From a virus, in the IMG/VR virus record IMGVR_UViG_3300044713_000064, positions 1 to 64,000 of that record: DNA of 64,000 bases; one strand, 5' to 3'. Below the pieces are notes generated by a model. The model was not told where the DNA came from, did no database searches, and saw nothing but the letters and a program-made list of their open reading frames with translations. Below, piece after piece: positions 1 through 64,000 of this stretch. Within the stretch, counting starts at the first letter, position 1; every line of letters begins with the position of its first letter. The translations under genes were made by a program, and so were the position numbers.

Positions 1-2
1 GC

Positions 3-200
3 GGCAATCCCTCCCTGGCGCAGATCAAGGGGCTGTTCGTTGGCGCCGCTCTGACGGTACCGGATGTCGGCTCCGCCATATGCTTCATCTCGTCGGTGAG
101 CGGCCGATCGATTTCCGGCCAAATCCAGGTTACCAGCGCGTCGACAGGTCAAACCTCGTTCGCCAGTTTCGCCGTCGTAAACCCGCAAGGAATCGGATGA
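3..200 (+). CDS. C-terminal part of an unidentified baseplate-region protein (5' end outside window)
   Basis: An open frame enters from the left edge and ends at TGA 198-200, giving 65 residues that finish ...AVVNPQGIG. The residue mix (Ser, Ala, Val, Gly) is like the neighbouring virion proteins. It stops 1 nt before the baseplate J-like ATG, so it is the preceding gene of the same operon. In other contractile-tail phages this position holds small baseplate components, but I do not recognise the family from the fragment. Confidence 0.6.
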
Positions 201-201
201 G

Positions 202-2070
202 ATGGCCGGAACGACGAATGTTCCCCAGATCCAATGGACATCGGCCGGGTTTCTAGCGCCATCGGGCCCATCCGTGCTGGCTGGTGTCCAACTCGACATC
301 AGCGGCGCATTCGGGAGCGCGCTCAGCTACGGGCTGACGACACCGCAGGGGCAATTGGCGCAGTCCTGGGGCGCGATCATCGCCAATACGTATTCGACCG
401 TGATCTACTACGCGAATAATTTCGACCCGGCCTATGCATCTGGCCGGTTTCAGGATGCGCTGGGGCGCTTGATTCCCGGCTTTGCCCGGCAGCCCTCGGA
501 GCCGACCGCGCTTCAGATCATCTGCAATGGCGCGCAGGACGTTCAGATCCCGATCGGAGCGTTGGTCCAGGACATCAATCTGAACCTCTACCAGTGCGTC
601 CAGGCCGGCACGATTCCCGTCGGAGGGGCGATCACGCTATCGTTTGCCGCGGTGGTGCCGGGCCCGCTGGCGGTGCCTGCCACGGTGACGCTGACGCAAC
701 TCATCCCCGGATGGGATTCCGCCACCGTGCTGTCGGGCGCGATCGGGCGCAACGTCGAGAGCCGGGCGGCATTCGAGACGCGGCGGCAGGATAGCGTCGC
801 CGGCAACAGCTTCGGCCCGGTCGGTGCGATCATCGGCGCCGTCGCCGAGGTGCCAGGGGTTCTCGACTATTACGGCGTCGCCAACCCGACGAACGGCACC
901 GTGGTCATCAACGGGGTCTCGATCGCCGCCTATTCGACATATATCTGCGTCGCCGGCGGCGCGCCGGCGGCGGTGGCGCAGGCGATCTGGTCGAAGAAAA
1001 GCCCTGGTTCGCCGATGGTGGGCAACACCACGGTCACGGTTTACGACTCCAACCCGCTGTATTCCGCGCCGGTTCCGTACCAGATCACCTATGAGATCCC
1101 GCCAGCGCTTCAGGTGCTGTTCAAGGTTGTGGTCGCTAACGGCCCGCTGGTCCCGTCGACATTCCAGACCCAGATCCAGAGCGCGATCCTCGCGGCGTTC
1201 TCGGGCCAATCCCTGCAGGCCAATTTCACCGGGTCGGTGGCGGGTACGACGTTGACGGTTTCCGCGGTGAATTCTGGAACGCTGTCGATCGGCCAGACGA
1301 TCGATGACCTCACCGGCAACCTGGTCGCCAATACGACGATCACCGGGTTCGGCACCGGGACCGGAGGAATCGGCACCTATTCTGTCAGCGTAGCGCAGAC
1401 CGTCACCAGCGAGCCGATGACATCGGCGACCACCACCACCGGGACGACGATCCCGCGAGCACGGATCAATTCTCAGCTCTATGCGATCCAATATGTTCCC
1501 GCGGTGGCGGCATTGGGGACATGGGCGCAGGTCGCTGCGATCGGCATCGGATCAGCCAATGAATCCGATGCGGTGGTGGTTGGGAATATTTCCGGGAACA
1601 ATCTGACGGTCACCGCGGTGACGTCAGGAACGTTGGTCACAAACGACGCGCTGTTCGACGTGCTGAATCTCACACTGAATGCCACCTATATCACCGGCCA
1701 GACCAGCGGTACCCCGGGTGGAGTCGGCGTCTATACGGTCAATCAACCCCAGACGCTATTTGGCGCGACGTTCACGGGCACCGGATCAGGTTTTAACTTG
1801 ACCGTTACGGCTGTGACCGGCGTGATTGTAAACGGCAATGTTCTGACCGGTACCGGCGTTCCGGCCAACACCATCATCGTCAACCAAACCAGCGGCACGC
1901 CCGGCGGTGCTGGCGTTTACGTTACGAGCAATACCACGACGTCGAGCGGTGCGGCGCTCACCACCAACGGAGTCTTCACTGCGGCGTCGGCCGATCAGAT
2001 CGTGATCCAGGTCAACGCGAATCAGGTCCCGCAGCTCACTGCGGCGAACATCTTGGTCTCGCACACATGA
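202..2070 (+). CDS. Baseplate J-like protein with inserted beta-repeat modules
   Basis: 622 aa. Residues about 1-330 look like the baseplate J-like family (wedge component of contractile tails, related to P2 J and T4 gp6): it has the region around [17 protein letters not shown] and a following beta-rich part. Between about 335 and 590 there are three copies of a Gly/Thr/Val module ([11 protein letters not shown]... followed by [13 protein letters not shown]) that is not part of the usual family. The last residues, [14 protein letters not shown], read like a normal J-like C-terminus, so the modules appear inserted before the end. The start follows an AAGGAAT-type ribosome site. The gene overlaps the next by 4 nt (ATGA). 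Family call is by recognition; the module call is from sequence. Confidence 0.85.
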
Positions 2071-2744
2071 CAGATTCAGGTCCGCCATATCCCAGGTTCT
2101 CGCCAGGCTTCACGCCCGGGACCAACAGCATTGGGCAATTTCAGATCGGAATTTCTCCGCTCGGAGAGCTCTCGCCGTGGGACCCGTGGACGACTTTACT
2201 TAGTCAATACAGTAATTCACCGATCATCACCGGCCTGATCACATCGTTCAACGCGGCGATGGACCTGACGCAGTTCTACGAGCAGTTCCTGGAAAACGAG
2301 GTGGATATCACCACCGCGGTCGGCTATGGCCTTGACGTGCTCGGCCGGATCGTCGGCGTCACCCGCGTGTTGAAATTTTCCGGCTTGACGCCCAGTTTCG
2401 GTTTCAACGAGGCGAACAGTTGGACCGGATTCAATCAGGGCAGTTTTGCCAGCGGTTCGTCGTCGGTTTCCAATTTCATTTTGCAGGACTCGGATTTCCG
2501 CCGGCTCATCCTGGCGAAGGCGGCCGGCAACATTTCCGATGGATCGATCCAATCGACGAACAGCATCCTGCTGCAGCTTTTCCCCGGCCGCGGTACTGCC
2601 TACATCGCCGACAACCAGAACATGACGGCGACCTATACGTTCAGTTTCCCGCTCACTCCGGTCGACCTAGCCATCCTGCAGACACCCGGCGTCTTGCCCG
2701 ATCCGGCTGGCGTCGGTATTAACATCGCAGTCCCGCCGTCATGA
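2067..2744 (+). CDS. DUF2612 family baseplate/tail protein
   Basis: 225 aa. The central part ([19 protein letters not shown], then [16 protein letters not shown] at about residues 85-100) matches the DUF2612 pattern. Members occur directly after baseplate J-like genes in myophages and take the place of P2 I / Mu gp48, finishing the baseplate wedge. ATGA overlap with the J-like gene upstream and with the reading frame downstream shows a coupled operon. Length is normal for the family. Confidence 0.8.
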
Positions 2745-2761
2745 TGGGAGAAAATTACCGC

Positions 2762-3976
2762 ATGAAGAACCGAATCATAGCGGCCCTTGTCGCGGCGCTG
2801 GCGCTGTTCGGCGCGAGCGGCGCGGGCGCCATCCAGCAGGCCAATGTCCCGCCAAAGTTCGCGCTGACCTGGGGTGCGTTTGCGGCGACGCCGTACATCC
2901 GATCGATCCCGCAACCATCGCAGATCGGCATCACGAATTGCTCGGCCTCGCTGACGGATGGGTTTCCTCCGCTCACATTCGTGCCCGCCGCGGCCGGCGG
3001 CTGCGCGCCGTTCGGGCAGGATTTCAACGGCATCCTGCGGCAGATCACCCAATGGGATCAATGGACCTCTGCGGGGGGCCCGACATACTATGACGCGACA
3101 TTCGCCACGGGTGCGGCGAACGGATACCCCAAAGGCGCCATTCTCCAATCCACGATCGTACCTGGCGATTTCTGGCTTTCGACCGCCGACAACAACACCT
3201 CAAACCCGGACACTGGCGGGACGAATTGGGTGCCGCTGCCGAGCACGTATCAGACCGGCTCGATCGCGTGGACGTGGACGACCGTACCCTCTGGATGGGT
3301 CAACCTGAACGCCTCGACTACGATAGGTAATGCGTCGTCCGGTGCGACAGTGGCCAACTCGACGACGCAACTTCTGTACGCGCTGCTGTGGAATAATTGT
3401 TCCAACACGCAATGCCCGGTCACCGGAGGGCGCGGCGCGAATGCTGCAGCGGATTACGCCGCGAACAAGCAGATCGCTGTGTTCTCGATGGCTGGCTCCA
3501 TGCAAATCGGAAACGATCAAGGCACCGGCGTCCTGAATGGACTCCCTGTTATCTTTGGCGGCGGTCCGAACTTCAATCTATCGTTGGTCGGAGAGGTTTT
3601 TCATACCAACGCCGTCGGAGAACTTCCCGCTCACACGCACAATATCAACATCACGAGCAGCATCGAGAGCGCCGCCCACACGCATACCGGATCGGGTACG
3701 ACCGGAAACGATAGTCCGGATCATTTCCATTCGGTCGAGGGTTTTGGGGGTGGGGGCGCCAATGTCGCTGGCGGCGGCAGCTTCAACAATTCCAATGTCA
3801 ACACGTCAGGGGCGAACACGCGTCATCAGCACGCCTATTCGTTCACGACGAGCACCGAGAGCGCCAACCACACGCATGTCGTCAACGGCGCCACCGATGG
3901 CGGTAACGGGCTTTTCAACACGCCGGCAAACAACACGCCGAGGTCGATGGTTGGCATATGGATGATCAAGCTATGA
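2762..3976 (+). CDS. Tail-collar/fibre-type protein with signal peptide
   Basis: 404 aa from ATG 2762, preceded by GGGAG. An in-frame ATG at 2741 overlaps the previous stop, but starting at 2762 gives a clean Sec signal: basic MKNR, a hydrophobic stretch, and AxA-type cleavage near GASGAGA. The C-terminal half has His-rich repeats typical of collar-domain tail fibres (GELPAHTHNINI, AAHTHTG, SPDHFHSVEG, HQHAYSF, NHTHVV), where histidines bind metal along a fibre needle. It ends RSMVGIWMIKL, a usual collar-domain end. Probably a receptor-binding or short-fibre subunit. A Sec signal is unexpected for a virion protein assembled in the cytoplasm. Confidence 0.75.
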   Translation: MKNRIIAALVAALALFGASGAGAIQQANVPPKFALTWGAFAATPYIRSIPQPSQIGITNCSASLTDGFPPLTFVPAAAGGCAPFGQDFNGILRQITQWDQWTSAGGPTYYDATFATGAANGYPKGAILQSTIVPGDFWLSTADNNTSNPDTGGTNWVPLPSTYQTGSIAWTWTTVPSGWVNLNASTTIGNASSGATVANSTTQLLYALLWNNCSNTQCPVTGGRGANAAADYAANKQIAVFSMAGSMQIGNDQGTGVLNGLPVIFGGGPNFNLSLVGEVFHTNAVGELPAHTHNINITSSIESAAHTHTGSGTTGNDSPDHFHSVEGFGGGGANVAGGGSFNNSNVNTSGANTRHQHAYSFTTSTESANHTHVVNGATDGGNGLFNTPANNTPRSMVGIWMIKL

Positions 3977-4848
3977 AACGCGCAGCGCTGCTTCTCATTG
4001 CCGTATTTTTCGCATCGACGGCATTTGCCGCCGAACCGGCAAAGATTCTGAAGTCTCAGGTTGGGCCGTCATTCCAGGCCGACGTCGCGGCCTATGCCAA
4101 GGAAATGACGGACTGGAAAGCCCACATGGCTGCCGTCGCTGCAGACAAGGCCGCAGGCCTGCCGAAGGAAAAAGCCCATGCGCCATTCCCGCCGCCGACC
4201 GCCCCAGCTATCGTTGCTGGCGCCGTCGACGACACCGGAACACCGAACTACGTGATCGTGGATGACGGTCCGACACCAGATCAGGTTCTTGCGGCGAAGA
4301 AACAGGCTCTGATCAGTGAGATCCAGGAGGCCGAGGTAGCACAGATCGAGAAAGTCATCCCCGCCGCCAAACTCCGCGCCGCCGAGTTTCGCGCCGCCGA
4401 CATACAGGTGGCGGATGCTGCGGCGGTAGAACAATCCCTGCGCGCAGTCGATGCGGAGCGGAACAAGTTGGCAGCTCTCAATAGCCAACAAGAGAAAATT
4501 GAGATGAAGCTGGCCGCGGAGCAACCTGGACTGATCGGAACGGCCATGCAATCTCTCACCGGTCTTGGTGCGGTAATTGCCTCTGATCTGGCAGCCGCAA
4601 AAGCGCTTGATCAGCCGATCGCCGATCAGGCTGCGATGGTGAAGGAGGCCGAGGCCGCCTATGCCGACCGTCCCGGCCTGATGGCAAAGACCAGATCACC
4701 CGCCGATCACGCCTTCATGCTGGCGCGAGAGGCCAATAGGAAGACGGTCGAAGCGATTCACCGATGGGCAGCGCAGGCGATGTCGGACGTTTCCGATCTG
4801 ACCACGGCGAATGTCGATGCGTGGAAACTGACACCGTTTCAGAACTGA
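3973..4848 (+). CDS. Signal-peptide-bearing, Ala-rich helical protein of the fibre cluster
   Basis: 291 aa; the start at 3973 overlaps the previous stop (ATGA). The N-terminus is a clear Sec signal (MKRAALLLIAVFFASTAFA, then AEPAK). The body is Ala/Lys/Glu rich with long heptad-like stretches around residues 100-230, so probably largely coiled coil. A Pro-rich link with DDTGTPNYVIVDDGP precedes the helical part, a layout like tail-fibre-assembly or fibre-tip accessory proteins. I do not recognise a family. Position between two fibre genes suggests a partner of one of them. Confidence 0.6.
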   Translation: MKRAALLLIAVFFASTAFAAEPAKILKSQVGPSFQADVAAYAKEMTDWKAHMAAVAADKAAGLPKEKAHAPFPPPTAPAIVAGAVDDTGTPNYVIVDDGPTPDQVLAAKKQALISEIQEAEVAQIEKVIPAAKLRAAEFRAADIQVADAAAVEQSLRAVDAERNKLAALNSQQEKIEMKLAAEQPGLIGTAMQSLTGLGAVIASDLAAAKALDQPIADQAAMVKEAEAAYADRPGLMAKTRSPADHAFMLAREANRKTVEAIHRWAAQAMSDVSDLTTANVDAWKLTPFQN

Positions 4849-4857
4849 GGGAAATCG

Positions 4858-6948
4858 ATGCGCCATTTGAAAGCGGCCCTCTTCGCGTTGCTGGCGTTCC
4901 TGCCGGGCGCTGCGCTGGCGCAGAGCAACCCCGGCTGGACTTACGGGCAAGTTCCAACCACCGCGCAATGGAACGCGGAGTGGGCATCGAAGCAAGACTA
5001 TCTCGGTGCGCCACCGATCCTGACGTCCGGCGGCATCATGACCGGGGAGTTGACCACGGCGCCCGCGACTGCATCGAGGTCAGGCCTCAACATCTCGCCC
5101 GGTGTTACGCCGACATCTCCTGTCAATGGCGACGTGTGGGACACCTCGGCGGGGTTTTTCTTCGAGGTCAACGGCTCGACGGTCGGTCCGATCGGGGTTG
5201 GCCCATGCGCGACATGCGCGGTCGTCAACGCCACGAACATCTTTGCCGCTGAACAGATCATCAACCTGAACGCGACCACGTTGCCGGCGGCAATCACGGG
5301 CGCCGCCCTGAACGTCGGAGCAGCGAATGGTGTGGTGGGCCGCATCCAACTCAATGCGTTCGGTCAGCCATCGACGTTCTCGGGGGTTTCCTACGGCGGG
5401 ACCAACGCGAGTCCAACCGCGATCACATCGGGCACCGAGGTCGGATCGTTCAACTCATGGGCGTACAACGGCGCGGGTCTGACGACGACGGCGATTGCAT
5501 CTTATCGGATCTATGCGGCGGAGAACATCTCGTCCGGGCATCAGGGCAGCCAGGCCTGCGTGGCGACGACACCGATCGCCTCGGCGATATTGGCCAATGG
5601 ACTATGCCAGAATGCCAGCGGCGGCATCACGATCGGATCGCCGACCGGGGGTGACAAGGGCATCAGCACCCTCAATATTGCAGGCCTCATTTACAACAAC
5701 GGTACCGCACCAACCGGGACTGGCGGCTATGTGCTCAATACATCGCCAACGATGATCACACCAGCGATCACGGGTACGATGACGACGTCAGGTCAGATCG
5801 CATCGACCCTCGCAACAGGTACCGCACCATTCTCAGTGGCGTCGACCACAGTGGTCGCGAATCTAAACGCATCATTTATCAATGGCGCCAATTTCGCGAC
5901 GCCGGGTCCGATCGGGTCGGGAACGCCGAGCACGGGAGCATTCACCGCTCTTACGGTCAGCGGGACCGCGCAGACCTTCCCCGCAAGCGGGTTGATCGTT
6001 GGGACGACCGATACGCAAACGCTCACGAACAAGTCGATTGCCGGATCGGAGATCAATTCGGGGACGGTTTCTGGCTCGTTCATGTCGGCCGCGAATCTAG
6101 CCTCATCGGGCAATGGCGGTGTCACCGGAAATCTGCCAGTCACGAACTTGAATAGCGGAACGAGCGCATCCTCATCCACTTTCTGGCGCGGAGATGGCAC
6201 ATGGCAAACGCCAGCTGGATCAGGAAACGTCTCGACCAGCGGCACACCAGCGGCCGGCCAGGCTGCAGTATTTGCCAGCGCCACCACCATCAAGGGCACC
6301 GGACCGATCACGGTTAGCACGGCTCTCAACTCTGGTACAGCAACCGGAACAGGCGGATTTGTTTCCGGAACGTACACGACACCGACCGCCAACGGTGCCG
6401 TATCGTGGCTGGAGATTCGCGGCTGCGGCGGCGGCGGCGGCGGCGGGTTCGGAGGAACCGGAACGACAGTTGCAGCCACAGCAGGATCTGCCACGACATT
6501 TGGATCATCATTCTTGACCGCAAACGGCGGTGGCGCAGGCAATGGTAATAATGGCGCCGCGGTCAACGGCGGTACGGCCACAGGAGGAGATCTGAATTTT
6601 ACAGGAGGAGCCGGCGGCCCGGGAACCGGGACAACCGGAAACGCTGGAATCGGAGGTGATAGCGGATTTTATAGTGGCGGTGGTCCAATCTCGACACCGG
6701 GAAATGCAGGCACGGCCGGGATCACAAATTCAGGGGGAGGAGGCAGCGGCGGAACGGCGCTTGCTGGCGCTGGAGCTGGAACTGGAGGTGGCGCAGGAGG
6801 ATGTTTCAGCAAGATAGTCAATGCGCCGAGCGCGACTTATTCCTATAGCGTTGGCGCGGGAGGGGCTGCAGGCACGGCATCTACAGGCCAACCTGGCGGA
6901 GCGGGGGCTGTCGGATCAATCTACGTTCTTGAGCATTATTCACCATAG
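4858..6948 (+). CDS. Tail fibre with glycine-rich C-terminal domain and signal peptide
   Basis: 696 aa; ribosome site GAGGGAAATCG before ATG 4858. It has a Sec-like leader ([22 protein letters not shown]), then a fibre N-region with [13 protein letters not shown], then beta-helix-like repeats ([13 protein letters not shown] and [11 protein letters not shown] patterns seen in long tail fibres). From about residue 520 there is a Gly-rich domain ([12 protein letters not shown] and many GGAGG runs) like the receptor-binding polyglycine domains of some phage fibres. The C-terminus, GSIYVLEHY, is typical of that class. Likely a host-recognition fibre. The DNA of the Gly part holds CGG and GGA tracts. 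Confidence 0.75.
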
Positions 6949-6960
6949 CAAGGAATCAAC

Positions 6961-8121
6961 GTGAAAAAAATATTAGCAGCACTGTTCCTGTTGTCGATCG
7001 GATGTCTTCCCGCAAATGCTCTGACATGGAATGGGTTCACATATTTCATGAATCCGCCCGCAGCCGGCTGCACGGGCAATCAATGGACGCTGATCATGCC
7101 GACCGGGCCGGTGTCAAATGGCGGCCTCGGATATGCCGCACCACTCCCTTTGATAGCCGGCCTATCGCAGCAGCCATTTTGCCAGACCGTGGTCGGCATG
7201 TGGATTCCTGGGGCCGATGGCGGGCTCGACGACTACGGCTATAACGCCGCGCAGTTGGGGCCATTCTCTGCATTTATCACGTCGAATTATTCGCTCGCGG
7301 CGAAACCGAATTGCTATGCGCAATCGCGCGGAGGCTTGCAAAACTTCAATGCTCCGGCATCGATGTGCGCTCGGATCGCGGCAGTTTTCCCCGTGACTGA
7401 CCCTGCTGTCTTCCCGTCGCTTCAGGCATCGCTCTATAGCGCCTATGGCGTGACCGCGGCCGGATTCGCTGGGATCCAGAGTTCAGTCACGCCGAATCTG
7501 AATGCAGCAAATTTTGCAGGCGTTCCGATCCAGATCTGGCATGGGGACAACGACACGACGGTCCCCGAAAATTTGACATCCTCGATCTTCTGTCCCGCGG
7601 TCGGGTCGAGTTGCTCGCTCTTGACGATCCGGACGTTGGGTCATCAGCCTGGGTATTTCAACCAAGACGTCATGAGCTATCTGGCTGGAATCCCGGTCAC
7701 GCTCGGCGGTCCGACGTTGACGTCAGTCGGCTGGCAAGAGGCGGTGACGCTCTCGGCGACGCCAACGCCGCAATTCCTCGTGCCGGATCTGATCTACACC
7801 GATTTGAACGGGGATTATAATCCGGCCACAGGCTGTTTCACGCCGCATGTCGCAGGCGTGTACCATGCCGACGCGACGCTGTATTTCCCCTCGGCTCCGG
7901 CGAATACCGTGTTCTATGTGTCGCTGTACGTTAACGGCGGCATCATCAAGGCCGATGAAGAGAATGGCACCGGTGGCGTGCAGACCACGAAGGTCAGCGC
8001 CAGCATGTGGCTCAATCTGAACGATTGCCTCAACATCCGGTCGTACAACGGTGCTATCATGGTCGCCAACCCCACGGGGTTCGTATCGAACTTCATTATC
8101 TCGAAAGAATCCCAGAACTAA
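6961..8121 (+). CDS. Secreted alpha/beta-hydrolase (esterase-like) fused to a C1q-like domain
   Basis: 386 aa from GTG 6961, with AAGGAATCAAC upstream. It has a Sec signal (MKKILAALFLLSIGCLPANA). A hydrolase part spans about residues 40-245: the nucleophile motif AQSRGG puts Ser122 in the elbow, QIWHGDNDTTVP offers the acid (Asp196 or Asp198), and LGHQPG gives His228, in the usual order. Residues about 250-386 look like a C1q/TNF-type jelly roll (TGCFTPHVAGVYHADATLYF). By analogy with esterase tailspikes it may deacylate host surface polysaccharide. Domain calls are by motif only; the substrate is unknown. Confidence 0.6.
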   Translation: MKKILAALFLLSIGCLPANALTWNGFTYFMNPPAAGCTGNQWTLIMPTGPVSNGGLGYAAPLPLIAGLSQQPFCQTVVGMWIPGADGGLDDYGYNAAQLGPFSAFITSNYSLAAKPNCYAQSRGGLQNFNAPASMCARIAAVFPVTDPAVFPSLQASLYSAYGVTAAGFAGIQSSVTPNLNAANFAGVPIQIWHGDNDTTVPENLTSSIFCPAVGSSCSLLTIRTLGHQPGYFNQDVMSYLAGIPVTLGGPTLTSVGWQEAVTLSATPTPQFLVPDLIYTDLNGDYNPATGCFTPHVAGVYHADATLYFPSAPANTVFYVSLYVNGGIIKADEENGTGGVQTTKVSASMWLNLNDCLNIRSYNGAIMVANPTGFVSNFIISKESQN

Positions 8122-8132
8122 GGAGTTGATCG

Positions 8133-8261
8133 ATGCGCCATCCTTTCGAGATCCTGAAGCCGGAATATTCTCAACTGCTCTCCGCGATGGTGATCCGGAA
8201 GGAATGCCGCGCCGAGGTCGACCACGTCGCGATGAAGTTGGTCGGGTTCAAGCCTCGGTAG
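8133..8261 (+). pseudogene. 5' remnant of an endolysin gene (42 codons)
   Basis: ATG 8133, with AAGGAG just upstream, opens a 42-aa frame that ends at TAG 8259-8261. It aligns without gaps to the first 42 residues of the intact endolysin at 8899, with 23 identities (shared MxHPF, EYSxL, VDxVAxKLxGF). The homology ends where this copy stops. The likely history is that a homing endonuclease inserted in an endolysin gene and a second, diverged copy supplies the intact gene. It may still be translated, since the ribosome site is good. Confidence 0.6.
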
Positions 8262-8290
8262 CAACAAATCTGATTTTGGGCTAAAAGGAC

Positions 8291-8321
8291 GGGCGGACGG
8301 TTGTTTCAGCAACCGCCGCCC
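8291..8321 (+). other. GC-rich hairpin between endolysin remnant and HNH gene
   Basis: GGGCGG-a-CGGTTG pairs with CAACCG-CCGCCC around a 6-nt loop (12 bp, one bulged A). No T run follows on the plus strand. On the minus strand CCTTTTAG follows. It could be a weak terminator or a border of the inserted endonuclease cassette. Confidence 0.4.
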
Positions 8322-8351
8322 TAATCACATCAAGCGTCTGGAGCGCGAGAC

Positions 8352-8897
8352 ATGACTAAAAAGCTTAGAGCAGAGGTCCGAGAATCCCGCAAGACTTTGA
8401 CGGTTGAACGTCTCAAATATCTCTTGAGTTATGATCCAGAAACCGGAATTTGGACGCGGATCGTTACCCTAAATCAGATGTCCAGAAAGGGTACTGTCGC
8501 GGGAACGGAACATAAAGCTAAACGCAGTTTGGCTATCTACATCCGCATCAAAATTGACGGAAAGGGCTATATGGCCCATCGATTAGCGTTTCTGTATATG
8601 ACTGGCAGTTGGCCGGTAAATCAGCCAGACCATAAAAATACGATCGGAACCGACAATCGATGGGAAAATTTGAGAGATGCTACGTCCTCTCAAAATATCG
8701 CCAACAAGAAAAAGGACTGCAGGAACAAATCTGGTTTCAAGGGCGTCTACTACAGCACGCAATACCAAGCCTTCATCGCCTCGATAAAAATTCGAGGTAA
8801 AACCACAAAAATTGGTATATTCGATACCGCAGAACTGGCTTCTATTGCTTATGAGAGACGCGCTAAAGAGGTCTTTGGCGAATTTGCGAGGGCATGA
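8352..8897 (+). CDS. HNH homing endonuclease with AP2 DNA-binding domain
   Basis: 181 aa. Residues about 74-125 carry the HNH_3 core (AHRLAFLYMTGSWP, the DHKNTIGTDNRWENLR region with the His/Asn ligands, then SSQNIANK). Residues about 125-175 are an AP2-like DNA-binding domain (SGFKGVYYS, IGIFDTAELASIAYERRA). This architecture is typical of free-standing phage homing endonucleases. It lies between a truncated and an intact copy of the endolysin 5' end, and its codons are more AT-rich than the neighbours, both signs of transfer. The endolysin ATG begins 1 nt after its TGA. Confidence 0.9.
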   Translation: MTKKLRAEVRESRKTLTVERLKYLLSYDPETGIWTRIVTLNQMSRKGTVAGTEHKAKRSLAIYIRIKIDGKGYMAHRLAFLYMTGSWPVNQPDHKNTIGTDNRWENLRDATSSQNIANKKKDCRNKSGFKGVYYSTQYQAFIASIKIRGKTTKIGIFDTAELASIAYERRAKEVFGEFARA

Positions 8898-8898
8898 G

Positions 8899-9753
8899 AT
8901 GAAGCATCCATTTTCGGTTTTGCAGACTGAATATTCTCATCTGATATCGGTGATGACGGTCCGCGAAGAATGCAAGAAAAGCGTGGATGAAGTCGCCATC
9001 AAACTCATCGGTTTCAGAAGCCGATATAAGCCGGTCACCGATGCCATAGGGGTTCCGATTGTTTTCATCGCATCTTCTTTTGAGCGCGAATCCGGCAGCG
9101 ACTTTCGCAAAAATCCAGCCCAGGGATGGTGGCTTACAAGCATATCTCGCGACATCCCCCATAATGGACCATTCCCGGATTGGAAATCCGCGGCAATTGC
9201 GGCGTACCGGCTCAACGGTCTTGATCAGGTCGGATCTGCGAATTGGACGTGGGAGCTTATTTGCTTCTACGGTGAGATCTTCAATGGAACGGGCTACCGT
9301 GACGTTCACCATATGCACTCGCCATATTTGTGGGGGGGTACGAACATTCAGACGATTGGAAAATACACAGCCGATGGCGAGTTCGACTCGACGAAATGGG
9401 ACGCGCAGCTCGGCATCGTCCCGGTCGCCCGCCGGATGGTCGAGATTGACCCGTCGTTGGCGCTGCCGAGCGCAGCGATTGCGCCGCCAATCCATTCCGG
9501 CATCGCGGCGCCTGAGACCGGCGTCGATACGAAGTGGGTCCAGACCGCGCTGAACAAGTTGGGCTGGGAACCCCCGCTGCACGTCGATGGCAGCTATGGC
9601 GACAAGACGAAAAAGGCGGTGGAGCATTTCCAGCGTTCCTACAACCTCAAGGTCGACTTCGCCGGGCCCGAGACCGTGGCCGCACTTAAGGAAGCGCTGG
9701 CTGCGCTCGACGCGCCGAAGGAAGAGCTCGCCTCGCCGAAAGCCTCGACGTGA
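8899..9753 (+). CDS. Endolysin: lysozyme-like domain plus peptidoglycan-binding domain
   Basis: 284 aa from ATG 8899, just after the HNH stop. The N-terminal domain contains IVFIASSFERESGSDF, with Glu62/Glu64 in the position of the catalytic acid of lysozyme/transglycosylase-like phage enzymes, followed by ISRDIPHNGPF and a WELICFYGEIFNG region. Residues about 207-270 form a PG_binding_1 repeat (VQTALNKLGW, VDGSYGDKTKKAVEHFQ). It should cut glycan strands at the end of infection. There is no signal peptide, so a holin is needed. The start context (TGAGATG, no strong ribosome site) differs from neighbours, in line with the nearby insertion. Confidence 0.85.
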   Translation: MKHPFSVLQTEYSHLISVMTVREECKKSVDEVAIKLIGFRSRYKPVTDAIGVPIVFIASSFERESGSDFRKNPAQGWWLTSISRDIPHNGPFPDWKSAAIAAYRLNGLDQVGSANWTWELICFYGEIFNGTGYRDVHHMHSPYLWGGTNIQTIGKYTADGEFDSTKWDAQLGIVPVARRMVEIDPSLALPSAAIAPPIHSGIAAPETGVDTKWVQTALNKLGWEPPLHVDGSYGDKTKKAVEHFQRSYNLKVDFAGPETVAALKEALAALDAPKEELASPKAST

Positions 9754-9953
9754 GCCTGTCCAGGGCGGAGATGCTCCAGGCGGTCAAGGATGGCCTGATT
9801 GACGCGACCAAGGCGCGCGCAGCGAACTGCGCCACCAACGGCATCGGCGAGGGCGTTCCCGCTGCTGCGGCGCAGTTCGAGAACGGCATGAAAGAGCTGA
9901 AAGACGCTTACGCCGCCTTCTGCGCCGTGATAGACATAATTTTCCCCGAATAG
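9750..9953 (+). CDS. Small lysis-cluster protein, unknown
   Basis: 67 aa from GTG 9750, overlapping the endolysin stop (GTGA). It is Ala-rich and probably alpha-helical (MLQAVKDGLIDATKARA, FENGMKELKDAYAAF) with two Cys and no membrane segment. Its position between endolysin and the probable holin suggests a lysis accessory, but I recognise no family. Confidence 0.6.
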   Translation: MSLSRAEMLQAVKDGLIDATKARAANCATNGIGEGVPAAAAQFENGMKELKDAYAAFCAVIDIIFPE

Positions 9954-9962
9954 GAGATCCTG

Positions 9963-10634
9963 ATGCGCCGACTTCTCATCGTACCGGCCCTGCTGCTGTC
10001 CTTGGTTCTGCCGGCTGCAGCGCAGTTTCCAACCGGGCCCGGCGCTCCCGCCGGCGGACCTGTAGCGATCGGTCAGGCGCAGCTCGTCAAGGACGATGTT
10101 GGCAAGGTGGCGCTCATCTCGGCGCCAGCGCCGCCCTCTGGAGGTCTGATCCAGTTTTCCGCCTTCGGCTGGCTTGAGCCATACGTCGACTCGGTCGCCA
10201 ATGCGCTGATCCTGGCGCTCGTCGGGTACATGGCAACCGTACTCAAGACGAAGTGGAATATCGACCTCGACCAGGGGCACCGCAACGCGCTGACGACGTT
10301 TCTGCAGAACCGCGCTGCATCGCTGATCTCCGACGGCGCCGTGAAAATGCAGGGCAAGTCCGTGCAGGTTGACAACGCGATGTTGGCGCGCGCGGCGAAT
10401 CAGGCCTCGTTGGCGATCCCGGGCGTGCTGAAGCGATTCGGCCTGACGCCCGACGTGGTCGCCGCCAAAATCGTCGATGCCATCCCGCAGACGACCGCGG
10501 GTGCGGCCATCATCGCCGACGCACATAAGGACAGCCCGGACGCGCCTATTACGGTAACCGATCGCCCCGCGCCGATGGCTGCCGCCGCCCCAAGCTTCCT
10601 CGTCCCGCCCACGGCGCCGCTGACGGCCGCATAA
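9963..10634 (+). CDS. Probable holin (LLH-like) with signal/anchor
   Basis: 223 aa; GGAGATCCTG precedes ATG 9963. It starts with a signal or anchor segment (MRRLLIVPALLLSLVLPAAAQ). A second hydrophobic helix (ANALILALVGYMATVLKTKW, about residues 77-97) follows. Then comes a helical region (DQGHRNALTTFLQNRAASLI, LTPDVVAAKIVDAIP) resembling the LL-H family holins found beside endolysins in alphaproteobacterial phages. The Pro/Ala-rich tail is low complexity. Holin is inferred from the membrane pattern plus position; a spanin is less likely. Confidence 0.55.
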   Translation: MRRLLIVPALLLSLVLPAAAQFPTGPGAPAGGPVAIGQAQLVKDDVGKVALISAPAPPSGGLIQFSAFGWLEPYVDSVANALILALVGYMATVLKTKWNIDLDQGHRNALTTFLQNRAASLISDGAVKMQGKSVQVDNAMLARAANQASLAIPGVLKRFGLTPDVVAAKIVDAIPQTTAGAAIIADAHKDSPDAPITVTDRPAPMAAAAPSFLVPPTAPLTAA

Positions 10635-10643
10635 GGAGTCGAC

Positions 10644-10811
10644 ATGAATCAGTTGCAACGGTCGGCATTGATTGTCCTGGTCGGCGCATTGGTTGCGATG
10701 GCCATCGCTTCATTCGCGCCATCACACTCCGCCTCATGCGCTCCCGGCTATGAACAGGCCTGCGACGCCCGCGACCACGGCGCGCATCCATACTCGGGTC
10801 ACGGCCACTGA
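10644..10811 (+). CDS. Small membrane-anchored protein of lysis cluster
   Basis: 55 aa; ATG 10644 follows AAGGAGTCGAC, a strong ribosome site. One N-terminal hydrophobic segment (ALIVLVGALVAMAIASF) is followed by a short Cys/His-rich tail (CAPGYEQACDARDHG). It could be a small spanin-like or lipoprotein-like partner, but the lipobox (SASC) lacks the usual Leu. No family recognised. Confidence 0.55.
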   Translation: MNQLQRSALIVLVGALVAMAIASFAPSHSASCAPGYEQACDARDHGAHPYSGHGH

Positions 10812-10829
10812 TGCAGAAATGGCACGGTC

Positions 10830-10846
10830 GGGGATAATCCGACGCT
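10830..10846 (+). promoter_or_regulatory. GGGGATAATCC motif upstream of the outer-membrane protein gene
   Basis: GGGGATAATCCGACG begins at 10830 in the gap 10812-10926. GATAAT could serve as a -10 box, but I see no good -35 at 16-18 nt. The same word family recurs upstream of other phage genes (see findings), so it may instead be an operator or a phage-specific promoter element. Confidence 0.4.
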
Positions 10847-10926
10847 TGCAACCGTGTTTCCTCTTTCGGCCTTGACGCTGCTGGCGCAATTTCCGCCGCA
10901 TCGTTCACCCTGAGAGGATAACCCTC

Positions 10927-11673
10927 ATGAAGCATTATCTTCACATCGTCGCTGCGGCACTCGCTGCGGCATTTCTGGCCGTTCCGGCGATCGCCGCCGA
11001 TATCGCCGTCAAGGCGCCAGCAACCCCTGTCTTCACTGGATACCCGTTCGGCACTTCCGGATTTTACGCCGGCATCTTCACCGAGGCCGGCGGCGGCCCG
11101 GTAGTCGCCAGCGTCCCTGGCGTCAACTCGGCCAGCCTGACCACGACCACGGCAGGCGTCGGCCTGAATGCCGGCTATGCCTGGGGCAGCAAGTCCAGCA
11201 TGTTTGCCTATGCGATCGAGGGCAAGGTCAGCGCGACCAACTTCAACGGCGCCAACGCCGGCTTCTCGGTCTCGGGCCCGATCTCGTTTGAGGGCACCGG
11301 TCTGATCTGGACGCCCGTTTCGACCATCCAGAATGCGCTCGGTTTGCTGAGCCTGCCGAATCCGTTCAGCAGCGTCGCACCCTTCCCGCTACTCCCAGCC
11401 GGCGTGACAGCCAGCAATGTCCAAGCCGGGTTCGGCGCCGGCTTCCGCGCCGACGACGTGACGGTGGCATTTCTCGGCGCCGGATCGAACAAGGTCTGGT
11501 CGTTCTCGCCCAAGATCGAGTTCGACCTGATGGAACAGCTCAGCAACGGTTCGGCCGTTCGCGAATATGTCGAGACCGTATTTCAAAACAAAGGCGTCAC
11601 GTTCGGCGGCCCGGTCGGAGTAACGTCGACCGTGGGCACGAAGTATCTTGCCGGCGTCGCCGTCGAGTTCTGA
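10927..11673 (+). CDS. Outer-membrane beta-barrel protein (bradyrhizobial OMP-like)
   Basis: 248 aa; GAGAGGATAACCCTC precedes ATG 10927. It has a Sec signal (MKHYLHIVAAALAAAFLAVPAIAA), then DIAVKAPATPVFTGYP and GFYAG, the N-terminus typical of bradyrhizobial outer-membrane immunogenic proteins. Alternating-hydrophobicity strands fill the body, and it ends in YLAGVAVEF, with a C-terminal Phe as in porin-like barrels. A barrel protein just after the lysis genes and before a terminator could alter host surface receptors (superinfection exclusion) or be captured host cargo. Family call from motif; role inferred. Confidence 0.7.
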   Translation: MKHYLHIVAAALAAAFLAVPAIAADIAVKAPATPVFTGYPFGTSGFYAGIFTEAGGGPVVASVPGVNSASLTTTTAGVGLNAGYAWGSKSSMFAYAIEGKVSATNFNGANAGFSVSGPISFEGTGLIWTPVSTIQNALGLLSLPNPFSSVAPFPLLPAGVTASNVQAGFGAGFRADDVTVAFLGAGSNKVWSFSPKIEFDLMEQLSNGSAVREYVETVFQNKGVTFGGPVGVTSTVGTKYLAGVAVEF

Positions 11674-11715
11674 TCGGATCGCGCGCGTCGCGCGAATCAT
11701 GACAACTGATGCAAC

Positions 11716-11759
11716 CGGCCTTGATTCCATATATGCAGGAATCAGGGCCGTTTGTTTTT
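11716..11759 (+). terminator. Strong intrinsic terminator after the outer-membrane protein gene
   Basis: GGCCTTGATTCC (11717-11728) pairs with GGAATCAGGGCC (11738-11749), one G-U, with a 9-nt loop and an extra C-G at 11716/11750. GTTTGTTTTT follows. It closes the lysis/OMP unit and rules out earlier start choices for the next gene. Confidence 0.85.
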
Positions 11760-11798
11760 GGTCGCCCAGGACAATTTCGGAGAGTAGGATGCTACCCG

Positions 11799-12095
11799 AT
11801 GACCCTGGAGAACTTGGGCGATTTTCTCGAAAAAGTGTTCGCGTTCATCGCAGCACATGGGATCGCTGGAGCCTTCGCGATCCTGTGGGTGTCCGCGGAG
11901 TTCAGGTGGTGGATGGAACGGGACGAGCGGAAATCGGCGCAGGCCGAGTTGAAGCAAGTGTCGAGAGACACCACCGAATCAATGAACGACACCGCGAGCG
12001 CAATCGACAAGATGGCCGAAGCGCAGCGATCGACGAATGGAATTTTCGATCGAGTTCTGAACGTGAAGCCGACGAACGGGCGAGGCCGGCGATGA
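11799..12095 (+). CDS. Small membrane/coiled-coil protein (cassette gene 1)
   Basis: 98 aa from ATG 11799. The upstream in-frame ATG at 11709 lies before the terminator and is rejected. One membrane helix (VFAFIAAHGIAGAFAILWVSA) is followed by a charged helical tail with heptads (ERDERKSAQAELKQVSRD). ATGA overlap with the next gene. The architecture resembles small phage membrane proteins that work with a partner such as spanin or exclusion proteins; the family is unknown. Confidence 0.6.
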   Translation: MTLENLGDFLEKVFAFIAAHGIAGAFAILWVSAEFRWWMERDERKSAQAELKQVSRDTTESMNDTASAIDKMAEAQRSTNGIFDRVLNVKPTNGRGRR

Positions 12096-12277
12096 GCACG
12101 TGGGTGAGGCTCTGGGAAAAGCTGACGGGGCGCCCCCATCGGCTCAACGATTCGGAGCGCGTGCACGTCGCAGCAGAGCGGCTCAGAGAACGAACCTCCA
12201 TCCTGTCGGCCAAACTCGACCCTCTCATTGCGATCGCAATTGATTTCACTACCGACGATCAGAAGGAAGATGAATGA
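12092..12277 (+). CDS. Small soluble protein (cassette gene 2)
   Basis: 61 aa, ATG 12092 overlapping the previous stop. It is charged and helical (MSTWVRLWEKLTGRP, ERVHVAAERLRERTS) and ends acidic (DDQKEDE). No membrane segment or known motif. Coupled on both sides by ATGA overlaps, so part of the same transcript. Confidence 0.55.
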   Translation: MSTWVRLWEKLTGRPHRLNDSERVHVAAERLRERTSILSAKLDPLIAIAIDFTTDDQKEDE

Positions 12278-12717
12278 TGCAGACCTTGATCGCTCTGAAC
12301 GAATACGCGAACACCGAGTCGGCCATCGTCGCTGTGATCATGCTCCTCGTTTTGTTCGTCTACATTTACGAGCTATTTCGGCTTCTCCGCGGGCATCTCA
12401 GCCCGGTTAAGTTCGAGCGATTCGACGAGGACGACATCTATCGATGCCTGATCGGCGTCGCCGGGTTGTTGTGTTTCGAGGGCGCCGGCGCCGCCATCAC
12501 GCGGGTCACCGTCTGGTATTGGCGCCGGATCGGGATTGGAGGTGGGGGCGGTCCTATGAATTCCACCCAGGTCACGCTGATGATCATCGGGGCGTTTTTC
12601 CTGATCATTGGGCGCGTCGGGGTGACCTATTTCCTGACGCAACGAGCGCTTGGGAATTGGCCGTGGATGCTGTCGGTCGCAGCTGTCGTGGTTTCGACCG
12701 CTTGGTATTGGGGATAG
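12274..12717 (+). CDS. Multi-pass membrane protein (cassette gene 3)
   Basis: 147 aa, start overlaps the previous stop. Four likely membrane helices: about 18-38 (AIVAVIMLLVLFVYIYELF), a weaker one about 58-77, about 100-120 (LMIIGAFFLIIGRVGVTYF) and about 130-145 (WMLSVAAVVVSTAWYW). A Gly-rich loop joins helices two and three. Cassette context suggests a membrane complex with the coiled-coil proteins around it. No family recognised. Confidence 0.6.
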   Translation: MMQTLIALNEYANTESAIVAVIMLLVLFVYIYELFRLLRGHLSPVKFERFDEDDIYRCLIGVAGLLCFEGAGAAITRVTVWYWRRIGIGGGGGPMNSTQVTLMIIGAFFLIIGRVGVTYFLTQRALGNWPWMLSVAAVVVSTAWYWG

Positions 12718-12721
12718 GGAC

Positions 12722-13339
12722 ATGACCGCCGAGGTTCATCGCTTGGTCACCAAAAAGGAATTCGAGGACCGCCTATCCAAAGCCGAGGATCTATCGATCG
12801 AGAGAATCGGTGCGGCGAAGGAATTGGCGCAAGAAAGATTCGCAGCCGCTCTTGCTGCGGTCGACGTCGCAGGAAAGGCGCTTGAGAAGCGATTCGATAG
12901 CGTCAACGAGTTTCGTCAGACTTTGATTGATCAGAATATCACGTTCGTAAAGTCGATCGAATACAACGCCCAATATAAGGCTCTCTCCGACAAGGTCGAC
13001 TTGCTCGGAAAGACCAATCCCGCGATCCTGATCGGCGGCGTCAGCATCATCGTGGCGATAGTGATTGCTCTGATCTCCGGCGCGATCCAATTGGGCAGCC
13101 TCCAAACTCACGTGCAGATCGATTCTATGGATGTCGCCAAGTTGAAGGACGACGAAACCAATCGGATCGTCGAGCATGCCGGTGAGAACGTCGAGCGCGG
13201 GAATCTCCAGACCAGGCAGTCCATAACGGAAAAGGAAATTGACCAGATCAGATCCGACGAACGCGACAAGCTTCCGTCGCTGCAGGCTTTGATCGAGAGG
13301 ATCTCTAAGCTTGAAGTCGAACTGAAAAATCAAAAGTGA
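12722..13339 (+). CDS. Coiled-coil protein with single membrane helix (cassette gene 4)
   Basis: 205 aa; ATG 12722 lies 4 nt after the previous stop, and GGGATAGGGAC upstream can serve as a ribosome site. Residues 1-95 are a long charged helix (KKEFEDRLSKAEDLS, ERFAAALAAVDVAGKALEKR). About residues 101-122 form a membrane helix (AILIGGVSIIVAIVIALISG). The C-terminus is a second coiled coil (SLQALIERISKLEVEL). Symmetrical coiled coil-TM-coiled coil topology; possibly a membrane-spanning rod. Function unknown. Confidence 0.65.
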   Translation: MTAEVHRLVTKKEFEDRLSKAEDLSIERIGAAKELAQERFAAALAAVDVAGKALEKRFDSVNEFRQTLIDQNITFVKSIEYNAQYKALSDKVDLLGKTNPAILIGGVSIIVAIVIALISGAIQLGSLQTHVQIDSMDVAKLKDDETNRIVEHAGENVERGNLQTRQSITEKEIDQIRSDERDKLPSLQALIERISKLEVELKNQK

Positions 13340-13343
13340 AGCC

Positions 13344-13532
13344 ATGGCGTCGGTGCAGTGGAAATGCCTAGCGGCCGTCTCAAAGAACGGCGAGGACATG
13401 TTCCTATTCAAACCGGACCCGCCGGATGGCGGATCGCATCTGATGGGCCAGATCTCAAAGGCGATCGTTCAATTCGCGATCGGCGAGACCTGGGAGGTCA
13501 CATTTCGCAAGGTCGAGCCGGAGGCGCCTTGA
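13344..13532 (+). CDS. Small unknown protein ending the rightward unit
   Basis: 62 aa, 4 nt after the previous stop. Compact (VQWKCLAAVSKNGEDMFLF, SKAIVQFAIGETWEVTFRK) with probable beta strands. Its 3' end overlaps the convergent minus-strand gene by 35 nt, so the rightward and leftward transcripts meet here with no hairpin terminator visible between them. Confidence 0.5.
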   Translation: MASVQWKCLAAVSKNGEDMFLFKPDPPDGGSHLMGQISKAIVQFAIGETWEVTFRKVEPEAP

Positions 13533-13701
13533 GCCAATCGACCCTTCGAATCCACGATCCGCACCGATAGCCCCCGCTCCGGACTTCATTGTCGACGCAG
13601 CACAACGCTTTCATCACGTCATCCTCCGGAACCGAGATTGATTTGTTCCAGTTGCCGCAGTTCGAGCAGGTTCGGTGCCCGATCGGCTCAAGGGCGCTCA
13701 T
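13498..13701 (-). CDS. Small Cys-rich (zinc-ribbon-like) protein, last gene of the early operon
   Basis: 67 aa. ATG 13701 overlaps the stop of the upstream methyltransferase (ATGA), which supports the frame. Cys pairs (CSNCGNW near the start, then CC and YRCGSW) suggest a zinc ribbon. It is the distal gene of the leftward operon and overlaps the convergent plus-strand gene. Role unknown. Confidence 0.55.
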   Translation of the reverse strand: MSALEPIGHRTCSNCGNWNKSISVPEDDVMKALCCVDNEVRSGGYRCGSWIRRVDWLKAPPARPCEM

Positions 13702-14369
13702 ATCGGAAGCCTTTTACTCTCTCTGAATTTCGGCAGACCAATCAGCGGCAAATGGCGGCTGTAAAGTCGAGCCAATTCGCGGGGGAATGCCCATGCGCCT
13801 TGCACCTTAGCGATGCGCCGGTATTTGATGAAGAGTTGAGCATGAAGTCGCTGAAGATGCGGATGGCCCGCACCTTCATCCGACCAAATATCATGCCATG
13901 CGAAATCGAATCTGGCACCGCACGGCCGCCAATTGAGCGCGTCGTCATGATGGATCGTTACGCGTTGGTTGTTGGCAAATTCCGGTCCGATGACGCGGAT
14001 TATGCTCTTGTCTATTTCGATCACATCGATTGCGGATACCTGAGGATTCGCAAGCAAGCCACGCACCACGCATCCGAGGCCCAATCCCGTGACCAGCACG
14101 CGGCCACGCGCGGTCATCCAGATCGGGAGGTGCTTCCGGAGTTCTCGCGCGGAATCTTCCATTACGATCTCACCCCCGCCTTCCAGATGGATCGTTGATG
14201 CCGTGTAGCGCCGCAACAGCGTGTAATCATCGAACCCACCAAGCATGTATTGCGATAGAGAGTTGTCCGCCTTCACGCGCTGGATTGACCACAAGCCGAA
14301 CTCTTGTGGCCGGATCATGTGCGGCACGCGCGAAGCGATGATATATTCGTCTGGGCTCATGGTGCTCAC
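13698..14369 (-). CDS. Class I SAM-dependent methyltransferase
   Basis: 223 aa from GTG 14369, which overlaps the upstream stop as GTGA; a longer GTG start at 14390 and an ATG at 14360 are possible. Motif I is GRVLVTGLGLGCVVRGLL, followed by AIDVIEIDKSII with the acidic ribose-binding residue, and ALNWRP / FDFAWHDIWSDEG, a spermidine-synthase-like Rossmann order. Without NPPY or PC motifs it is not an obvious DNA methylase; the substrate may be a protein, RNA or small molecule. Confidence 0.7.
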   Translation of the reverse strand: MSTMSPDEYIIASRVPHMIRPQEFGLWSIQRVKADNSLSQYMLGGFDDYTLLRRYTASTIHLEGGGEIVMEDSARELRKHLPIWMTARGRVLVTGLGLGCVVRGLLANPQVSAIDVIEIDKSIIRVIGPEFANNQRVTIHHDDALNWRPCGARFDFAWHDIWSDEGAGHPHLQRLHAQLFIKYRRIAKVQGAWAFPRELARLYSRHLPLIGLPKFRESKRLPI

Positions 14370-14551
14370 GGATAATTCCCGTACCGGCACCGGCGATCCG
14401 GCAGCGGCTCGTCCGGGTCGTAATCGGGCGTCTCGCCGGCCGCGATCTTGGCGCGCTGGATCGCGTTCTGATCACGCAAGGTCTCGGCGATCTTCCGGAG
14501 CGCATGACCGGCATTGCCGGCCGGTCCTCCTGTACGCGGGTTATATGACAT
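14366..14551 (-). CDS. Small unknown protein
   Basis: 61 aa; GAGGTGAAAC precedes ATG 14551. It opens MSYNPRTGGPAGNAGHAL and continues with a charged helix (KIAETLRDQNAIQRAK) and an acidic Pro-rich end. It looks like the short helical proteins common in Rhizobiales phages. Coupled downstream by GTGA. Confidence 0.55.
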   Translation of the reverse strand: MSYNPRTGGPAGNAGHALRKIAETLRDQNAIQRAKIAAGETPDYDPDEPLPDRRCRYGNYP

Positions 14552-14554
14552 GTT

Positions 14555-15097
14555 TCACCTCTTCAGGCTGATCGGGGGTAGTCGCTGCAGGATGCTGGAG
14601 ATATCGTCGAGATCCATCGGGTGGATGGCGCGACCCTCAGGCGCAGGGCGCGCTGCAGGCTGCTCCTCGATCGGGGGCGGCTTGGGAAGAACGCCGCCGG
14701 CGGCGGCATCGGCTTGGACCACATAAAGCAGCGCCTGTACGATGACCGAGAAACTGGCCCGAAGCCCCTGCGCCTGGCCATGGAAGTCGAGGGCTCGCCG
14801 CTTCTCGTCGTCGGCCTCCTCAACCAGGAATGCCACCTTCTCCCGGAGCTCGCGCTCGAGCGCGTCGACCCGCTCGCTCAGCCGCAGGTTCTCCTGCCGG
14901 TCCCGCTCGGCGGCGAGGCGGGCCTCGTCGCGTTCCATGCGCATCTCCTCCCAGCTGGCGGCGAGGTCCTCGGCGGCGCGCAGGATCGGGTTGTCGCGGG
15001 TGCGGGGAACCGTTCGAACCGATTCTGGCTCTGGCATGGAAAGGACGGCCTCGGCCATCTGGCGGTCGCGAAGTCGCTCGACAAAGGGTGGTGCCAT
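14555..15097 (-). CDS. Coiled-coil protein, unknown
   Basis: 180 aa; GGAGAGTTCCCCC precedes ATG 15097. Residues about 40-110 form a long charged coiled coil (ILRAAEDLAASWEEMRMERD, LSERVDALERELREK). A short hydrophobic helix (FSVIVQALLYVVQA) and a Pro-rich stretch follow. The C-terminus, HPMDLDDISSILQRLP, may be a short interaction motif. No known family. Confidence 0.6.
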   Translation of the reverse strand: MAPPFVERLRDRQMAEAVLSMPEPESVRTVPRTRDNPILRAAEDLAASWEEMRMERDEARLAAERDRQENLRLSERVDALERELREKVAFLVEEADDEKRRALDFHGQAQGLRASFSVIVQALLYVVQADAAAGGVLPKPPPIEEQPAARPAPEGRAIHPMDLDDISSILQRLPPISLKR

Positions 15098-15127
15098 GGG
15101 GGAACTCTCCTATTTCGGGGGTGATGC

Positions 15128-15146
15128 CCCAGCGGAGGCCGCTGGG
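15128..15146. repeat. Perfect 8-bp GC hairpin in the gap between two early genes
   Basis: CCCAGCGG, AGG, CCGCTGGG. It lies in the 129-nt gap 15098-15226. There is no T run on either side, so it is more likely a transcript-processing or pausing structure than a terminator. The rest of the gap shows only the ribosome site for the gene at 15097. Confidence 0.4.
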
Positions 15147-15226
15147 TGCGGTTGGTCTTTGGGTAGGCCACCGTAGCGGCCGGTCCGGAATGACGCGCGT
15201 GGGCCAGAATGCGGCCCGGCGCGGGT

Positions 15227-16081
15227 CTATTTGGCCGAAACGTCGTCGTCGAGGATGGGACCGAGCGCGGAAAGGACCGTCACCGGTATATCGTTCCGGT
15301 CCATGCGGAGTTCGCTGGCCTTGATCCGGGCGAGATCCTGGGTTCCTGGCGCCGGGGAACCGTTGAGGTCGGCGTACTGGCGCTGGAACTCGTCATATTC
15401 CGGGGTACCGGGCTTGATCTCGGTCACTGGCTTGTCCGGGGTCCGCTCATTCGCCTTGGCGAGGAGTTCCTTTATGATCGCCTGCCGAGAGGTCTCGACC
15501 GATCTTGCGACGCCATCGAGGATCGCAATGTCGCTCGCGATTCGGAGCCGCAAAGATGCCGATCCGAAGTCCCACGGGATCATGACCATGTTGTCGGTGA
15601 GGCCCTGTTTCACGACGATAATGTGGCCGTCCATGTTTTTGAGTGCCATCGCCACCGCGGCGGCCTGGGCGATCGTGATCTTTCCGGCACTTTCGGCTTT
15701 CGCCGGGATCGGGATGAAAATGAGGACCGCGATAAAGATCAGCAGCAGGATTGCCGCGGTAGTCGCCGCCGCATAGCCGACGATTACCGACGCGCGGTGA
15801 ACGAATGCCGCATCGCTCAGCAATTCCTCATCGACAAACGAGGGCCGCGCGGTTTTAAATGGCCCTCGGCGGATCGGATATCGGTTCATATCGACGACGT
15901 GGGAGTTAGGTCCCATTCCGACCAGAGAGATAGGGTGACAGAAATTGCCATTGCCGTCTCCGACGAGATAGGTGTTGCTATCAAGCCTCTCGCCCGTGAA
16001 CGGATCGATTCCGCCCTTTCCGTCATTTTTTGTCAATGGATGCGTGTGAGCGACGGATTCTGACGATGTTGCATTGATCAT
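15227..16081 (-). CDS. Membrane protein of unknown function
   Basis: 284 aa; AGGAGAACGAA precedes ATG 16081. The N-terminal part is polar (HTHPLTKNDGKGGIDPFTGE, NGNFCHPISLVG). One long hydrophobic helix sits at about residues 98-125 (VIVGYAAATTAAILLLIFIA and on to IPIPAKA). A C-terminal mixed domain (ITIAQAAAVAMALKNM, DNMVMIPWDFGSASLRL) and a charged end follow. A type II membrane orientation is likely. No family recognised. Confidence 0.6.
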   Translation of the reverse strand: MINATSSESVAHTHPLTKNDGKGGIDPFTGERLDSNTYLVGDGNGNFCHPISLVGMGPNSHVVDMNRYPIRRGPFKTARPSFVDEELLSDAAFVHRASVIVGYAAATTAAILLLIFIAVLIFIPIPAKAESAGKITIAQAAAVAMALKNMDGHIIVVKQGLTDNMVMIPWDFGSASLRLRIASDIAILDGVARSVETSRQAIIKELLAKANERTPDKPVTEIKPGTPEYDEFQRQYADLNGSPAPGTQDLARIKASELRMDRNDIPVTVLSALGPILDDDVSAK

Positions 16082-16118
16082 TTCGTTCTCCTAGTGATGC
16101 TGCTGAACCCGCAGCGGG

Positions 16119-16844
16119 CTATCTCAATGTCGGAAACTCCCGGACGAGCAAGTCGTCCGGGATTGGCTTCTTGCCGGCGGTTTGCTTAAAAAAGAATGGT
16201 ATGCCAAGCCGCGCGCACTGGTCGCGCAGATCGCGAGCCCATTGCAGGTCCATGTTGCGGTAGCCGTGGCCGCTCTCACCGCCGCAGATTATCCACGATG
16301 GGCAAGGCCCGGTGACTTTGAGCGGACCGAGCGCGGGCTCATAGCTGATGAAGTGGACGATTGCCGGAACGCGCTGCAAGTGCCTCATCCGACGGTCGTA
16401 GTTCGGTTGATCCTCCGCTGTCGTCCCGACCCAGATATTGCGCGGCAATCCGGAATCCCATTTCGGCAGGATCATGTCGAGGATGTTCTCTGGCCGCTTG
16501 GTCAGCAACAGCCAGTCGAGTTCTGGCGTGTCTTCGATTACACCCCACAGGTCGGATCGCGCGCCTTCTGGCCATTTGTTGTCAAAGACGTCGGAAAGCG
16601 ATGCGCAAAAAACTTTCGGCCGTCTCCCGGTGCCGCGAGCGGCCCTTGCCCAGCGGAACGGCTGTTTCCAGTTTGCTTCGGATGTTCGGACGCGTTCGCC
16701 ATGAGGTCCCCACTTCACGCGGCCATAGCGGACGTCCATCATTTGCTCTGCATAGCATCTGTCGCAACCCGGCGAGACTTTCTGGCAGCCAATAACGGGG
16801 TTGAACGTAGAATCACACCAAGCAATTTCGGTTGTCTCGCCCAT
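16119..16844 (-). CDS. DUF5131 (phage Gp37/Gp68) family protein
   Basis: 241 aa from ATG 16844, which shares its A with the upstream TGA (TGATG). The N-terminus (TTEIAWCDSTFNPVIGC, SPGCDRCYAE) is the hallmark of this phage family. Its Cys cluster resembles radical-SAM or iron-sulfur sites. Further signatures are FDNKWPEGARSDLW, DWLLLTKRPENI, VHFISYEPALGPL, WIICGGESGHGYR and GIPFFFKQTAGKKP. The activity of the family is not established. Full length, no defect seen. Confidence 0.9.
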   Translation of the reverse strand: MGETTEIAWCDSTFNPVIGCQKVSPGCDRCYAEQMMDVRYGRVKWGPHGERVRTSEANWKQPFRWARAARGTGRRPKVFCASLSDVFDNKWPEGARSDLWGVIEDTPELDWLLLTKRPENILDMILPKWDSGLPRNIWVGTTAEDQPNYDRRMRHLQRVPAIVHFISYEPALGPLKVTGPCPSWIICGGESGHGYRNMDLQWARDLRDQCARLGIPFFFKQTAGKKPIPDDLLVREFPTLR

Positions 16845-17053
16845 CAATATTTCCTCTTCATGATCGCGTTGCGGCTCGTCACCATTCGATAGCCGTCTTC
16901 GAATTCGACCAAGCAACTATTTAGGGTTCCGCGCGCGAGCACCCAGCACGGCTGGCCCTTGCGACCTTGGCGGTCCCATCGATAAATGTAGGGTGGTCTT
17001 GGATGCCGGCGGGGCTCGACAGAGCCGGCGAATAGCCCGAGTTGCTCGGTCAT
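16844..17053 (-). CDS. Small basic conserved phage protein
   Basis: 69 aa, coupled upstream by ATGA and downstream by TGATG. Basic, with RWDRQGRKGQPCWVLARGTLNSCLVEFEDGY split over a compact beta-rich fold; very similar short ORFs are common in Rhizobiales prophages. It looks like an SH3-type small domain. Function unknown. Confidence 0.65.
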   Translation of the reverse strand: MTEQLGLFAGSVEPRRHPRPPYIYRWDRQGRKGQPCWVLARGTLNSCLVEFEDGYRMVTSRNAIMKRKY

Positions 17054-17259
17054 ATCGCCTCCAGCCGCTCGCGGATGAAAATTTCCGTCTGGTCAAACAC
17101 CACCGCGAACGCGCGATGCGAATGGTGTAGCCGAACGGTCTTCTCCGTTCTGACAAACGTGCATCCATTGTGCTGGATCACGAAGCAGATCTCGGGAACC
17201 TGGACCTTGCCGACCCGGCGGTCGCGCTCGTCGATCAGGACTGCGGTTCGTGTCGTCAT
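17050..17259 (-). CDS. Small unknown protein
   Basis: 69 aa from ATG 17259. Starting further upstream would run into the preceding gene, and this start gives the ATGA overlap. Compact mixed fold: TTRTAVLIDERDRRVGKVQV, ICFVIQHNGCTFVRT, ending FIRERLEAI. No known motif. Confidence 0.55.
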   Translation of the reverse strand: MTTRTAVLIDERDRRVGKVQVPEICFVIQHNGCTFVRTEKTVRLHHSHRAFAVVFDQTEIFIRERLEAI

Positions 17260-17582
17260 GGTCTCCACTTTCCTTCGATGTTGATCTCTCCGCCGCGTGC
17301 GGCCGACCACGCAAGGAAATCGACCTGCTGTCCGGTGAACGGGACTGGCATCGTCCAATCTGTGCAATCGGATACCTGTAAGACCTGTCGATAATAGAGA
17401 TCACGCATCAGTCGGCAGGCCCTGGAGCCGTCTGGATGTGTGATCCATTCTCCGGCGCGGGCGATCGGAATATGCTGATCGGACACATCGACCGGAATCG
17501 GTCTTGGAGAAAAATAAGCGTATCCCGATATGATCACGATGGCTGACAACAAAAGAACTGAAAATTCGACGGGGGTCTTCAT
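17256..17582 (-). CDS. Membrane-anchored/secreted small protein
   Basis: 108 aa. One N-terminal hydrophobic segment (FSVLLLSAIVIISGYAYF) is followed by a periplasm-like domain with two Cys (SRACRLMRD, VSDCTDWTMPVPF) that could form a disulfide. Coupled on both sides by ATGA. No family recognised. Confidence 0.6.
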   Translation of the reverse strand: MKTPVEFSVLLLSAIVIISGYAYFSPRPIPVDVSDQHIPIARAGEWITHPDGSRACRLMRDLYYRQVLQVSDCTDWTMPVPFTGQQVDFLAWSAARGGEINIEGKWRP

Positions 17583-18007
17583 GACCTTTTCCTTTTCGGG
17601 AATGGACGGCTCGGTATCTTCGCCTTGTGCTTCGGGGAGCGCTCTAGCCGGACGGCTTTCCTGAACTCTTTGCGTTCGGCCCTCATGTCGGCTTGCGCGG
17701 CGTATTCCTCGAAATACTTCATTGCAAGCTTGAACGGGTCAATTCCGTGACGTGACCACCACACAAGCTCGTCGCCGAAATCGTGTTGTGCCATGTGATG
17801 CGCATGCTTGAGCGGAAGCGCCCAACAATCCGAAGGTTTTTCGGACATGCCTGTGGGGCGCTTGCCATGCAGCACAGAGCCCGCGCGCAGATGCGCCGCG
17901 TCGGACGGCGCCGGCGATCCGCATCCACAAGCGCACGGCTGTTTGCGAAGCCACGCCAGATAGCCGGGACAGATGATGCGTGGCTGCTTTTGGCGCAACT
18001 CAGTCAT
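17579..18007 (-). CDS. HNH-like nuclease (DUF968/Ref-type)
   Basis: 142 aa from ATG 18007 (an in-frame ATG at 18025 is possible). CACGCGSPAPSDAAHLR, then KPSDCWALPLKHAHHMAQHD, follows the zinc-bound His-Cys nuclease pattern seen in DUF968 and RecA-dependent nuclease-like phage proteins: a Cys pair, AHLR, PLxxxHHxxxH. The C-terminus is basic (KIPSRPFPKRKRS). It probably nicks or cuts DNA in recombination, which suits its place in the recombination operon. Confidence 0.7.
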   Translation of the reverse strand: MTELRQKQPRIICPGYLAWLRKQPCACGCGSPAPSDAAHLRAGSVLHGKRPTGMSEKPSDCWALPLKHAHHMAQHDFGDELVWWSRHGIDPFKLAMKYFEEYAAQADMRAERKEFRKAVRLERSPKHKAKIPSRPFPKRKRS

Positions 18008-18039
18008 TGCTTCGCCCTCTTCCATTTCCAGTTTGAAAT

Positions 18040-18264
18040 CTAGTCTTCATACCAATCGAATGGCGGTTCCTGCCCGCAATTGTCGCAATACGTTCCATCG
18101 CGATGACGGTTAAAATCGTGATCGGGGCAGTGATCCGGGCAATAGGTGCGCCGAAACAGGTAGGCCCAGAGGCCGCGCGGATCGTAACTGATGACGCCTG
18201 CGCTTGATCCGCATACTCGGCATCGCGACATCAACCGATTCGTGATTTGAAGGCGCGGCATCAT
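18040..18264 (-). CDS. Small double zinc-ribbon protein
   Basis: 74 aa. Cys/His sets CRVCGSS, YCPDHCPDH and YCDNCGQEPPF indicate two zinc sites. Its ATG overlaps the stop of the upstream gene (ATGATG). Probably a nucleic-acid or protein adaptor; family unknown. Confidence 0.6.
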   Translation of the reverse strand: MMPRLQITNRLMSRCRVCGSSAGVISYDPRGLWAYLFRRTYCPDHCPDHDFNRHRDGTYCDNCGQEPPFDWYED

Positions 18265-18419
18265 TTCTTCCTTCCGCTGGACCTGATTTTCTTCGCCCCT
18301 TGCGTCTTAGCAATCTGGGCTCTGAGGTCCGAGGTCGAGGGCTTCTTGCCTTTCGATGCGTGCTTCTGTTCCTTCAGCGCTTTGAGGGCGAGTTCCTTCG
18401 GGCCGGGTTGATATGTCAT
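18261..18419 (-). CDS. Small basic Lys-rich protein
   Basis: 52 aa from ATG 18419, after a good ribosome site (AGGAGACTGTACG). Very basic (ELALKALKEQKHASKGKK, ending KKIRSSGRKK), so probably DNA- or RNA-binding. The upstream homing-endonuclease-like gene overlaps it in another frame. Confidence 0.55.
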   Translation of the reverse strand: MTYQPGPKELALKALKEQKHASKGKKPSTSDLRAQIAKTQGAKKIRSSGRKK

Positions 18420-18885
18420 CGTACAGTCTCCTGGAAAAGCAGTTTTGGCGCGGGCCATACATCACGCCGTTAGTGCTATGAACCTTTCCATCGCACCACC
18501 TTAAAATGGTATCTGCGGAAACGCCAAGGGCTGAGGCCGCTGCATGCGCACTAGGATATTCGACGCTCTCTATCGTCCAAATCTTGGACTGTCTTGTATT
18601 ACGACTTTGCTCTAATCGCGAAGCCCATAGACAATTGCTTGGCTCATAGTTACCGGTCGTTTCTAGGCGCTCCACGGTCGCACCGGGATAGGGCTGAGGT
18701 CCCATATCGTTATAAAAGTTTTCGAACCAGGCCCAATGATCACACACAGATATCCCGCGCCCACCCCACAAATGGAAATTTGTATAATTTGGATTGTAGC
18801 AACGCGACCACATGTTGCCCCAAGCCCTATAGACAGCGGTCTTGGAAAAACCGTGAGTTGTTTTAAATCTACCGTCTCCCTTCAT
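18307..18885 (-). CDS. Homing-endonuclease-like protein (YGGRGI family), copy 1
   Basis: 192 aa from ATG 18885 with GGGAGACTCCATC before it. The core AWGNMWSRCYNPNYTNFHLW is followed by GGRGISVCDHWAWFENF, YNDMGPQPYPGATVERLE and NYEPSNCLWASRLEQSRNTR. This is a pattern of small phage endonuclease-like genes that spread as selfish inserts. A homologue sits at 20388-20900. Its last 35 or so codons run across the next gene in a different frame, so the natural C-terminus may have been extended by read-through after insertion. Confidence 0.65.
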   Translation of the reverse strand: MKGDGRFKTTHGFSKTAVYRAWGNMWSRCYNPNYTNFHLWGGRGISVCDHWAWFENFYNDMGPQPYPGATVERLETTGNYEPSNCLWASRLEQSRNTRQSKIWTIESVEYPSAHAAASALGVSADTILRWCDGKVHSTNGVMYGPRQNCFSRRLYDDISTRPEGTRPQSAEGTEARIERQEALDLGPQSPDC

Positions 18886-19026
18886 GATGGAGTCTCCCTC
18901 GCGTACCGGCCGATCAAGCCAGGAACGCGGTTCTAGGGTCGCTGTTAAGCGACACCGGACGCGAGGAAGTTCGTGAAGGGTGCCGCGTTCAAAGTTCGAG
19001 TTGATCGCCTCGAATGGGAGATTCAT
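18886..19026 (-). pseudogene. Short frame between early gene and endonuclease-like gene, possible interrupted gene
   Basis: The frame of the endonuclease-like gene opens at ATG 19026, only 22 nt after the stop of the upstream gene, with AAGAGAATCAGT before it. The 47 residues (starting MNLPFEAINSNFERGTLHEL) do not look like part of the nuclease. They could be the beginning of a gene broken by the insertion, or a natural leader. Confidence 0.3.
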
Positions 19027-19047
19027 ACTGATTCTCTTGTTTTAAGT

Positions 19048-19377
19048 CTACTCCGAACTTTTCTCCCCGAACGATTCCAACGCCTGCCTGATCGTATGCC
19101 AATTGGCGACCATGACATTCGCGACCGCGATCATCTTTCCTTCGTCGTACCAGCCATGCGAGGTCTTGCCTGCCTTCATCCGAAACAGGACCTTCTCAAG
19201 TTCGGCGAGTGCGGCGCTATTCGGGAGCTTCGACCGCGCGCGCAGATCAGCCGCGATCGCCGTTAGCGCGTGAAACATCGTAGCATTGTAAGACGGCGCA
19301 CCATCCTTGCGTTGCTCTTCGATGATCATCTCAATCGCTGCGATCTGCTGCGCCAATGTCGATACGTTCAGGCTCAT
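19048..19377 (-). CDS. Unknown helical protein
   Basis: 109 aa, coupled upstream by ATGA. Mostly helical (STLAQQIAAIEMIIEEQRKD, ALTAIAADLRARSK, MIAVANVMVANWHTIRQALE). No membrane segment, no metal motif. Part of the leftward operon; role unknown. Confidence 0.6.
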   Translation of the reverse strand: MSLNVSTLAQQIAAIEMIIEEQRKDGAPSYNATMFHALTAIAADLRARSKLPNSAALAELEKVLFRMKAGKTSHGWYDEGKMIAVANVMVANWHTIRQALESFGEKSSE

Positions 19378-19571
19378 TTCCTAGCCTCATAGATCGGAAT
19401 CGTGAAATTCTTTGACGAAGAATATGGGCAATTGGCATGATCATGGGCGGATGCCCCACATTTCGGAAACAAAGCTCCGAATCGGCATGCCGCAGATGCG
19501 AATTCGCTGCAGCAATTCCCGGACTCACTGCGTTCAATCTTTTTGGCTATAATTGCTATGTTTGGGCTCAT
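19374..19571 (-). CDS. Small Cys-rich protein
   Basis: 65 aa from ATG 19571. After a short helix (NIAIIAKKIERSES) there are five Cys (GNCCSEF, ACRFGALFPKC, ANCPYSS) and His residues, suggesting a zinc site. The gap to the next gene upstream (19572-19627) is AT-rich and could hold the ribosome site or a weak promoter. Confidence 0.5.
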   Translation of the reverse strand: MSPNIAIIAKKIERSESGNCCSEFASAACRFGALFPKCGASAHDHANCPYSSSKNFTIPIYEARK

Positions 19572-19627
19572 CACAAATACTCCAATTTCTTTTTCATATC
19601 GTAGATTCGGCGTCAAAATAGAAACCG

Positions 19628-20176
19628 TCAGGCCGATTGTCCCGCGTTCTTCTTCAACTCTGCCGGCGTCGTCCGCGCCATCGAGGCGGCTCGAGCAAGG
19701 ACCGCCGCTTTACTTTCCTCAAAGCGGGCCTTGAGCATTCTGTTCGGCCCATACATTGCCTGAGACTCCGGCGTGTAGACGATCACCACCGGCCCATTTA
19801 TCTTCACGATCGTGGCCTTGTCTTGCGTTTTGAGCACCTCGCGCAATACGCGCGCGTCGGCGGCGGTGTTGAGCTCGTATCGTGTCTGAGTGCAAAACCC
19901 TTCCATGCAAAGGCACCATGCGCGCAGATGCTCTTCCGAATCGAACTCCTGCGCGTATTCCTCGGTGAGGTTGAGGTAGCATTCATGGAGTTGGGCGAAG
20001 TACGCATTGTGAGAGGCCAGTGACCGATTCTCGACCACCATCAGTGGGACTTCTTCATTTATCTCAAACTGCGCAGCGCAAAGCCGATCGAACCGCGGGA
20101 GCGGGATCATGTGCTGACCATCCCAAACGCAGATGATTGGTTGGAGCTTCGCGCTGCGTGGCTTGCCGGTCGGCAT
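19628..20176 (-). CDS. Conserved phage protein of the recombination region
   Basis: 182 aa, start shares an A with the upstream TGA. Key stretch VVENRSLASHNAYFAQLHEC, then ENRSL-like and HLRAWCLCMEGFCTQT, TPESQAMYGPNRMLKARFEE. The RSxxxHNAYF element recalls phage NinB/DUF1367-type recombination helpers, but the match is partial. C-terminus basic. Position beside exonuclease and annealing genes supports a DNA-recombination role; kept as unknown. Confidence 0.6.
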   Translation of the reverse strand: MPTGKPRSAKLQPIICVWDGQHMIPLPRFDRLCAAQFEINEEVPLMVVENRSLASHNAYFAQLHECYLNLTEEYAQEFDSEEHLRAWCLCMEGFCTQTRYELNTAADARVLREVLKTQDKATIVKINGPVVIVYTPESQAMYGPNRMLKARFEESKAAVLARAASMARTTPAELKKNAGQSA

Positions 20177-20391
20177 CAGGTCCGTTCCCGCTCTTTCAGC
20201 ATGGCCTCTGCGACGTCATAGGCCCACTTCGCGGCGCCGGCGGGCTTGTCGAACTGGCGAGATGATCCGGCCATAGCCATTCCGGCGAACCAATCTCGCA
20301 GGTCCATTCCTGGCTCGACATCATCCGTATGGCGCGTCGGGAATGCAGTATCCCGATGGACGTACTCGCCACCGACTTGTCTGGTCGTCAT
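20176..20391 (-). CDS. Small conserved phage protein (RDWFAGMAMAG type)
   Basis: 71 aa; coupled on both sides. Contains MDLRDWFAGMAMAGSS and AYDVAEAMLKERE, a signature seen in many short prophage ORFs of unknown function. Length is normal for that group. Confidence 0.65.
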   Translation of the reverse strand: MTTRQVGGEYVHRDTAFPTRHTDDVEPGMDLRDWFAGMAMAGSSRQFDKPAGAAKWAYDVAEAMLKERERT

Positions 20392-20900
20392 TTTCTCGGC
20401 CCTCTCTTTTTTCCGGCATCCTTCCTCTTTTTATAAGGACGTCGATTCTTTAATTGCTCAATTCGAGTAGCCCACACGCAGTTTTCTTTATAATACCCCA
20501 GATAATTTTTGACTCGTTCTATGGTCAAATCTGGCGATGGCTTGCGTCCCATGTCGGCTAGAAAGTTCTCGAATATGTGCCATCTATCGCAAACGGAGAT
20601 TCCCCGTCCTCCATAATTCTCAAATGCTGGATTAGATGGATTCTCACAACGACGGAGCATCGAATCCCAACATTTATATTCTGCCGATCGCTTCCCTTTG
20701 ATCGCATGTCCATGCCTTATCTTCGCACATCCGCATGAGGTAGAATCTCCATTTGTCAAACCACCCCGTCTAACGACAGATTGATTCCCGCAGTCGCAGA
20801 CGCAATTCCACCGGGCGATTCCGCCTTCTCGGTTTTGGTTTCGAGACATCACTGTCAATCGACCAAATTTCTGCCCTGTTAGATTCCTGACCGCAGTCAT
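20388..20900 (-). CDS. Homing-endonuclease-like protein (YGGRGI family), copy 2
   Basis: 170 aa. N-terminal zinc-ribbon part (TGQKFGRLTVMSRN, WNCVCDCGN, STSCGCAK) followed by the same core as the 18307 gene (WDSMLRRCENPSNPAF, YGGRGISVCDRWHIFENF, DMGRKPSPDLTIERV, NCVWATRIEQLKNRR). Its ATG overlaps the exonuclease stop and its TGA overlaps the next ATG, so it sits in the operon without breaking coupling. More AT-rich than its neighbours, a sign of recent arrival. Confidence 0.75.
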   Translation of the reverse strand: MTAVRNLTGQKFGRLTVMSRNQNREGGIARWNCVCDCGNQSVVRRGGLTNGDSTSCGCAKIRHGHAIKGKRSAEYKCWDSMLRRCENPSNPAFENYGGRGISVCDRWHIFENFLADMGRKPSPDLTIERVKNYLGYYKENCVWATRIEQLKNRRPYKKRKDAGKKRGPRK

Positions 20901-21586
20901 CCGGCTTGTCCCATTTTTTTTATAGATTCGGTTAGACGCAATAATTCATAATTGAACCGCTCCACCTCGTTAGAGAGGTTCTTGATAAATGCGTCATCTC
21001 GATAGACGCGGACGTCCACCGCTGGCATTGCATGATGGTGATAGATTGTCAGATCCCACCAACTGCGATCGCAAACCCAGATATTCCCCTGAATCTGACA
21101 GCGATGTTCTGCCGGCATCGACGCCGGGCGCTGCAACATCGGGATCAGAATATGAGCCTCGGTCGCGATCTTGATCTCCAGGCCGCCATCGAATCCAATT
21201 AACCCGTCTGGCGACGCTCCACATTGCTTCAATCCGGAGAAGTTCTTGACGAATCCGACTTGGCGAACCAGGGCTTTCTTGCGCCGGGCGTAGGAATCGC
21301 GCGCTTCGGCCTCAAGCGCATTGCCTTTGTCCATCGCGCCGTTGCGGAATCCTTCCGATCCGGGTTCGCCGGTTATCAATTCTGCGGCGAGACGATGAAG
21401 CAATTTCGTTCTCGTCACCGATGGTCCGCCGTCGCGACCATTCGCCATGATCGTTGAAAAATTAGATGCCGTGGGGATGCCGAGACGGAGCATTCTCCAC
21501 TCATCGGTTCCCTGCTGGCAATCATAGATCACCAACTGGCTCTTCGGGACGGCGTGAACATCGGCCGCTGATTTTTTATTCGCCAT
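20897..21586 (-). CDS. YqaJ/lambda-exonuclease-like recombinase nuclease
   Basis: 229 aa from ATG 21586 (GGGAG upstream). PD-(D/E)XK signatures: QGTDEWRMLRLGIPTASNFS at the N-terminus, GNALEAEARDSYA, the acid in CGASPDGLIG, and GGLEIKIAT as the ExK catalytic pair, then HRCQIQGNIWVCDRSWWDL. It resects DNA 5' to 3' to expose single strands for the ERF annealing protein encoded just upstream. Family length normal. Confidence 0.9.
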   Translation of the reverse strand: MANKKSAADVHAVPKSQLVIYDCQQGTDEWRMLRLGIPTASNFSTIMANGRDGGPSVTRTKLLHRLAAELITGEPGSEGFRNGAMDKGNALEAEARDSYARRKKALVRQVGFVKNFSGLKQCGASPDGLIGFDGGLEIKIATEAHILIPMLQRPASMPAEHRCQIQGNIWVCDRSWWDLTIYHHHAMPAVDVRVYRDDAFIKNLSNEVERFNYELLRLTESIKKMGQAG

Positions 21587-21746
21587 GGGATGGCTCCCAA
21601 AAACCATGCTGGAGCAGATCGAGTTCTTCGTCCGTCGCGTTCAATGCAAAAAATGCAAGAGCCTGGCGATACTCATTCGTCGAAAGCTCAACAAATGAAT
21701 GCATCAGTTCTTCAACTGTTTTTGGAACCAACGACAGATCAGCCAT
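21576..21746 (-). CDS. Small acidic protein between ERF and exonuclease genes
   Basis: 56 aa. ATG 21746 lies inside the end of the ERF gene and the TAA lies 11 nt inside the exonuclease gene, so it bridges the two. Helical and acidic (KTVEELMHSFVELSTNEYRQ, ATDEELDLLQHGF). It may be a small partner of the nuclease or only a coupling frame. No family recognised. Confidence 0.5.
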   Translation of the reverse strand: MADLSLVPKTVEELMHSFVELSTNEYRQALAFFALNATDEELDLLQHGFWEPSHGE

Positions 21747-22791
21747 GACGTTCCTTAGCCTGCTTGTTCGAGTAGAAGTCCTCGCAGGCCTTCACCGCGG
21801 CATCGAACAGATTCGCCGGGAGGTCTGCGGTTTTCTCGATGCCGTAGTGTTCGTGGAATTTGGCGAGGGTGACGCCGCACCAATGGATCTTTTCCAGCAG
21901 CGTTTCCTTTTGCGCGGCTGTGATCGTTGGGACCTCGTCGGGGACCTCGGCCAGGCCGCCGCCCTTGGCGTTCTTAAAGTTGCCGACGCGGCCATCCGTG
22001 TCGCGATCCTCCGGCGCCTCGCTGATGATATTCAGCAATGCGATTGTACAATATCTTTTCCCGTAAGAGAGCGACGATCCCCAACCCTGGACATTGTTCT
22101 TCGATCCGGACGTCTCCGCAGGCAACGGAAATGCGGTCGTTCGTTCATGGCCATGGCCTTCGAGCAGACCTTTGACCAAGATGCGCTCGGTGGCGGGTTC
22201 AGTTGAGAACGACAGTGCAAAGCCATGCTTGATCAGAAGTGGCTTGATCGCCTTCATGATATTGTTAAAGGTCGCGTAGGGCGTCGCCTGCTGAACCGCA
22301 CCGGTTCGCTCGCCCTTAGCGTCCTTCGCCCGAATTTCAATCTTGCCATCTCGGCGGATCGGCGGCAGATCGGCCTGCAGCGCGATGAATGCGGCGTTAA
22401 AGTCGCGCCGTGACTGCTCTGCCATGATCTCCTTCTGCATATCGAGGAGCTCGCGCATGATTGATGGATTGATGGCCGGGTTCGCCGCAGCATCGGCGAT
22501 GATCGCGAGGACGCTCTTCGGCTCCGTCGGGCGCGTCCCTCCGGTCGGCCGCACCGCAGGCATCGGGACGACCGATTGTTCCTTTGGGAGAACCGGACCA
22601 CCCTCACGTCCGGCCGTGACGCGGACCCTGGTCTTCGGCGTCACGTCTTTCATCTCGGCGGCCATTTCTTTTCCCTTCATAGGCACCGATGGACCGCAGT
22701 TCATCGTGCAATACCAGCCATCGCGGAATTCAGAACAATCACCGCATCTCGGGCGCTCCATCGCCGGCCCGAATGCCATCGGGGAGACCAT
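21739..22791 (-). CDS. ERF family single-strand annealing protein
   Basis: 350 aa; ATG 22791 shares an A with the upstream TGA. An internal ATG at 22665, after AAGGGAAAAGAA, is an alternative start. Residues about 90-270 are ERF-like (SIMRELLDMQKEIMAEQSRR, DFNAAFIALQADLPPI, YATFNNIMKAIKPLLIKHGF, WGSSLSYGKRYCTIALLNI). An N-terminal zinc-like motif (RCGDCSEFRDGWYCTMNC) is unusual. The C-terminus carries a short helical domain. It anneals complementary strands in phage recombination, paired with the YqaJ nuclease downstream. Confidence 0.9.
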   Translation of the reverse strand: MVSPMAFGPAMERPRCGDCSEFRDGWYCTMNCGPSVPMKGKEMAAEMKDVTPKTRVRVTAGREGGPVLPKEQSVVPMPAVRPTGGTRPTEPKSVLAIIADAAANPAINPSIMRELLDMQKEIMAEQSRRDFNAAFIALQADLPPIRRDGKIEIRAKDAKGERTGAVQQATPYATFNNIMKAIKPLLIKHGFALSFSTEPATERILVKGLLEGHGHERTTAFPLPAETSGSKNNVQGWGSSLSYGKRYCTIALLNIISEAPEDRDTDGRVGNFKNAKGGGLAEVPDEVPTITAAQKETLLEKIHWCGVTLAKFHEHYGIEKTADLPANLFDAAVKACEDFYSNKQAKERHG

Positions 22792-23126
22792 CAGAAGGGG
22801 ATATCGTCGCAGTAGCCAGCGGTGGATTCGAGTGCATCCCGCAGACGTTGCGTTCGCTTGTTAACGGTATAGGGATTGCCGTCGGCCGTTATCAGCGCCA
22901 TATCGCTCGCCGCCTGCCAGAGTTCGGCGAGCTTCGGCATCGCGTCCTTGGCCTCCTGTTCCAGCCGATGCACCTTCCCCTGCAGGCTCACGGTTTCCCG
23001 CTCAGCCTGTTGCGCCCGCATTTCGGCATCGGATTGCCGCTCGGTCGCCTGGCGCGCGTTGTGATGCGCGTCCATGGCTGCCTCCAGCACCTTGTCGAAG
23101 GCGTCGTGTCCGGTTAGATCATCCAT
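22791..23126 (-). CDS. Coiled-coil protein, unknown
   Basis: 111 aa; CGGAGAATCAAG precedes ATG 23126. Long charged coiled coil (AMRxQQAERETVSLQ-like region at about residues 35-65), then ITADGNPYTVNKRTQRLRDA and an acidic end. The first gene after a 52-nt gap, so a promoter may lie just upstream (see the motif at 23152). Confidence 0.6.
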   Translation of the reverse strand: MDDLTGHDAFDKVLEAAMDAHHNARQATERQSDAEMRAQQAERETVSLQGKVHRLEQEAKDAMPKLAELWQAASDMALITADGNPYTVNKRTQRLRDALESTAGYCDDIPF

Positions 23127-23151
23127 CTTGATTCTCCGTTTTCAAGTTTGA

Positions 23152-23167
23152 GGTGATAATTTACACC
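23152..23167. promoter_or_regulatory. GGTGATAATTTACACC imperfect palindrome upstream of the 23126 gene
   Basis: GGTG-ATAATTTA-CACC reads 12 of 16 positions the same on both strands. It lies in the gap 23127-23178, 26 nt before the minus-strand ATG, and shares GGTGATAATT with 33309. It could be an operator or an internal operon promoter (TAAATTAT on the minus strand). Confidence 0.4.
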
Positions 23168-23178
23168 GTTGCGGCGGC

Positions 23179-23520
23179 TCAGTCCACAGAAACCATCGGA
23201 TATCCGCTATTCGGCGACCGGGCGAAAACAGCGGAAATGGTTTGAGGGTGTGAGACGATCGATCCGGTGACCCCATCGGCCGCGATCTTGACCGGTTCCT
23301 GCCAGGGTTTCCCGGTCTGATCAATGAACGGCGCCAGCGCCTGGGCATCCTTCGACGGGATGTAGCCGACGTGCTGTCCGTCGATCCAGACCATCACGGC
23401 GTTGGGGTCGTATTGGTTCATCGGCTCCCGAACCAGGGTGACCGGGACGCCCGGCAACGTGCCGGCTAGATACGGGTCAAGCCCGCGGTGCTTCTGGCCT
23501 ACGATCGAATATTGCTTCAT
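23179..23520 (-). CDS. HIRAN-domain protein
   Basis: 113 aa from ATG 23520; the long upstream extension of the frame overlaps the preceding gene and has no ribosome site. Almost the whole protein is a HIRAN domain (GTLPGVPVTLVREPMNQYDP, NAVMVWIDGQHVGYIPS, AQALAPFID). HIRAN domains bind 3' DNA ends or damaged DNA, so it may sense replication or recombination ends. Stand-alone HIRAN proteins are known in phages. Confidence 0.8.
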   Translation of the reverse strand: MKQYSIVGQKHRGLDPYLAGTLPGVPVTLVREPMNQYDPNAVMVWIDGQHVGYIPSKDAQALAPFIDQTGKPWQEPVKIAADGVTGSIVSHPQTISAVFARSPNSGYPMVSVD

Positions 23521-23528
23521 GACTCCTC

Positions 23529-23858
23529 TTACCCCTTCGTTCGTGCTTCGATTCGGTTCAAAGCATAGCCGTAAAGCCAACTTGAACCATCGACGTAGAG
23601 ACGCCGAGATTTGAATGGCCGCCCCTCGCACACTTGGTCGGGATCGTCGCATGGGATATCAACTTGGAACCGATCACCATTTGGCTTCACGAACGAGAAC
23701 CCAAACCATCCTCCGGCCACATCGTCTGCGGCCGATTGGCGAAACACAGTTGCGCGATCAATTTCGAGGTCATCGCAAATCCGATCGCAGATGATCATGG
23801 CGTTCGCTTCGGTGGCGCCAGATTTTGCTTCAGTACCTGGGTTGATGATGATTATCAT
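23529..23858 (-). CDS. Unknown protein
   Basis: 109 aa from ATG 23858, with GAGGAGAAAAGAC before it. Mixed fold: MIIIINPGTEAKSG, DDLEIDRATVFRQS, GGWFGFSFVKPNGDRFQVDI, SRRLYVDGSSWLYGYAL. Three Cys. No family recognised; in-operon position only. Confidence 0.6.
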   Translation of the reverse strand: MIIIINPGTEAKSGATEANAMIICDRICDDLEIDRATVFRQSAADDVAGGWFGFSFVKPNGDRFQVDIPCDDPDQVCEGRPFKSRRLYVDGSSWLYGYALNRIEARTKG

Positions 23859-23869
23859 GTCTTTTCTCC

Positions 23870-24211
23870 TCAAAGGTCGACATCGTCGAAGATTGACCGC
23901 GCGCCGCGGTCGTCCAGCATTGTCCCATCGGCGGCGTATTTCGGTGCGCCGTTGGGGTGTTTCTCGGCGGCCTCATCCGCGTACATGGCGCGGACTTCTT
24001 CGCCATAGTCGGGCGGATCGTCCACGGCGCCATGGGTGTTCCGAGCGAATGCGCCGCAGGTCTGGCGCTCGGTCGTATAGCGGCCCTTCATGACGCCGGT
24101 TCCGAGGCACATTGCGACGACTTCATCGGCCTGAACCATCGCGACCATCTCGGACCAATAGCGGCAGCCGCTGCAGTTCCTATCGCCGATCCATCCGGTG
24201 CGCGCCATCAT
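23870..24211 (-). CDS. Cys-cluster protein
   Basis: 113 aa, start overlaps the upstream stop. The N-terminal half has CSGCRYWSEM, MCLGTG and RQTCGAF, a four-Cys set likely to bind zinc or an iron-sulfur cluster. The C-terminal half is acidic (DEAAEKHPNGAPKYAADG, DDVDL). Similar Cys-rich small genes recur in this operon; unknown function. Confidence 0.6.
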   Translation of the reverse strand: MMARTGWIGDRNCSGCRYWSEMVAMVQADEVVAMCLGTGVMKGRYTTERQTCGAFARNTHGAVDDPPDYGEEVRAMYADEAAEKHPNGAPKYAADGTMLDDRGARSIFDDVDL

Positions 24212-24360
24212 TTCACCTTTCCGCCAGCGCCGATGATCGCATCGACGGCTATTTTTCTGATCTTGAAATACTCATCGCTGCCGAGTGGTGCCCCTTGCGC
24301 GAAGATGATCAGATTGATCTCGTTAAGAGCATCGATCAGTTTTTTCTCGGCGGGCGTCAT
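24208..24360 (-). CDS. Small helical protein
   Basis: 50 aa. ATG 24360 shares an A with the TGA of the upstream gene, and the stop overlaps the next start (ATGATG), which supports it although it is short. Sequence MTPAEKKLIDALNEINLIIF then EYFKIRKIAVDAIIGAGGK, two probable helices. Function unknown. Confidence 0.55.
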   Translation of the reverse strand: MTPAEKKLIDALNEINLIIFAQGAPLGSDEYFKIRKIAVDAIIGAGGKVK

Positions 24361-25289
24361 CAATACACCTTGGAGCGAGGCTTCTTGCCGAATCGCGCGC
24401 CGGCGATCTGAACCGAAGCATCGTTGCTGTACCCAACGCTTTCAGCATATTTGTTGAGGGCGGTTTCCAGCGCAGCCATCGGGAGGTAGGGGCGGAGCTT
24501 CTCAAGGTCGAGCACCTTGCGATCGGTGATCTCCCGGAATTTCTCCGACGCCATTCCCGAAAGGATTCCGTCATCACTACGGTTCCGCATGATATCCGTC
24601 GCCGTCGCCAAGGTATCAACATACGTGTCCTCAGCCCTCCCGGCCGATACCGTCGCCTCGACGCGGGCCTCTGACAGTGCTTCTGAGGCGGCCTGAGCGG
24701 CCTGGGCGGCTTCCTCTGCCTCCTGCGCCCGAGCGGCTCGGGTCGCGTCCGTCCTGGCGCGCTCGGCCTTCAGACGGGCTTCCTCGGCCGCTGCGGCGGC
24801 AGCGGCGGCCTCCCGCCGGGCCTTGTCCTCGGCCTCCTGCTTCGCCCGAGCGATCTTGGCGGCCTCCTCGGCCTCGCGGCGGCGTCGCTCTTTCTCGGCC
24901 TCGAGCACGGCGGTATCGTATTCGGTCAGAATCCGGTTAAGGCGATCGCCCTCGCCTTCCTTGGCCTTCTTGTCCTTGCGGCCCAGTTTGTCGAGGAGCA
25001 TCCCGAACCAACCGTTCGCGCCGCGCTGACGCTCCAGATGTGGGGCAACTTCGGACTCCCGCACGCCATTGATGCGCTTGTAGGCGTCGCGCATGTCCTT
25101 GATCAGACCGGTGACGACATCACGATTGTCCTTGGTGACGACTTCAATCGGCTCCGATTTCGCGGTGAGCTCCTCGACAGTCTCTTCGAGGTAGGCATAA
25201 TCGATCTTGAGGCGATCAACCTCGTTCTTGGCGAAGTCAACAACTTGGACGTTGTCGCCGATCCCGGCGCGTGGATTTAGATCAGACAT
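24360..25289 (-). CDS. Large coiled-coil protein of the recombination operon
   Basis: 309 aa from ATG 25289, AAGGAACTCCA upstream. N-terminal helical domain (VVDFAKNEVDRLKIDYAYLE, NRDVVTGLIKDMRDAYKRIN), then a long Ala/Glu/Arg coiled coil at about residues 110-220 (AEKERRRREAEEAAKIARAK), and a globular C-terminus (EITDRKVLDLEKLRPYLPM, VQIAGARFGKKPRSKVY). Proteins of this shape accompany ERF-type recombination genes in other phages. Specific function unknown. Confidence 0.6.
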   Translation of the reverse strand: MSDLNPRAGIGDNVQVVDFAKNEVDRLKIDYAYLEETVEELTAKSEPIEVVTKDNRDVVTGLIKDMRDAYKRINGVRESEVAPHLERQRGANGWFGMLLDKLGRKDKKAKEGEGDRLNRILTEYDTAVLEAEKERRRREAEEAAKIARAKQEAEDKARREAAAAAAAAEEARLKAERARTDATRAARAQEAEEAAQAAQAASEALSEARVEATVSAGRAEDTYVDTLATATDIMRNRSDDGILSGMASEKFREITDRKVLDLEKLRPYLPMAALETALNKYAESVGYSNDASVQIAGARFGKKPRSKVY

Positions 25290-25515
25290 TGGAGTTCCTT
25301 TCGACAGCGATGACTTCGTAGGTTCCGGAGCCACATGGTGTTCCGGTCAATTGGGCGACGACGATGCATTCAAGGCGGCCCGGTTTCGATTTTCCGCCGA
25401 GCCATTTGGGGGCGAATTTCTGCCACCGCGATCGGCGGTCGGGCAATCCTGGCCCAGAGATCGAATCTCCGACATTGATGGTGCCGTGAAACCCCGAGAC
25501 AGTAAGAATTGGCAT
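25282..25515 (-). CDS. Small beta-rich protein
   Basis: 77 aa; overlaps the start region of the coiled-coil gene by 8 nt. MPILTVSGFHGTINVGDSIS, VVAQLTGTPCGSGTYEVIAV. The stretch LTGTPxGxGTYxV resembles part of the beta module found in the virion proteins of this phage, here in a stand-alone early protein. Unknown function. Confidence 0.55.
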   Translation of the reverse strand: MPILTVSGFHGTINVGDSISGPGLPDRRSRWQKFAPKWLGGKSKPGRLECIVVAQLTGTPCGSGTYEVIAVERNSNV

Positions 25516-25526
25516 CGAAACTACCC

Positions 25527-25986
25527 TCAGATCGGCATGTCGTCGTCGCCGATCGAAGCGGCATCGACTGAGGGCGGAGCGGCGGTCGGCATCGCGTACT
25601 TCTCCGGAACCGCAGCCTCGATTCCCATCGGGCCATCGGTGCCGAGATCGGCGGCGGGCGGCGGCGCGGGCTCGACGTACGGTTCAAGCTCGTTCGCCTC
25701 GATGGTCCACCGCTGATTCTCGGTGTCGCGGACCCAAACTTCGTGGCCGTCGACCGCGAGTACTTCGGCGGGGCCTTCGAACAGGGAGGGATAGGAAATG
25801 GTATCGCCGATCCGCCAATTACGAAGATGCAGCGCGTGGATGCTACTCAGACCGAGGACTGCGGTCTTGTGCTCGGCGCCGACAAGTCGGATGTGCACAT
25901 CGCTTTCGCCATCAATCGTATGAGACTTTGACTCGGATCAGCAGTTCGTCGTCCTGATGTGGAAGGTAGCCTTCAGGAAGCGGCAT
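25527..25986 (-). pseudogene. Unknown protein, apparently frameshifted near 25912
   Basis: ATG 25986 has a strong ribosome site (AAAGGACAACTCCG), but the frame stops after 24 codons (MPLPEGYLPHQDDELL... ending VSYD, TGA 25912-25914). A second frame, open just there, continues to 25527 with no ATG at its head (first usable start GTG 25898). Skipping one base joins VKVSY to IDGESDVHIRLVGAEHK without a gap in sense. The C-terminal part (WRIGDTISYPSLFEGPAEVL, DTENQRWTIEANELEPY) looks like a real soluble protein. Options: true frameshift mutation, sequencing error, or programmed shift. Confidence 0.5.
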
Positions 25987-26018
25987 CGGAGTTGTCCTTT
26001 GGTTGGTGGTGCGTGGAG

Positions 26019-26243
26019 TTATTTCCAAACGTATTCTTGAATCCCATTGTAGAAGATCTGACCGGGGACCTTCTGCAACTGAACTTTGGCTTTGAAGCCA
26101 CAGTATGGGCAGAAGTTAACCTGAGAGGCGTACTCATCATTGCTGACCCAGAGAGAGCCATCTTCGTTCTCGCCGCAGGAAGAGACGGCTTGTCCGTATC
26201 CATCCTTGGGAAGTTCGCCTTCGCAATCGTGAAGTTCGGTCAC
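26019..26243 (-). CDS. Small zinc-ribbon protein
   Basis: 74 aa from GTG 26243, with GAGGAGCCAGATT upstream. VTELHDCEGELPKDGYG, then NFCPYCGFKAKV: the CPYCG pair and an earlier Cys suggest a zinc ribbon. Ends GQIFYNGIQEYVWK. Starts 12 nt after the stop of the gene above. Unknown role. Confidence 0.55.
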   Translation of the reverse strand: MTELHDCEGELPKDGYGQAVSSCGENEDGSLWVSNDEYASQVNFCPYCGFKAKVQLQKVPGQIFYNGIQEYVWK

Positions 26244-26254
26244 AATCTGGCTCC

Positions 26255-26389
26255 TCAGATCAGGCCGACGTACATCGCGCCGCAAACGGCGAGGGCCGTG
26301 ACGGTGGCGCCGAGCGCCAAAAAGTAAAGGGCCGCGCGGAAGCAAAACTTCTGCACGGCCTCTAAATTATTCAAAATATTGCTGTCCAT
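26255..26389 (-). CDS. Small single-pass membrane protein, first gene of leftward operon
   Basis: 44 aa: MDSNILNNLEAVQKF then one membrane helix (ALYFLALGATVTALAVCGAM). GGGGCGATTGAG lies before ATG 26389. It is the gene nearest the leftward promoter, so it should be expressed first. Very small phage membrane proteins in this spot often act on host envelope processes, but nothing here shows which. Confidence 0.5.
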   Translation of the reverse strand: MDSNILNNLEAVQKFCFRAALYFLALGATVTALAVCGAMYVGLI

Positions 26390-26425
26390 CTCAATCGCCC
26401 CTTTCCCGGGTTACGTTGCCCGATC

Positions 26426-26454
26426 AATCTAGGGATAATTCTCCCTTGTGTCCA
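26426..26454 (-). promoter_or_regulatory. Leftward early promoter with palindromic operator in its spacer
   Basis: On the minus strand TGGACA (26449-26454), 17 bp, TAGATT (26426-26431). The spacer contains AGGGATAATTCTCCCT (26431-26446), a 16-bp palindrome with 14 matching positions. A protein bound there would block the promoter. The transcript would start about 31 nt before ATG 26389 and read the whole recombination operon. Confidence 0.55.
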
Positions 26455-26476
26455 CAACAATTTTGAAATTTCCGGG

Positions 26477-26505
26477 TTGTCGATTTGTTCCACGGGTGCT
26501 AGACG
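26477..26505 (+). promoter_or_regulatory. Candidate rightward promoter giving a leaderless mRNA
   Basis: TTGTCG (26477-26482), 17 bp, TAGACG (26500-26505). The start site would fall about 26512-26513, on the ATG of the regulator-like gene, which has no ribosome site. The same leaderless arrangement is known for lambda cI from its maintenance promoter. -10 match is modest. Confidence 0.35.
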
Positions 26506-26512
26506 GTCGGCT

Positions 26513-26794
26513 ATGTCAGAACAAACAATGTGCCAAAATCTATTCGTGATCGCCCAGGCCTACGCCGAGGCGACCGGTCTTTCGATGGTGACCGTGGGAA
26601 AGAAAATCCATGGAAATGGGGACTTTTTCGGCGAGTTTCTCAACGGCGATATCTCGTGCGGCGTCAATACGTACTACCAGTTGGTGAATCGGTTCCGGGC
26701 CAGATGGCCGAAAGGCGCGCCTTGGCCCCAGACGTCCCCCATCGGAAGGTTGGGGAAAAAAATCGACGCAGGCTTCGTGGACGACAAGCGCTGA
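26513..26794 (+). CDS. Small DNA-binding regulator candidate
   Basis: 93 aa from ATG 26513. LFVIAQAYAEATGLSMVTVG then KKIHGNGDFFGEFLNGD reads like a helix-turn-helix (helix, GLS turn, recognition helix), followed by a basic region (NRFRARWPKGAPWP). Similar proteins occur at early control regions of alphaproteobacterial phages. It is the gene next to the divergent control region, hence the best candidate for the factor that binds the palindrome at 26431. No recognisable repressor C-terminal domain. Confidence 0.55.
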   Translation: MSEQTMCQNLFVIAQAYAEATGLSMVTVGKKIHGNGDFFGEFLNGDISCGVNTYYQLVNRFRARWPKGAPWPQTSPIGRLGKKIDAGFVDDKR

Positions 26795-26839
26795 TAGAAT
26801 GTGATTCGTAAGTCGTCCCATTAGGGATGTGGATCGAAA

Positions 26840-26865
26840 TGCGAATCCGATAAGAATTGCGAATC
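26840..26865 (+). repeat. Direct repeat TGCGAATC x2 (with inverted GATTCG at 26803)
   Basis: TGCGAATC at 26840-26847 and 26858-26865, 18 bp apart, ending at the ATG of the next gene. GATTCG at 26803-26808 is the inverted copy. Such spacing (just under two helical turns) suits a regulator binding site over the start of the 26866 gene. Confidence 0.4.
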
Positions 26866-27075
26866 ATGGAAAACTTCGTCGACGACCAGCATGAAACCGT
26901 CTGGATCAGTATCCCGTTGGACCCACTGACGGCCGCGCGCCTGCGAAACCTGTCAGACGTTTGCCATGTGGACCCGATCGGCGTAGCAGCCTCATTGCTT
27001 CATGATGTGCTCGCCGAAGACGACGAGGCGCACCGCCCCTCTGGCGCTGAGGCCGGTGCCATCACGATCAACTGA
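26866..27075 (+). CDS. Small protein, possible ribbon-helix-helix type
   Basis: 69 aa from ATG 26866 (TTG 26857 is an alternative). VWISIPLDPLTAARLRNLSD then DPIGVAASLLHDVLAEDDE: a beta strand followed by two helices, the order of ribbon-helix-helix regulators. Acidic end. The repeats overlapping its start would fit autoregulation. Assignment is tentative. Confidence 0.5.
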   Translation: MENFVDDQHETVWISIPLDPLTAARLRNLSDVCHVDPIGVAASLLHDVLAEDDEAHRPSGAEAGAITIN

Positions 27076-27097
27076 ACCTGAACCCTGAGGAGACGAT

Positions 27098-27589
27098 ATG
27101 GCGAGATCACCGGCAACTGGAGAAGGAAGCGCAACCGAGGCCACGACGCTGATATTCCCGAAGAAATCGGCGTGGGAAGAGGCGGCCGAGGCGAAGCGAA
27201 CGGCAAAGAAGCGGGCGTCGTCGGCGAATGGAACCTTTTCCAAGGTGCTGGCACGTTTGGTCGAGGAAGAACACGTCGACCGCCGCGCGATGCGGATCGT
27301 CCTGGCTCTTGATGCGATCGAGGACGACCTCGATCTCCACACGACGGTTTACCACCTCATCGATGGCCTCAAGAAGCTCGGCGTCCTCAAGCGCGCCCAG
27401 GCGCAGGAGGAGATGTTCGACAACGACAAGATCGACACGGCGACGGCCGATTCGGTCAAGCCGCCGCGCAAGGGCCGCAAGGGAAAGGGCGCGACCGGTG
27501 ATGATATCAGCGCAACCGAGGGCGGCAACGTAACCCAGATCGGCGCCGGCGCCCGCAAGGTTGCCGAGGCCGCTGGCGGACCTATCTGA
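27098..27589 (+). CDS. Conserved phage protein of the replication region
   Basis: 163 aa; GAGGAGACGAT precedes ATG 27098. Low-complexity N-terminus, a central helical part (FSKVLARLVEEEHVDRRAMR, LDLHTTVYHLIDGLKKLGVL) and a basic tail (KPPRKGRKGKGA). The central motif is shared by short proteins upstream of rusA in Rhizobiales phages. Possibly DNA-binding. Function unknown. Confidence 0.6.
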   Translation: MARSPATGEGSATEATTLIFPKKSAWEEAAEAKRTAKKRASSANGTFSKVLARLVEEEHVDRRAMRIVLALDAIEDDLDLHTTVYHLIDGLKKLGVLKRAQAQEEMFDNDKIDTATADSVKPPRKGRKGKGATGDDISATEGGNVTQIGAGARKVAEAAGGPI

Positions 27590-27592
27590 GCC

Positions 27593-28105
27593 GTGGACGC
27601 GCAGCCGACCCTCCCGACGCTCGAATGGCCGGCCCTCGTGGCCGGCTGTGTCTTTGTGTGCTTCGAGCTGCAGGGGGAACCTCGCCCCAAGGGCCGGCAC
27701 CGGTCCCGGATCGGCTACAAGAACGGCAAGCCCTTTATGATGCAATACCCCGACCCGGACACGGCCAAATATGAGGCTGTCCTGGCCGAGGCGGCATCAC
27801 TGTTCATGCGCGGCCGCGCGCCCACCGAGAATCCTGTGGCGCTGCTCGTGCACGCCTACAAACCGATCCCAGCCAGCTGGACGAAGACAGATCGGGCGCG
27901 GGCGCTGGCTGGCGCGATCATGGTGACATCCCGGCCCGATGGTGACAATTTTCTCAAGGGCGCCATGGATGCCTTGAATGGCGTCGTATGGCGCGATGAT
28001 GCGCAAATCGTCGATGCCAGGGTGATCAAGCGTTACAGCGATTCGCCGGCGCTCCGCATCGAAGTCCGGGAGTTCCTGCCGCCAAACGGTGATAAATCTC
28101 CCTAG
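27593..28105 (+). CDS. rusA: RusA-type Holliday junction resolvase
   Basis: 170 aa from GTG 27593. RusA pattern: ELQGEPRPKGRHRSR, then TSRPDGDNFLKGAMDALNG with Asp116, Asp118, Lys122 and Asp126, and VVWRDDAQIVDARV with the Asp135/136 pair. These are the metal-binding acids and lysine of the family. It cuts four-way junctions made by recombination or replication before packaging. Length is slightly long because of the N-terminal 20 residues. Confidence 0.9.
   Translation: MDAQPTLPTLEWPALVAGCVFVCFELQGEPRPKGRHRSRIGYKNGKPFMMQYPDPDTAKYEAVLAEAASLFMRGRAPTENPVALLVHAYKPIPASWTKTDRARALAGAIMVTSRPDGDNFLKGAMDALNGVVWRDDAQIVDARVIKRYSDSPALRIEVREFLPPNGDKSP
28088..28103 (+). promoter_or_regulatory. GGTGATAAATCTCCCT motif at the end of rusA
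   Basis: Word GGTGATAAATCTCCCT overlaps the rusA stop and lies 54 nt before the methyltransferase ATG. Compare AGGGATAATTCTCCCT at 26431. No clear -35 at 17 bp. Weak on its own. Confidence 0.3.
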
Positions 28106-28156
28106 ACAACTGCCGGTCTGCTGCGCTATTGGTCGGACAGGCAGGAACAAAATCTC

Positions 28157-28759
28157 ATGGCGACCAAGGGCAAGACACTGGTCAAAGCGCATAGATGGGC
28201 GCGCGAGTCGAATGAGCATTACGTCGAGCCTTTTTGGTGCAGTGAGAGGTTGTTTCAGGAAGAGAATTTTTCGCCGAGGGTCTGGGATCCATGCTGCGGC
28301 TTCGGGCGCATCCCGATCGCGGCGGCCCGCGCCGGTCTCGATGTGATCGGGACGGACATCGCTGATCGAGGATTCCACATGCTGGCTTCCAAACAGGATT
28401 TCCTGACAACTCAGCGTGTGCTCGCGGGCCACATCGTTTGCAACCCTCCGTTCACTATCGCGAGCCGATTCGCCCTTCATGCGCTGTCCTTGGACAGCGT
28501 CGATAAAGTTGCAATGATCTTCCCGACCGCGCGCCTCAATGCCGCTCACTGGCTATGCGGAACTCCGCTGATTCGGGTCTGGCTGATGACGCCGCGGCCG
28601 AGCATGCCGCCCGGCCACACCATTGCCTCTGGCTTGAAACCTGGAGGCGGCAAGGTCGATTTTTGCTGGCTGGTCTGGGAGCGCGGATACGACGGTGCCG
28701 CACCTGAACTTTGTTGGCTGCGTCGCGATAGCAAAGGAGGAAACGATGGATCCGATTGA
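28157..28759 (+). CDS. DNA N6-adenine-type methyltransferase (NPPF)
   Basis: 200 aa; GACAGGCAGGAACAAAATCTC leads to ATG 28157. Motif I: VWDPCCGFGRIPIAAARAG; acidic loop: DVIGTDIADRG; motif IV: HIVCNPPF at about residues 92-99, the NPPF signature of amino-methylating DNA methylases. Then IASRFALHAL and a C-terminal part (HTIASGLKPGGGKVDFCWLV) like Dam-related phage orphan methylases. It may protect the genome from host restriction. No partner nuclease nearby. Confidence 0.8.
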   Translation: MATKGKTLVKAHRWARESNEHYVEPFWCSERLFQEENFSPRVWDPCCGFGRIPIAAARAGLDVIGTDIADRGFHMLASKQDFLTTQRVLAGHIVCNPPFTIASRFALHALSLDSVDKVAMIFPTARLNAAHWLCGTPLIRVWLMTPRPSMPPGHTIASGLKPGGGKVDFCWLVWERGYDGAAPELCWLRRDSKGGNDGSD

Positions 28760-28949
28760 AGTGGTTACCCTGGCGCGGTTCAATCTGCGCGTCTGCCAGC
28801 AATCCCTCTTGCTGATTCGCGGCGCGCCCGCTGCGCCTGGAAGCATGCGGTGCACCTTCACGGATGAGGTGATTCGGGGCATGGAAGGCCGCCTTTGCCG
28901 CGCCCTCGACCTGCTATGGGCCGCCCAGGAAGCGGCCGGGCTCAACTGA
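28746..28949 (+). CDS. Small unknown protein
   Basis: 67 aa. ATG 28746 is within the end of the methylase gene and follows AAAGGAGGAAACG, a near-perfect ribosome site. Helical (VVTLARFNLRVCQQSLLLIR, ALDLLWAAQEAAG). Its stop shares an A with the next ATG, so it couples methylase and PAPS-reductase-like genes. Confidence 0.6.
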   Translation: MDPIEVVTLARFNLRVCQQSLLLIRGAPAAPGSMRCTFTDEVIRGMEGRLCRALDLLWAAQEAAGLN

Positions 28950-29800
28950 TGCCGTGCGATCCATCGCCACCGGATCCGTTTCTCATTGCCGAGCCAGCGC
29001 TGATTTCCTTCAGCGGTGGTCGGACATCGGCCTACATGCTTTTCCGCATCCTGCGAGCTTTCAACGGCGAACTTCCACCCGACATTTACGTGGTTTTTGC
29101 CAACACGGGCAAAGAACGTGAGGAAACCCTGCGTTTCGTTCATGACGTGGAAGTTTATTTCAACGTCAGGGTTTGGTGGATAGAGCGGACAAGAGATGGC
29201 GGATTCGAGATCGTCGGCTACAACAGCGCCAGCCGAAACGGCGAGCCATTCGCGGCTCTGATCGCCAAGAAGCAATACACCCCGAATGCCGTAACGCGAT
29301 TCTATACTGTCGAATTGAAAATTAGAGTCATGCGGGATTTTGCCCGGTCGGTTGGATTCGAGGAATGGAACAATGTCATAGGGCTACGATACGACGAAGG
29401 CATTCGCGTTATGAAGGCCCTTGCGCGCAACGATGAAGGCAAGGAGCGCTTTAAAGCGATTATGCCATTATCCAAGGCCAAGGTGACGAAGGCCAATGTG
29501 ATGGACTTTTGGAAAGACCAGCCGTTTGACCTTGGCCTTAAATCCTATGAGGGAAACTGCGATCTGTGTTTCTTGAAATCCAAAGCTAAGTTGTGCGCCA
29601 TCATCCGCGAACAGCCGGGCAGTGCCGATTGGTGGATTGAACAAGAGAAAGTCGGAAAGGGCCGTTTCGTCACCGAACGCTCTTATGCCGATCTTGCCAA
29701 ATCCGTTCACGATCAGGGACATCTGTTCGATGGCTGGATTGATGACGATGATCATGATGCAGAATGCGGTCTATTATGCGGGGTCCCCGATGCCGCGTGA
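28949..29800 (+). CDS. PAPS-reductase-like (adenine nucleotide alpha hydrolase) protein
   Basis: 283 aa from ATG 28949. SFSGGRTSAYM at residues 20-30 is the PPi loop of the PAPS reductase/ATP sulfurylase-like superfamily; DIYVVFANTGKEREETLRF follows with the NTG signature. A Cys pair (GNCDLC, about residue 205) and Cys near the C-terminus (CGLLCG) could bind an iron-sulfur cluster or react in sulfur transfer. Phage members are common but of unknown substrate; relatives include DndC of DNA phosphorothioation and tRNA thiolation enzymes. No dnd partners are visible. Confidence 0.8.
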   Translation: MPCDPSPPDPFLIAEPALISFSGGRTSAYMLFRILRAFNGELPPDIYVVFANTGKEREETLRFVHDVEVYFNVRVWWIERTRDGGFEIVGYNSASRNGEPFAALIAKKQYTPNAVTRFYTVELKIRVMRDFARSVGFEEWNNVIGLRYDEGIRVMKALARNDEGKERFKAIMPLSKAKVTKANVMDFWKDQPFDLGLKSYEGNCDLCFLKSKAKLCAIIREQPGSADWWIEQEKVGKGRFVTERSYADLAKSVHDQGHLFDGWIDDDDHDAECGLLCGVPDAA

Positions 29801-29990
29801 TCTCCGCAAGAAAGAGGTCGACCGCCACGCCAAGGCCCGCCGGCAGTACGCGCTCGATCGCAACGAGTTCCGCGAGGCAACGGCCCCGCGCCGGGCCGCA
29901 GCGGGCGCCACGTCGTTTGCGGTGAAGGTGGCCGACCCGGAAGACCGGGCCGCAATTGACGCGTTCCTGGAGGCTCGGAGGAGACCATGA
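29790..29990 (+). CDS. Small basic protein
   Basis: 66 aa; the ATG at 29790 is chosen because GGGG lies before it, but ATGs at 29742-29757 in the same frame are possible. Basic helix (RDLRKKEVDRHAKARRQYAL), then ATSFAVKVADPEDRAAIDAF. Overlaps the preceding gene by 11 nt. Function unknown. Confidence 0.5.
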   Translation: MPRDLRKKEVDRHAKARRQYALDRNEFREATAPRRAAAGATSFAVKVADPEDRAAIDAFLEARRRP

Positions 29991-30193
29991 GCATCAAAGC
30001 ACCTTGGACGTCGAAGCAGGTCGATAGCCTGAATCAATTCCAGCATTCCGGCATGATGCACCCGTTTACATGCCCTGGCCACGAAGGCGGTGGCGACCGC
30101 AATTTGGTGGCCACAAGATCTGGGTGGATTTGCTGCCATTGCGACTACCGGCAGGATTGGACGCACGATTGGATGTGCGCATTCCAACCCTGA
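29987..30193 (+). CDS. Small zinc-binding phage protein
   Basis: 68 aa, ATGA overlap. HPFTCPGHEGG, then LVATRSGWICCHCDYRQDW: a CxxH and CxxC set typical of a very common short phage protein family. Probably one zinc. Function unknown. Confidence 0.7.
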   Translation: MSIKAPWTSKQVDSLNQFQHSGMMHPFTCPGHEGGGDRNLVATRSGWICCHCDYRQDWTHDWMCAFQP

Positions 30194-30232
30194 CAGCCGT
30201 TGACTTCGGAACCGAGTCGGACGTAAAAACGA

Positions 30233-30263
30233 AACGACCCGCCGGGGGCTTTGGCGGGCCGTT
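30233..30263. terminator. Terminator-type hairpin, mainly suited to minus strand
   Basis: AACGACCCGCC (30233-30243) pairs with GGCGGGCCGTT (30253-30263), one G-U, 9-nt loop. On the plus strand it is followed by GTAGC only; on the minus strand by TCGTTTTTACG. It ends the small-gene block before the replication gene, perhaps acting in both directions. Confidence 0.6.
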
Positions 30264-30406
30264 GTAGCAATAGCCGATGGCTTTCGACGGGCATCGGATA
30301 GGCACAAGATGTAGGGCGAACGCGGCCCGCCGTCAACCTCCTGTCCCACATTTCCGCAAAATTCATCGGTCCTTCACAAAGGGATTCCGATGTCTGCGCA
30401 CGCAAA

Positions 30407-30770
30407 ATTGTCCACCCATCCGAGGGGACAATGAGCGAATCGACAACTCCAATCTGCGATCTGATCGAGCGGCTGTTGTCCCCCCTGATGTCCCCTCATT
30501 GTCCACCGGGGACACTGGGGACAGTCATTGAAAATGTTCGCCCGATCGAATCCGCAATGATGATGGGATCCACTAGATTTGGTGGTTCGTCGGTGGATAG
30601 ACGCGAGAGAGAGCGCCTCAAAAAGCAGAGATATCGGGCTCGAAAAAATGCTCTGTCCACCGGGGACAGTCCACCGGGGACAAATCCCGACCCTATTCTT
30701 ATTAAGACTCAGGAAGTAATTGATAAAGTAAGAAAGAAAGAATCTGGTGTCCACCATGTCCACGGGGACA
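30407..30770. repeat. Iteron-like TGTCC/GGACA repeats with AT-rich segment: candidate replication origin
   Basis: ATTGTCC (30407) with GGACAAT (30426) around the start codon; TGTCCCC at 30477 and 30489; TTGTCCACCGGGGACA at 30499; GGGGACA at 30517; GTCCACCGGGGACA in tandem at 30655 and 30669; TGTCCAC at 30748; TGTCCACGGGGACA at 30757. About 50 nt rich in A/T (30693-30745) lie between the last two groups. All sit inside a replication-like gene, as lambda ori lies inside gene O. Confidence 0.6.
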
Positions 30771-31168
30771 AACCTGAGATACCGAAAGACGATTGGCCAT
30801 CCGATTTTCTTGATCAGTTCTGGGGGGCATTCCCCCCTTTCCGCCGCCAAGCAAAAGCGAAGGTTGGCCAGAAGCTCGCCAAAATCCGCGCCGCCGGTGC
30901 CGTGACCTGGCAGGTTCTATTTGATGGGGTTCTGAAATTCGCGGCGACGAATCCCGGCGAGTACGCGCCGGCGCCGATGGTGTGGTTGAACGACGGTCGA
31001 TGGGACCGGGAATATGGAACGCAAAAGGGATTCTCCAATGGAAAAGCTCAGGGCTCCTCTACCGACAAAATCGGGTTCTCCGGCCTCGCCGCCAGGATCC
31101 GCTATGGTGATCTCGACGGGGAGTCCCGCCCGGCTCCCGAAGATCTCGAACCTATTAACCGACGTTGA
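30431..31168 (+). CDS. Replication initiation-type protein (O-like)
   Basis: 245 aa; GAGGGGACA precedes ATG 30431. The N-terminal half is basic and low complexity (SSVDRRERERLKKQRYRARK) and is encoded by the repeat-rich DNA. The C-terminal half (DFLDQFWGAFPPFRRQAKAK, FDGVLKFAATNPGEYAPAPM, VWLNDGRWDREYG) is the common end domain of phage replication proteins of the O/DnaT kind. No winged helix is obvious at the N-terminus. The origin-like repeats within the gene support the role. Confidence 0.65.
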   Translation: MSESTTPICDLIERLLSPLMSPHCPPGTLGTVIENVRPIESAMMMGSTRFGGSSVDRRERERLKKQRYRARKNALSTGDSPPGTNPDPILIKTQEVIDKVRKKESGVHHVHGDKPEIPKDDWPSDFLDQFWGAFPPFRRQAKAKVGQKLAKIRAAGAVTWQVLFDGVLKFAATNPGEYAPAPMVWLNDGRWDREYGTQKGFSNGKAQGSSTDKIGFSGLAARIRYGDLDGESRPAPEDLEPINRR

Positions 31169-31625
31169 AATTCCGCGGTCGGCCTGGGCGGCTTGGATCC
31201 CGTCAGAGGGATCGCGCCAACTGCGGCGGGCTCTGACCGAAACCGAACGGAGTGCGCTGATCGCGCGCCGAGATGAGTTGGCGCCGGCGGTTCTCGGATT
31301 CGCGGATTTCGAGCGAAACAAGGTCGCGCTCGCGCTCGCGGATATGTTCGGCTCGTTCCCTTCGATGCGGCAGAGCGGGAGCGAAGTGATGGCGCGGCTC
31401 GACGCAGCTCAACGGGTGCTTGAGCCTTACCCGCTGTGGGCGATCCGGCGCGCTTGCCTGTCGATCCAGTCGAACGGCGTTTGGCGGGAGGAAAAATTCG
31501 ATCGCCAATGGCCGCCGAGCGACGCCGAGATCGTGGCCAGTGTCCGCGCCGAGATGCGCCTATTCGTCAACCAGTATCATTCCGCGGTCGCGCTGCTGGC
31601 CGCTACGGTCGAGGAGCAGAGATGA
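31104..31625 (+). CDS. Replication partner candidate (P-like position)
   Basis: 173 aa from ATG 31104, AGGATCCGCT upstream; overlaps the O-like gene by 65 nt. Helical: ERSALIARRDELAPAVLGFA, VALALADMFGSFPSMRQSG, AAQRVLEPYPLWAIRRACLS, FDRQWPPSDAEIVASVRAEM. Proteins with this C-terminal pattern follow O-like genes in many alphaproteobacterial phages and may load helicase. No ATPase motif is present, so not DnaC-like. Role inferred from place. Confidence 0.5.
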   Translation: MVISTGSPARLPKISNLLTDVEIPRSAWAAWIPSEGSRQLRRALTETERSALIARRDELAPAVLGFADFERNKVALALADMFGSFPSMRQSGSEVMARLDAAQRVLEPYPLWAIRRACLSIQSNGVWREEKFDRQWPPSDAEIVASVRAEMRLFVNQYHSAVALLAATVEEQR

Positions 31626-32566
31626 CCGTCAAGATCATCGTAGGCGACGCGCTCGAGCAGTTGAAACTCCTGCCGGCCCAGAGCGTGAATTGCGTCGTAA
31701 CGTCGCCGCCCTATTGGGGGCTCCGAGATTACGAGGTCGAAGGTCAGATCGGGCAGGAAGAAAACTTCGAGGATTGGCTGCTAGTCATGGTCGAAGTGTT
31801 CAACGAGGTGAAGCGGGTGCTGCGAAACGATGGCGTAGCTTGGGTTAACCTCGGTGATTGCTATGCCAACGATGGCAAGTGGGGCGGCGCCACCGGGGGC
31901 AAACACACGAGATATCTGCATGGCGGCGAGACGCGCATCGGCCGAGAGAAGCGGAAGACTGGCCTGAAACCAAAGGACTTGGTTGGCATGCCCTGGCGAT
32001 TCGCCTTCGCTGCGCGTGATGCCGGTTGGTGGTTGCGGCGGGATGTCGTTTGGTACAAGCTCAACCCGCTACCGGAGAACGTCAAGGACAGACCAACCTG
32101 TACGCACGAATTTCTCTTCATGCTTACCAAGTCCGAGCAATATTTTTACGATGCAGCGGCGATCGCCGAGGACTGCAGTCCCAATACCCATTCACGCGGA
32201 ACGGGAAATTCGCCGAAAGCGACGCGACCAGGAAGCGGTAACCGACACAACCGTAGCTTCCAGGCCAGCACCCTTGGGCCTGTCACAAAGCGCAACAAGC
32301 GCACGGTATGGACCACAGTCACAGATCCCTATCCCGAGGCACACTTTGCGACATTCCCGCCGGCACTGATTACGCCATGCATCCTTGCAGGATGCCCGGT
32401 CGGTGGCATCGTCCTCGACCCGTTCGGAGGTAGCGGCACAGTGGGCATGGTCGCCGCGCGCGAGGGCCGCAACGCGATCCTCATCGAACTCAATCCCTCC
32501 TACGCCGCCATGGCCCGCCGCCGCGTCGACGACGACAGCCCTCTATTCGCGAGGGCCGCAGAATGA
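31622..32566 (+). CDS. DNA methyltransferase, beta class (TSPPYW)
   Basis: 314 aa, ATGA overlap. Catalytic motif VVTSPPYWGLRDY at residues 25-37 comes first, and the SAM-binding motif VLDPFGGSGTVGMVAAREGR is near residues 262-283, the order of beta-class N4-cytosine/N6-adenine methylases. Middle region WRFAFAARDAGWWLRRDVVW and NVKDRPTCTHEFLFMLTKS is standard. The part between about residues 185 and 230 is probably the target-recognition loop. An orphan modification enzyme, second of the phage. Confidence 0.9.
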   Translation: MTVKIIVGDALEQLKLLPAQSVNCVVTSPPYWGLRDYEVEGQIGQEENFEDWLLVMVEVFNEVKRVLRNDGVAWVNLGDCYANDGKWGGATGGKHTRYLHGGETRIGREKRKTGLKPKDLVGMPWRFAFAARDAGWWLRRDVVWYKLNPLPENVKDRPTCTHEFLFMLTKSEQYFYDAAAIAEDCSPNTHSRGTGNSPKATRPGSGNRHNRSFQASTLGPVTKRNKRTVWTTVTDPYPEAHFATFPPALITPCILAGCPVGGIVLDPFGGSGTVGMVAAREGRNAILIELNPSYAAMARRRVDDDSPLFARAAE

Positions 32567-32928
32567 GATCCTTCAACGAGCCCTGGGAACCGGAGGACAT
32601 CTTCGACCGCCAGGAGGCCGCAGAGCGCCGCGCGTATCTGGACCGGATCAAGGAGCGGAATGCCGCGGCCGCCGCACAGGAAGCCGCCGCTGAGGCGGCA
32701 CGGCATGAATCCGCGCGGCAGTTCACCCTTGAGACCACAAGGCGGGCGATCCGGCGCGATTACGAGCAGGCTGGGGTCGAACCGCTGCAGGTCGGTGGGG
32801 ATGGAACGCCGACGGTATCGCTCACGCTGCTGCTGTCGATGGGGTGGAAGGTGGCCGATTTCAACGGCGAGCGGCAGCTCGTGCGGCCGAATCATGAAAG
32901 ACCATCGCCAGATCCGATTCGCGGGTAG
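32563..32928 (+). CDS. Unknown Ala/Glu-rich protein
   Basis: 121 aa, ATGA overlap with the methylase. First half is a charged helix (EAAERRAYLDRIKERNAAAA), second half compact (LETTRRAIRRDYEQAGVEPL, VSLTLLLSMGWKVADFNGER). Its 3' end overlaps the minus-strand gene 32861-33244. Function unknown. Confidence 0.6.
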   Translation: MRSFNEPWEPEDIFDRQEAAERRAYLDRIKERNAAAAAQEAAAEAARHESARQFTLETTRRAIRRDYEQAGVEPLQVGGDGTPTVSLTLLLSMGWKVADFNGERQLVRPNHERPSPDPIRG

Positions 32929-33244
32929 CCTTGAGATGCTTCAAAACTTCAAGCGGATGCTGCTGCTCGAGGATGCCGGCGCGGATCAGCGCGTCGGCGT
33001 AATCGCCAAGGACCATGCCGAGCATAGCCCGGCCGCGCTCAGTGAGCACCGTCGTCATGGGCCTCACGGCGCCCGTAGGCGAGCCGCGGAGGTAGCCTTG
33101 ACCAATGAGCGCGTTCCGAGATTGGACCTTGTGCGGGTCGCAGACGGCAACGTCGACCTCTCCGTCGATGTGTCCGATCAGCATGTTCCGTTGGCAAACG
33201 GTGAGTTTCCGGAGTTCGGTTTCGCTGATCGGGGCCATCGTCAT
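32861..33244 (-). CDS. Winged-helix-like small regulator on the opposite strand
   Basis: 127 aa from ATG 33244, with CCAGGAGATCCGCCC upstream. TELRKLTVCQRNMLIGHIDG, RNALIGQGYLRGSP, then TVLTERGRAMLGMVLGDYAD: helix, wing and LTExGR as in winged-helix DNA-binding proteins common in rhizobia. It is the only clear minus gene in an otherwise plus-strand block and is divergent to the 33353 gene, sharing an upstream region with a GATAAT motif. Confidence 0.6.
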   Translation of the reverse strand: MTMAPISETELRKLTVCQRNMLIGHIDGEVDVAVCDPHKVQSRNALIGQGYLRGSPTGAVRPMTTVLTERGRAMLGMVLGDYADALIRAGILEQQHPLEVLKHLKATRESDLAMVFHDSAARAAARR

Positions 33245-33293
33245 GGGCGGATCTCCTGGGTTCCCTCCAGATTTATCTACCGATTTGCGCATT

Positions 33294-33320
33294 TGTCCAT
33301 AGCCAGCGGTGATAATTGTC
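33294..33320. promoter_or_regulatory. Divergent control region with GGTGATAATTGTCGC
   Basis: In the gap 33245-33352, GGTGATAATTGTC starts at 33309, with a near-palindromic core GATAATTGTC. TGTCCA (33294-33299) read on the minus strand is TGGACA, a -35 with ATAAAT 17 bp on, which would drive the 33244 gene. It shares words with the control region at 26426-26454. Confidence 0.4.
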
Positions 33321-33352
33321 GCTAAAACAGATTCCGCAATGAGGAGGCAGCC

Positions 33353-33892
33353 GTGATCCGAATCGTTATCCAGACCCAGAATTGCAATGCAGCGGCTCAT
33401 GTCGCAGGCGCTGCGGCCGTTCAGGAGTTCGCGACATTCGACGTCTGCGCTCCCGAGGTAGAGCAGTTCATGGCGAAATCGTCGAACACCTACGAGACGA
33501 AGCAGTTCGTCGGCGTCGAGCTGCTGCCCAATGGCGGCCCTCATACCGAACCGCAGGCGCTGGCCGATCGGCTGGAGCGCTGCGTACGCCTCGGGTTCGT
33601 GTCGCGGCGCGTCGGCGACAAGGATGCGTTCGACGTGGACGACCTTCTGGAGGTTTCCGAGGTCGCCCATATTGTGTCCGCGCTGCGTTTCAGTACGACT
33701 TTCGCTAGGCGAGAGGAAGCGAGGCCGCGGCCGGATCGCGCGAAGATGGCGATCGCCATCGCAAGGATCGGAAGTGGGCGATCCCCAAATGTTGATCCAG
33801 ATCAGGTATGGTCTGAATTGTCGGATGGGGACAAGGCAATGGCCTTCGCCATCTACGACCTGATGGTCGACCCGTCCCGGTGGCCGGCATGA
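33353..33892 (+). CDS. Unknown protein
   Basis: 179 aa from GTG 33353 with AATGAGGAGGCAGCC upstream. Mixed fold: IRIVIQTQNCNAAAHVAG, YETKQFVGVELLPNG, LADRLERCVRLGFVSRRVG, VAHIVSALRFSTTFARREE; helical C-terminus (KAMAFAIYDLMVDPSRW). No family recognised. First gene of a run of small coupled genes. Confidence 0.6.
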   Translation: MIRIVIQTQNCNAAAHVAGAAAVQEFATFDVCAPEVEQFMAKSSNTYETKQFVGVELLPNGGPHTEPQALADRLERCVRLGFVSRRVGDKDAFDVDDLLEVSEVAHIVSALRFSTTFARREEARPRPDRAKMAIAIARIGSGRSPNVDPDQVWSELSDGDKAMAFAIYDLMVDPSRWPA

Positions 33893-34077
33893 TCTTGATC
33901 TTGGTCCTCATCGCGGTCTTTCTAGGCGCTAAAATCTACCATCTGAAGCGCGAGAACCGCCGCCTCCGGCAGGAGATCGCCGCGCTTGAGGCGTTCGATT
34001 ATTCTCAGACTGACAGAGCTCACGCCCTGAGATCGGTGCTTGGTGACGATGATCCTGACGTGAGGAGGATATATTGA
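33889..34077 (+). CDS. Small membrane-anchored coiled-coil protein
   Basis: 62 aa, ATGA overlap. One N-terminal membrane helix (ILILVLIAVFLGAKIYHL) runs into a coiled coil (KRENRRLRQEIAALEAF). The shape is that of an inner-membrane anchor or small spanin-like peptide. Function unknown. Confidence 0.55.
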   Translation: MILILVLIAVFLGAKIYHLKRENRRLRQEIAALEAFDYSQTDRAHALRSVLGDDDPDVRRIY

Positions 34078-34421
34078 TGGCACAGCGAACGCCGGGACCG
34101 TGGAATTACGTGCGAGCTCCGCAGCCAACAGATGGTGAGTTTGATTGCGCCATCAGCGCCTTTATCGATGGCAAACGGCAGGTGATCGCCGAATGCTTCG
34201 GCCGCGTCGCTCATAACGTAAGGCCAGATTCGCAGGCGAACGCCGCCGCAATCGTCAAATGGGAGAACTCGTTCGACGAACTCGTGAAGGCCCTGGAGCG
34301 AGTCAAGATTGATCTGCAGTCTGCCAGAACGATTATCGAGCATCATGATGGAGAACAGGCCCATGGAATTCGGCAAACGCTGGAGATCGTCGATGCCGCC
34401 CTCGCCAAAGCCAAGCCATGA
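34077..34421 (+). CDS. Conserved small phage protein
   Basis: 114 aa; TGAGGAGGATATATTG is upstream and the start shares an A with the previous stop. TPGPWNYVRAPQPTDGE, then AIVKWENSFDELVKALERVK: the TPGPW opening and HNxRPDSQANAAAI middle are typical of a widespread short prophage protein. Function unknown. Confidence 0.65.
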   Translation: MAQRTPGPWNYVRAPQPTDGEFDCAISAFIDGKRQVIAECFGRVAHNVRPDSQANAAAIVKWENSFDELVKALERVKIDLQSARTIIEHHDGEQAHGIRQTLEIVDAALAKAKP

Positions 34422-34591
34422 CTGATCCCTCCATGCACGACGCTTTGACACCGCCGCGCCAGCGCCCCGGCTATCGCTGGGAGCGCCGTGAAGGCTGCTC
34501 CTGCCGGTCGTGCCCATGGAAGGGAAACTGCAGGGGCGAGGACACTGAGCATTGGGTTGAAGTGCTCGAATCTGTGGAGCCAGGCCAATGA
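34418..34591 (+). CDS. Small Cys-rich protein
   Basis: 57 aa, ATGA overlaps at both ends. RREGCSCRSCPWKGNCRGED has four Cys in CxCxxCx5C spacing, probably a zinc site; the rest is polar. Function unknown. Confidence 0.6.
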   Translation: MTDPSMHDALTPPRQRPGYRWERREGCSCRSCPWKGNCRGEDTEHWVEVLESVEPGQ

Positions 34592-34782
34592 GCGTAAGGC
34601 TGCAAGGAATTCGGAAGAGATACCATCCGAAAGACACCGATGAAGTGCGATGCGACATCCATGGCATCGTGACGACATGGGGCGCATTGAATGCAATCCA
34701 GCGTCTCGCGGTGGAGGAGTGCTTGGACACGCGCGAGGACATGCGATGTTTGCTTGCTCCTCCTGAGGAGAATGGCCAATGA
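34588..34782 (+). CDS. Small unknown protein
   Basis: 64 aa, ATGA overlaps at both ends. VRLQGIRKRYHPKDTDEVRC, HGIVTTWGALNAIQRLAVEE, ending acidic. No membrane segment or known motif. Confidence 0.55.
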   Translation: MSVRLQGIRKRYHPKDTDEVRCDIHGIVTTWGALNAIQRLAVEECLDTREDMRCLLAPPEENGQ

Positions 34783-35204
34783 CCGATTTCGTCTACCGAT
34801 TCGAATACGCCGATCGCAGCGCGTTCGAGATTCAACTTGACGGCCGCGCCTTCATTACGTTTCCGGATGGCCGCCGCGAAGAGAAGTTCGGCAAGATCAC
34901 CAACAATATCCCTCAGATCAACACACCGCATACGACTGATTGGATACAGGGTGTCAAGCTTGAAGCCTTTCATCAAGTCGAGCGCTATGGCGTCATGCAT
35001 AATGCTGGAAAAAGTCCGTTCGATTGGTTCTGGCTGATCGGCTATCTGGCACAAAAGGCAGCCGCGTCTGAGGTTGCAGGCGATATAAATAAGGCCAAGC
35101 ATCATACGATCTCAACGGGAGCAGCGCTGTTGAATTGGCATCGCCATCTCACCGGAGAATCCACATCGATGCGCCCTGGAATTGCTGATCCGGAATTGTC
35201 CTAG
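34779..35204 (+). CDS. Conserved phage protein (SPFDWFWLIGYLA type)
   Basis: 141 aa, ATGA overlap. C-terminal half AGKSPFDWFWLIGYLAQKAA, then KAKHHTISTGAALLNWHRHL is a signature of a common phage protein; the conserved HH and NWH residues may bind metal, as in small all-alpha hydrolases, but no activity is known. N-terminal half is beta (EYADRSAFEIQLDGRAFITF). Confidence 0.6.
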   Translation: MTDFVYRFEYADRSAFEIQLDGRAFITFPDGRREEKFGKITNNIPQINTPHTTDWIQGVKLEAFHQVERYGVMHNAGKSPFDWFWLIGYLAQKAAASEVAGDINKAKHHTISTGAALLNWHRHLTGESTSMRPGIADPELS

Positions 35205-35213
35205 CTTGCCTCC

Positions 35214-35229
35214 GGGGATAATCCACCCC
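35214..35229 (+). promoter_or_regulatory. GGGGATAATCCACCCC motif before the 35261 gene
   Basis: CGGGGATAATCCACCCC lies in the gap 35205-35260. GGGG and CCCC flank ATAATCCA. TTGTCC at 35196 could be a -35 (16-17 bp to ATAATC/TAATCC). Either a promoter or an operator of the motif family described in findings. Confidence 0.4.
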
Positions 35230-35260
35230 TAAAGTAGGATCTGAAACGAAAGGAATCGAA

Positions 35261-35473
35261 ATGCGCGTATCCGAAATGCAAGCGAAGATCGCCGTTGCAA
35301 AAGCCAAGATCGCTGCTGAGCTTCCCATGTCCGGCGTGGAAGAAAAGAAGGTCGCGGAATTTATCACGATCGGGCTCGACCTTCTCGGAGAGGTCTTCGT
35401 CGACCTGAAGCGAATCGCCGATGCGGCGGAAGCGCTGGAAGTCTCGGTGCGAGAGATCAACGTCGGCGGCTAA
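35261..35473 (+). CDS. Small helical protein
   Basis: 70 aa; GAAAGGAATCGAA precedes ATG 35261. Helical: VSEMQAKIAVAKAKIAAELP, KKVAEFITIGLDLLGEVFVD, ADAAEALEVSVREI. Function unknown. Confidence 0.6.
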   Translation: MRVSEMQAKIAVAKAKIAAELPMSGVEEKKVAEFITIGLDLLGEVFVDLKRIADAAEALEVSVREINVGG

Positions 35474-35559
35474 AGCAGGATCTGCACCACAGCGACGCCG
35501 AGCGCCCAAGAGCAAGCGACAGTAGTGGCGATAACGAGGATAAGGCATTGCGCGAACAT
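35470..35559 (-). CDS. 29-aa membrane peptide on the opposite strand
   Basis: ATG 35559 has AGAAGGAGAAAACCA before it, one of the best ribosome sites of the window. MFAQCLILVIATTVACSWAL then GVAVVQILL is a single membrane helix. The frame overlaps the end of the plus gene by 4 nt and otherwise fills the gap 35474-35616. Short length keeps the call uncertain. Confidence 0.4.
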   Translation of the reverse strand: MFAQCLILVIATTVACSWALGVAVVQILL

Positions 35560-35616
35560 TGGTTTTCTCCTTCTGTCGTGGTGACAGTAGGCGGCAAAGA
35601 TTGAGGAGGGGTTAAA

Positions 35617-36219
35617 ATGGCTGAGCTATCGGACAAATTTCTAGGTGAATTCTTGGCCGCGCTTCCTGAGAGTTGGGACAAGAATTCGCTATCCACCAAC
35701 TGGATGATCGGCCGCGCGATCGGCGACGCGCTTGAAGCCATCCTCAAGGCCGACGGGCCCGGCCGCCATCTCCACTTCCACCCACCGGAAGGATCAATCC
35801 TGGCTGCTGAGGGGGAATCGGTTTTGATCGAGCCAATTGAATCTGCCTCCGCGCGGCTCGCGGTCGGCGTTTCAGTCCAGACTGTCGCAGCGGGCACGGT
35901 GAACACCGAGGGCGAGGCAGTCCTATCGATGCTGATGCTGACAGGCGAACTCGGCGGCAAACGCGAGGACGAAACTTGCAGCGCATATCTGCGGCGCCTG
36001 CTGGATTTCGTGGCCTCCCATGATCCGGGACACTATGACGATGAGGCAACCGTCAAAGCCAGCGACTTCGTCGACGTCCGCACCACCTTTGAAGGCAGGG
36101 TGATCCTGCCGGAATATGTCCTGATCGCCAGCGCTCCCGAGAACCAGACCATCGGCGCCGATGGCAAGATCACGCCGCAGAAACCCGAGAAGCCGCTCGA
36201 CCTCGCAGACCTGGGCTAA
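35617..36219 (+). CDS. Unknown soluble protein
   Basis: 200 aa; TTGAGGAGGGGTTAAA precedes ATG 35617. Helical start (LGEFLAALPESWDKNSLS, MIGRAIGDALEAILKADGPG), then beta-rich (GRHLHFHPPEGSILAAEG, SARLAVGVSVQTVAAG). A helical middle with DETCSAYLRRLLDFVASHDP precedes the acidic end. No known family. Confidence 0.6.
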   Translation: MAELSDKFLGEFLAALPESWDKNSLSTNWMIGRAIGDALEAILKADGPGRHLHFHPPEGSILAAEGESVLIEPIESASARLAVGVSVQTVAAGTVNTEGEAVLSMLMLTGELGGKREDETCSAYLRRLLDFVASHDPGHYDDEATVKASDFVDVRTTFEGRVILPEYVLIASAPENQTIGADGKITPQKPEKPLDLADLG

Positions 36220-36224
36220 AAGCC

Positions 36225-36425
36225 ATGTCGGGACCTCGGATTGGGCCATGCCTTGAATGTGGCAAGCCAGCGCCTCCCGATCGCTTCCTATGCGCTGAAT
36301 GCAGTTCCCCTCAGCGGATGAAGGAAATCCTTCATCAGATCGACATCGGCATTGTGAGGCGTCTGTCCGCGCGCCTGGAAAAATTTACACCCGAGAAAAA
36401 GACAAATATCACCGTAAACGACTGA
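36225..36425 (+). CDS. Small zinc-ribbon protein
   Basis: 66 aa; ATG 36225 follows the previous stop by 5 nt. GPCLECGKPAPPDRFLCAEC is a CxxC...CxxC ribbon. The rest is a basic helix (GIVRRLSARLEKFTPEKKTN). Probably nucleic-acid-binding. Confidence 0.6.
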   Translation: MSGPRIGPCLECGKPAPPDRFLCAECSSPQRMKEILHQIDIGIVRRLSARLEKFTPEKKTNITVND

Positions 36426-36451
36426 CAACATTTATCAATTGGCTTCATGCA

Positions 36452-36787
36452 ATGTCCCGCACCAAAGGCTCAAAGAACCGACCCAAACGCCACGTCAACC
36501 CCTTGACAAAACGAGAGGCTGTCGTCGCTCAATCCGGTGTTACCCCACTGGAATACATGCTCCGAATCATGCGGGACCCCCGGGCCTCCAAGGAGCGCCG
36601 CGACGACATGGCCAAGGCCGCAGCCAGGTTCGTGCACCCGATTCTAGGCGCAATAGCCAGCATCCAGGCCCCGCAGGTCATGCCGGATCAGCAGAAGACG
36701 CTCCAGCACGAGGGCAACGTGGTGCAGATCGACGACCCGGTGGCGGCGGCCCGGCTGTACCAGCGAATGATCAAGCAGGTCAGGTAG
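36452..36787 (+). CDS. Terminase small-subunit-like protein
   Basis: 111 aa from ATG 36452. Basic start (SRTKGSKNRPKRHVNP), then GVTPLEYMLRIMRDPRASKE and RDDMAKAAARFVHPIL: this TPLEYML...MAKAAxxxVHP pattern is that of a family found just upstream of large terminase genes in alphaproteobacterial phages. It probably recognises DNA for packaging. It is separated from the large subunit by eight small genes, which is unusual. Confidence 0.6.
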   Translation: MSRTKGSKNRPKRHVNPLTKREAVVAQSGVTPLEYMLRIMRDPRASKERRDDMAKAAARFVHPILGAIASIQAPQVMPDQQKTLQHEGNVVQIDDPVAAARLYQRMIKQVR

Positions 36788-36789
36788 TC

Positions 36790-36828
36790 GTTACCTCTTG
36801 ACGTAACGCCGCGTTACTTTAAGGTAAC
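36790..36828. repeat. Four alternating GTTAC/GTAAC half-sites
   Basis: GTTAC 36790, GTAAC 36803, GTTAC 36813, GTAAC 36824, filling the 46-nt gap between the terminase-like gene and the next ORF. Paired as inverted repeats with 8-, 5- and 6-nt spacing. TTGACG (36798) could be a -35 but no -10 follows. Candidate binding array. Confidence 0.45.
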
Positions 36829-36833
36829 TGCCC

Positions 36834-37022
36834 ATGAGCGAGGTCACAGAAGCGATTGGTCGGATCCGGCGCGCCATGCCACGGAATGCCGATGCCATGC
36901 TGATCTGCGATGAGCTTGATCGGAGACTTCGATCAAATCCGACCGAGACTCCGAAATTAACCCGAGCTGAGATCCAACGGAACTACCGGATCCGTCAGAA
37001 GGCCAAGAAGGAACAATCCTGA
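36834..37022 (+). CDS. Small helical protein
   Basis: 62 aa. EVTEAIGRIRRAMPRNADAM, ICDELDRRLRSNPTE, LTRAEIQRNYRIRQKAKKEQ: helical and basic at the end, which suits DNA binding. Starts just after the GTTAC/GTAAC cluster, so it could bind that cluster. Stop shares an A with the next ATG. Confidence 0.55.
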   Translation: MSEVTEAIGRIRRAMPRNADAMLICDELDRRLRSNPTETPKLTRAEIQRNYRIRQKAKKEQS

Positions 37023-37468
37023 TGCCGTTCGAAGAGCTTGAGACGATCACCCGGGCGAATGCGCCGCCGATGGCGACGATCTCCTATTCGCTGGCTCAGA
37101 AGCCGAAGGGCGGTCCGGTCAAAGGCGACAAGAAGCCTCGCCTCGTCATCACGCTGCCGACGACGCTCTGCGGAACGTCTAAGTCAGAGACATTCCGACT
37201 CCTGATCGGTACTGGGGCGGACGCCGGCAAGCTTATGATCAAGGGAGACGGGGTTTCGCGCGGCGGCGTCGCACCATCTCAGCATGCGCATTTCTTTCGC
37301 TGGAACTTCGGCTTCGTTCCGCGCCTAGGCGATGACAAGTTCGAAGGCCAGAAGTTGCCGGTCCGCAAAATCTCCGAAGAGGAATTCGAGATCTCGGTTC
37401 CGGTGAGTTGGTTCGAGGGGGCAATCGAGGAGATCCCATCGATTCTGAAGAAGACGAGAGTGGCGTGA
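37022..37468 (+). CDS. Unknown beta-rich protein
   Basis: 148 aa, coupled by TGATG at both ends. Strand-rich: PKGGPVKGDKKPRLVITLPT, SETFRLLIGTGADAGKLMIK, HFFRWNFGFVPRLGDDKFEG, PVRKISEEEFEISVPVSWFE. No known motif; could be a small DNA-mimic or accessory protein. Confidence 0.6.
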   Translation: MPFEELETITRANAPPMATISYSLAQKPKGGPVKGDKKPRLVITLPTTLCGTSKSETFRLLIGTGADAGKLMIKGDGVSRGGVAPSQHAHFFRWNFGFVPRLGDDKFEGQKLPVRKISEEEFEISVPVSWFEGAIEEIPSILKKTRVA

Positions 37469-37650
37469 TGCTCTACGTCACCCGAGAGCACATCCCCGCG
37501 GGATCGTCGGTCTACGTCAGCGAGATCGACGGGCTTGCTCAGAAGGATTCGCCCGTGTGGGGATTTTATCTTGGCGATGCGGTCGAGGCATTGCGCGAAG
37601 GTTTCCGGGTCGTCGAGCGCGACGGCGAAGTTCGAGAGGATGATGCGTGA
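37468..37650 (+). CDS. Small unknown protein
   Basis: 60 aa from ATG 37468. TREHIPAGSSVYVSEIDGL, SPVWGFYLGDAVEALREGF, VVERDGEVREDDA. Compact, acidic end. Stop overlaps the next start. Confidence 0.55.
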   Translation: MLYVTREHIPAGSSVYVSEIDGLAQKDSPVWGFYLGDAVEALREGFRVVERDGEVREDDA

Positions 37651-38534
37651 TGGACCTTAACCCCTACGACGAGCTCGGCGTGGCGCGCGATGCGACCGAG
37701 GCGGATGTCCGCAAGGCCTATCGCAAGAAGGCCAAGTCGACGCATCCAGACAGCGGGGGAGATCCCGCGGAATGGTCCCGCGTCTGCACATCGCTCGCGG
37801 TCCTGACCGATCCCAAGAAGCGCAAGACCTTCGACGACACCGGCCGCATTGAAGAGGATCGGCCGGACAACGATCGTGCGGCCGCGCTGCAGATCATAGA
37901 AATGCACATGGGCACGATCTGCAACGATTTCATCCAGAGCGGATTCCTGCCCGAGCGCGACCCGCGCCGCATGGACGTCATCAAGGTGATTCGCCACGAG
38001 GTGACATCTGAGATCGCCGAAGCCAAGGTCGGCATCAAGGGCGGCGAAAAGGTCGTCGCGTTCATGCGCGACATGGCGAAGCGATTCACCCAGGCCAAGA
38101 TGGCCGCGGCCGGCGAGCCGGATCCGATCGGCCGCGGCCTCGAGCTGCAGATCCGCAACGCCGAAGAGCAGATCGCCGGCATCCGCGCCAATGTGCGCCA
38201 GCGCGAGTTGGTGCTGACGATCCTGGATGGCTACCGGTTTGAGATGGATCGGCCGCGCGACGAGGCCCGAGCGCGCTCAATTCGCCTTCAACGAGTTTCC
38301 GATTGGCGCCATGAGGTGGTGATGATCGCAATCGGCTCAGCATTATCCGGCGCAGACAAGAGCGCGCTCTACCGGCTTAAGAAGTACGGCGAGCTCAAGA
38401 TTGACGACGAAGGCGTTTTCAGCGTTCCAGGGAAATACTGGTCAATCACCCTCAAGCAGATGGATCGGCTTGAGCATATGGGCCTTTGCAAGATCCAATG
38501 CGTCGGCCAGAGCGTCTTTGCGGTGCCGACATGA
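37650..38534 (+). CDS. J-domain (DnaJ-like) protein with C-terminal extension
   Basis: 294 aa from ATG 37650 (GTG 37647 possible). Residues 1-65 are a J domain: NPYDELGVARDATEADVRKA, YRKKAKSTHPDSGGDP with the HPD motif that stimulates Hsp70 ATPase, then FDDTGRIEE. A helical middle follows (ALQIIEMHMGTICNDFIQSG, VAFMRDMAKRFTQAKMAAAG). The last 80 residues (YRLKKYGELKIDDEGVFSVP, MDRLEHMGLCKIQC) look like a winged-helix fold. It may recruit host DnaK to replication or terminase complexes. There are no zinc or substrate-binding DnaJ domains. Confidence 0.75.
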   Translation: MDLNPYDELGVARDATEADVRKAYRKKAKSTHPDSGGDPAEWSRVCTSLAVLTDPKKRKTFDDTGRIEEDRPDNDRAAALQIIEMHMGTICNDFIQSGFLPERDPRRMDVIKVIRHEVTSEIAEAKVGIKGGEKVVAFMRDMAKRFTQAKMAAAGEPDPIGRGLELQIRNAEEQIAGIRANVRQRELVLTILDGYRFEMDRPRDEARARSIRLQRVSDWRHEVVMIAIGSALSGADKSALYRLKKYGELKIDDEGVFSVPGKYWSITLKQMDRLEHMGLCKIQCVGQSVFAVPT

Positions 38535-38803
38535 AGCGTCCGCGCGCCGACATGCTGACCAAGCCAGAGGCGCCAGCGGAGCCCGTGTATCGACGCCCGC
38601 CGCCTATCCACGCTGGCGATATCCCGAAGCTCTGCTCGAACTGCCAGCACTTCCGGCCGAGCAAATCCAGCCGATACCGCGGTGATTGCCGCAATGGCAT
38701 CTCGGGGCGGCTGACCACCGACGCCGGCGAGAAGTGCGAATACGGATTTTACCCGTCGGTTGAGCGGTTCCCGCTGCGCGCCGGGCCCGGGTGCGTCAGG
38801 TGA
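38531..38803 (+). CDS. Zinc-ribbon-like small protein
   Basis: 90 aa from ATG 38531, ATGA overlap. Cys set LCSNCQHFRPSKSS, DCRNGIS, EKCEYGF suggests zinc. Pro/Arg-rich start. Function unknown; small Cys proteins of this kind are frequent beside HNH nucleases. Confidence 0.55.
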   Translation: MKRPRADMLTKPEAPAEPVYRRPPPIHAGDIPKLCSNCQHFRPSKSSRYRGDCRNGISGRLTTDAGEKCEYGFYPSVERFPLRAGPGCVR

Positions 38804-39030
38804 GGAATGGCCTCGTCACGTTGACGGCGATGCACTGGGATGGCGAATTGCCACTGCCTGGTCATTGCGTCAAAGCGGACAAGGGTCGCACGGCCTACAT
38901 CGTCATTGAGGTTCGTCGGCCACGCAAGCCTGATACGAAGTACGTCGCCAAGTTCATTTGCGAGCGATATGCGGCGAGCCGGCTTCCTGATGGCGCGGTC
39001 ATTCATCCTTGGTGCTGGGCCCAACGGTGA
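38800..39030 (+). CDS. Small beta-rich protein
   Basis: 76 aa from GTG 38800, overlapping the previous stop (GTGA); GTG 38791 is an alternative. LVTLTAMHWDGELPLPGHCV, AYIVIEVRRPRKPDTKYVAK, FICERYAASRLPDG. No family recognised. Confidence 0.55.
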   Translation: MRNGLVTLTAMHWDGELPLPGHCVKADKGRTAYIVIEVRRPRKPDTKYVAKFICERYAASRLPDGAVIHPWCWAQR

Positions 39031-39356
39031 CGAGATCATTCGTCAGGTCTCGGCGGCAGAACGGCAATCCATGCACCTATTGCGCGCGGCCGATGAGCAC
39101 GGATGTCCCGCTGCTCTACCCGACACGGGATCACGTCGAACCGAGATCCAAGGGCGGCCGCCTTCTGGTTTGGGCATGCTCCACGTGCAACCACGTCAAG
39201 CGGGACATGACCGAAGAGCAGTGGGCGGTGTACCGATTTGAGCATGATTATTGGTGGAGACCGGGCCGGCGCCGAGTGCCTACGAATTGGAGGCCGCACC
39301 ATCATCGCGAAAATGCCGGCTGCCCAAAGTCTTTCGCCGCCGAGGAATCCAAGTGA
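39027..39356 (+). CDS. HNH endonuclease of the packaging module
   Basis: 109 aa from GTG 39027 (GTGA overlap). PCTYCARPMSTD, TRDHVEPRSKGGRLLVWACS, TCNHVKRDMTEEQW: a zinc-bound HNH core with CxxC at both ends and the RDHV/NH residues. HNH proteins next to terminase assist DNA cleavage in packaging in HK97-like phages (gp74). The stop overlaps the terminase start, so they are made together. Confidence 0.85.
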   Translation: MTRSFVRSRRQNGNPCTYCARPMSTDVPLLYPTRDHVEPRSKGGRLLVWACSTCNHVKRDMTEEQWAVYRFEHDYWWRPGRRRVPTNWRPHHHRENAGCPKSFAAEESK

Positions 39357-41044
39357 ACCTCCCCAAGATCGAGTACCAGACCGAGAGCCTCCCGGTTCTG
39401 GCGATGAACTGGAAGCAGCCCGAGTATGCGGCAATCTTCCGGGCGCGGCTCGAGAACCTTGATCGGATCCGAGAGCATCCGGAGATCGTTCCGGAGCTCA
39501 AGGCCTATTACGCCGCCCATCCCGCAGATTTCATTAACGACTTCGGCGTCACGTTCGACCCTCGCCAGGCAGACATCGGACAGCCCACGCTGTTGCCCTT
39601 CATTCTGTTCCCGCGCCAGCGTGAATGGATCGACTGGGTGATGGACCGGTGGAAGAATCGTCGACCTGGCCTGTGCGAAAAGTCCCGCGACATGGGCGTA
39701 TCGTGGTTGGCGCTTTCGCTCTCATGCACCCTGTGCCTATTTCATGATGGAATCGCGATCGGCTTCGGATCCCGGAAGACGGAATACGTTGACCGGATAG
39801 GCACCTTCAAGCCGCTCCTGCCGAAGGGGCGGATGTTCATGGAACACCTGCCCGAGGAGTTCCGTGGCGGGTTCGTCCCCTGGCGCGATGCGCCATACAT
39901 GCGAATCACGTTCCCCGAGACCGGCTCCATCATCGCTGGCGAAGGCGGTGATGACATCGGCCGCGGAGACCGTACGACTCTGTATTTCTTCGACGAGGAA
40001 GCCCACCACCCGCGCCAGGAGCTCGTAGCAGCTGCTCTATCGCAGACGACCAATTGCCAGATCGGCATGAGCTCGGTCCGCGGCATGAACAACCTGTTCG
40101 CGCAGAAGCGATGGGGCGGCAAGATTGACGTCTTCATCTTCGATTGGCGCGAGGATCCGCGCAAGGACGAGGCCTGGTACGAGCGCCAATGCGAGGATCT
40201 GGATCCGGTCATCGTCGCCCAGGAGATCGACCGGGATTATTCGGCCTCGATCCATGGTGTGGTCATCCCAGGCCTATGGGTGCGCGCGGCGATCGACGCC
40301 AAGAAAAAGCTCGGCATCGCGCCGTCCGGGAAGAAGGGCGTTGCGTTCGATGTCGCCGACGAAGGAGACGACAAGAACGCGATCGCGCGCTGCGAGGGAA
40401 CCGAGGTAGTCGAGACTGACGAGTGGAGCGGCAAGGGCGGCGATATCTTCTCGTCGACGGAATACGTCTTCGACGTCTGCGACGAAAACGGGTACACCGA
40501 GTTCCGGTACGATGCCGACGGCATGGGCGCCGACGTCCGCGGCGACGCCAGGGTGATCAACGAGCGGCGGGTCAAGAACAAGGCACGGGTGATTCGGGCG
40601 ATCGGCTATCGCGGCTCGGAAGGGGTCTATGATCCGGAAGGGATCGTAGAGGGCACCATCGGGTCGGAGGGCGACGCCGGCCGCACGAATCAGGACTATT
40701 TCGGGAACCACAAGGCGCAATCATGGTGGTCGTTGCGGAAGCGGTTCCAGCGGACCTATCGCTGGGTCGAGACTGGGGTTGCCTGCGCGCCGGACGACAT
40801 CATCTCGCTGAATTCCGAGAATCCGAACCTGATGAAGTTGGTCGCGGAGCTGAGCCAGGCCACCTACAAGCAAAACGAGGTCGGCAAGATCATCATTGAA
40901 AAGAAGCCGGCCGGCCGGAAGAGCCCGAACCAAGCCGACGCGGTCGTGATCCATTACGCACCGATGGAGCAACCGCCGGTCGAGATCACGATGGACATGC
41001 TGAGGCAGATCGCGCAGGCAGGCGCGCCGCAACGGAGACGGTAA
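39353..41044 (+). CDS. terL: Terminase large subunit
   Basis: 563 aa from GTG 39353 (GTGA overlap with the HNH gene). ATPase: Walker-A-like CEKSRDMGVSW (about 108-118), Walker B LYFFDEEAHH (210-219), coupling region QIGMSSVRGMNN. Nuclease (RNase H-like): acids in VAFDVADEGDDKN (333/336), RYDADGMGAD (387/389) and PNQADAVVIHY near the end. It cuts the concatemer and pumps DNA into proheads through the portal encoded at 43143. Full length for the family. Confidence 0.92.
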   Translation: MNLPKIEYQTESLPVLAMNWKQPEYAAIFRARLENLDRIREHPEIVPELKAYYAAHPADFINDFGVTFDPRQADIGQPTLLPFILFPRQREWIDWVMDRWKNRRPGLCEKSRDMGVSWLALSLSCTLCLFHDGIAIGFGSRKTEYVDRIGTFKPLLPKGRMFMEHLPEEFRGGFVPWRDAPYMRITFPETGSIIAGEGGDDIGRGDRTTLYFFDEEAHHPRQELVAAALSQTTNCQIGMSSVRGMNNLFAQKRWGGKIDVFIFDWREDPRKDEAWYERQCEDLDPVIVAQEIDRDYSASIHGVVIPGLWVRAAIDAKKKLGIAPSGKKGVAFDVADEGDDKNAIARCEGTEVVETDEWSGKGGDIFSSTEYVFDVCDENGYTEFRYDADGMGADVRGDARVINERRVKNKARVIRAIGYRGSEGVYDPEGIVEGTIGSEGDAGRTNQDYFGNHKAQSWWSLRKRFQRTYRWVETGVACAPDDIISLNSENPNLMKLVAELSQATYKQNEVGKIIIEKKPAGRKSPNQADAVVIHYAPMEQPPVEITMDMLRQIAQAGAPQRRR

Positions 41045-41262
41045 TGGGGCGGAAATCTCGCAGGCATTTGAGCGAATCGAATCTGGCTGGGATGATCGAG
41101 AGCTATCGCGCCGGCGAGAAGGTGTCGGTGATCTGCGTTTTGTTCGATGTGGACCAGAAGACGCTGTGGCGGCGGATGCGGCGGGCAGGCGAGCCGGCGC
41201 GGAAATGTGGGAATAGGCCGCGGATTCCTGTGGACACGGGGGACAAATCTCCCTATGTGTAA
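41044..41262 (+). CDS. Small helix-turn-helix protein
   Basis: 72 aa; TAATG overlap with terL. HLSESNLAGMIESYRAGEKV, SVICVLFDVDQKTLWRRMRR: a resolvase/Myb-like helix-turn-helix. It ends VDTGDKSPYV in DNA (GTGGACACGGGGGACA) resembling the origin repeats. Could be a regulator of late genes or a second DNA-binding packaging factor. Confidence 0.6.
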   Translation: MGRKSRRHLSESNLAGMIESYRAGEKVSVICVLFDVDQKTLWRRMRRAGEPARKCGNRPRIPVDTGDKSPYV

Positions 41263-41334
41263 TTCACGCGGGGAGCCAATGTCCGCGGACCTCCATGCTG
41301 GCGGTGGGCCCTCCAAGTCGCCGCTGGCAACGAA

Positions 41335-41371
41335 GGCGGCCGAGAAAGCGCCCCCAGCTCGGCCGCCTTTT
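41335..41371 (+). terminator. Strong intrinsic terminator after the terminase operon
   Basis: GGCGGCCGAG (41335-41344) pairs perfectly with CTCGGCCGCC (41358-41367), 13-nt loop, then TTTT. Flanking AA/TT extend it. It closes the packaging operon. Confidence 0.85.
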
Positions 41372-41400
41372 CGTTTCACGATAAACATTTCCTCCGTCTA

Positions 41401-41560
41401 GGAGCTTACGCGCGGAAGGCAAAAGACGGTGCGACACCTGCATAGTGGTGTGGCTTAGGGAAGGACTGGCGGCCTTCGGGTGCGGCCCAGCGGTGGAGAG
41501 AACCGGTCCCTGCTATTCATTTCGGAGCCAGTATAACGGGGCAAATAAGGGCAATCACAA
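41401..41560 (+). other. Leader with structured element E1 before small genes
   Basis: 160 nt without a supported gene. GCCTTCGG (41472), GAGAGAACCGG (41496), and TATAACGGGGC (41532) are shared in order with 42019-42180. GC-rich arms (GGACTGGCGGCC...GCGGCCCAG) could fold. TATAAC may be a -10 box for the gene at 41561, though no -35 is clear. Confidence 0.4.
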
Positions 41561-41734
41561 ATGAACGTCGGAGAGTTGAGAGAGGCGCTAAAGGGCGTAA
41601 CCGATGACACGCCGATCGCTTTTGGGACCGACTGGATTGGAGAGTGGAAGAACGCTACTGAGGCTAAGGTCCGATGGGTCGTTCCTGGGCGGGATGGCTG
41701 CGCTTGGGCCAAAACTCGGAAGGGAACCAGATGA
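41561..41734 (+). CDS. Small unknown protein
   Basis: 57 aa; AAGGGCAATCACAA precedes ATG 41561. NVGELREALKGVTDDTPIAF, then WIGEWKNATEAKVRWVVPGR. The opening is like the short phage proteins with MTVGELIxxLxxxDPD. Stop overlaps the next start (ATGA). Confidence 0.6.
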   Translation: MNVGELREALKGVTDDTPIAFGTDWIGEWKNATEAKVRWVVPGRDGCAWAKTRKGTR

Positions 41735-42018
41735 GTTATTCGATTTCAGCGACGGCTGACACCAAGGAAGACGCCGCCCGGCAGATCAAGGAGCGGTTCG
41801 ACGCCATCGTGGTATCGCAGCCGAGCCATGCCGCGGACAAGGAAGCGGCGCTCGCTGCGGCCGGCGCCTTCATCGACCTCCTTGCGGATCCGCCTCAGGG
41901 CCATGAGGTCTACGTGAGCATGTACGGCTCGCTGAGTTGGCATCACGAGACCCCAGAAGAGTTCATCGCCGCCGGCTGCTCTGTCAGCGTCTCGCTGCGC
42001 AAAGTCGGCGGAATCTGA
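41731..42018 (+). CDS. Conserved small protein
   Basis: 95 aa; GAAGGGAACCAG precedes ATG 41731. MSYSISATADTKEDAARQIK, AIVVSQPSHAADKEAALAAA, EVYVSMYGSLSWHHE, FIAAGCSVSVSLRK. A two-layer alpha/beta fold seems likely; homologues are common in phages. Function unknown. Confidence 0.65.
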   Translation: MSYSISATADTKEDAARQIKERFDAIVVSQPSHAADKEAALAAAGAFIDLLADPPQGHEVYVSMYGSLSWHHETPEEFIAAGCSVSVSLRKVGGI

Positions 42019-42362
42019 ATAGGTTGGCGGCCGGGGACGCCCGGCTAGACGGTACTGAGGGTCCGGGTCCACGCTGGTGTAGTGAAGCGGGTAGCCTTCG
42101 GTGTTCGTGACGCCAACGTAAGGTTCTGACGGCGGCGTGAGAGAATCGCCCGCCAGCATCCCGGACTATAACGGGGTTCAGTCGCCCGCTCTGGTCACAG
42201 CGCACGGACTGTCGGGAAAATCATGTCCGTTAAGCCGGTTTGAGACCGGCCCGTCAGGAAGCGGCCCCGGTACGCCAGCCCGCCGGGGCCGTTGCTTTTG
42301 GCGGCGTGCCATGGTTGATTGCGTTTTCAAACTTGAAATCAAATCAAGTGAGGATCGGGGTC
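42019..42362 (+). other. Non-coding stretch with element E2, hairpins and a terminator
   Basis: 344 nt. 42019-42180 holds element E2, matching E1 in GCCTTCGG (42090), GAGAGAATCG (42140) and TATAACGGGG (42167). GCCGGTTTGAGACCGGC (about 42234-42250) folds into a hairpin, followed by the terminator at 42262. A minus-strand frame covers part of it but has no ribosome site. Confidence 0.45.
42262..42298 (+). terminator. Intrinsic terminator
   Basis: CGGCCCCGG (42262-42270) with CCGGGGCCG (42283-42291), 12-nt loop, followed by TTGCTTTT. Ends the transcript of the two small genes at 41561-42018. Confidence 0.75.
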
Positions 42363-42590
42363 ATGGCCTTTATCAACATCGACGCGCCTGGCAACGGCTT
42401 CAACCGGCACGCCGTCCGGACCATCCAGAAGCGCGCCGGCGCGGAGGACCGCAAGGCCGCTGCGGAGGCCCGCCGCGCCCGCCGGAACGCCACGCGCGCA
42501 CCTGAGCCCGTCTCTCGCCCCATCTGGTCGACCGCCTGTGACAGCATGGCGGATCTGGACCTGCCGCCGACCGCGGTCACCGCCCGCTAA
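42363..42590 (+). CDS. Small basic protein
   Basis: 75 aa; GAGGATCGGGGTC precedes ATG 42363. FINIDAPGNGFNRHAVRTIQ, RAGAEDRKAAAEARRARRNA, IWSTACDSMADLDLPP. A basic helix suits nucleic-acid binding. Lies between two terminator hairpins. Function unknown. Confidence 0.55.
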   Translation: MAFINIDAPGNGFNRHAVRTIQKRAGAEDRKAAAEARRARRNATRAPEPVSRPIWSTACDSMADLDLPPTAVTAR

Positions 42591-42631
42591 CGCGGCTTGA
42601 ATCCATCCGACTTTGCAGATAGAAAATGAAA

Positions 42632-42661
42632 GCCCGGCTCGAGTTTGCGACTCGGCCGGGC
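42632..42661 (-). terminator. Terminator hairpin for the minus-strand gene 42701-42943
   Basis: GCCCGGC-t-CGAGT, loop, ACTCG-GCCGGGC: 12 bp with one bulge. On the minus strand TTTCATTTTC follows, 40 nt after the stop of the gene at 42701. Its presence supports that gene. Confidence 0.6.
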
Positions 42662-42700
42662 AAATCCGCAGGCATCCTTGGCAGGGTTTGCGGAAGTTGG

Positions 42701-42943
42701 TCAGATCTTTGAATAGACGCAAGCATGCTCTTTTTCAAGATCAAAATGTTCAAAGATGTTCAAAAAGTTCAAAGATGCCTGCCAGCCCGGCTGCCGCCGA
42801 TTGAGCCTCGGATCATCCTTCATCGCAAAGCGAGCCTCGCCGTAGAACGGAGCGAGGGAGTAACGACGAGCGGGAACTTCACCTTCCGACCGTGATCGAT
42901 TGCCGCCAAGGGGATCGATTGGAAACTGAGGCAAGTACGGCAT
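42701..42943 (-). CDS. Putative small Arg/Pro-rich protein on the opposite strand
   Basis: 80 aa; ACAGGAAACAAAA precedes ATG 42943. PYLPQFPIDPLGGNRSRSEG, PARRYSLAPFYGEARFAMKD, LNFLNIFEHFDLEKE. The LNFLNIFEHF part is encoded by the antisense of GTTCAAA repeats. A terminator follows. Isolated minus gene between terminase and portal modules; function unknown. Confidence 0.45.
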   Translation of the reverse strand: MPYLPQFPIDPLGGNRSRSEGEVPARRYSLAPFYGEARFAMKDDPRLNRRQPGWQASLNFLNIFEHFDLEKEHACVYSKI

Positions 42944-43275
42944 TTTTGTTTCCTGTTTGCGGGAGAGTGATTCGCAAGCCCGGGCGGCTGGCCCCCGATA
43001 TCATGGGCACCTCAGCTATACTCGCTGCCACCCTCGGGGTGGAATGCTTGGTACCTCAACCGCATGGCATAGATGCCGGGTCTTGCGGAAGGACGGCTAT
43101 GCCTTTAACAGTTCAAAGAATGTTCAAAGCCGGGGCGATTCGATGGCGCGTGGCGGATTTAGGAAAAACAGCGGGCCGAAGCTTGATGCAGATGGAAAGG
43201 CATTGAAGCCGTACAAGCGTCGCGATGGTGAAAGTTCAGAGAGTTCAAACGGGGAAAGTTCAAACGTTGTTCAAA
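42748..43275 (+). repeat. Array of GTTCAAA words between terminase and portal
   Basis: GTTCAAA at 42748, 42758, 42767, 43111, 43122, 43243, 43258 and 43269, plus GTTCAGA at 43234, all in the same direction. A 7-mer should occur by chance far less than once in 528 bp on one strand. They group as 3+2+4. Position suggests a packaging (pac) site, a binding site for a small DNA-binding protein, or a regulatory array over the portal start. Confidence 0.65.
42944..43142 (+). other. Leader region before the portal gene
   Basis: 199 nt. The portal frame is open through it from 42957, but the residues are not portal-like and the first well-placed ATG is 43143. It holds GC-rich arms (AAGCCCGGGCGG, CCACCCTCGGGGTGG hairpin near 43030) and two GTTCAAA words. 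No clear promoter. Confidence 0.4.
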
Positions 43276-46091
43276 TGCGCGCGGCCAAGGCTGTGCCGGC
43301 CGAGTCAAAGGCCGAAGATGGCCCCGCGATCGATCCTCGCGCATGGGCGATGATGCTCCCCGAGATCGAGGAGATCAGCCGGCGGTACTCGTCCAAGAAA
43401 GAGCGGACATCGGCCGACAACCCGTTCCAGCTGCCGGCGTTCCCCAAGGCCGCGGTTCCAACCGATCCCAAGCTTCAGATGGCGCAGGACAGCGCCTTGA
43501 CGGCCAATCTGGGGTTTGCCTCGAATCAGTGGCTCGCCGGCGGGGATGGCGGATTCGCCGGCGAAGGCTTCATGTTCTTGGGCTACACCTATCTCTCGGA
43601 ACTCGCGCTGCGCCCCGAGTACCGCGTCATGGCCGAGACGATCGCCGATGATGCCACCCGGAAGTGGATTGATTTCGACGTCGTGGGCGATGAGAAGAAG
43701 CAGCAAGAGGACCGCGAGAAGGACCCGGCCGGATACGATGAGCGCATGGCCGATCCGGCCGAGCGCAAGAAGCGCGTGGATGGCGCCGGCAAGACCGACA
43801 AGGTCAAGGCGCTGCAGGACGACCAGCTGCGCCTGGCGGTCAGGGACCGCTATTACGAGCAGGCGCGCAACGGCGGATTCTTCGGCCGCTCGCATCTCTT
43901 CCACGACATCCGAACCAATTCCAAAGACAGCGGAGACGACCCGAATCTTGAGGAACTCAAATCATCGATCGGCGACGGCCGTGATGCGGCGAGCAAAAGC
44001 AAAGTTCCGATCGGCTCATTCAAGGCGCTGAAGACTATCGAGCCCATGTGGGCCTATCCGCTGATGTACAACGCTGCGTTCCCATGGCGCCAGGACTGGT
44101 ACAATCCGCAAGTCTGGTACGTGAACGGTCAGGAGTTTCACGGCTCGCGGCTGCTCACGTTCATCCCACATCCGGTGCCGGACATGCTCAAGCCGGCTTA
44201 TGCGTTCGGCGGGCTGAGCCTGACGCAGATGGCCAAGCCATACGTCGATCGCTGGATCACGACCGTCTCGAGCGTCAACGCGCTGATCCACTCGTTCTCG
44301 GTCATGGTGTTAGCCACCGATCTGTCGACGCTGATGCAGCCGGGCAACATGGCCCCGCTGATGGCGCGCGTGGCGATGTTCAATATGTTCCGCGACAACC
44401 AGGGCACGTTCGTCATCAACAACAAGACGGAAGATTTCAAGAATGTCAGCGCTTCGCTGGCCGGCCTGCACGAGCTCCAAGCTCAAGCTCAGGAGCACAT
44501 GGCTTCGATCAACCGCATTCCGCTTGTCAAATTCACTGGGATTCAACCATCAGGCTTGAACGCATCGAGTGAAGGTGAGATCGAAGTTTATGACGACACG
44601 ATCGGAGCGTATCAGGCGCGCGTGCTCGATGGCAACCTTCGCACGACGATAAATTTCGAACAACTGTCGTTATGGGGCGAGATCGATCCTGAGATCACGC
44701 ATCGATGGCAGGAACTCCGCCCGATGACCCAGGCCGAGCGCGGCCAGAAGCAGAAGGATGATGCAGACACCCGTCAGAAGTACGTCGACATGGGGTCTTT
44801 CTCGCCGCAGGAAATCCGCAAGATCGCGATAGAGGATCCGGAATTGCCGTTTGGTGGGCTGGATCCAGACGACGCTCCGGAGCCGCCGGCCGAAGAGGGC
44901 CTGCTCGGGCCAGGCGCCGGCTCTGCGGCGACCGAGTTCGAGAAGGAAGCCAGCGGCCAAGGCGGCGAATCAGATCAGGGAGGCGGGGCTAGCGATGCCG
45001 TCCTCCCTTTCCTCGCGGGCGACGCTGAGTTCGTGGAATCGGAGCACCCGCGCGCACCGGACGGCAAGTTCGGAAGTGGCGGCGGAACCTCAGCGCCGGC
45101 CGGGCATCCCCATGGGAGCACGCCGAAATTCCACGCAATGGTCACGAAGCACAAGATCCCAGAGGCGGCCAGTGACGTCGCTAAGTCGGCGCGCGCTCTG
45201 AAACAAAAGCAGGGCACCGTTGCCAAATACGCCAAGTACATCGCGGTGATCAATGAGAAGGTGAACGAGATCACCAATTCGCAGTCTGATTCGGACCAAC
45301 TCATTTCGCTGCAAGGGATCGCCGAAGCTCCGACACCCGACGAAATTAACGATTACGCGCGCGGGTTGGTCCGGGAGGGCAAGGTCAAGGACGTCCTGGG
45401 ATTCGAAGACGACAAGGAGGGATTCAAGGACTTGATGCAGGAGCTCAGCCCGCAAGAGAAGCAAGACCTGATGATGCTCAAGGGGCGGCTGGAAGCGCTT
45501 TACCCGAAGGCGTTTGAAGCCGCGAAAGAAACCCGGAAGCTCGCGCTCGAGACTGAGAAGGCGATGAAGGTCATGCGGAAGCGGATTGAGAAATCACCGA
45601 TGTACGATGATTTCGAAGATCAGGACGACGTCGAGCATCTCTATGCGGATCGGATGGCGATGATCTCTGAGGATAACCCGGAAGACCTCGACGATCTGAT
45701 CGGGATCACGAGCTATCTCGCTGATGAGCCAATATCGGCCGAATATGCCGAGATTCTCCAGGGTCAGAAGGATGACATCGATGAATCGGCCGCCGAGCGG
45801 AGACGGTTCGACGCTCTCTCAGAAGAGGAGCAGGCGAAGGAATTGGCGGAAAAGGCCGAGAAAGAGCGGCTTGATAAGGCGATGGAGGACAAGCATCGCG
45901 AATTGACGATTGAGATCGCCATGCGGGACGGCTGGAAACCGGAATTCAATGACATCGGCAGCGTGACGAATCGGCCTGAGAGCGTGAAACAGGTCGCGTC
46001 ATCGCCGACCAGCATCGGGAAAATGTACCGGTTCCTTCAGAAATCAGGCGTTGAGATCCCCGAGGCCGGGAAGCGGTTCCTGGATTGGTGA
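43143..46091 (+). CDS. Portal protein (DUF1073-like) with N- and C-terminal extensions
   Basis: 982 aa from ATG 43143. It begins MARGGFRKNSGPK, a basic motif usual at the start of small terminases, followed by Ser-rich linker. Residues about 95-620 are portal-like (SELALRPEYRVMAETIADDA, TRKWIDFDVVGDE, FFGRSHLFHDIR, QLSLWGEIDPEITHRWQEL). At about 632, ESEHPRAPDGKFGSGGG opens a 350-residue acidic, helical C-terminus (EVKxIAEAPTPDEINDYARG-type helices, AEKAEKERLDKAMEDKHREL) that may act as an internal scaffold. Usual DUF1073 portals are about half this length. It forms the DNA channel and docks the terminase. Confidence 0.8.
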   Translation: MARGGFRKNSGPKLDADGKALKPYKRRDGESSESSNGESSNVVQMRAAKAVPAESKAEDGPAIDPRAWAMMLPEIEEISRRYSSKKERTSADNPFQLPAFPKAAVPTDPKLQMAQDSALTANLGFASNQWLAGGDGGFAGEGFMFLGYTYLSELALRPEYRVMAETIADDATRKWIDFDVVGDEKKQQEDREKDPAGYDERMADPAERKKRVDGAGKTDKVKALQDDQLRLAVRDRYYEQARNGGFFGRSHLFHDIRTNSKDSGDDPNLEELKSSIGDGRDAASKSKVPIGSFKALKTIEPMWAYPLMYNAAFPWRQDWYNPQVWYVNGQEFHGSRLLTFIPHPVPDMLKPAYAFGGLSLTQMAKPYVDRWITTVSSVNALIHSFSVMVLATDLSTLMQPGNMAPLMARVAMFNMFRDNQGTFVINNKTEDFKNVSASLAGLHELQAQAQEHMASINRIPLVKFTGIQPSGLNASSEGEIEVYDDTIGAYQARVLDGNLRTTINFEQLSLWGEIDPEITHRWQELRPMTQAERGQKQKDDADTRQKYVDMGSFSPQEIRKIAIEDPELPFGGLDPDDAPEPPAEEGLLGPGAGSAATEFEKEASGQGGESDQGGGASDAVLPFLAGDAEFVESEHPRAPDGKFGSGGGTSAPAGHPHGSTPKFHAMVTKHKIPEAASDVAKSARALKQKQGTVAKYAKYIAVINEKVNEITNSQSDSDQLISLQGIAEAPTPDEINDYARGLVREGKVKDVLGFEDDKEGFKDLMQELSPQEKQDLMMLKGRLEALYPKAFEAAKETRKLALETEKAMKVMRKRIEKSPMYDDFEDQDDVEHLYADRMAMISEDNPEDLDDLIGITSYLADEPISAEYAEILQGQKDDIDESAAERRRFDALSEEEQAKELAEKAEKERLDKAMEDKHRELTIEIAMRDGWKPEFNDIGSVTNRPESVKQVASSPTSIGKMYRFLQKSGVEIPEAGKRFLDW

Positions 46092-46304
46092 GGATCAGCG
46101 AGGCTTGATTGAGCTCATTGCAGCGCGGCCGATATACTCGGCATAAGCCGGTGGGATCGCCTGGGTCATTCTCCGTTGTGTTCGATCACCAAACCATACG
46201 CCCTTCCGAAAATATGTCAATAGATCGCATCAATAAATCGTAGATATTTATCCCCGATTGTGCAATATGGGCGGAACGGCGATAATGACCGAATGGAGGT
46301 TCCA
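46092..46304 (+). other. Intergenic region after the portal gene
   Basis: 213 nt. It holds a plus promoter candidate (46258-46286), the motif GGGGATAAATATCTA on the minus strand (46241-46255), and a 24-codon minus frame (46095-46169, MTQAIPPAYAEYIGRAAMSS) whose GGAG is too close to its ATG to trust. AT-rich centre (46205-46250). Nothing else seen. Confidence 0.45.
46258..46286 (+). promoter_or_regulatory. Promoter candidate for the 46305 gene
   Basis: TTGTGC (46258-46263), 17 bp, GATAAT (46281-46286). Start near 46293, giving a leader of about a dozen nt that still includes GGAGG before ATG 46305. The best sigma70-like match in the late region. Confidence 0.5.
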
Positions 46305-47204
46305 ATGACTGACCCGGCAATCCACGATGCGGCCTCGCGCCAGGCGAGCGGGCCATCCGACGCCATCCGAGACGCGCACGACAATCTCAAGGCGGGGATT
46401 GAGATCATGGGATGCGTTCATGACATCCCGCCCCAGATCCACAAAGCCATGCACGCGCTGAGCTATGCGGTGAAGGTGGCCGACCCGCCTCCATCCAACT
46501 GGCGCGATGTCGTTCGCGGCTGTCAGCATGACATGGGATTCGATCGCGAACTTGGTCCCGTTGGATGCGATCTTGATGCGGAAGGGCGCGGTGGATGCGT
46601 CTGCGCTGGGATCCACGCGGCATTGAAAACGCTTGAGGCCGCTGCGTCCAACGTCACCCAGCGCGGAAAGCCAGTTGCGTGGCGATGGCGACCTCGTGGC
46701 GCGGTTAATTGGATCTATGATCCGACCGCCGAATGGCGTAGCCAGCAGAAAGGCGCCGATATCGACATTGAACCGCTCTATTCGGATCCTTGCGCCGTGA
46801 TATCGCAGCACGCACTTGTTGCCCCACGGGCTGCCAACGCCAAGGCAGAGTCGTTGCGGGAGGTTCGAAACGATCTTCGAAAGTTAGCAATAGTACAGCA
46901 CGAACGACAAGCATCAGGCGGACTTTTTATAAAAAATGGCAGATCGTGCAGAATTTGCAAAGGGGCATGGACGAATAATGGTCCCGAATTTCATGCGCTG
47001 ACTTGCACTGCTGTCCCTCTTGAGGAGGCCATTGCCGCCCCTCCCGCCGTGGACAGAGCGATGATCGAGGCGGGAAAGCAAGCTCGGTTCAAACATGGAA
47101 AAGGCGGATGGTTCGGGGTTACACCAGATCACAATAATCCCGATTCCTTCGAATATCGGACCATCTACGCCCTCGCCGATGCCAAGGGGGATGGGAAGCC
47201 ATGA
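46305..47204 (+). CDS. Unknown protein with Cys motifs
   Basis: 299 aa; GGAGGTTCCA precedes ATG 46305. N-terminal helices (AIRDAHDNLKAGIEIMGCVH), a Cys-containing centre (GCQHDMGFDRELGPVGC, GRGGCVCAGIHAAL), then VAWRWRPRGAVNWIYDPTAE and GKGGWFGVTPDHNNPDS. Another Cys pair: SCRICKGAWTN. The mixture of WRWRPRG and lists of ORF-typical motifs is common in prophage proteins of unknown role. Not a virion family I know. Confidence 0.55.
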   Translation: MTDPAIHDAASRQASGPSDAIRDAHDNLKAGIEIMGCVHDIPPQIHKAMHALSYAVKVADPPPSNWRDVVRGCQHDMGFDRELGPVGCDLDAEGRGGCVCAGIHAALKTLEAAASNVTQRGKPVAWRWRPRGAVNWIYDPTAEWRSQQKGADIDIEPLYSDPCAVISQHALVAPRAANAKAESLREVRNDLRKLAIVQHERQASGGLFIKNGRSCRICKGAWTNNGPEFHALTCTAVPLEEAIAAPPAVDRAMIEAGKQARFKHGKGGWFGVTPDHNNPDSFEYRTIYALADAKGDGKP

Positions 47205-47350
47205 GACACTGGCCGCCAGAGCGATTCGAGCCCGCGCCAGCCCGCTCAGCGCATCGCCTGTCGGCCTTCGTCGGCTGGCTGATCATTTGTCTTGTTGGCG
47301 GCGCGATGATATCGGCGGCGCTGGCTATCTGTTACGGGAGGGCGTGGTGA
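47201..47350 (+). CDS. Small single-pass membrane protein
   Basis: 49 aa, ATGA overlap. Polar N-terminus (RHWPPERFEPAPARSAHRL) and one membrane helix (WLIICLVGGAMISAALAICY). Stop overlaps the next GTG. Function unknown. Confidence 0.55.
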   Translation: MRHWPPERFEPAPARSAHRLSAFVGWLIICLVGGAMISAALAICYGRAW

Positions 47351-47661
47351 AGGAAGTTCCGGCGCATCTGCAGACATTGATCGATCGCGGGGCCATCACG
47401 ATCGACGCTCACGGCGTTGTGCGGGTCACCCATCGCACATGGCGCCTGATGACGGCGCAAGGAGCCCTGCACTTTGTCGGCTTCAAGGATGACCGTTATT
47501 GGTCGGCGGTGAAGGTCTGGGGTAAGCCGAACTTCGTGCACCGTCATTGGGATTACCGCGCCAAATGCGAGGTAGTGCCCGGCGACGTGGCGATATTTGC
47601 CAAGGGCGACGAGACGGACGAGCCGACGCTGTTCGCCTATGATGATAGCGCGTATTTCTGA
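47347..47661 (+). CDS. Unknown soluble protein
   Basis: 104 aa from GTG 47347 (GTGA overlap). KEVPAHLQTLIDRGAITIDA, HGVVRVTHRTWRLMTAQGAL, VKVWGKPNFVHRHWDYRAKC, GDVAIFAKGDETDEPTLFAY. Mixed fold. The stop shares an A with the next ATG. Not recognised. Confidence 0.55.
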   Translation: MKEVPAHLQTLIDRGAITIDAHGVVRVTHRTWRLMTAQGALHFVGFKDDRYWSAVKVWGKPNFVHRHWDYRAKCEVVPGDVAIFAKGDETDEPTLFAYDDSAYF

Positions 47662-48710
47662 TGAAAATCGCACGCGGAAAAGTGCTCCGGCCGGTCCACC
47701 CAAACGCGGGCATTTCCGCAGAATACCGCCGCCGCCTCGACGACCTGATCGCCGACATGCAGGCTTCCTACGAATTCTGGTTGACGGCGGCCTACCGCGC
47801 GAATCAGCCCGAGATCGCCCAGGACAAGGCGCCCGACACCGGCGCGCCGGCGCGGGTGACCGCGGTACAGGCCGAGATCGGCTCGCGGAATGTGGTGTGG
47901 CTGGCCTACGTCGACGGGCGGCCGCTAATGGACCGCCGCGGCGCGCTGCGGACGTTCCGGAGCCGGGATGCGGCTGAGACCGGGGGGTTGCGCAGCAGCG
48001 GCCTGAACATGGTGCTGACCAAGCCGGTGCCGCTCGGTGGGCGCCTCGATCCGGTGTCGCTGGCGAACCTGCCGGTCGAGTTCACGCCCGCCCAGAACCT
48101 GCAGGAGACCATCGACAAACTCGGTGCGCGGTGGGAAGCCAGATTCGATGAGGCGGCACCGAAGCTCGCCCGGTGGTTCGCGCAAACCGCCGGCAAGCGG
48201 TCCGAAGACGGCCTCAAGAAAGTGCTGCGGGACGGCGGCATGTCGGTGCGGTTCGACACGACCCCAATGATGCGGGATGTCATGAACGCGACGGTCGCGG
48301 AAAATGTGTCCCTGATCAAATCAATCGGATCGCAGTATCACTCCGAAATCATCGGGATGGTAATGCGCTCAGTCTCGACCGGCCGCGACGTCGGCGGCCT
48401 GACCCGCGAGCTCGAGCAGCGGTTTGGCGTCACGCGCCGGCGGGCCGCCCTGATTGCGCACCACCAAAACAACCTAGCAACGAGCAGCTTCATTCGGGTC
48501 AGGCAAATTCAGGCAGGGCTCCAGGCTGTATGGTTGCATTCGCACGGTGGGAAGGAACCCCGGCCCACGCATCTTGCCAACTCCGGCAAGACCTATGACC
48601 CGGCCAAGGGCTGGTTCGATAGCGACCCCAAGGTTCGGAGATTCATCTGGCCTGGCCAACTCATTAACTGCCGATGTGTGAGCCGCACGGTTGTCCCTGG
48701 ATTCTCATAG
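47661..48710 (+). CDS. Head morphogenesis protein (Mu F / SPP1 gp7-like)
   Basis: 349 aa. VRFDTTPMMRDVMNATVAEN, VSLIKSIGSQYHSEIIGMVM, GGLTRELEQRFGVTRRRAAL, IAHHQNNLATSSFIRVRQ, then WLHSHGGKEPRPTHLANSG and PGQLINCRCVSRTVVPG. These are the hallmark C-terminal motifs of the Mu gpF/SPP1 gp7 family. It acts in head assembly close to the portal, usually as a minor head protein. Length normal. Confidence 0.9.
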   Translation: MKIARGKVLRPVHPNAGISAEYRRRLDDLIADMQASYEFWLTAAYRANQPEIAQDKAPDTGAPARVTAVQAEIGSRNVVWLAYVDGRPLMDRRGALRTFRSRDAAETGGLRSSGLNMVLTKPVPLGGRLDPVSLANLPVEFTPAQNLQETIDKLGARWEARFDEAAPKLARWFAQTAGKRSEDGLKKVLRDGGMSVRFDTTPMMRDVMNATVAENVSLIKSIGSQYHSEIIGMVMRSVSTGRDVGGLTRELEQRFGVTRRRAALIAHHQNNLATSSFIRVRQIQAGLQAVWLHSHGGKEPRPTHLANSGKTYDPAKGWFDSDPKVRRFIWPGQLINCRCVSRTVVPGFS

Positions 48711-48721
48711 GAGGTTTTTCG

Positions 48722-49108
48722 ATGTTCAAGATGGCAGTAGCAGTTGCGGCGACCATGTGGGTGTGCCTGTCTATCTTCCTCGTAGAGGCGTATGTCCACC
48801 GCGCGCAGGCCCGCGATGACGGTCGCTACGCCGGATCGCCACTTAAGCCATGGTTCGACCACCTCTCAAGCGGCAAGGGGCTCTGCTGCAGCGATGCAGA
48901 CGGTACCGCGCTTTCCGATGTCGACTGGGATTCCATGGACGGGAAATATCGCGTGCGCATTGATGGCGATTGGTACGACGTTCCGCCCGATGCGGTAATC
49001 ACCGAACCCAACCGCGCCGGTCGGACCATGGTGTGGCCATTTCCGATGTGGGATGGCACCAAGCACGGGTATGGAATCAGGTGCTTCATGCCGGGGAGCA
49101 TGACATGA
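48722..49108 (+). CDS. Secreted small protein with Cys-rich domain
   Basis: 128 aa; ATAGGAGGTTTTTCG precedes ATG 48722. Signal or anchor (MAVAVAATMWVCLSIFLVEA), then a periplasm-type domain: WFDHLSSGKGLCCSDADGTA, YRVRIDGDWYDVPPDAVI, GRTMVWPFPMWDGTKHGYGI and RCFMPGSMT. Paired Cys probably form disulfides outside the cytoplasm. Such proteins are frequent in Bradyrhizobium genomes and phages. Morons of this kind may act at the envelope. Confidence 0.65.
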   Translation: MFKMAVAVAATMWVCLSIFLVEAYVHRAQARDDGRYAGSPLKPWFDHLSSGKGLCCSDADGTALSDVDWDSMDGKYRVRIDGDWYDVPPDAVITEPNRAGRTMVWPFPMWDGTKHGYGIRCFMPGSMT

Positions 49109-49326
49109 GCGACGACCGATACCCCAAAGCCCGGGAAGAACTGGAGGTCGAGAACCGGGAACTCCGCGCGGCCGTGGCGCGCCTTCAGGCCTCTGTCGGC
49201 TCGCTGCAGGCGACGATCATCGCCAGAGAAACCGAGATCGGTAACCTGCGGCACCCGAAGTCGGCCCCGCGGGCGCTGGACAATGCCGCCAAAGACAAAT
49301 TCGAACGGCCAGGGAGGTGGCGATAA
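49105..49326 (+). CDS. Small coiled-coil protein
   Basis: 73 aa, ATGA overlap. ARxELEVENRELRAAVARLQ, ASVGSLQATIIARETEIGNL is a clear coiled coil; the end is basic. Function unknown. Confidence 0.6.
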   Translation: MSDDRYPKAREELEVENRELRAAVARLQASVGSLQATIIARETEIGNLRHPKSAPRALDNAAKDKFERPGRWR

Positions 49327-49344
49327 TGAGCAGGCAATGAGAAA

Positions 49345-49530
49345 ATGAGAAATCAAGCGACGCAGGCAGTTGAATTGGCTACGAAGATTGCGGCGATGGC
49401 TGAGATCGCCATTGCAGACTTCGGGCGAACTATCAAGAATTGGCCGCCGGAATATCAGGCCATCATTTGGGAAGCGGTCGCAGACGTGGCGTTCCGGCGC
49501 GCCGAAGAAGCACGGAGGCACCCGCTATGA
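49345..49530 (+). CDS. Small helical protein
   Basis: 61 aa from ATG 49345; ribosome site weak (GAGCAGGCAATGAGAAA). NQATQAVELATKIAAMAEIA, IADFGRTIKNWPPEYQAIIW, EAVADVAFRRAEEARR. Helical. Function unknown. Confidence 0.5.
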   Translation: MRNQATQAVELATKIAAMAEIAIADFGRTIKNWPPEYQAIIWEAVADVAFRRAEEARRHPL

Positions 49531-49769
49531 CCGCTCCAGCCACATGCCCTATCCCAGTCGCTCAGATGGATGCCGGTTTCTTCTGGTGTCGCGTCGCTAC
49601 GATACCCGGCGTGAACGAGGTCGAGGCGGCGGCCTTCCAGGCGCGGACCTTGGTCGGAGAGCGGTTGCTCGAGATCCAGCGCTTGGTGACCGAGGCGCGC
49701 GAGGCATTGTTTCAGGCGACGGTCCCATGCGCTCAGGATTGGATGCCGACGAAGCGATCGATGAACTGA
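49527..49769 (+). CDS. Small unknown protein
   Basis: 80 aa from ATG 49527 (ATGA overlap). CPIPVAQMDAGFFWCRVATI, AFQARTLVGERLLEIQRLVT, EAREALFQATVPCAQDW. Three Cys. Function unknown. Confidence 0.5.
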   Translation: MTAPATCPIPVAQMDAGFFWCRVATIPGVNEVEAAAFQARTLVGERLLEIQRLVTEAREALFQATVPCAQDWMPTKRSMN

Positions 49770-49822
49770 CGGGAACTTTTGTTCCTGCGGCGAATTGGCT
49801 CAGTTCACCGGAGGACTACGCT

Positions 49823-50074
49823 ATGTCCTGCTTCTCTCTCGATTTTATGGAGCGTATGTGCATCCTGGTCGTCATCTGCATGGGCCTGTGGGCGATCATC
49901 AAGCTGTTCCTGCCTTTCCTGATGGCTCATTTGCCGCCGCTCGTCGTTCAGATCATCAACATCGTCATTTGGGTCGTGATCGCGATCATCTGCATCGTCA
50001 TCATCTTCGCGCTGCTGTCATGCCTCGTCGGCGCCATGGGAGGGCTGGGCGGATTGAGCCATCCCTTTCGCTGA
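49823..50074 (+). CDS. Small two-helix membrane protein
   Basis: 83 aa; ACCGGAGGACTACGCT precedes ATG 49823. Two membrane helices (MCILVVICMGLWAIIKLFL and IINIVIWVVIAIICIVIIFA) with a short loop. Similar short ORFs (SCFSLDFMERMCILVV start) are found near capsid genes in Rhizobiales phages. A holin-like or exclusion role is possible; unproven. Confidence 0.6.
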   Translation: MSCFSLDFMERMCILVVICMGLWAIIKLFLPFLMAHLPPLVVQIINIVIWVVIAIICIVIIFALLSCLVGAMGGLGGLSHPFR

Positions 50075-50230
50075 GAACGGCCAGGAGTGCATCGACACCC
50101 AAAGCGATGCGCCGGATTGCATTCCGCCGATCCCGAAGGGGCCGCGGTCGATTTGCCAAAATTGCTGAATTGCGCTGTTCGGCCGATCGGCGTAGACTGC
50201 GCTCGGTGATTGGACTGCCAGAGATCCTTG

Positions 50231-50259
50231 GCCTCGGTTTTGAACCCGGGGCCTTTTTC
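50231..50259 (+). terminator. Intrinsic terminator before the Nudix/DUF2213 gene
   Basis: GGCCTCGG (50231-50238) pairs with CCGGGGCC (50247-50254), one G-U, 8-nt loop, then TTTTT. The 205-nt gap 50075-50279 otherwise shows no gene. Confidence 0.7.
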
Positions 50260-50279
50260 TTGCGTGGAACCTCGCCGCC

Positions 50280-51551
50280 GTGATAGAGGCGATGATGCTC
50301 TCACTCGCCCCGAACGCTGCCATCCCCGCCGGCCTCCGCCGCAAGACCGCTTTTGATGCATCTGGGATCACAAAACATGCGGCCGGCGTGCTGTTTGTTG
50401 CACCGGACGGCGATATCCTGCTGTTGCGGCGCACCGGGACGCCGGGGAAAGACAATTTCGTGGGTCATTGGTCGCTGCCAGGCGGCGGCGTCGAGGAGGG
50501 CGAGACACCAGAGGCCGGCGCCGCGCGCGAGGCCAAGGAAGAGATGGGCGTCGACACGGACCCCAAGAGCTTCAAGGTCCTCGATCAGAAGGTGACCCCG
50601 ACCGGGATGGCGTTCCACACCTTCGCCCAATCAGTAGCGAAGAAATTCTGGCCGCAACTGAACGACGAGCACAACGGCGCTGGCTGGTTTCCGCTGAGCG
50701 AGCTGCCGCGGCCGATCCACCCCGCAGTCGAGTCGATGCTTAAGAACAAGCTTGGCGATGACCTGGGCGGCGCGCGCGACGGGCTGGTTGCATGGTCGAA
50801 ACTTGCCGATGAAGAGGCCGAACGCGGCCGTGCGGCAGACGCTTGCCCGACCTGCGGCGGGACTGGTGAGCTCGCAGGCCCTGGCTGCAAGTGCGAGGAC
50901 TGCGGCGGGGCCGGAAAGAAGCTCGGCGCGACTGATTCGGCGTTCGTCATCGCCATGGACCGGGACAGCGTCAGATCCTTCGACCGTGATGGCCGCATGC
51001 GGGTTGCCATTGCCAATCTGAGCAAAGAGCAGATCAGGCCCTATGTCGGTCGAGAAATTCCCGGCTGGGATGACGCTACCCAGACCCACAAGCTGGGATT
51101 GGATCCGGACAAAATCTACAATCTCTATTGCCCGGGCGAAGAATTGGAAAAAGCGGCAGAAACCTTCAATGGGATTCAACTTCTCAAGAAGCACACGCCG
51201 GTGAATGCAGAGGATCATAAAAAAAACGACATCATTGGGACGACCGGGACGAATGCGAAATTCAATTCTCCGTTCTTGCAAAACAGCCTGGTTGTTTGGA
51301 CGCAAGAAGGAATCGACCTCATCGAATCCGAGGAGATGAAGGAATTGAGTTGCGGGTATTTTTATGTACCGTTGATGACCCCGGGCGTTTTCAAGGGAGA
51401 GCCTTTCGACGGAATCATGACGCAACTGTCCGGCAACCATTTAACGATTGTCGGCGATGGTCGAGCTGGATCGGAATGCCAAGTTGAGGATTCTGCGGTC
51501 GAATTGCAGTGGGCCGCGATCGAGCGGGCAATGATGGACATGACTACATGA
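50280..51551 (+). CDS. Fusion: Nudix hydrolase + zinc finger + DUF2213
   Basis: 423 aa from GTG 50280 (ATG 50292 possible). Residues 30-165 are a Nudix domain: the box GGVEEGETPEAGAAREAKEE, from Gly69, fits G-x5-E-x7-REUxEExGU with all acids present. CPTCGGTGEL (189-198) and CKCEDCGGAG (203-212) make a DnaJ-type zinc finger. Residues 220-423 resemble DUF2213 (VAIANLSKEQIRPYVGREIP, LLKKHTPVNAEDHKKNDIIG, EEMKELSCGYFYVP), a phage family just before scaffold and capsid genes, likely a prohead maturation protein. The triple fusion is unusual. Confidence 0.75.
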   Translation: MIEAMMLSLAPNAAIPAGLRRKTAFDASGITKHAAGVLFVAPDGDILLLRRTGTPGKDNFVGHWSLPGGGVEEGETPEAGAAREAKEEMGVDTDPKSFKVLDQKVTPTGMAFHTFAQSVAKKFWPQLNDEHNGAGWFPLSELPRPIHPAVESMLKNKLGDDLGGARDGLVAWSKLADEEAERGRAADACPTCGGTGELAGPGCKCEDCGGAGKKLGATDSAFVIAMDRDSVRSFDRDGRMRVAIANLSKEQIRPYVGREIPGWDDATQTHKLGLDPDKIYNLYCPGEELEKAAETFNGIQLLKKHTPVNAEDHKKNDIIGTTGTNAKFNSPFLQNSLVVWTQEGIDLIESEEMKELSCGYFYVPLMTPGVFKGEPFDGIMTQLSGNHLTIVGDGRAGSECQVEDSAVELQWAAIERAMMDMTT

Positions 51552-51742
51552 TCGACGCCCGCGCCATCCGAATTTCCCTCAATCTGACGCAAGAGCAATT
51601 CGCGAAGCGCTTCGGCCTGAATCTGGCTACGATACGCGAATGGGAGCAGCATCGTCGCGAACCCACGATGCACGCGAGAGTCCTTCTCGCCATCATCGCG
51701 TACGCTCCCGAAGTTGTCGATCAGGCACTTCGAGGCGGCTAA
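51548..51742 (+). CDS. XRE-type helix-turn-helix regulator
   Basis: 64 aa, ATGA overlap. ARAIRISLNLTQEQFAKRFG, LNLATIREWEQHRREPTMHA is a textbook HTH_3 (HigA antitoxin-like). Helical tail. It has no toxin neighbour. Placed between two head genes, it may regulate late transcription or be a captured antitoxin. Confidence 0.75.
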   Translation: MIDARAIRISLNLTQEQFAKRFGLNLATIREWEQHRREPTMHARVLLAIIAYAPEVVDQALRGG

Positions 51743-51821
51743 TAATCTGACGCACTATCAGATTTTCCCAAAATAAGCGAAAGATTGCGGCATCAATCCC
51801 CGAATCCTCCGAGGGAGATGA

Positions 51822-52898
51822 GTGGGTAAGCTCGGTGACGAACTCCGGAAAAAGTACAAAACGCCCCGGGAAGCCCTGCGGGCGCTCGGCCTCGACGAGC
51901 AACTGCTCGACATCTCCCGCCTCGCTTATGATGGAGCAAATCCGATGAAGGCAACCAGGTTCGGCGCGGTCGCGCTCTCGATCACTGCGGCTCACGTCGC
52001 GCCGCTTCTGGCGATGGACCAGAAGGCGACGCTCCCGGTTGACCTGTTCAAGGGGCTGACCAGCAAGAACTTCAAGACCGGCCGCGAGAAGCTGCTGGCC
52101 GGCGTTCGTCTCGCGCTCGATGGCAAGCTGCGCAAAGGCCTTGCGCTCGATGGCAGCATGCAGAATTTCGCCAAGGCGATCGACGCCTTCAATGAGAATA
52201 TGTCCGGCGCCGGCGTCGACGAGGAGGCCCCGAAGCCCGAGGAGATGGAGAACGCGGCCACGGTCGGCCCGCTCGACGTCACGGAGCCCCACAAGGAACC
52301 CGGCGAGAAGGGCTTCGATGCCGAGCCGTTCAAGAATTTTCTCCGGGAAAAGGGGATGGGCGAGGACGACATCATGAAGGCGTGCGACATGATGCCGAAA
52401 TCCGACATCACCGGCGACGCCGAGGAGACCCCGGAAGAAAAGGCCGCCCGGGAGAAGAAGGAAAAGGATGACAAGACCGCCGCCGACGCCGCGGCCGCAG
52501 AAAAGGACAAGAACATGGTTACTCCCGGTGCGATGGACGCCGCCCTCAAGGCTCAGGCCAACGAATTCCAGAAGGAATTGACCAAGGTCCGCGACAACGA
52601 GCGCGGCGTCCGCGCGGCGATCGCCGAGGTCCATCCCTGGGTCGGCGAACTGCCCGCCACCATGGCATTCGACACCGCCGCCGACGTCCACCGCCATGCG
52701 CTCGTGATGCGCGGCGTCGAGGGCGCCAAGACGCTGCACGCCGACGCGCTGCTACCGATCCTCAAGACGCTGCCGAAGAACGGCGCCAGGGCTCCCGAGA
52801 ACAACGGTGGTGGCGAGCATATTGCCATGGATTCATCCGACCGCGCTGCGGTTGTCGCTCTGGCTCCCGATTTCGCCAACATCTCGACGACGCTCTGA
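51822..52898 (+). CDS. Scaffold-like head protein
   Basis: 358 aa from GTG 51822; GAGGGAGATGA upstream. Middle part acidic and low complexity (DVTEPHKEPGEKGFDAEPF, PEEKAAREKKEKDDKTAADA), C-terminus helical (AMDAALKAQANEFQKELTKV, MAFDTAADVHRHALVMRGVE). It follows a DUF2213 domain and precedes cement and capsid genes, the usual place of scaffolding proteins, and its composition fits. The identity is by position and composition only. Confidence 0.6.
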   Translation: MGKLGDELRKKYKTPREALRALGLDEQLLDISRLAYDGANPMKATRFGAVALSITAAHVAPLLAMDQKATLPVDLFKGLTSKNFKTGREKLLAGVRLALDGKLRKGLALDGSMQNFAKAIDAFNENMSGAGVDEEAPKPEEMENAATVGPLDVTEPHKEPGEKGFDAEPFKNFLREKGMGEDDIMKACDMMPKSDITGDAEETPEEKAAREKKEKDDKTAADAAAAEKDKNMVTPGAMDAALKAQANEFQKELTKVRDNERGVRAAIAEVHPWVGELPATMAFDTAADVHRHALVMRGVEGAKTLHADALLPILKTLPKNGARAPENNGGGEHIAMDSSDRAAVVALAPDFANISTTL

Positions 52899-52947
52899 CT
52901 GATCGCGTTACGAAACGGACTTTTAATTAATCGAAGGAGAGATCACA

Positions 52948-53922
52948 ATGAGCGGTACCGGAGGGTGGCAAACGCAGGTGGCCGTCCAACCTGCAGCGTT
53001 TATTCCCGGCTCGCGTGTGAGCCAGAATCCGCTCTTTAGTTATGACGCTGGACCCGGCGGTCTGGTGTCGGGCGCCTCGCTCTTCGTCGGCCGCTTCGCC
53101 TGGGTGACGCCGCCGCTGGACCCGAACGGTGGCCCGACGATCGCGAATAGCTTCGGCAACGGCCCGCCGAACGGCTTCCTGATGCTGAATCAGCAGGCGC
53201 TGAATACGACATTCTTGAGCAACGCCGGTATGCAGGTCCAGCCGGGCGCGCAGACCGCGCTTCAGATCGCCGGCGACTTCGCGATCCAGAACGACGGCAC
53301 GACCGAGGCCGAGGCCGGTCAGAAGGCATTTGCCTTCGTGGCGAGCGGTAAGGCGACGTTCGCGGCTACGGGCACGATCTTCGGCGGCGCGTCCGGTTCC
53401 GCCAGCACGATAGCTGCGGCTACATTCTCGGTTACCGGATCCATCTCCGGCAACATCATGACCGTCACGGTGGTCGGCTCGGGCACCGTCACACCCGGCG
53501 CTTCTGTTTCCGGAACATCCATCCCAACGTCGCCCGCTCCGCAAATTGTCGCGCAGTTGACTGGCACCCCGGGCGGCGTCGGGACCTATTCTCTGAATGT
53601 CGGTGAAATCACCGCTGCCTCAGAAACGATTTCCGGTACTTACGGAATCTTGACGATCGGCGGAACCGTTGTCGGTACTTTCCAAGTTGGCGATGTCCTG
53701 ACCGGTACGGCCCCACTGGTGAATGGGACCGTTATCACAGCCAACATCACCGGCAGCGGCGGTAGTGGCGGAACGATGGCGGTCAACAACAACACGGTGG
53801 TCAGTACGCCACAGGCGATCACAGCCAGCCTTGCTGTTGAGACCACTTTCTACGCGCGGTCGACCGGCCTGCCGGGCGAGGCTGTGAAGATCAGCTCATT
53901 CAAGGACGCTGGCGGCAACTAA
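52948..53922 (+). CDS. Capsid cement/decoration-type protein with beta modules
   Basis: 324 aa; GAAGGAGAGATCACA precedes ATG 52948. Residues 1-145 and 295-324 are like the gp24-type structural cement proteins found between scaffold and DUF2184 capsid genes (GSRVSQNPLFSYDAGPGGLV, FVGRFAWVTPP, and ending TGLPGEAVKISSFKDAGG). In between, about 150-290, are two copies of the same module as in the baseplate J-like protein (SGNIMTVTVVGSGTV, LTGTPGGVGTYSLN). The cement protein probably decorates the capsid, and the modules would be on its surface. Confidence 0.65.
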   Translation: MSGTGGWQTQVAVQPAAFIPGSRVSQNPLFSYDAGPGGLVSGASLFVGRFAWVTPPLDPNGGPTIANSFGNGPPNGFLMLNQQALNTTFLSNAGMQVQPGAQTALQIAGDFAIQNDGTTEAEAGQKAFAFVASGKATFAATGTIFGGASGSASTIAAATFSVTGSISGNIMTVTVVGSGTVTPGASVSGTSIPTSPAPQIVAQLTGTPGGVGTYSLNVGEITAASETISGTYGILTIGGTVVGTFQVGDVLTGTAPLVNGTVITANITGSGGSGGTMAVNNNTVVSTPQAITASLAVETTFYARSTGLPGEAVKISSFKDAGGN

Positions 53923-53988
53923 TAGCGTTGTCACTTTTTGACGTCTCGTTTGAGGCGGATTGAAAACGGGAAAGCAGGAGCTTCATCG

Positions 53989-55101
53989 ATGGACCGGAAC
54001 CAAGCAATCGCCGAGTTTAACAAGGTGAGGCACGTCCTTAACCACGAGGGCGGGGTTATTTTCGATGGCGCCCGAATGTTCATTCCCGATGAGTGGAAGA
54101 ACACGGGGGACAAGTCGCTCAGACAAATGGCGTTCGATGCCGCCGGCACCTTGGGCACCGATCCGAATGCGGCGCTCCCCGCGATGCTCACCACCGGCAT
54201 CAGCCCGGATGTGATCCGGTTCGTATTTGCCCCGCTGCAGATCGCCAAGATCCTCGGTGGTGAGCGCAAGGTCGGCGACTGGCTGATGGAAACCTACATC
54301 TTCCCGGTCATCGAGGAGAACGGCGAAGTTTCCAGCTACGACGATTATTCGAACAACGGCCGCACCGGCATCAACTTCAATTACCCGCAACTCCAGTCCT
54401 ATCTGTTCCAGACCTTCGTCAACTACGGCGAGCGGGAGACCGAGCGCGCCGGCCTGATGCGGATCAACTATGTGGGTGAACTGACCAGCGCTGCGGCCGG
54501 ATTGCTCAATCGATTCGGAAACCTCGGATATGCCTTCGGCCTGGCTGGCCTGCAGACCTACGGCTTGATCAACAACCCGTACCTCTCGGCGTTTTTGACG
54601 CCCGCCATCAAGGCGTGGGGCGGGACATCATGGTTCAACGCCGGCTCGCCGGCCGCAACTGCCAACGAGGTCTACAACGACATCCTGGCGGTGGTCGAGC
54701 AGATCATCAATCAGACCAACGGTGCGGTTGAGATGGACTCGCCGATGACGCTGGCGCTATCGCCGCAGTCGCAACTTGCCCTGGAATTCGCGAACTCGTT
54801 CGGCGTCTTCGTCAAGGATCTCCTGAAGCGCGGCTTCCCGAACATGAAAATTGTCCCCGCGCCGCAGTACGGGCAGAAAACCACCAACAACACCCAGGGC
54901 GATTCCGCCATCGGGAACGTGTTTCAGATCATCGTCGATAACATCGATGGCGGCAAAGTCGCCTATCCAGCCTACAACGAGAAGCTCCGCGCACACAAAC
55001 TGATCCCGCAGGCCTCAAGTTGGCTGCAGAAATACACGAGCGGGATCTTCGGTGTTGTCACGAGAATGCCGGTTGGCATAGCTGGGATGCTCGGCGTTTA
55101 G
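53989..55101 (+). CDS. Major capsid protein (DUF2184)
   Basis: 370 aa; GCAGGAGCTTCATCG precedes ATG 53989. Typical DUF2184 text: AMLTTGISPDVIRFVFAPLQ, IAKILGGERKVGDWLMET, EVSSYDDYSNNGRTGINFNY, GLAGLQTYGLINNPYLSAFL, RxHxLIPQASSWLQKYTSGI. It builds the icosahedral shell (HK97 fold in this family). Length normal; no defect. Confidence 0.9.
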   Translation: MDRNQAIAEFNKVRHVLNHEGGVIFDGARMFIPDEWKNTGDKSLRQMAFDAAGTLGTDPNAALPAMLTTGISPDVIRFVFAPLQIAKILGGERKVGDWLMETYIFPVIEENGEVSSYDDYSNNGRTGINFNYPQLQSYLFQTFVNYGERETERAGLMRINYVGELTSAAAGLLNRFGNLGYAFGLAGLQTYGLINNPYLSAFLTPAIKAWGGTSWFNAGSPAATANEVYNDILAVVEQIINQTNGAVEMDSPMTLALSPQSQLALEFANSFGVFVKDLLKRGFPNMKIVPAPQYGQKTTNNTQGDSAIGNVFQIIVDNIDGGKVAYPAYNEKLRAHKLIPQASSWLQKYTSGIFGVVTRMPVGIAGMLGV

Positions 55102-55160
55102 TCGCTCACGAGGGCGTGGATCGAAACCCTTCCCGGGGAAAATTGTGTATGAAGCCTTAG

Positions 55161-55185
55161 CCTCTCCATATATAACGTGGAGAGG
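55161..55185 (+). other. Hairpin after the capsid gene
   Basis: CCTCTCC (55161-55167), ATATATAACGT loop, GGAGAGG (55179-55185). 7 bp, no T run after it. It may reduce read-through so that capsid mRNA exceeds downstream mRNA, or stabilise the capsid mRNA 3' end. The loop contains a TATAAC-like word. Confidence 0.4.
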
Positions 55186-55211
55186 CGGGCTCACAACGAA
55201 GGGAAGAGATC

Positions 55212-55901
55212 ATGTCGACACTGACGGCCAAGCAGAAGCGAGCAGAGCGTGAGGATCGTCTGCGGGCCGAGGGCGCCGCGCAGGCCCGGGCCGAAATGGC
55301 AGGCGCCGCTCCACGCGAATCCAATGGCCCGACATCCGAGCAAATCCAGGCGCTGAATCAGAAGGCGTTCGCTGATCCTGGCGCCGTTGCGGCCGCCTCT
55401 GGGGGTGTCGCGCAGCCCCAGCGCGCCGGCGCAAAGGTGATCGTCGCCTGCAAGATCGGCGTGCCGTACGTCAACCTGCAGCTTTGCGAGATGATCGAGG
55501 TCAACGAGGAGACGCAGACCGGCTCGCGGAAGCGGATGCAGGCACGGCGGACCGGGTCAGTTGTCCGGCTCCGCGGCACGGCCTATCCTCGAGGCGCGAA
55601 GCCATCGGAATTTCCCGACCCTCCGGTCATGGTCGGCGGCGCCGCGCTGAACTACGGGATCGACAAGGACTGGTTCGATCAGTGGTTGGACCAGAACAAG
55701 CGCAGCGCGCTCGTGATGAATGGGTTGATCTTCGCCCATGAAAAAGAGGATATGGTGCGCGGGCAGGCGACCGAACAGGCGGCGATCCTGAGTGGCCTGG
55801 AGCCGATCAATCCGAAGTCCGATCCGCGCATCAGGGCGTTCGCCAAGCCCACCCGGGAAGAGGTCAGCGATGTTGAAACCAGACCAAGAAAAGGCGTCTA
55901 G
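55212..55901 (+). CDS. Head-region protein, paralogue A
   Basis: 229 aa; GAAGGGAAGAGATC precedes ATG 55212. Helical basic start (TAKQKRAEREDRLRAEGAAQ), then a domain with KVIVACKIGVPYVNLQLCEM, VRLRGTAYPRGAKPSEFPDP and WFDQWLDQNKRSALVMNGLI. This domain is related to the next gene (see finding). It lies where head completion or adaptor proteins are found. Unknown function. Confidence 0.6.
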   Translation: MSTLTAKQKRAEREDRLRAEGAAQARAEMAGAAPRESNGPTSEQIQALNQKAFADPGAVAAASGGVAQPQRAGAKVIVACKIGVPYVNLQLCEMIEVNEETQTGSRKRMQARRTGSVVRLRGTAYPRGAKPSEFPDPPVMVGGAALNYGIDKDWFDQWLDQNKRSALVMNGLIFAHEKEDMVRGQATEQAAILSGLEPINPKSDPRIRAFAKPTREEVSDVETRPRKGV

Positions 55902-56226
55902 CGAGATGCAGCCGGAACGGAAGACGGTGCGCATCGCCTGCCGCATCCCGAACGGCGTCGCAATCCGTCTCTCGAAAGTGGGTTGGGATGACGGCACCGG
56001 CGTCAAGCCGACGGTCCATGATGGACCCGGCATCCGGCTCAACGGTCCGTCCCCTCTGCACACGGGAGCCGGCAACACTAGTCCGGACGATCTTGAGCCT
56101 GGGATCACGGACGTCGACGCGGAATGGTGGGGCAAATGGCTGGCGCAGAACAGGCTGAACCCGGCCGTCCAACTGAAGCAGATCTTTCTCCTCGAGGAGG
56201 AAGCCAAGTCAAACCCTACGCTGTGA
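55870..56226 (+). CDS. Head-region protein, paralogue B
   Basis: 118 aa from ATG 55870 (ATG 55906 possible). RKTVRIACRIPNGVAIRLSK, VHDGPGIRLNGPSPLHTGAG, AEWWGKWLAQNRLNPAVQLK, QIFLLEEEAKS. It lines up with the central domain of the preceding protein: (V/T)xIACxIxxGVxxxL near the start, WxxxWLxQN and I(F)xxEE near the end. A tandem duplication. Overlaps that gene by 32 nt. Confidence 0.6.
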   Translation: MLKPDQEKASSEMQPERKTVRIACRIPNGVAIRLSKVGWDDGTGVKPTVHDGPGIRLNGPSPLHTGAGNTSPDDLEPGITDVDAEWWGKWLAQNRLNPAVQLKQIFLLEEEAKSNPTL

Positions 56227-56579
56227 CCTTCGCGGAGACGCTCGCGAAGAGTCAGGAACTTGACCGCGTTCTGGCGGCGCCTTTGAAGGACGTGATGATG
56301 CCTCAGGAGATCGGTGGGAAGCGGTTGGCGGGAAGGCTCGGTGCCATGTTCGACCAGGTCAAGCAGGTCATTGATCAGGTAGAACTCGGCGTCGTGGCTG
56401 CGGCGGCCGAGCTCATGGAAGAGGCCAAGGGCGCGAAGGCAATTGAAGTGGCAATCCGCGCCGAGACTGCGGCAGTGCGCGCATTCAAAGCGAAGATGCT
56501 CGGAGACAACGCGCTGGCAGGCGAGAACGAGGACAAGACCGAGCAGGAACCAAAAGTCACCGATCAGGCTGCGGAATGA
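56223..56579 (+). CDS. Unknown helical protein
   Basis: 118 aa from GTG 56223 (GTGA overlap). TFAETLAKSQELDRVLAAPL, KDVMMPQEIGGKRLAGRLGA, MFDQVKQVIDQVELGVVAAA, MLGDNALAGENEDKTEQ. Ends overlapping the DUF4054 start. Probably helical; function unknown. Confidence 0.55.
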   Translation: MTFAETLAKSQELDRVLAAPLKDVMMPQEIGGKRLAGRLGAMFDQVKQVIDQVELGVVAAAAELMEEAKGAKAIEVAIRAETAAVRAFKAKMLGDNALAGENEDKTEQEPKVTDQAAE

Positions 56580-57079
56580 CGACGCCAGCGATCACATTCG
56601 TATTCACGGACTGGATCGCGCAATTCGGCGAGTTCTCGGCTGTGAACCCGGTGGCGGCGCAGGCGTGGTTCAACCGGGCCACCAATTTCTGCAGCAACGA
56701 TACCTGCAACCCGGCCTATCAGCAGGACCCGACCGGCGGGATACTGACGGGGCTGCTCTACCTGCTGACGGCGCACATCGCGTGGCTCAACGCGCCGCGG
56801 GATGCGTTCGGAAACCCGGCCGCGACCGGCCAGCCCGCCTCGCCGATCGTGGGGCGAATCAACACGGCCTCGGAGGGCTCGGTGTCGGTGGGTGCCGACA
56901 TGGGGGACGCCAACGAGGGCTCGCCGTCGCAGGCATGGTTTATGACCACGCGCTATGGTGCAGAATTTTGGTTTGCCAGCGCAAATTATCGGCAGGGTTT
57001 CTACGTCGCGCAGCCGACGATCCTGCCAGAAAACAGCTTGCTCTTCCCGTATGGCGGCCGGTGGCGCGGCGGATATTGA
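56576..57079 (+). CDS. DUF4054 head-tail connector protein
   Basis: 167 aa, ATGA overlap. FTDWIAQFGEFSAVNPVAAQ, WFNRATNFCSNDTCNP, LTGLLYLLTAHIAWLNAPRD, ASEGSVSVGADMGDANEGSP, SQAWFMTTRYGAEFWFASAN. This is the DUF4054 pattern of adaptor proteins that join portal and tail (SPP1 gp15/HK97 gp6-like). Length normal. Confidence 0.85.
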   Translation: MTTPAITFVFTDWIAQFGEFSAVNPVAAQAWFNRATNFCSNDTCNPAYQQDPTGGILTGLLYLLTAHIAWLNAPRDAFGNPAATGQPASPIVGRINTASEGSVSVGADMGDANEGSPSQAWFMTTRYGAEFWFASANYRQGFYVAQPTILPENSLLFPYGGRWRGGY

Positions 57080-57082
57080 ACC

Positions 57083-57616
57083 ATGCCTGTCCGCGGCGGG
57101 AACAAATTCCAAGCCCAATTGCAGAAGATGGCCGGTGCCGTAACGTCGGCGCAGACCGTCAAGGTCGGATTCCTTGAGAACGCGACCTATCCCAACGGCA
57201 CCAAGGTAGCCACTGTGGCCGCGATACAGGAATTCGGCGCCCCGCGCGCTGGCATTCCGCCGAGACCGTTCTTTCGCAACATGATCGCCGCGAAGAGCCA
57301 TGAATGGGGCCCGGCCGCCGGCGCGCTGCTGGTCGCCAACGGCTACGATGCGACCGCGACGCTCAACATGGTCGGCGAGGGCATTGCCGGTCAATTGCGG
57401 CAATCGATCGTGGACACGAACACGCCGCCCCTTAGCCCTGTCACGCTGGTCCTGCGCGAGTTTTTCTGGACGAATCCTTGGGACATTCGTGCTAGAGATG
57501 TCGCAGCGGCTCGCGGCTTGGTCGCCCAGGGTCACACGGCTTCGGCCGGCACCTCGACCAAACCTTTGGTCTGGACAGGGATGCTCCTGGGGTCGATCAG
57601 CCACGAAGTGACGTAA
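57083..57616 (+). CDS. Neck/tail-completion protein (HK97 gp10-like)
   Basis: 177 aa, 3 nt after the previous stop. VKVGFLENATYPNGTKVATV, AAIQEFGAPRAGIPPRPFF, RNMIAAKSHEWGP, and GIAGQLRQSIVDTNTPPLSP then KPLVWTGMLLGSISHEV. The VGFxxxxxYPxG...AxxxEFG...IPxRPFFR sequence is classical for this family, which seals or terminates the neck. Confidence 0.85.
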   Translation: MPVRGGNKFQAQLQKMAGAVTSAQTVKVGFLENATYPNGTKVATVAAIQEFGAPRAGIPPRPFFRNMIAAKSHEWGPAAGALLVANGYDATATLNMVGEGIAGQLRQSIVDTNTPPLSPVTLVLREFFWTNPWDIRARDVAAARGLVAQGHTASAGTSTKPLVWTGMLLGSISHEVT

Positions 57617-57637
57617 ACCCAACCTGAGGAGGGTCCT

Positions 57638-58147
57638 ATGGATCTCGACAGCTTCTATGCCGACTACCGGGCCTTCAAGGCGCGCGTTGCTCCGATGATT
57701 GACGATTGGGAACGGGTGAATGCGGAACCGGCGATCAGCGCCGAACTCGCGGCCCAGATCAACGCGCCGCTTCCGCCGAGCAACCCGATGACGCCGCTTG
57801 GTGGCGATCACGTACTGGCGGCAACGCCCGCCGCTCCGAGCGCCGCGGCCCCACTGGCGCCCGCCGCACCCACCGTCCGCGGCGAATCAGCGCCCGCGCT
57901 CCAGTCCGGCGGTCCGACCATCCAGCAGTGGGTTGCCGCCGGTTACAGCGCCGCAAAATATCCGCCGCCGCCGTATTCATCCCAGAGCTCGCCCGAGGAC
58001 GTCGCCGCCGCTCAGGCCGCTGAGGTCGAGGCCGCCGCTGCCAAGGCTCCCACGCCGCCCGCTGCGCCGACCGATGAGGCTGCGGCCGCCGCCGCCCTCC
58101 AAGCCGAGATCCACAAGCCGCTTCCGCCGACCTCCGCCGTCGGGTAA
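57638..58147 (+). CDS. Pro/Ala-rich protein, possibly virion-associated
   Basis: 169 aa; CTGAGGAGGGTCCT precedes ATG 57638. N-terminal helix (DLDSFYADYRAFKARVAPMI) and then a Pro/Ala-rich low-complexity run with TIQQWVAAGYSAAKYPPPP as the only ordered segment. DNA is very GC-rich. It sits between neck and virion genes. Function unknown. Confidence 0.55.
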   Translation: MDLDSFYADYRAFKARVAPMIDDWERVNAEPAISAELAAQINAPLPPSNPMTPLGGDHVLAATPAAPSAAAPLAPAAPTVRGESAPALQSGGPTIQQWVAAGYSAAKYPPPPYSSQSSPEDVAAAQAAEVEAAAAKAPTPPAAPTDEAAAAAALQAEIHKPLPPTSAVG

Positions 58148-58189
58148 TCATTCATTCGGCGCCCAGAGCAAACCTGAAGGAGTTCTACC

Positions 58190-58831
58190 ATGGCCCTCAA
58201 AAGTTCCCTCGTGCTTTGGTCGTCGCTTGGCGATGTCAATCTGAACGCTGCCCAAGCTGCTGCGATCGGGGCATCGCTTGGTAACGGTGCTGCGACATTC
58301 GGCGCCAATGCCAACAACCCGTTGCAGATGGGCGATGACGGCAATCTGATCGTTCAGACCATAGCGGCCGGTCGAAATCCTGCAGGGACCGGGAGCGACT
58401 ATGTGGTGGCGGTGGGGAGTATTCCGGTTGGTGCCTTTGATATCGCGAATCGCGGCATCAACATCATGGCAGCCGGCTCGGCACTGAATGCGACCAGCAA
58501 GACGTTCAAAATCATCATGGGTGCGACGGCGCCGGCCGTTGGATCAATTGTCAGCGGCGGCACGACTGTCGCCGCACTTGGTCCCGTCACCACGACCTCG
58601 GCAGGCGGCTGGCAACTCACGGCCAATGTGTTCAAGTATGGCGCCGCAGGTTCGAATACGCAAATCGCGATCCACGAAGCCGGTCAATGTGGCGCGGATC
58701 TAGCCACGCTCACCGCATTTTCATTGCTCACGCTGAACGAGTCCGCCGCGATCTCGGTTGCGGTGACGATCAATGCGGCGACGGCCACCGATGCGATATT
58801 CGCATTTTTGCAGGTATTTGGAATGAATTGA
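58190..58831 (+). CDS. Virion-like beta protein
   Basis: 213 aa; TGAAGGAGTTCTACC precedes ATG 58190. Gly/Ala/Val/Thr-rich strands (SGSDYVVAVGSIPVGAFD-like, FKIIMGATAPAVGSIVSGGT, GWQLTANVFKYGAAGSN, IAIHEAGQCGADLATLTAF). The repeated pattern MGATAP...GWQLTANV...VTINAATATDAIFAFLQVFG is that of phage decoration/jelly-roll proteins. Possibly a capsid or fibre accessory. Tentative. Confidence 0.55.
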   Translation: MALKSSLVLWSSLGDVNLNAAQAAAIGASLGNGAATFGANANNPLQMGDDGNLIVQTIAAGRNPAGTGSDYVVAVGSIPVGAFDIANRGINIMAAGSALNATSKTFKIIMGATAPAVGSIVSGGTTVAALGPVTTTSAGGWQLTANVFKYGAAGSNTQIAIHEAGQCGADLATLTAFSLLTLNESAAISVAVTINAATATDAIFAFLQVFGMN

Positions 58832-58841
58832 GGAGGCTGCG

Positions 58842-59444
58842 ATCAACCTTCACGGCCTCGTTTCTCCCTACGTCGGTGCGGTCAACCCTCTGATCCCGGT
58901 CACGGTCCAGATCAGCACCGGGCCCGGCGCGCAGAACCCAGACGGCAGCCAGGCGCCCTCGTTCGCCACGCCGGGCGCAATCACAGCCTCGGTCTCGGGC
59001 GATGTCTTGACCGTCACCAACGTCGCCAGCGGGGTCTTGCAGGCCGGCCAGACGCTATCCGACGCCGGAGCGCTGCTGCCGGCCACCACGATCACGTCGC
59101 AGTTGACGGGCACCACCGGGAGCCTCGGGACCTATTTGCTCAGCCAGATCCAGCCGTCGCCGATCGCATCCGAGGCGATGACGACCGCGCTCAACCTGAT
59201 CGGGCAGGTTCAGGCACTATCAACGCGCGATCTCCATCAGACGGAAGGGCTCAACCTTCAGGGAGAAATGCGCGCGCTTTACGTGTCGGGAAAGCTGAAC
59301 GGGGTGGTGCGCGTTTTGCTGAAGGGTGGCGATCTGATACGATTGCCTGACGGAACGGTGTGGCTTGTGACGCTGGTCCCTGAACCTTGGGGGCTGACTG
59401 CTGGATGGACAAAATGTGTGATCACCTTGCAGAACGGAAGTTGA
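58842..59444 (+). CDS. Tail/neck-associated protein with an ATC start position and one beta module
   Basis: 200 aa. AGGAGG (58831-58836) is followed after 5 nt by ATC AAC CTT CAC GGC, where the usual family starts with MNLHG. No ATG, GTG or TTG lies in frame between the stop at 58824-58826 and this point, and the first ATG (59007) would cut off the conserved N-terminus. The body holds one beta module (GDVLTVTNVASGVLQAGQTL, LTGTTGSLGTYLLSQ) and the end has VQALSTRDLHQTEGLNLQGE, GGDLIRLPDGTVWLVTLVPE, WGLTAGWTKCVITLQ. The family occurs in myophage neck regions. Confidence 0.6.
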   Translation: MNLHGLVSPYVGAVNPLIPVTVQISTGPGAQNPDGSQAPSFATPGAITASVSGDVLTVTNVASGVLQAGQTLSDAGALLPATTITSQLTGTTGSLGTYLLSQIQPSPIASEAMTTALNLIGQVQALSTRDLHQTEGLNLQGEMRALYVSGKLNGVVRVLLKGGDLIRLPDGTVWLVTLVPEPWGLTAGWTKCVITLQNGS

Positions 59445-59448
59445 AAAC

Positions 59449-60045
59449 ATGAAATCAAGTTTGAAAACGTGGCTGGCCGTCGCCTACGTCGCCCTCGGGC
59501 TGATCATGTTCGCCTCGGCCGCGTTTTCCCAGACCGCCTACAATGGGCTCGGGAGTACGACGCACTTCGCCGGGACGACTCCCTATACGGGGAATCAACT
59601 ATTCGCGCTGAACAACAGTGGTAGCGCCGTGGCGTCGCCGATCGTTCTCAATAGCGTTCCTCAAGGGCAGGCGCTCACGATCAAGGCGTTGATCTATTCG
59701 AACGGCACCAACAAGCCGGGGACGTCGACGCTGTGGCTCTATTCGGCCAAGCCGACCACGACCGGTCTCGTAGATGGCAGCGCCTACGTTGGACCTTATG
59801 CGGCGGATCTCGCCGCCAATATCTACCTGGGGAATCTTACCTGCTCGGCATGGCAACCGACCAACGACGCCACAGCGCAATATTTCTCCGAATGTTCCGG
59901 CTCGAGCCTGATGTTGACAACCATGCAGCCGATTCCATCGCAAGAACCGCAAGCAACTATCTATGCCTTGGAAGAGGTCGGCGCCTATACGCCGATCGCC
60001 AGCGAGAAGCATTCGTATTTCCTGCGAACCTATAAAGAGAACTGA
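59449..60045 (+). CDS. Signal-peptide-bearing virion-cluster protein
   Basis: 198 aa; GAAAAC precedes ATG 59449. Leader SLKTWLAVAYVALGLIMFAS then AAFSQ, nearly the same as the gene at 62572. The rest is beta-rich (NQLFALNNSGSAVASPIVLN, QALTIKALIYSNGTNKPGTS, LWLYSAKPTTTGLV, YVGPYAADLAANIYLGNLTC). It resembles decoration or fibre-tip proteins (IYLGxxxCxxWQP). Family not recognised. Confidence 0.6.
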   Translation: MKSSLKTWLAVAYVALGLIMFASAAFSQTAYNGLGSTTHFAGTTPYTGNQLFALNNSGSAVASPIVLNSVPQGQALTIKALIYSNGTNKPGTSTLWLYSAKPTTTGLVDGSAYVGPYAADLAANIYLGNLTCSAWQPTNDATAQYFSECSGSSLMLTTMQPIPSQEPQATIYALEEVGAYTPIASEKHSYFLRTYKEN

Positions 60046-61112
60046 TGATGCGCCGACGATCTTTCATCACCGGGATTTCGATACTGGCCGTATCCGCGCT
60101 GCTGGCGCTTGGGTGGCTGGGATCGGCGGATGCGGTCTCTGGAAGCCGGTTGCTTCTACTTGGGGGACCCCCTGGATGGGTCCAAAAAGGTGCGATCATT
60201 GATGAGGTTTTTACAACTTCTCAGTATTACCCGCGCCCGATCGCGCAGGAACTAGTCGATACCAGAGCTTCATCCAAATTTCTTACGCCAACGAACGGAG
60301 TGCTTGTTTCCATCGGGAATAACGTGCTGCCACTTAGCAGCGCTGGTTTGTTGGTTGAACCGTCCGCGACAAATGGCGCGCTTCAGTCTCAAAATTTCTC
60401 TGCGACGTGGGCAGGAGCTCACAGCGGGATCGCCACGGCAAATGCCACAACGGCACCGGATGGAACTACGACAGCAAGCAAGATTGCTTATGGGTCGGCG
60501 ACGAACCAGAACTATCTGTTCGCGCAGGCTCAGACCTACGTCACGTCATCTGGGTATATCGTTTATACCTACGCCAAAGCAGCGGACTACAATTTTCTGG
60601 CGCTTGTGACGTTCGACGGAACCGACAATTTCGGTGTCATCTATAATTTGAGCACTGGAGCAGTAGTCGGAAATATCACCAACGCGCCGGTAGGAATGAT
60701 AACGGCAAGCGGCTCGTCCGCATTAGCAAATGGTTGGTATCTTTGCTGGTTCGCATTCACCGCGACAAATACTGGTTCGGCGTCGTTTGGCATTCAGGCC
60801 GGTCCCCAGCAAAGCAATAGCCAGAATATTAATACTCCAGGAGCTGGGGCGACCGGGAGTGGAATCTATGTTTGGGGTTATCAGAGCATGCTTGGATCGC
60901 TGCCGTCATCGTACATTCCGATCACAACATCGACCGCTCCGCGCGCTGCCGACTCGATCGTCATTCAAAGAACTGGTATCGGGAGAATCGTTTTCACGTT
61001 CGACAATGGGAGCACGCAGACGATCTCTGGCATCAACCCTGCGGCTCAATACACTATCCCGACAAACCTGAACCGCGCGCTGATCACCCGAATAACGGGA
61101 TATGCATCGTGA
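60045..61112 (+). CDS. Tailspike-like carbohydrate-binding protein with leader
   Basis: 355 aa; ATG 60045 shares an A with the previous stop. N-terminus MRRRSFITGISILAVSALLA resembles a twin-arginine or Sec leader (RRxS/F). Then GLLVEPSATNGALQSQNFSA, APDGTTTASKIAYGSATNQN, SSGYIVYTYAKAADYNFLAL and YVWGYQSMLGSLPSSYIPIT, a concanavalin/jelly-roll pattern of phage spike N-domains and CBM-like domains. Probably binds surface polysaccharide. GTGA overlap with the glycosidase gene suggests they act together. Confidence 0.65.
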   Translation: MMRRRSFITGISILAVSALLALGWLGSADAVSGSRLLLLGGPPGWVQKGAIIDEVFTTSQYYPRPIAQELVDTRASSKFLTPTNGVLVSIGNNVLPLSSAGLLVEPSATNGALQSQNFSATWAGAHSGIATANATTAPDGTTTASKIAYGSATNQNYLFAQAQTYVTSSGYIVYTYAKAADYNFLALVTFDGTDNFGVIYNLSTGAVVGNITNAPVGMITASGSSALANGWYLCWFAFTATNTGSASFGIQAGPQQSNSQNINTPGAGATGSGIYVWGYQSMLGSLPSSYIPITTSTAPRAADSIVIQRTGIGRIVFTFDNGSTQTISGINPAAQYTIPTNLNRALITRITGYAS

Positions 61113-62557
61113 AGTGGGGCCTAGCTTTATTTATGCTCGCCTTCGCCCAGGACGCGAGCGCTCAATCGATGTCGCTGACGTTTCCGACATCGCTCACGAT
61201 GGCATCAGGCCTACCGCTGCCATTCACGGGCGTCACCGTATCCGATCCGAATCCAAATGCGACAACGGACACGGTCACGATTTTAATCAGCGGATCGGCT
61301 GGAGGAACACTGAGCGGTCCTGGCTTGACGGGGTCTAACCCCTATACGCTGATCGACGCGCCGGCCAATATCACGGCAGATCTGCAGGCCCTGACATACA
61401 CCCCTGCGGTCGTTGGAAACACAAATGCGATTTTCGATATCTCGGTGTTTAGCACAGCAATCGCCACCTTGCAGCCTTCGGCGGCAGAGGTACAGATTCA
61501 AAACATCAATCTGACCGATGAGGTACCGTACCCAGCGCCGTCTTGCACGTTTGTCCCGAGGAACTTCAAGGGCGTAAATATTTCCGGGGCGGAAAACACT
61601 TACCCAGCAACGTCGCAATTCAACTATATCTACCCTGCGAATGTGGAGTTGGATTACTTCGCATCGAAGGGATTCGGGCTGATCCGCATGCCGATCCAGA
61701 TCCGCCGCGTGCAAGAGTTTTCCTATGGCGACCTTGATCCGATCGGGCGAACCGACGAACCGGCTGTATCTGGGTCGACGCCGGGAACGCAAACCAACCT
61801 ATTGGCGATAAAGGCAGTTCTTGATCACGCGTGTTCCGATAATCTCTATGTCGTGATTGATCCGCACGATTACGGTTACATTCAGGATACGAACACCAAC
61901 ACGTCTAGGCCGATCGGATCCGACCCCGAGGCAACAGCGCAGTTCAAGGATTGGTGGATTCGGGTATCGACCAAATTTAGCAATTACCCAAACTTGATCT
62001 TTGGGCTTATGAATGAACCATATGCGCAGACGCCCGGACAGTGGCAAGTGGGCGCGGTCGCAGCCATCAACGGCATTGCGCAGGTAACGACTTCGCGGAT
62101 GGTGTTCATCCCAGGCACATCGTACACAGGTGGGCATTCCTGGGTTTCAAGCGGAAACGCTACGGCGTGGGCTGGCTACGTTCCTCCAGCAGGCATGCAA
62201 ATCGCCTTCGAGATGCACGAATACCTCGATAGCGATTATTCAGGATCACACGCGGTTTGCGCCGGCAACGGTTCGGCGCCGATGACAGCAGCAACCGCAT
62301 GGGCGCAAGCAAACGGGTTCAAGATCTGGATCGGCGAAATCGGATGGTCGCAGGACCCAAGTTGTCCGCCCGACGCCACCAATCTGATGAGTTATTTCAC
62401 GGCGAATGAGCCCACGTACCTTGGTTGGGCCTATTGGGTTGGCGGCAGTCAGGCGTTCTATGGCTCGTATATGTACACCGTGCAGCCTACCGGCTACCTC
62501 ACTGGCCCATTTGCGGATAAGCCTCAGATGTCGATCCTCGCTGGAAATCTGAATTGA
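61109..62557 (+). CDS. GH5 family glycoside hydrolase, secreted or virion-borne
   Basis: 482 aa from GTG 61109. Signal (MKWGLALFMLAFAQDASAQ). Residues about 25-145 are an Ig-like beta domain (FTGVTVSDPNPNATTDTVTI). Residues about 150-480 form a GH5 (cellulase-fold) barrel: FKGVNISGAENTYP, GLIRMPIQIRRVQEF, LYVVIDPHDYGY, IFGLMNEPYAQ with Glu303 as the acid/base, VFIPGTSYTGGH, FEMHEYLDSDYSG, IWIGEIGWSQDP with Glu410 as the nucleophile. All barrel signatures are present. It should cleave a beta-glucan or exopolysaccharide of the host. The substrate is unknown. Confidence 0.85.
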   Translation: MKWGLALFMLAFAQDASAQSMSLTFPTSLTMASGLPLPFTGVTVSDPNPNATTDTVTILISGSAGGTLSGPGLTGSNPYTLIDAPANITADLQALTYTPAVVGNTNAIFDISVFSTAIATLQPSAAEVQIQNINLTDEVPYPAPSCTFVPRNFKGVNISGAENTYPATSQFNYIYPANVELDYFASKGFGLIRMPIQIRRVQEFSYGDLDPIGRTDEPAVSGSTPGTQTNLLAIKAVLDHACSDNLYVVIDPHDYGYIQDTNTNTSRPIGSDPEATAQFKDWWIRVSTKFSNYPNLIFGLMNEPYAQTPGQWQVGAVAAINGIAQVTTSRMVFIPGTSYTGGHSWVSSGNATAWAGYVPPAGMQIAFEMHEYLDSDYSGSHAVCAGNGSAPMTAATAWAQANGFKIWIGEIGWSQDPSCPPDATNLMSYFTANEPTYLGWAYWVGGSQAFYGSYMYTVQPTGYLTGPFADKPQMSILAGNLN

Positions 62558-62571
62558 TCGGAAATTCAAAC

Positions 62572-62946
62572 ATGACGAAATTAAGTTTGAAAACGTGGCT
62601 CGGTATTGCCTATGTCGTGATCGGGCTGATCATGTTTGCCTCAGCAGCTTTTTCTCAGGGCATCACCGATCAGCCCATGGTTCCGCTCGGATATTGCCAA
62701 CTTACCGCGCCTTCCGCCGCAACCAAACTATCGACTTGCGCTGGCGGTATTCCAACCAACGCAAGGACGGCTTACATCTATGTTGAGACTGGCGCGGTTC
62801 GATATCGCGATGATGGCGTTGCGCCGACAGCCGCGATTGGCATGCCCATAGCTGTTGGTGGGACGCTATTTTACACGGGGACATTGAGCAGCTTTCAGGT
62901 TATCCAGCAGGCGGCATCAGTGGTAAATATTCTGTTTTATCGATGA
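62572..62946 (+). CDS. Signal-peptide-bearing small protein
   Basis: 124 aa from ATG 62572. The leader SLKTWLGIAYVVIGLIMFAS and AAFSQ matches the gene at 59449. Mature part: MVPLGYCQLTAPSAATKLST, NARTAYIYVETGAVRYRDDG, AIGMPIAVGGTLFYTGTLSS, FQVIQQAASVVNILFY; this is the pattern of a common small phage virion beta protein. ATGA overlap downstream. Confidence 0.65.
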   Translation: MTKLSLKTWLGIAYVVIGLIMFASAAFSQGITDQPMVPLGYCQLTAPSAATKLSTCAGGIPTNARTAYIYVETGAVRYRDDGVAPTAAIGMPIAVGGTLFYTGTLSSFQVIQQAASVVNILFYR

Positions 62947-63692
62947 CGCCATCTCCGACCCAGTCGAACGTCTTCGCGCAACTCCGGAGCTTCTTACTGG
63001 CGGTCCTGCCCTCTGGCGTTGTGGTCGTTCCAGCGCAGCAGAACCGGGTGCCTGAGCCGGCTGGGGTCGATTTCGTCGTGATGACGCAGATTCGCCAGGA
63101 GCGGCTTGAGACAAACGTCGATGGCTACGCCGACGGCGTGTTCACGGGCTTGATCGCTGGCCCTACGATGACGATCACCGCAATGAATCCCAAGTTTCCC
63201 AATGCACAGATCGGGGTCGGCAGCACCATCTTCGGCGTCGGAATCGCGGCGGAGACCTCGGTGAGCGCGATCCTGACCGGAACTGGCCAGATCGGGACCT
63301 ATACGGTGGCGCCGTCCCAGACCGTCGGCCCACTGACCATCTCGACCGGCACAAAGCAAATCATGATGCCGACCAAGCACACGATCCAACTCGACTTCCA
63401 CAGCGCTGATTTGAGTTCGGCCGGCGATATGGCCGCGACCGTGAGCGCGCTGTTCCGGGATGAGTTCGCTGTGCTCCAGTTTCAAGGACAATCGCCCTAT
63501 TACGGTGTCGCACCGCTTTACGCCGATGATCCGCGCCAAGCCCCATGGGTCAACGACCAGCAGCAGGTAGAATGGCGCTGGACTTTGGATGCTTTGCTCC
63601 AATCAAACATCGTGATACAGGTTCCTCAGCAGTTCACAGATTCCGTGGTTCTCACGCCGGTAAGCGTCGATGCAAAATATCCCCTGTCTTAG
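62943..63692 (+). CDS. Tail-terminator-like protein (LIC_12616 type) with one beta module
   Basis: 249 aa. NVFAQLRSFLLAVLPSGVVV, VPAQQNRVPEPAGVDFVVMT, TKHTIQLDFHSADLSSAGDM, AVLQFQGQSPYYGVAPLYAD, VEWRWTLDALLQSNIVIQVP. That is the frame of phage neck/tail-end proteins just before the sheath gene. A beta module (AGPTMTITAMNPKFPNAQIG, LTGTGQIGTYTVAPSQTV) is inserted at about residues 68-130. It joins sheath to head. Confidence 0.75.
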   Translation: MTPSPTQSNVFAQLRSFLLAVLPSGVVVVPAQQNRVPEPAGVDFVVMTQIRQERLETNVDGYADGVFTGLIAGPTMTITAMNPKFPNAQIGVGSTIFGVGIAAETSVSAILTGTGQIGTYTVAPSQTVGPLTISTGTKQIMMPTKHTIQLDFHSADLSSAGDMAATVSALFRDEFAVLQFQGQSPYYGVAPLYADDPRQAPWVNDQQQVEWRWTLDALLQSNIVIQVPQQFTDSVVLTPVSVDAKYPLS

Positions 63693-63704
63693 GAGGACAC
63701 CGCT

Positions 63705-64000
63705 TTGACGACGATCCCAGCCTCGTTGTTTGTAAACGTCGTCCCGTCCGTCCTCTCGACCGTCGGCCAGGCCGTCAGTCTCAACGGCCTGATCCTGACG
63801 AGCAGCAACCGAGTCCCGCTTGGGGCGGTCTACAGCTTCTCAAGCGCGCCCGCAGTTGCCGCCTTCTTTGGGTCATCGTCCCAGGAAGCCCTGATGGCGG
63901 GCGGCGGCAGCGGCAAGGGCGCCGGGTATTTCGGCGGGTTCACCAACTCCAATTCGCTGCCGGGCGCGCTGCTGTTCGCGCAGTACAACGCCGCCGCCGT
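63705..64000 (+). CDS. Tail sheath protein (DUF3383), 5' part
   Basis: At least 98 aa from TTG 63705, with AGGAGG 8 nt upstream; runs off the window. IPASLFVNVVPSVLSTVGQA, VSLNGLILTSSNRVPLGAVY, FGSSSQEALMAGGGSGKGAG, SNSLPGALLFAQYNAA. This is the N-terminus of DUF3383, the contractile sheath of many myophages, with the conserved LNGL(I/F)LTxxxRxPxG and GAxLFAQY patterns. Confidence 0.85.
   Translation, partial: MTTIPASLFVNVVPSVLSTVGQAVSLNGLILTSSNRVPLGAVYSFSSAPAVAAFFGSSSQEALMAGGGSGKGAGYFGGFTNSNSLPGALLFAQYNAAA

Follow-up and report, generated by a model that had tools for sequence, protein, structure and literature searches.

The pac site of bacteriophage P1, within the pacA gene, consists of a short word that recurs in clusters over a single region, and the stoperators of mycobacteriophage L5 are short asymmetric words in one orientation, which possibly differ between related phages. 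Here, we analyze an array of the word GTTCAAA in a stretch of 64,000 nucleotides of DNA from a soil phage (the window). Like the pac sites of SPP1 and SF6, the array comprises several sets of short direct repeats that lie partly outside coding DNA and partly in the beginning of a head or packaging gene, and its repeats differ between related phages (PMC4737164, PMC6316719). The repeats of SPP1 and SF6 differ between the two phages, with the site as a whole being 80% conserved (PMC4737164). Unlike the SPP1 pac, a conserved site that overlaps the small terminase gene, the segment found here is dispensable and overlaps the portal gene.

The word groups are also similar to those of the P1 pac, but the position and the dispensability of the array do not fit that site. 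The array shares with the L5 stoperators the short asymmetric words, the single orientation and a word that may differ between relatives, and departs from them in forming a single cluster, with no known repressor and with no words in the putative promoter interval. The locus furthermore resembles the moron-like cassettes of mosaic phages, in being an added piece of DNA that brings along an antisense ORF and a hairpin, is present or absent in close relatives and is exchanged as a block. By contrast with such cassettes, it carries no recognizable cargo protein, supplies the leader and N-terminus of the portal, and has word arrays at the borders of its core.

Genomic context and composition of the array

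The source record consists of 71,585 bases with a 127-bp terminal repeat, so that it very probably represents a complete, circular map. The array is located between the gene of the terminase large subunit (TerL; 39353–41044) and a portal gene of the Phage_portal_3 family (Table 1). The interval between these two genes (41044–43143 in the window) varies in length among the relatives, the extremes being ~0.2 kb in L007 and 5 kb in L009, has unrelated contents, and is a hot spot of gene exchange. Long CGCCGCC-type repeats are found upstream of the portal in L005 (2534–2787) and L009 (2302–2523). In two other loci, a stretch of ~0.8–0.9 kb splits the portal gene near residue 400, as an intron or intein would (L013, 10590–11458; L008, 3961–4751), and TerL of L016 has a similar break near residue 190. 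Elsewhere in the window, a DnaJ-domain protein is encoded at 37647–38534, between the TerS-like and TerL genes, and a head-region protein (50280–51551) has a NUDIX domain fused to DUF2213.

Eight exact copies of GTTCAAA are found on the + strand, at 42748, 42758 and 42767, at 43111 and 43122, and at 43243, 43258 and 43269, with one variant, GTTCAGA, on the same strand at 43234. Our recount agrees with the preliminary description, which had reported eight exact copies and one variant in a single orientation, grouped 3/2/4 within 42748–43275, and the clustering is beyond chance. Counting both strands of the window, the word occurs 14 times (6.15 expected; maximum of 100 shuffles, 13), with 8 of the 14 copies packed into 528 bp. 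Across 200 windows of 64 kb simulated with a third-order Markov model, any AT-rich 7-mer reached at most 6 copies per 528 bp, and GTTCAAA itself at most 3. A literature search on the word GTTCAAA found nothing relevant.

Table 1. Features of the portal-leader region in window coordinates.
Feature	Coordinates	Strand	Remarks
Exchangeable cassette with entire array	42593–~43280	+	Divergence from G003; missing in G001
GC-rich strong hairpin	42632–42661	-	Fold z-score -2.9; possible terminator of leftward transcription, without T-run
Antisense mini-ORF	42701–42943	-	80 aa in window; 50 codons in G003 (stop at codon 51); broken in G005
Word group 1	42748–42773	+	Three GTTCAAA; imperfect tandem repeat, 19-bp unit x1.9, 94%
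Core between groups 1 and 2	42774–43110	+	Common to G005; 74.6% DNA identity over 42753–43107
Conserved leader block	43045–43101	+	Ends in Shine-Dalgarno and ATG (GGAAGGACGGCTATG); 100% in G003, 96.5% in G005
Leader mini-ORF	43099–43206	+	35 codons in window, 15 in G003, 13 in G005
Word group 2	43111–43128	+	Two GTTCAAA in window; three in G003
Portal protein gene (Phage_portal_3)	43143–46091	+	PF06381, E 2.8e-57; phrog_146
Word group 3	43234–43275	+	GTTCAGA and three GTTCAAA; variable N-terminal linker of portal (ESSESSNGESSNVVQ)

Distribution in related phages

Two phages of the same genus were compared in full with the window, G003 (contig 3300021088_000008) and G001 (3300043778_000063). 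The array is present in G003 with one extra copy. In G001, whose TerL and TerS-like proteins are 96% and 97% identical to those of the window, the whole segment and its words are missing, and an unrelated small gene takes their place. Portal searches of viral and bacterial collections yielded 131 loci, 113 of them non-redundant; among the latter, the array occurs in only one record besides the window, namely G003, and the core is carried by G003 and by a further phage, G005 (portal identity, 64%), which has no GTTCAAA there. The preliminary description had named a lack of conservation of the words among relatives as evidence against its reading, and such a lack is largely what is seen.

A scan of viral contigs with the group 2 sequence matched G003 only. 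Searches of phage and plasmid records did not recover the core, and ~800 sampled bacterial genomes (Rhizobiales, from the family and order of a Bradyrhizobium with a related portal) contained only short core matches. In one bacterial contig (L283, 1490–1580), which has an IS630-like transposase close by, 45 bp match the promoter-like part of the G005 core at 89%. Of the GTTCAAA triplets seen in 120 other viral contigs, most proved to be low-complexity repeats or unrelated genes. A link to the phage's own N6/N4 methyltransferase gene was discarded, as that gene is present in G001 and missing in G003 and does not track the array.

These comparisons bear on the reading that packaging would be initiated between terminase and portal, with the array as a pac site or a site of another kind; we consider this reading highly improbable. 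Such a site would be expected in every phage in which packaging is started by the same small terminase, but G001, with near-identical TerS and TerL, has an unrelated gene instead of the segment, which is also missing in all but one of the 113 portal relatives. A pac site usually, although not as an absolute requirement, lies in or beside the small terminase gene, and the TerS-like gene (36452–36787) is 6 kb from the array. Repeats that differ between phages are compatible with the SPP1 and SF6 precedent, yet that site is conserved overall, whereas here it is missing entirely in G001. Because the words belong to a swapped accessory segment in only two known phages, it is very unlikely, as judged from sequence comparison, that the array would act as the packaging start.

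The direct repeats lie in a locally AT-richer stretch, as would be the case for replication-origin iterons. However, the GC content of the region is not extreme, the array is missing in G001, and neither an initiator gene nor a skew extremum is close to it: the initiator-like gene is at 30431–31168 and the cumulative GC-skew minimum at 25187 (25.2 kb). An array of TGTCCAC/GGGGACA (30409–30764), in and before the replication-initiation-like gene, is a better origin candidate, and an iteron function of the GTTCAAA words is extremely unlikely. This second array covers the leader and the linker-coding part of its gene (phrog_270 match, replication initiation). In G001 and G008, genes homologous or similar to this one have TGTCCC/GGGACA instead, and G003 lacks this part; the array is likely an origin whose word has changed.

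Organization of the portal-leader cassette

The divergence between the window and G003 is 0.6% over 42593–42747, 2.5% over 42748–43275 and 8.4% over 43276–43500, with the step falling directly after the last word. To the left of 42593, the two phages have no close similarity until 41528. A block of ~0.7 kb that ends just past the last word has, therefore, been exchanged. With its sharp edges, and its presence in one close relative and absence from another, the block has the properties of an exchangeable accessory cassette. The antisense ORF, in its 80- or 50-aa form, has no relatives in Pfam or PHROGs, and a terminator consensus scan did not recover the hairpin downstream of it or find any other.

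The start of the leader mini-ORF is kept across the window, G003 and G005, but its sequence is not, which makes it resemble a candidate translational coupler. In the window, the mini-ORF overlaps the portal start; whether it ends past this start or, as in G003, 4 bases before the portal ATG depends on a single 8-bp unit, gained or lost, in combination with one base change. In its place, G001 and G008 have a complete small gene ending at the portal start. As a general leader motif the word was rejected, since TTCAAA is not enriched before genes and TCAA(A)GATG is only slightly enriched before portals. Two further candidates were likewise discarded: a structured RNA, since the core matches no Rfam family and does not fold better than shuffled sequence, and a remnant of a tRNA T-arm, since no tRNA was detected despite the resemblance of GTTCAAA to a T-loop.

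The words sit in DNA with little coding constraint: past the antisense stop in G003, in the unconserved mini-ORF, and in the portal N-terminal linker, which varies among relatives. The proposed overlap with the antisense gene holds in the window only; the ORF of G003 ends ahead of the words, that of G005 is broken, and group 1 is non-coding in G003 because the ORF there has only 50 codons. Ser-Ser is indeed spelled in the portal N-terminus by the copies at 43234, 43243 and 43258, which share one frame, but the copy at 43269 reads Val-Gln in the other frame. The use of two reading frames, together with the occurrence of coding and non-coding copies, supports the original proposal that the words are alike at the DNA and not at the protein level.

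Border words of the G005 core

The G005 record was scanned as a whole, on both strands, for clusters of 8-mers. The strongest cluster is formed by ATCAAGAT at 1328–1704, with 5 copies as compared with at most 4 in 60 simulations, and is located at the same two core borders as the GTTCAAA groups. A direct repeat, AGATCAAGATG, spans the G005 core, and the G005 leader contains a perfect 12-bp hairpin of its word. In L006 (1678–1712), a perfect 12-bp inverted repeat, GATCAAGATGAT / ATCATCTTGATC, lies between the leader start and the portal start.

The GTTCAAA-type and G005 words may be variants of each other (TTCAAAGATG, ATCAAGATG). The border words appear to change in concert, being alike within each phage and different between phages, as seen in two independent cases that were noticed after alignment. 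Gene conversion or a common reader would each produce matched borders within a phage. A transposon with target-site duplication was rejected: although the core has direct repeats on either side in both phages, these differ in length, and the homology between the phages extends into the border words. Because of this shared homology, the two core insertions are probably one ancestral insertion. One G005 frame suggested a zinc-ribbon protein on the antisense strand; this candidate was dismissed, as the pattern is degenerate and found in the G005 record only, and the bacterial matches are unrelated coding DNA of 26 bp.

Origin and possible roles of the words

The explanation that we tentatively favor is that replication slippage, along with copying over short homologies, generated the array within a mobile portal-leader cassette. 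The array is carried by a small exchangeable cassette that lies just upstream of the portal gene and reaches into it. The words would multiply by these two processes where coding constraint is low and would move along with the cassette upon exchange between phages. The three separated groups would then reflect local copying instead of selection for a binding site, and the words would have no packaging role. Template switching between nearby repeats, aided by the ERF and YqaJ recombination proteins that the phage encodes, is possible.

Group 2 of G003 contains an extra, exact 8-bp tandem copy of ATGTTCAA that is missing from the window, and this exact duplication, therefore, points to replication slippage. 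Tandem copies and whole-unit changes in copy number between relatives, as slippage would generate, are seen in the group 1 tandem repeat and in this 8-bp difference. Within group 3, the unit GGNGAAAGTTCA repeats at 24 bp. Slippage accounts for the growth of a single group, but not for the shared word and orientation across three separated groups, the same word recurring in the same orientation 340 and 115 bp away. Two further observations weigh against it: the 56 word bases are identical in the window and G003, although only ~1 change would be expected, and the paired word change at the two borders of the G005 core could reflect one recognizing factor.

The main rival to slippage is a cassette-specific array of binding sites, in which a phage DNA-binding protein would read the words, control expression of the portal or the cassette, and change together with the word. 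This reading, which we regard as somewhat unlikely, is in line with words that occur in one orientation and beyond chance. In every phage with the core, the strongest AT-rich word cluster is found at the core (GTTCAAA in the window and G003, ATCAAGAT in G005), and 0 of 4 complete or long relatives without the core have such a cluster there. Nevertheless, only two independent cases exist, the spacings are irregular (8, 9, 10, 11 and 15 bp), and the divergent interval 42943–43098, where operators would be expected, has no words, although the promoters there are putative.

Three products had been named as possible binders in the preliminary description, those of the genes at 36452, 36834 and 41044. 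Only the 36834 product tracks the distribution of the array. It has a basic C-terminus and is present in the window and G003 (98%) and absent from G001 and G005, a correlation that is weak with two related phages, and it has no recognized DNA-binding domain. The TerS-like 36452 product is also found in the array-less G001, and the 41044 product has only 39% identity to its counterpart in G003, the other array-bearing phage. A more elaborate proposal, which is unlikely, is that phage-specific border words that switch together would constitute a self-recognition system, with word and reader co-evolving, and that the copy number in group 2 could tune portal translation.

Tuning of portal translation could also arise by antisense pairing, in which UUUGAAC of a leftward transcript would pair with GUUCAAA in the portal leader, with the paired words changing together so as to stay complementary. 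Groups 1 and 2 have GTTCAAAG(A)ATGTTCAAA in common, the hairpin lies downstream of the antisense ORF, and the predicted duplex is stronger than those with shuffled leaders in the window (-34.9 vs -25.0, sd 4.0) and in G003 (-37.5 vs -26.1, sd 3.3). Such complementarity is, however, an automatic outcome of the repeats. G005 lacks the hairpin, its duplex is no stronger than those of the shuffles (-31.0 vs -27.6, sd 4.2), and no promoter or terminator consensus was found for the transcript. Antisense pairing is quite improbable.

Implications

The array belongs to an accessory segment that was swapped recently and is known from two phages only, and a plausible but unsupported packaging-site reading beside the terminase is corrected by a near relative that lacks the segment. 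The pattern to look for elsewhere is a short accessory core with matching border words within each phage but different ones from phage to phage. Should such words be read by proteins, the locus would represent a compact case of recognition sites that change in step within one locus.
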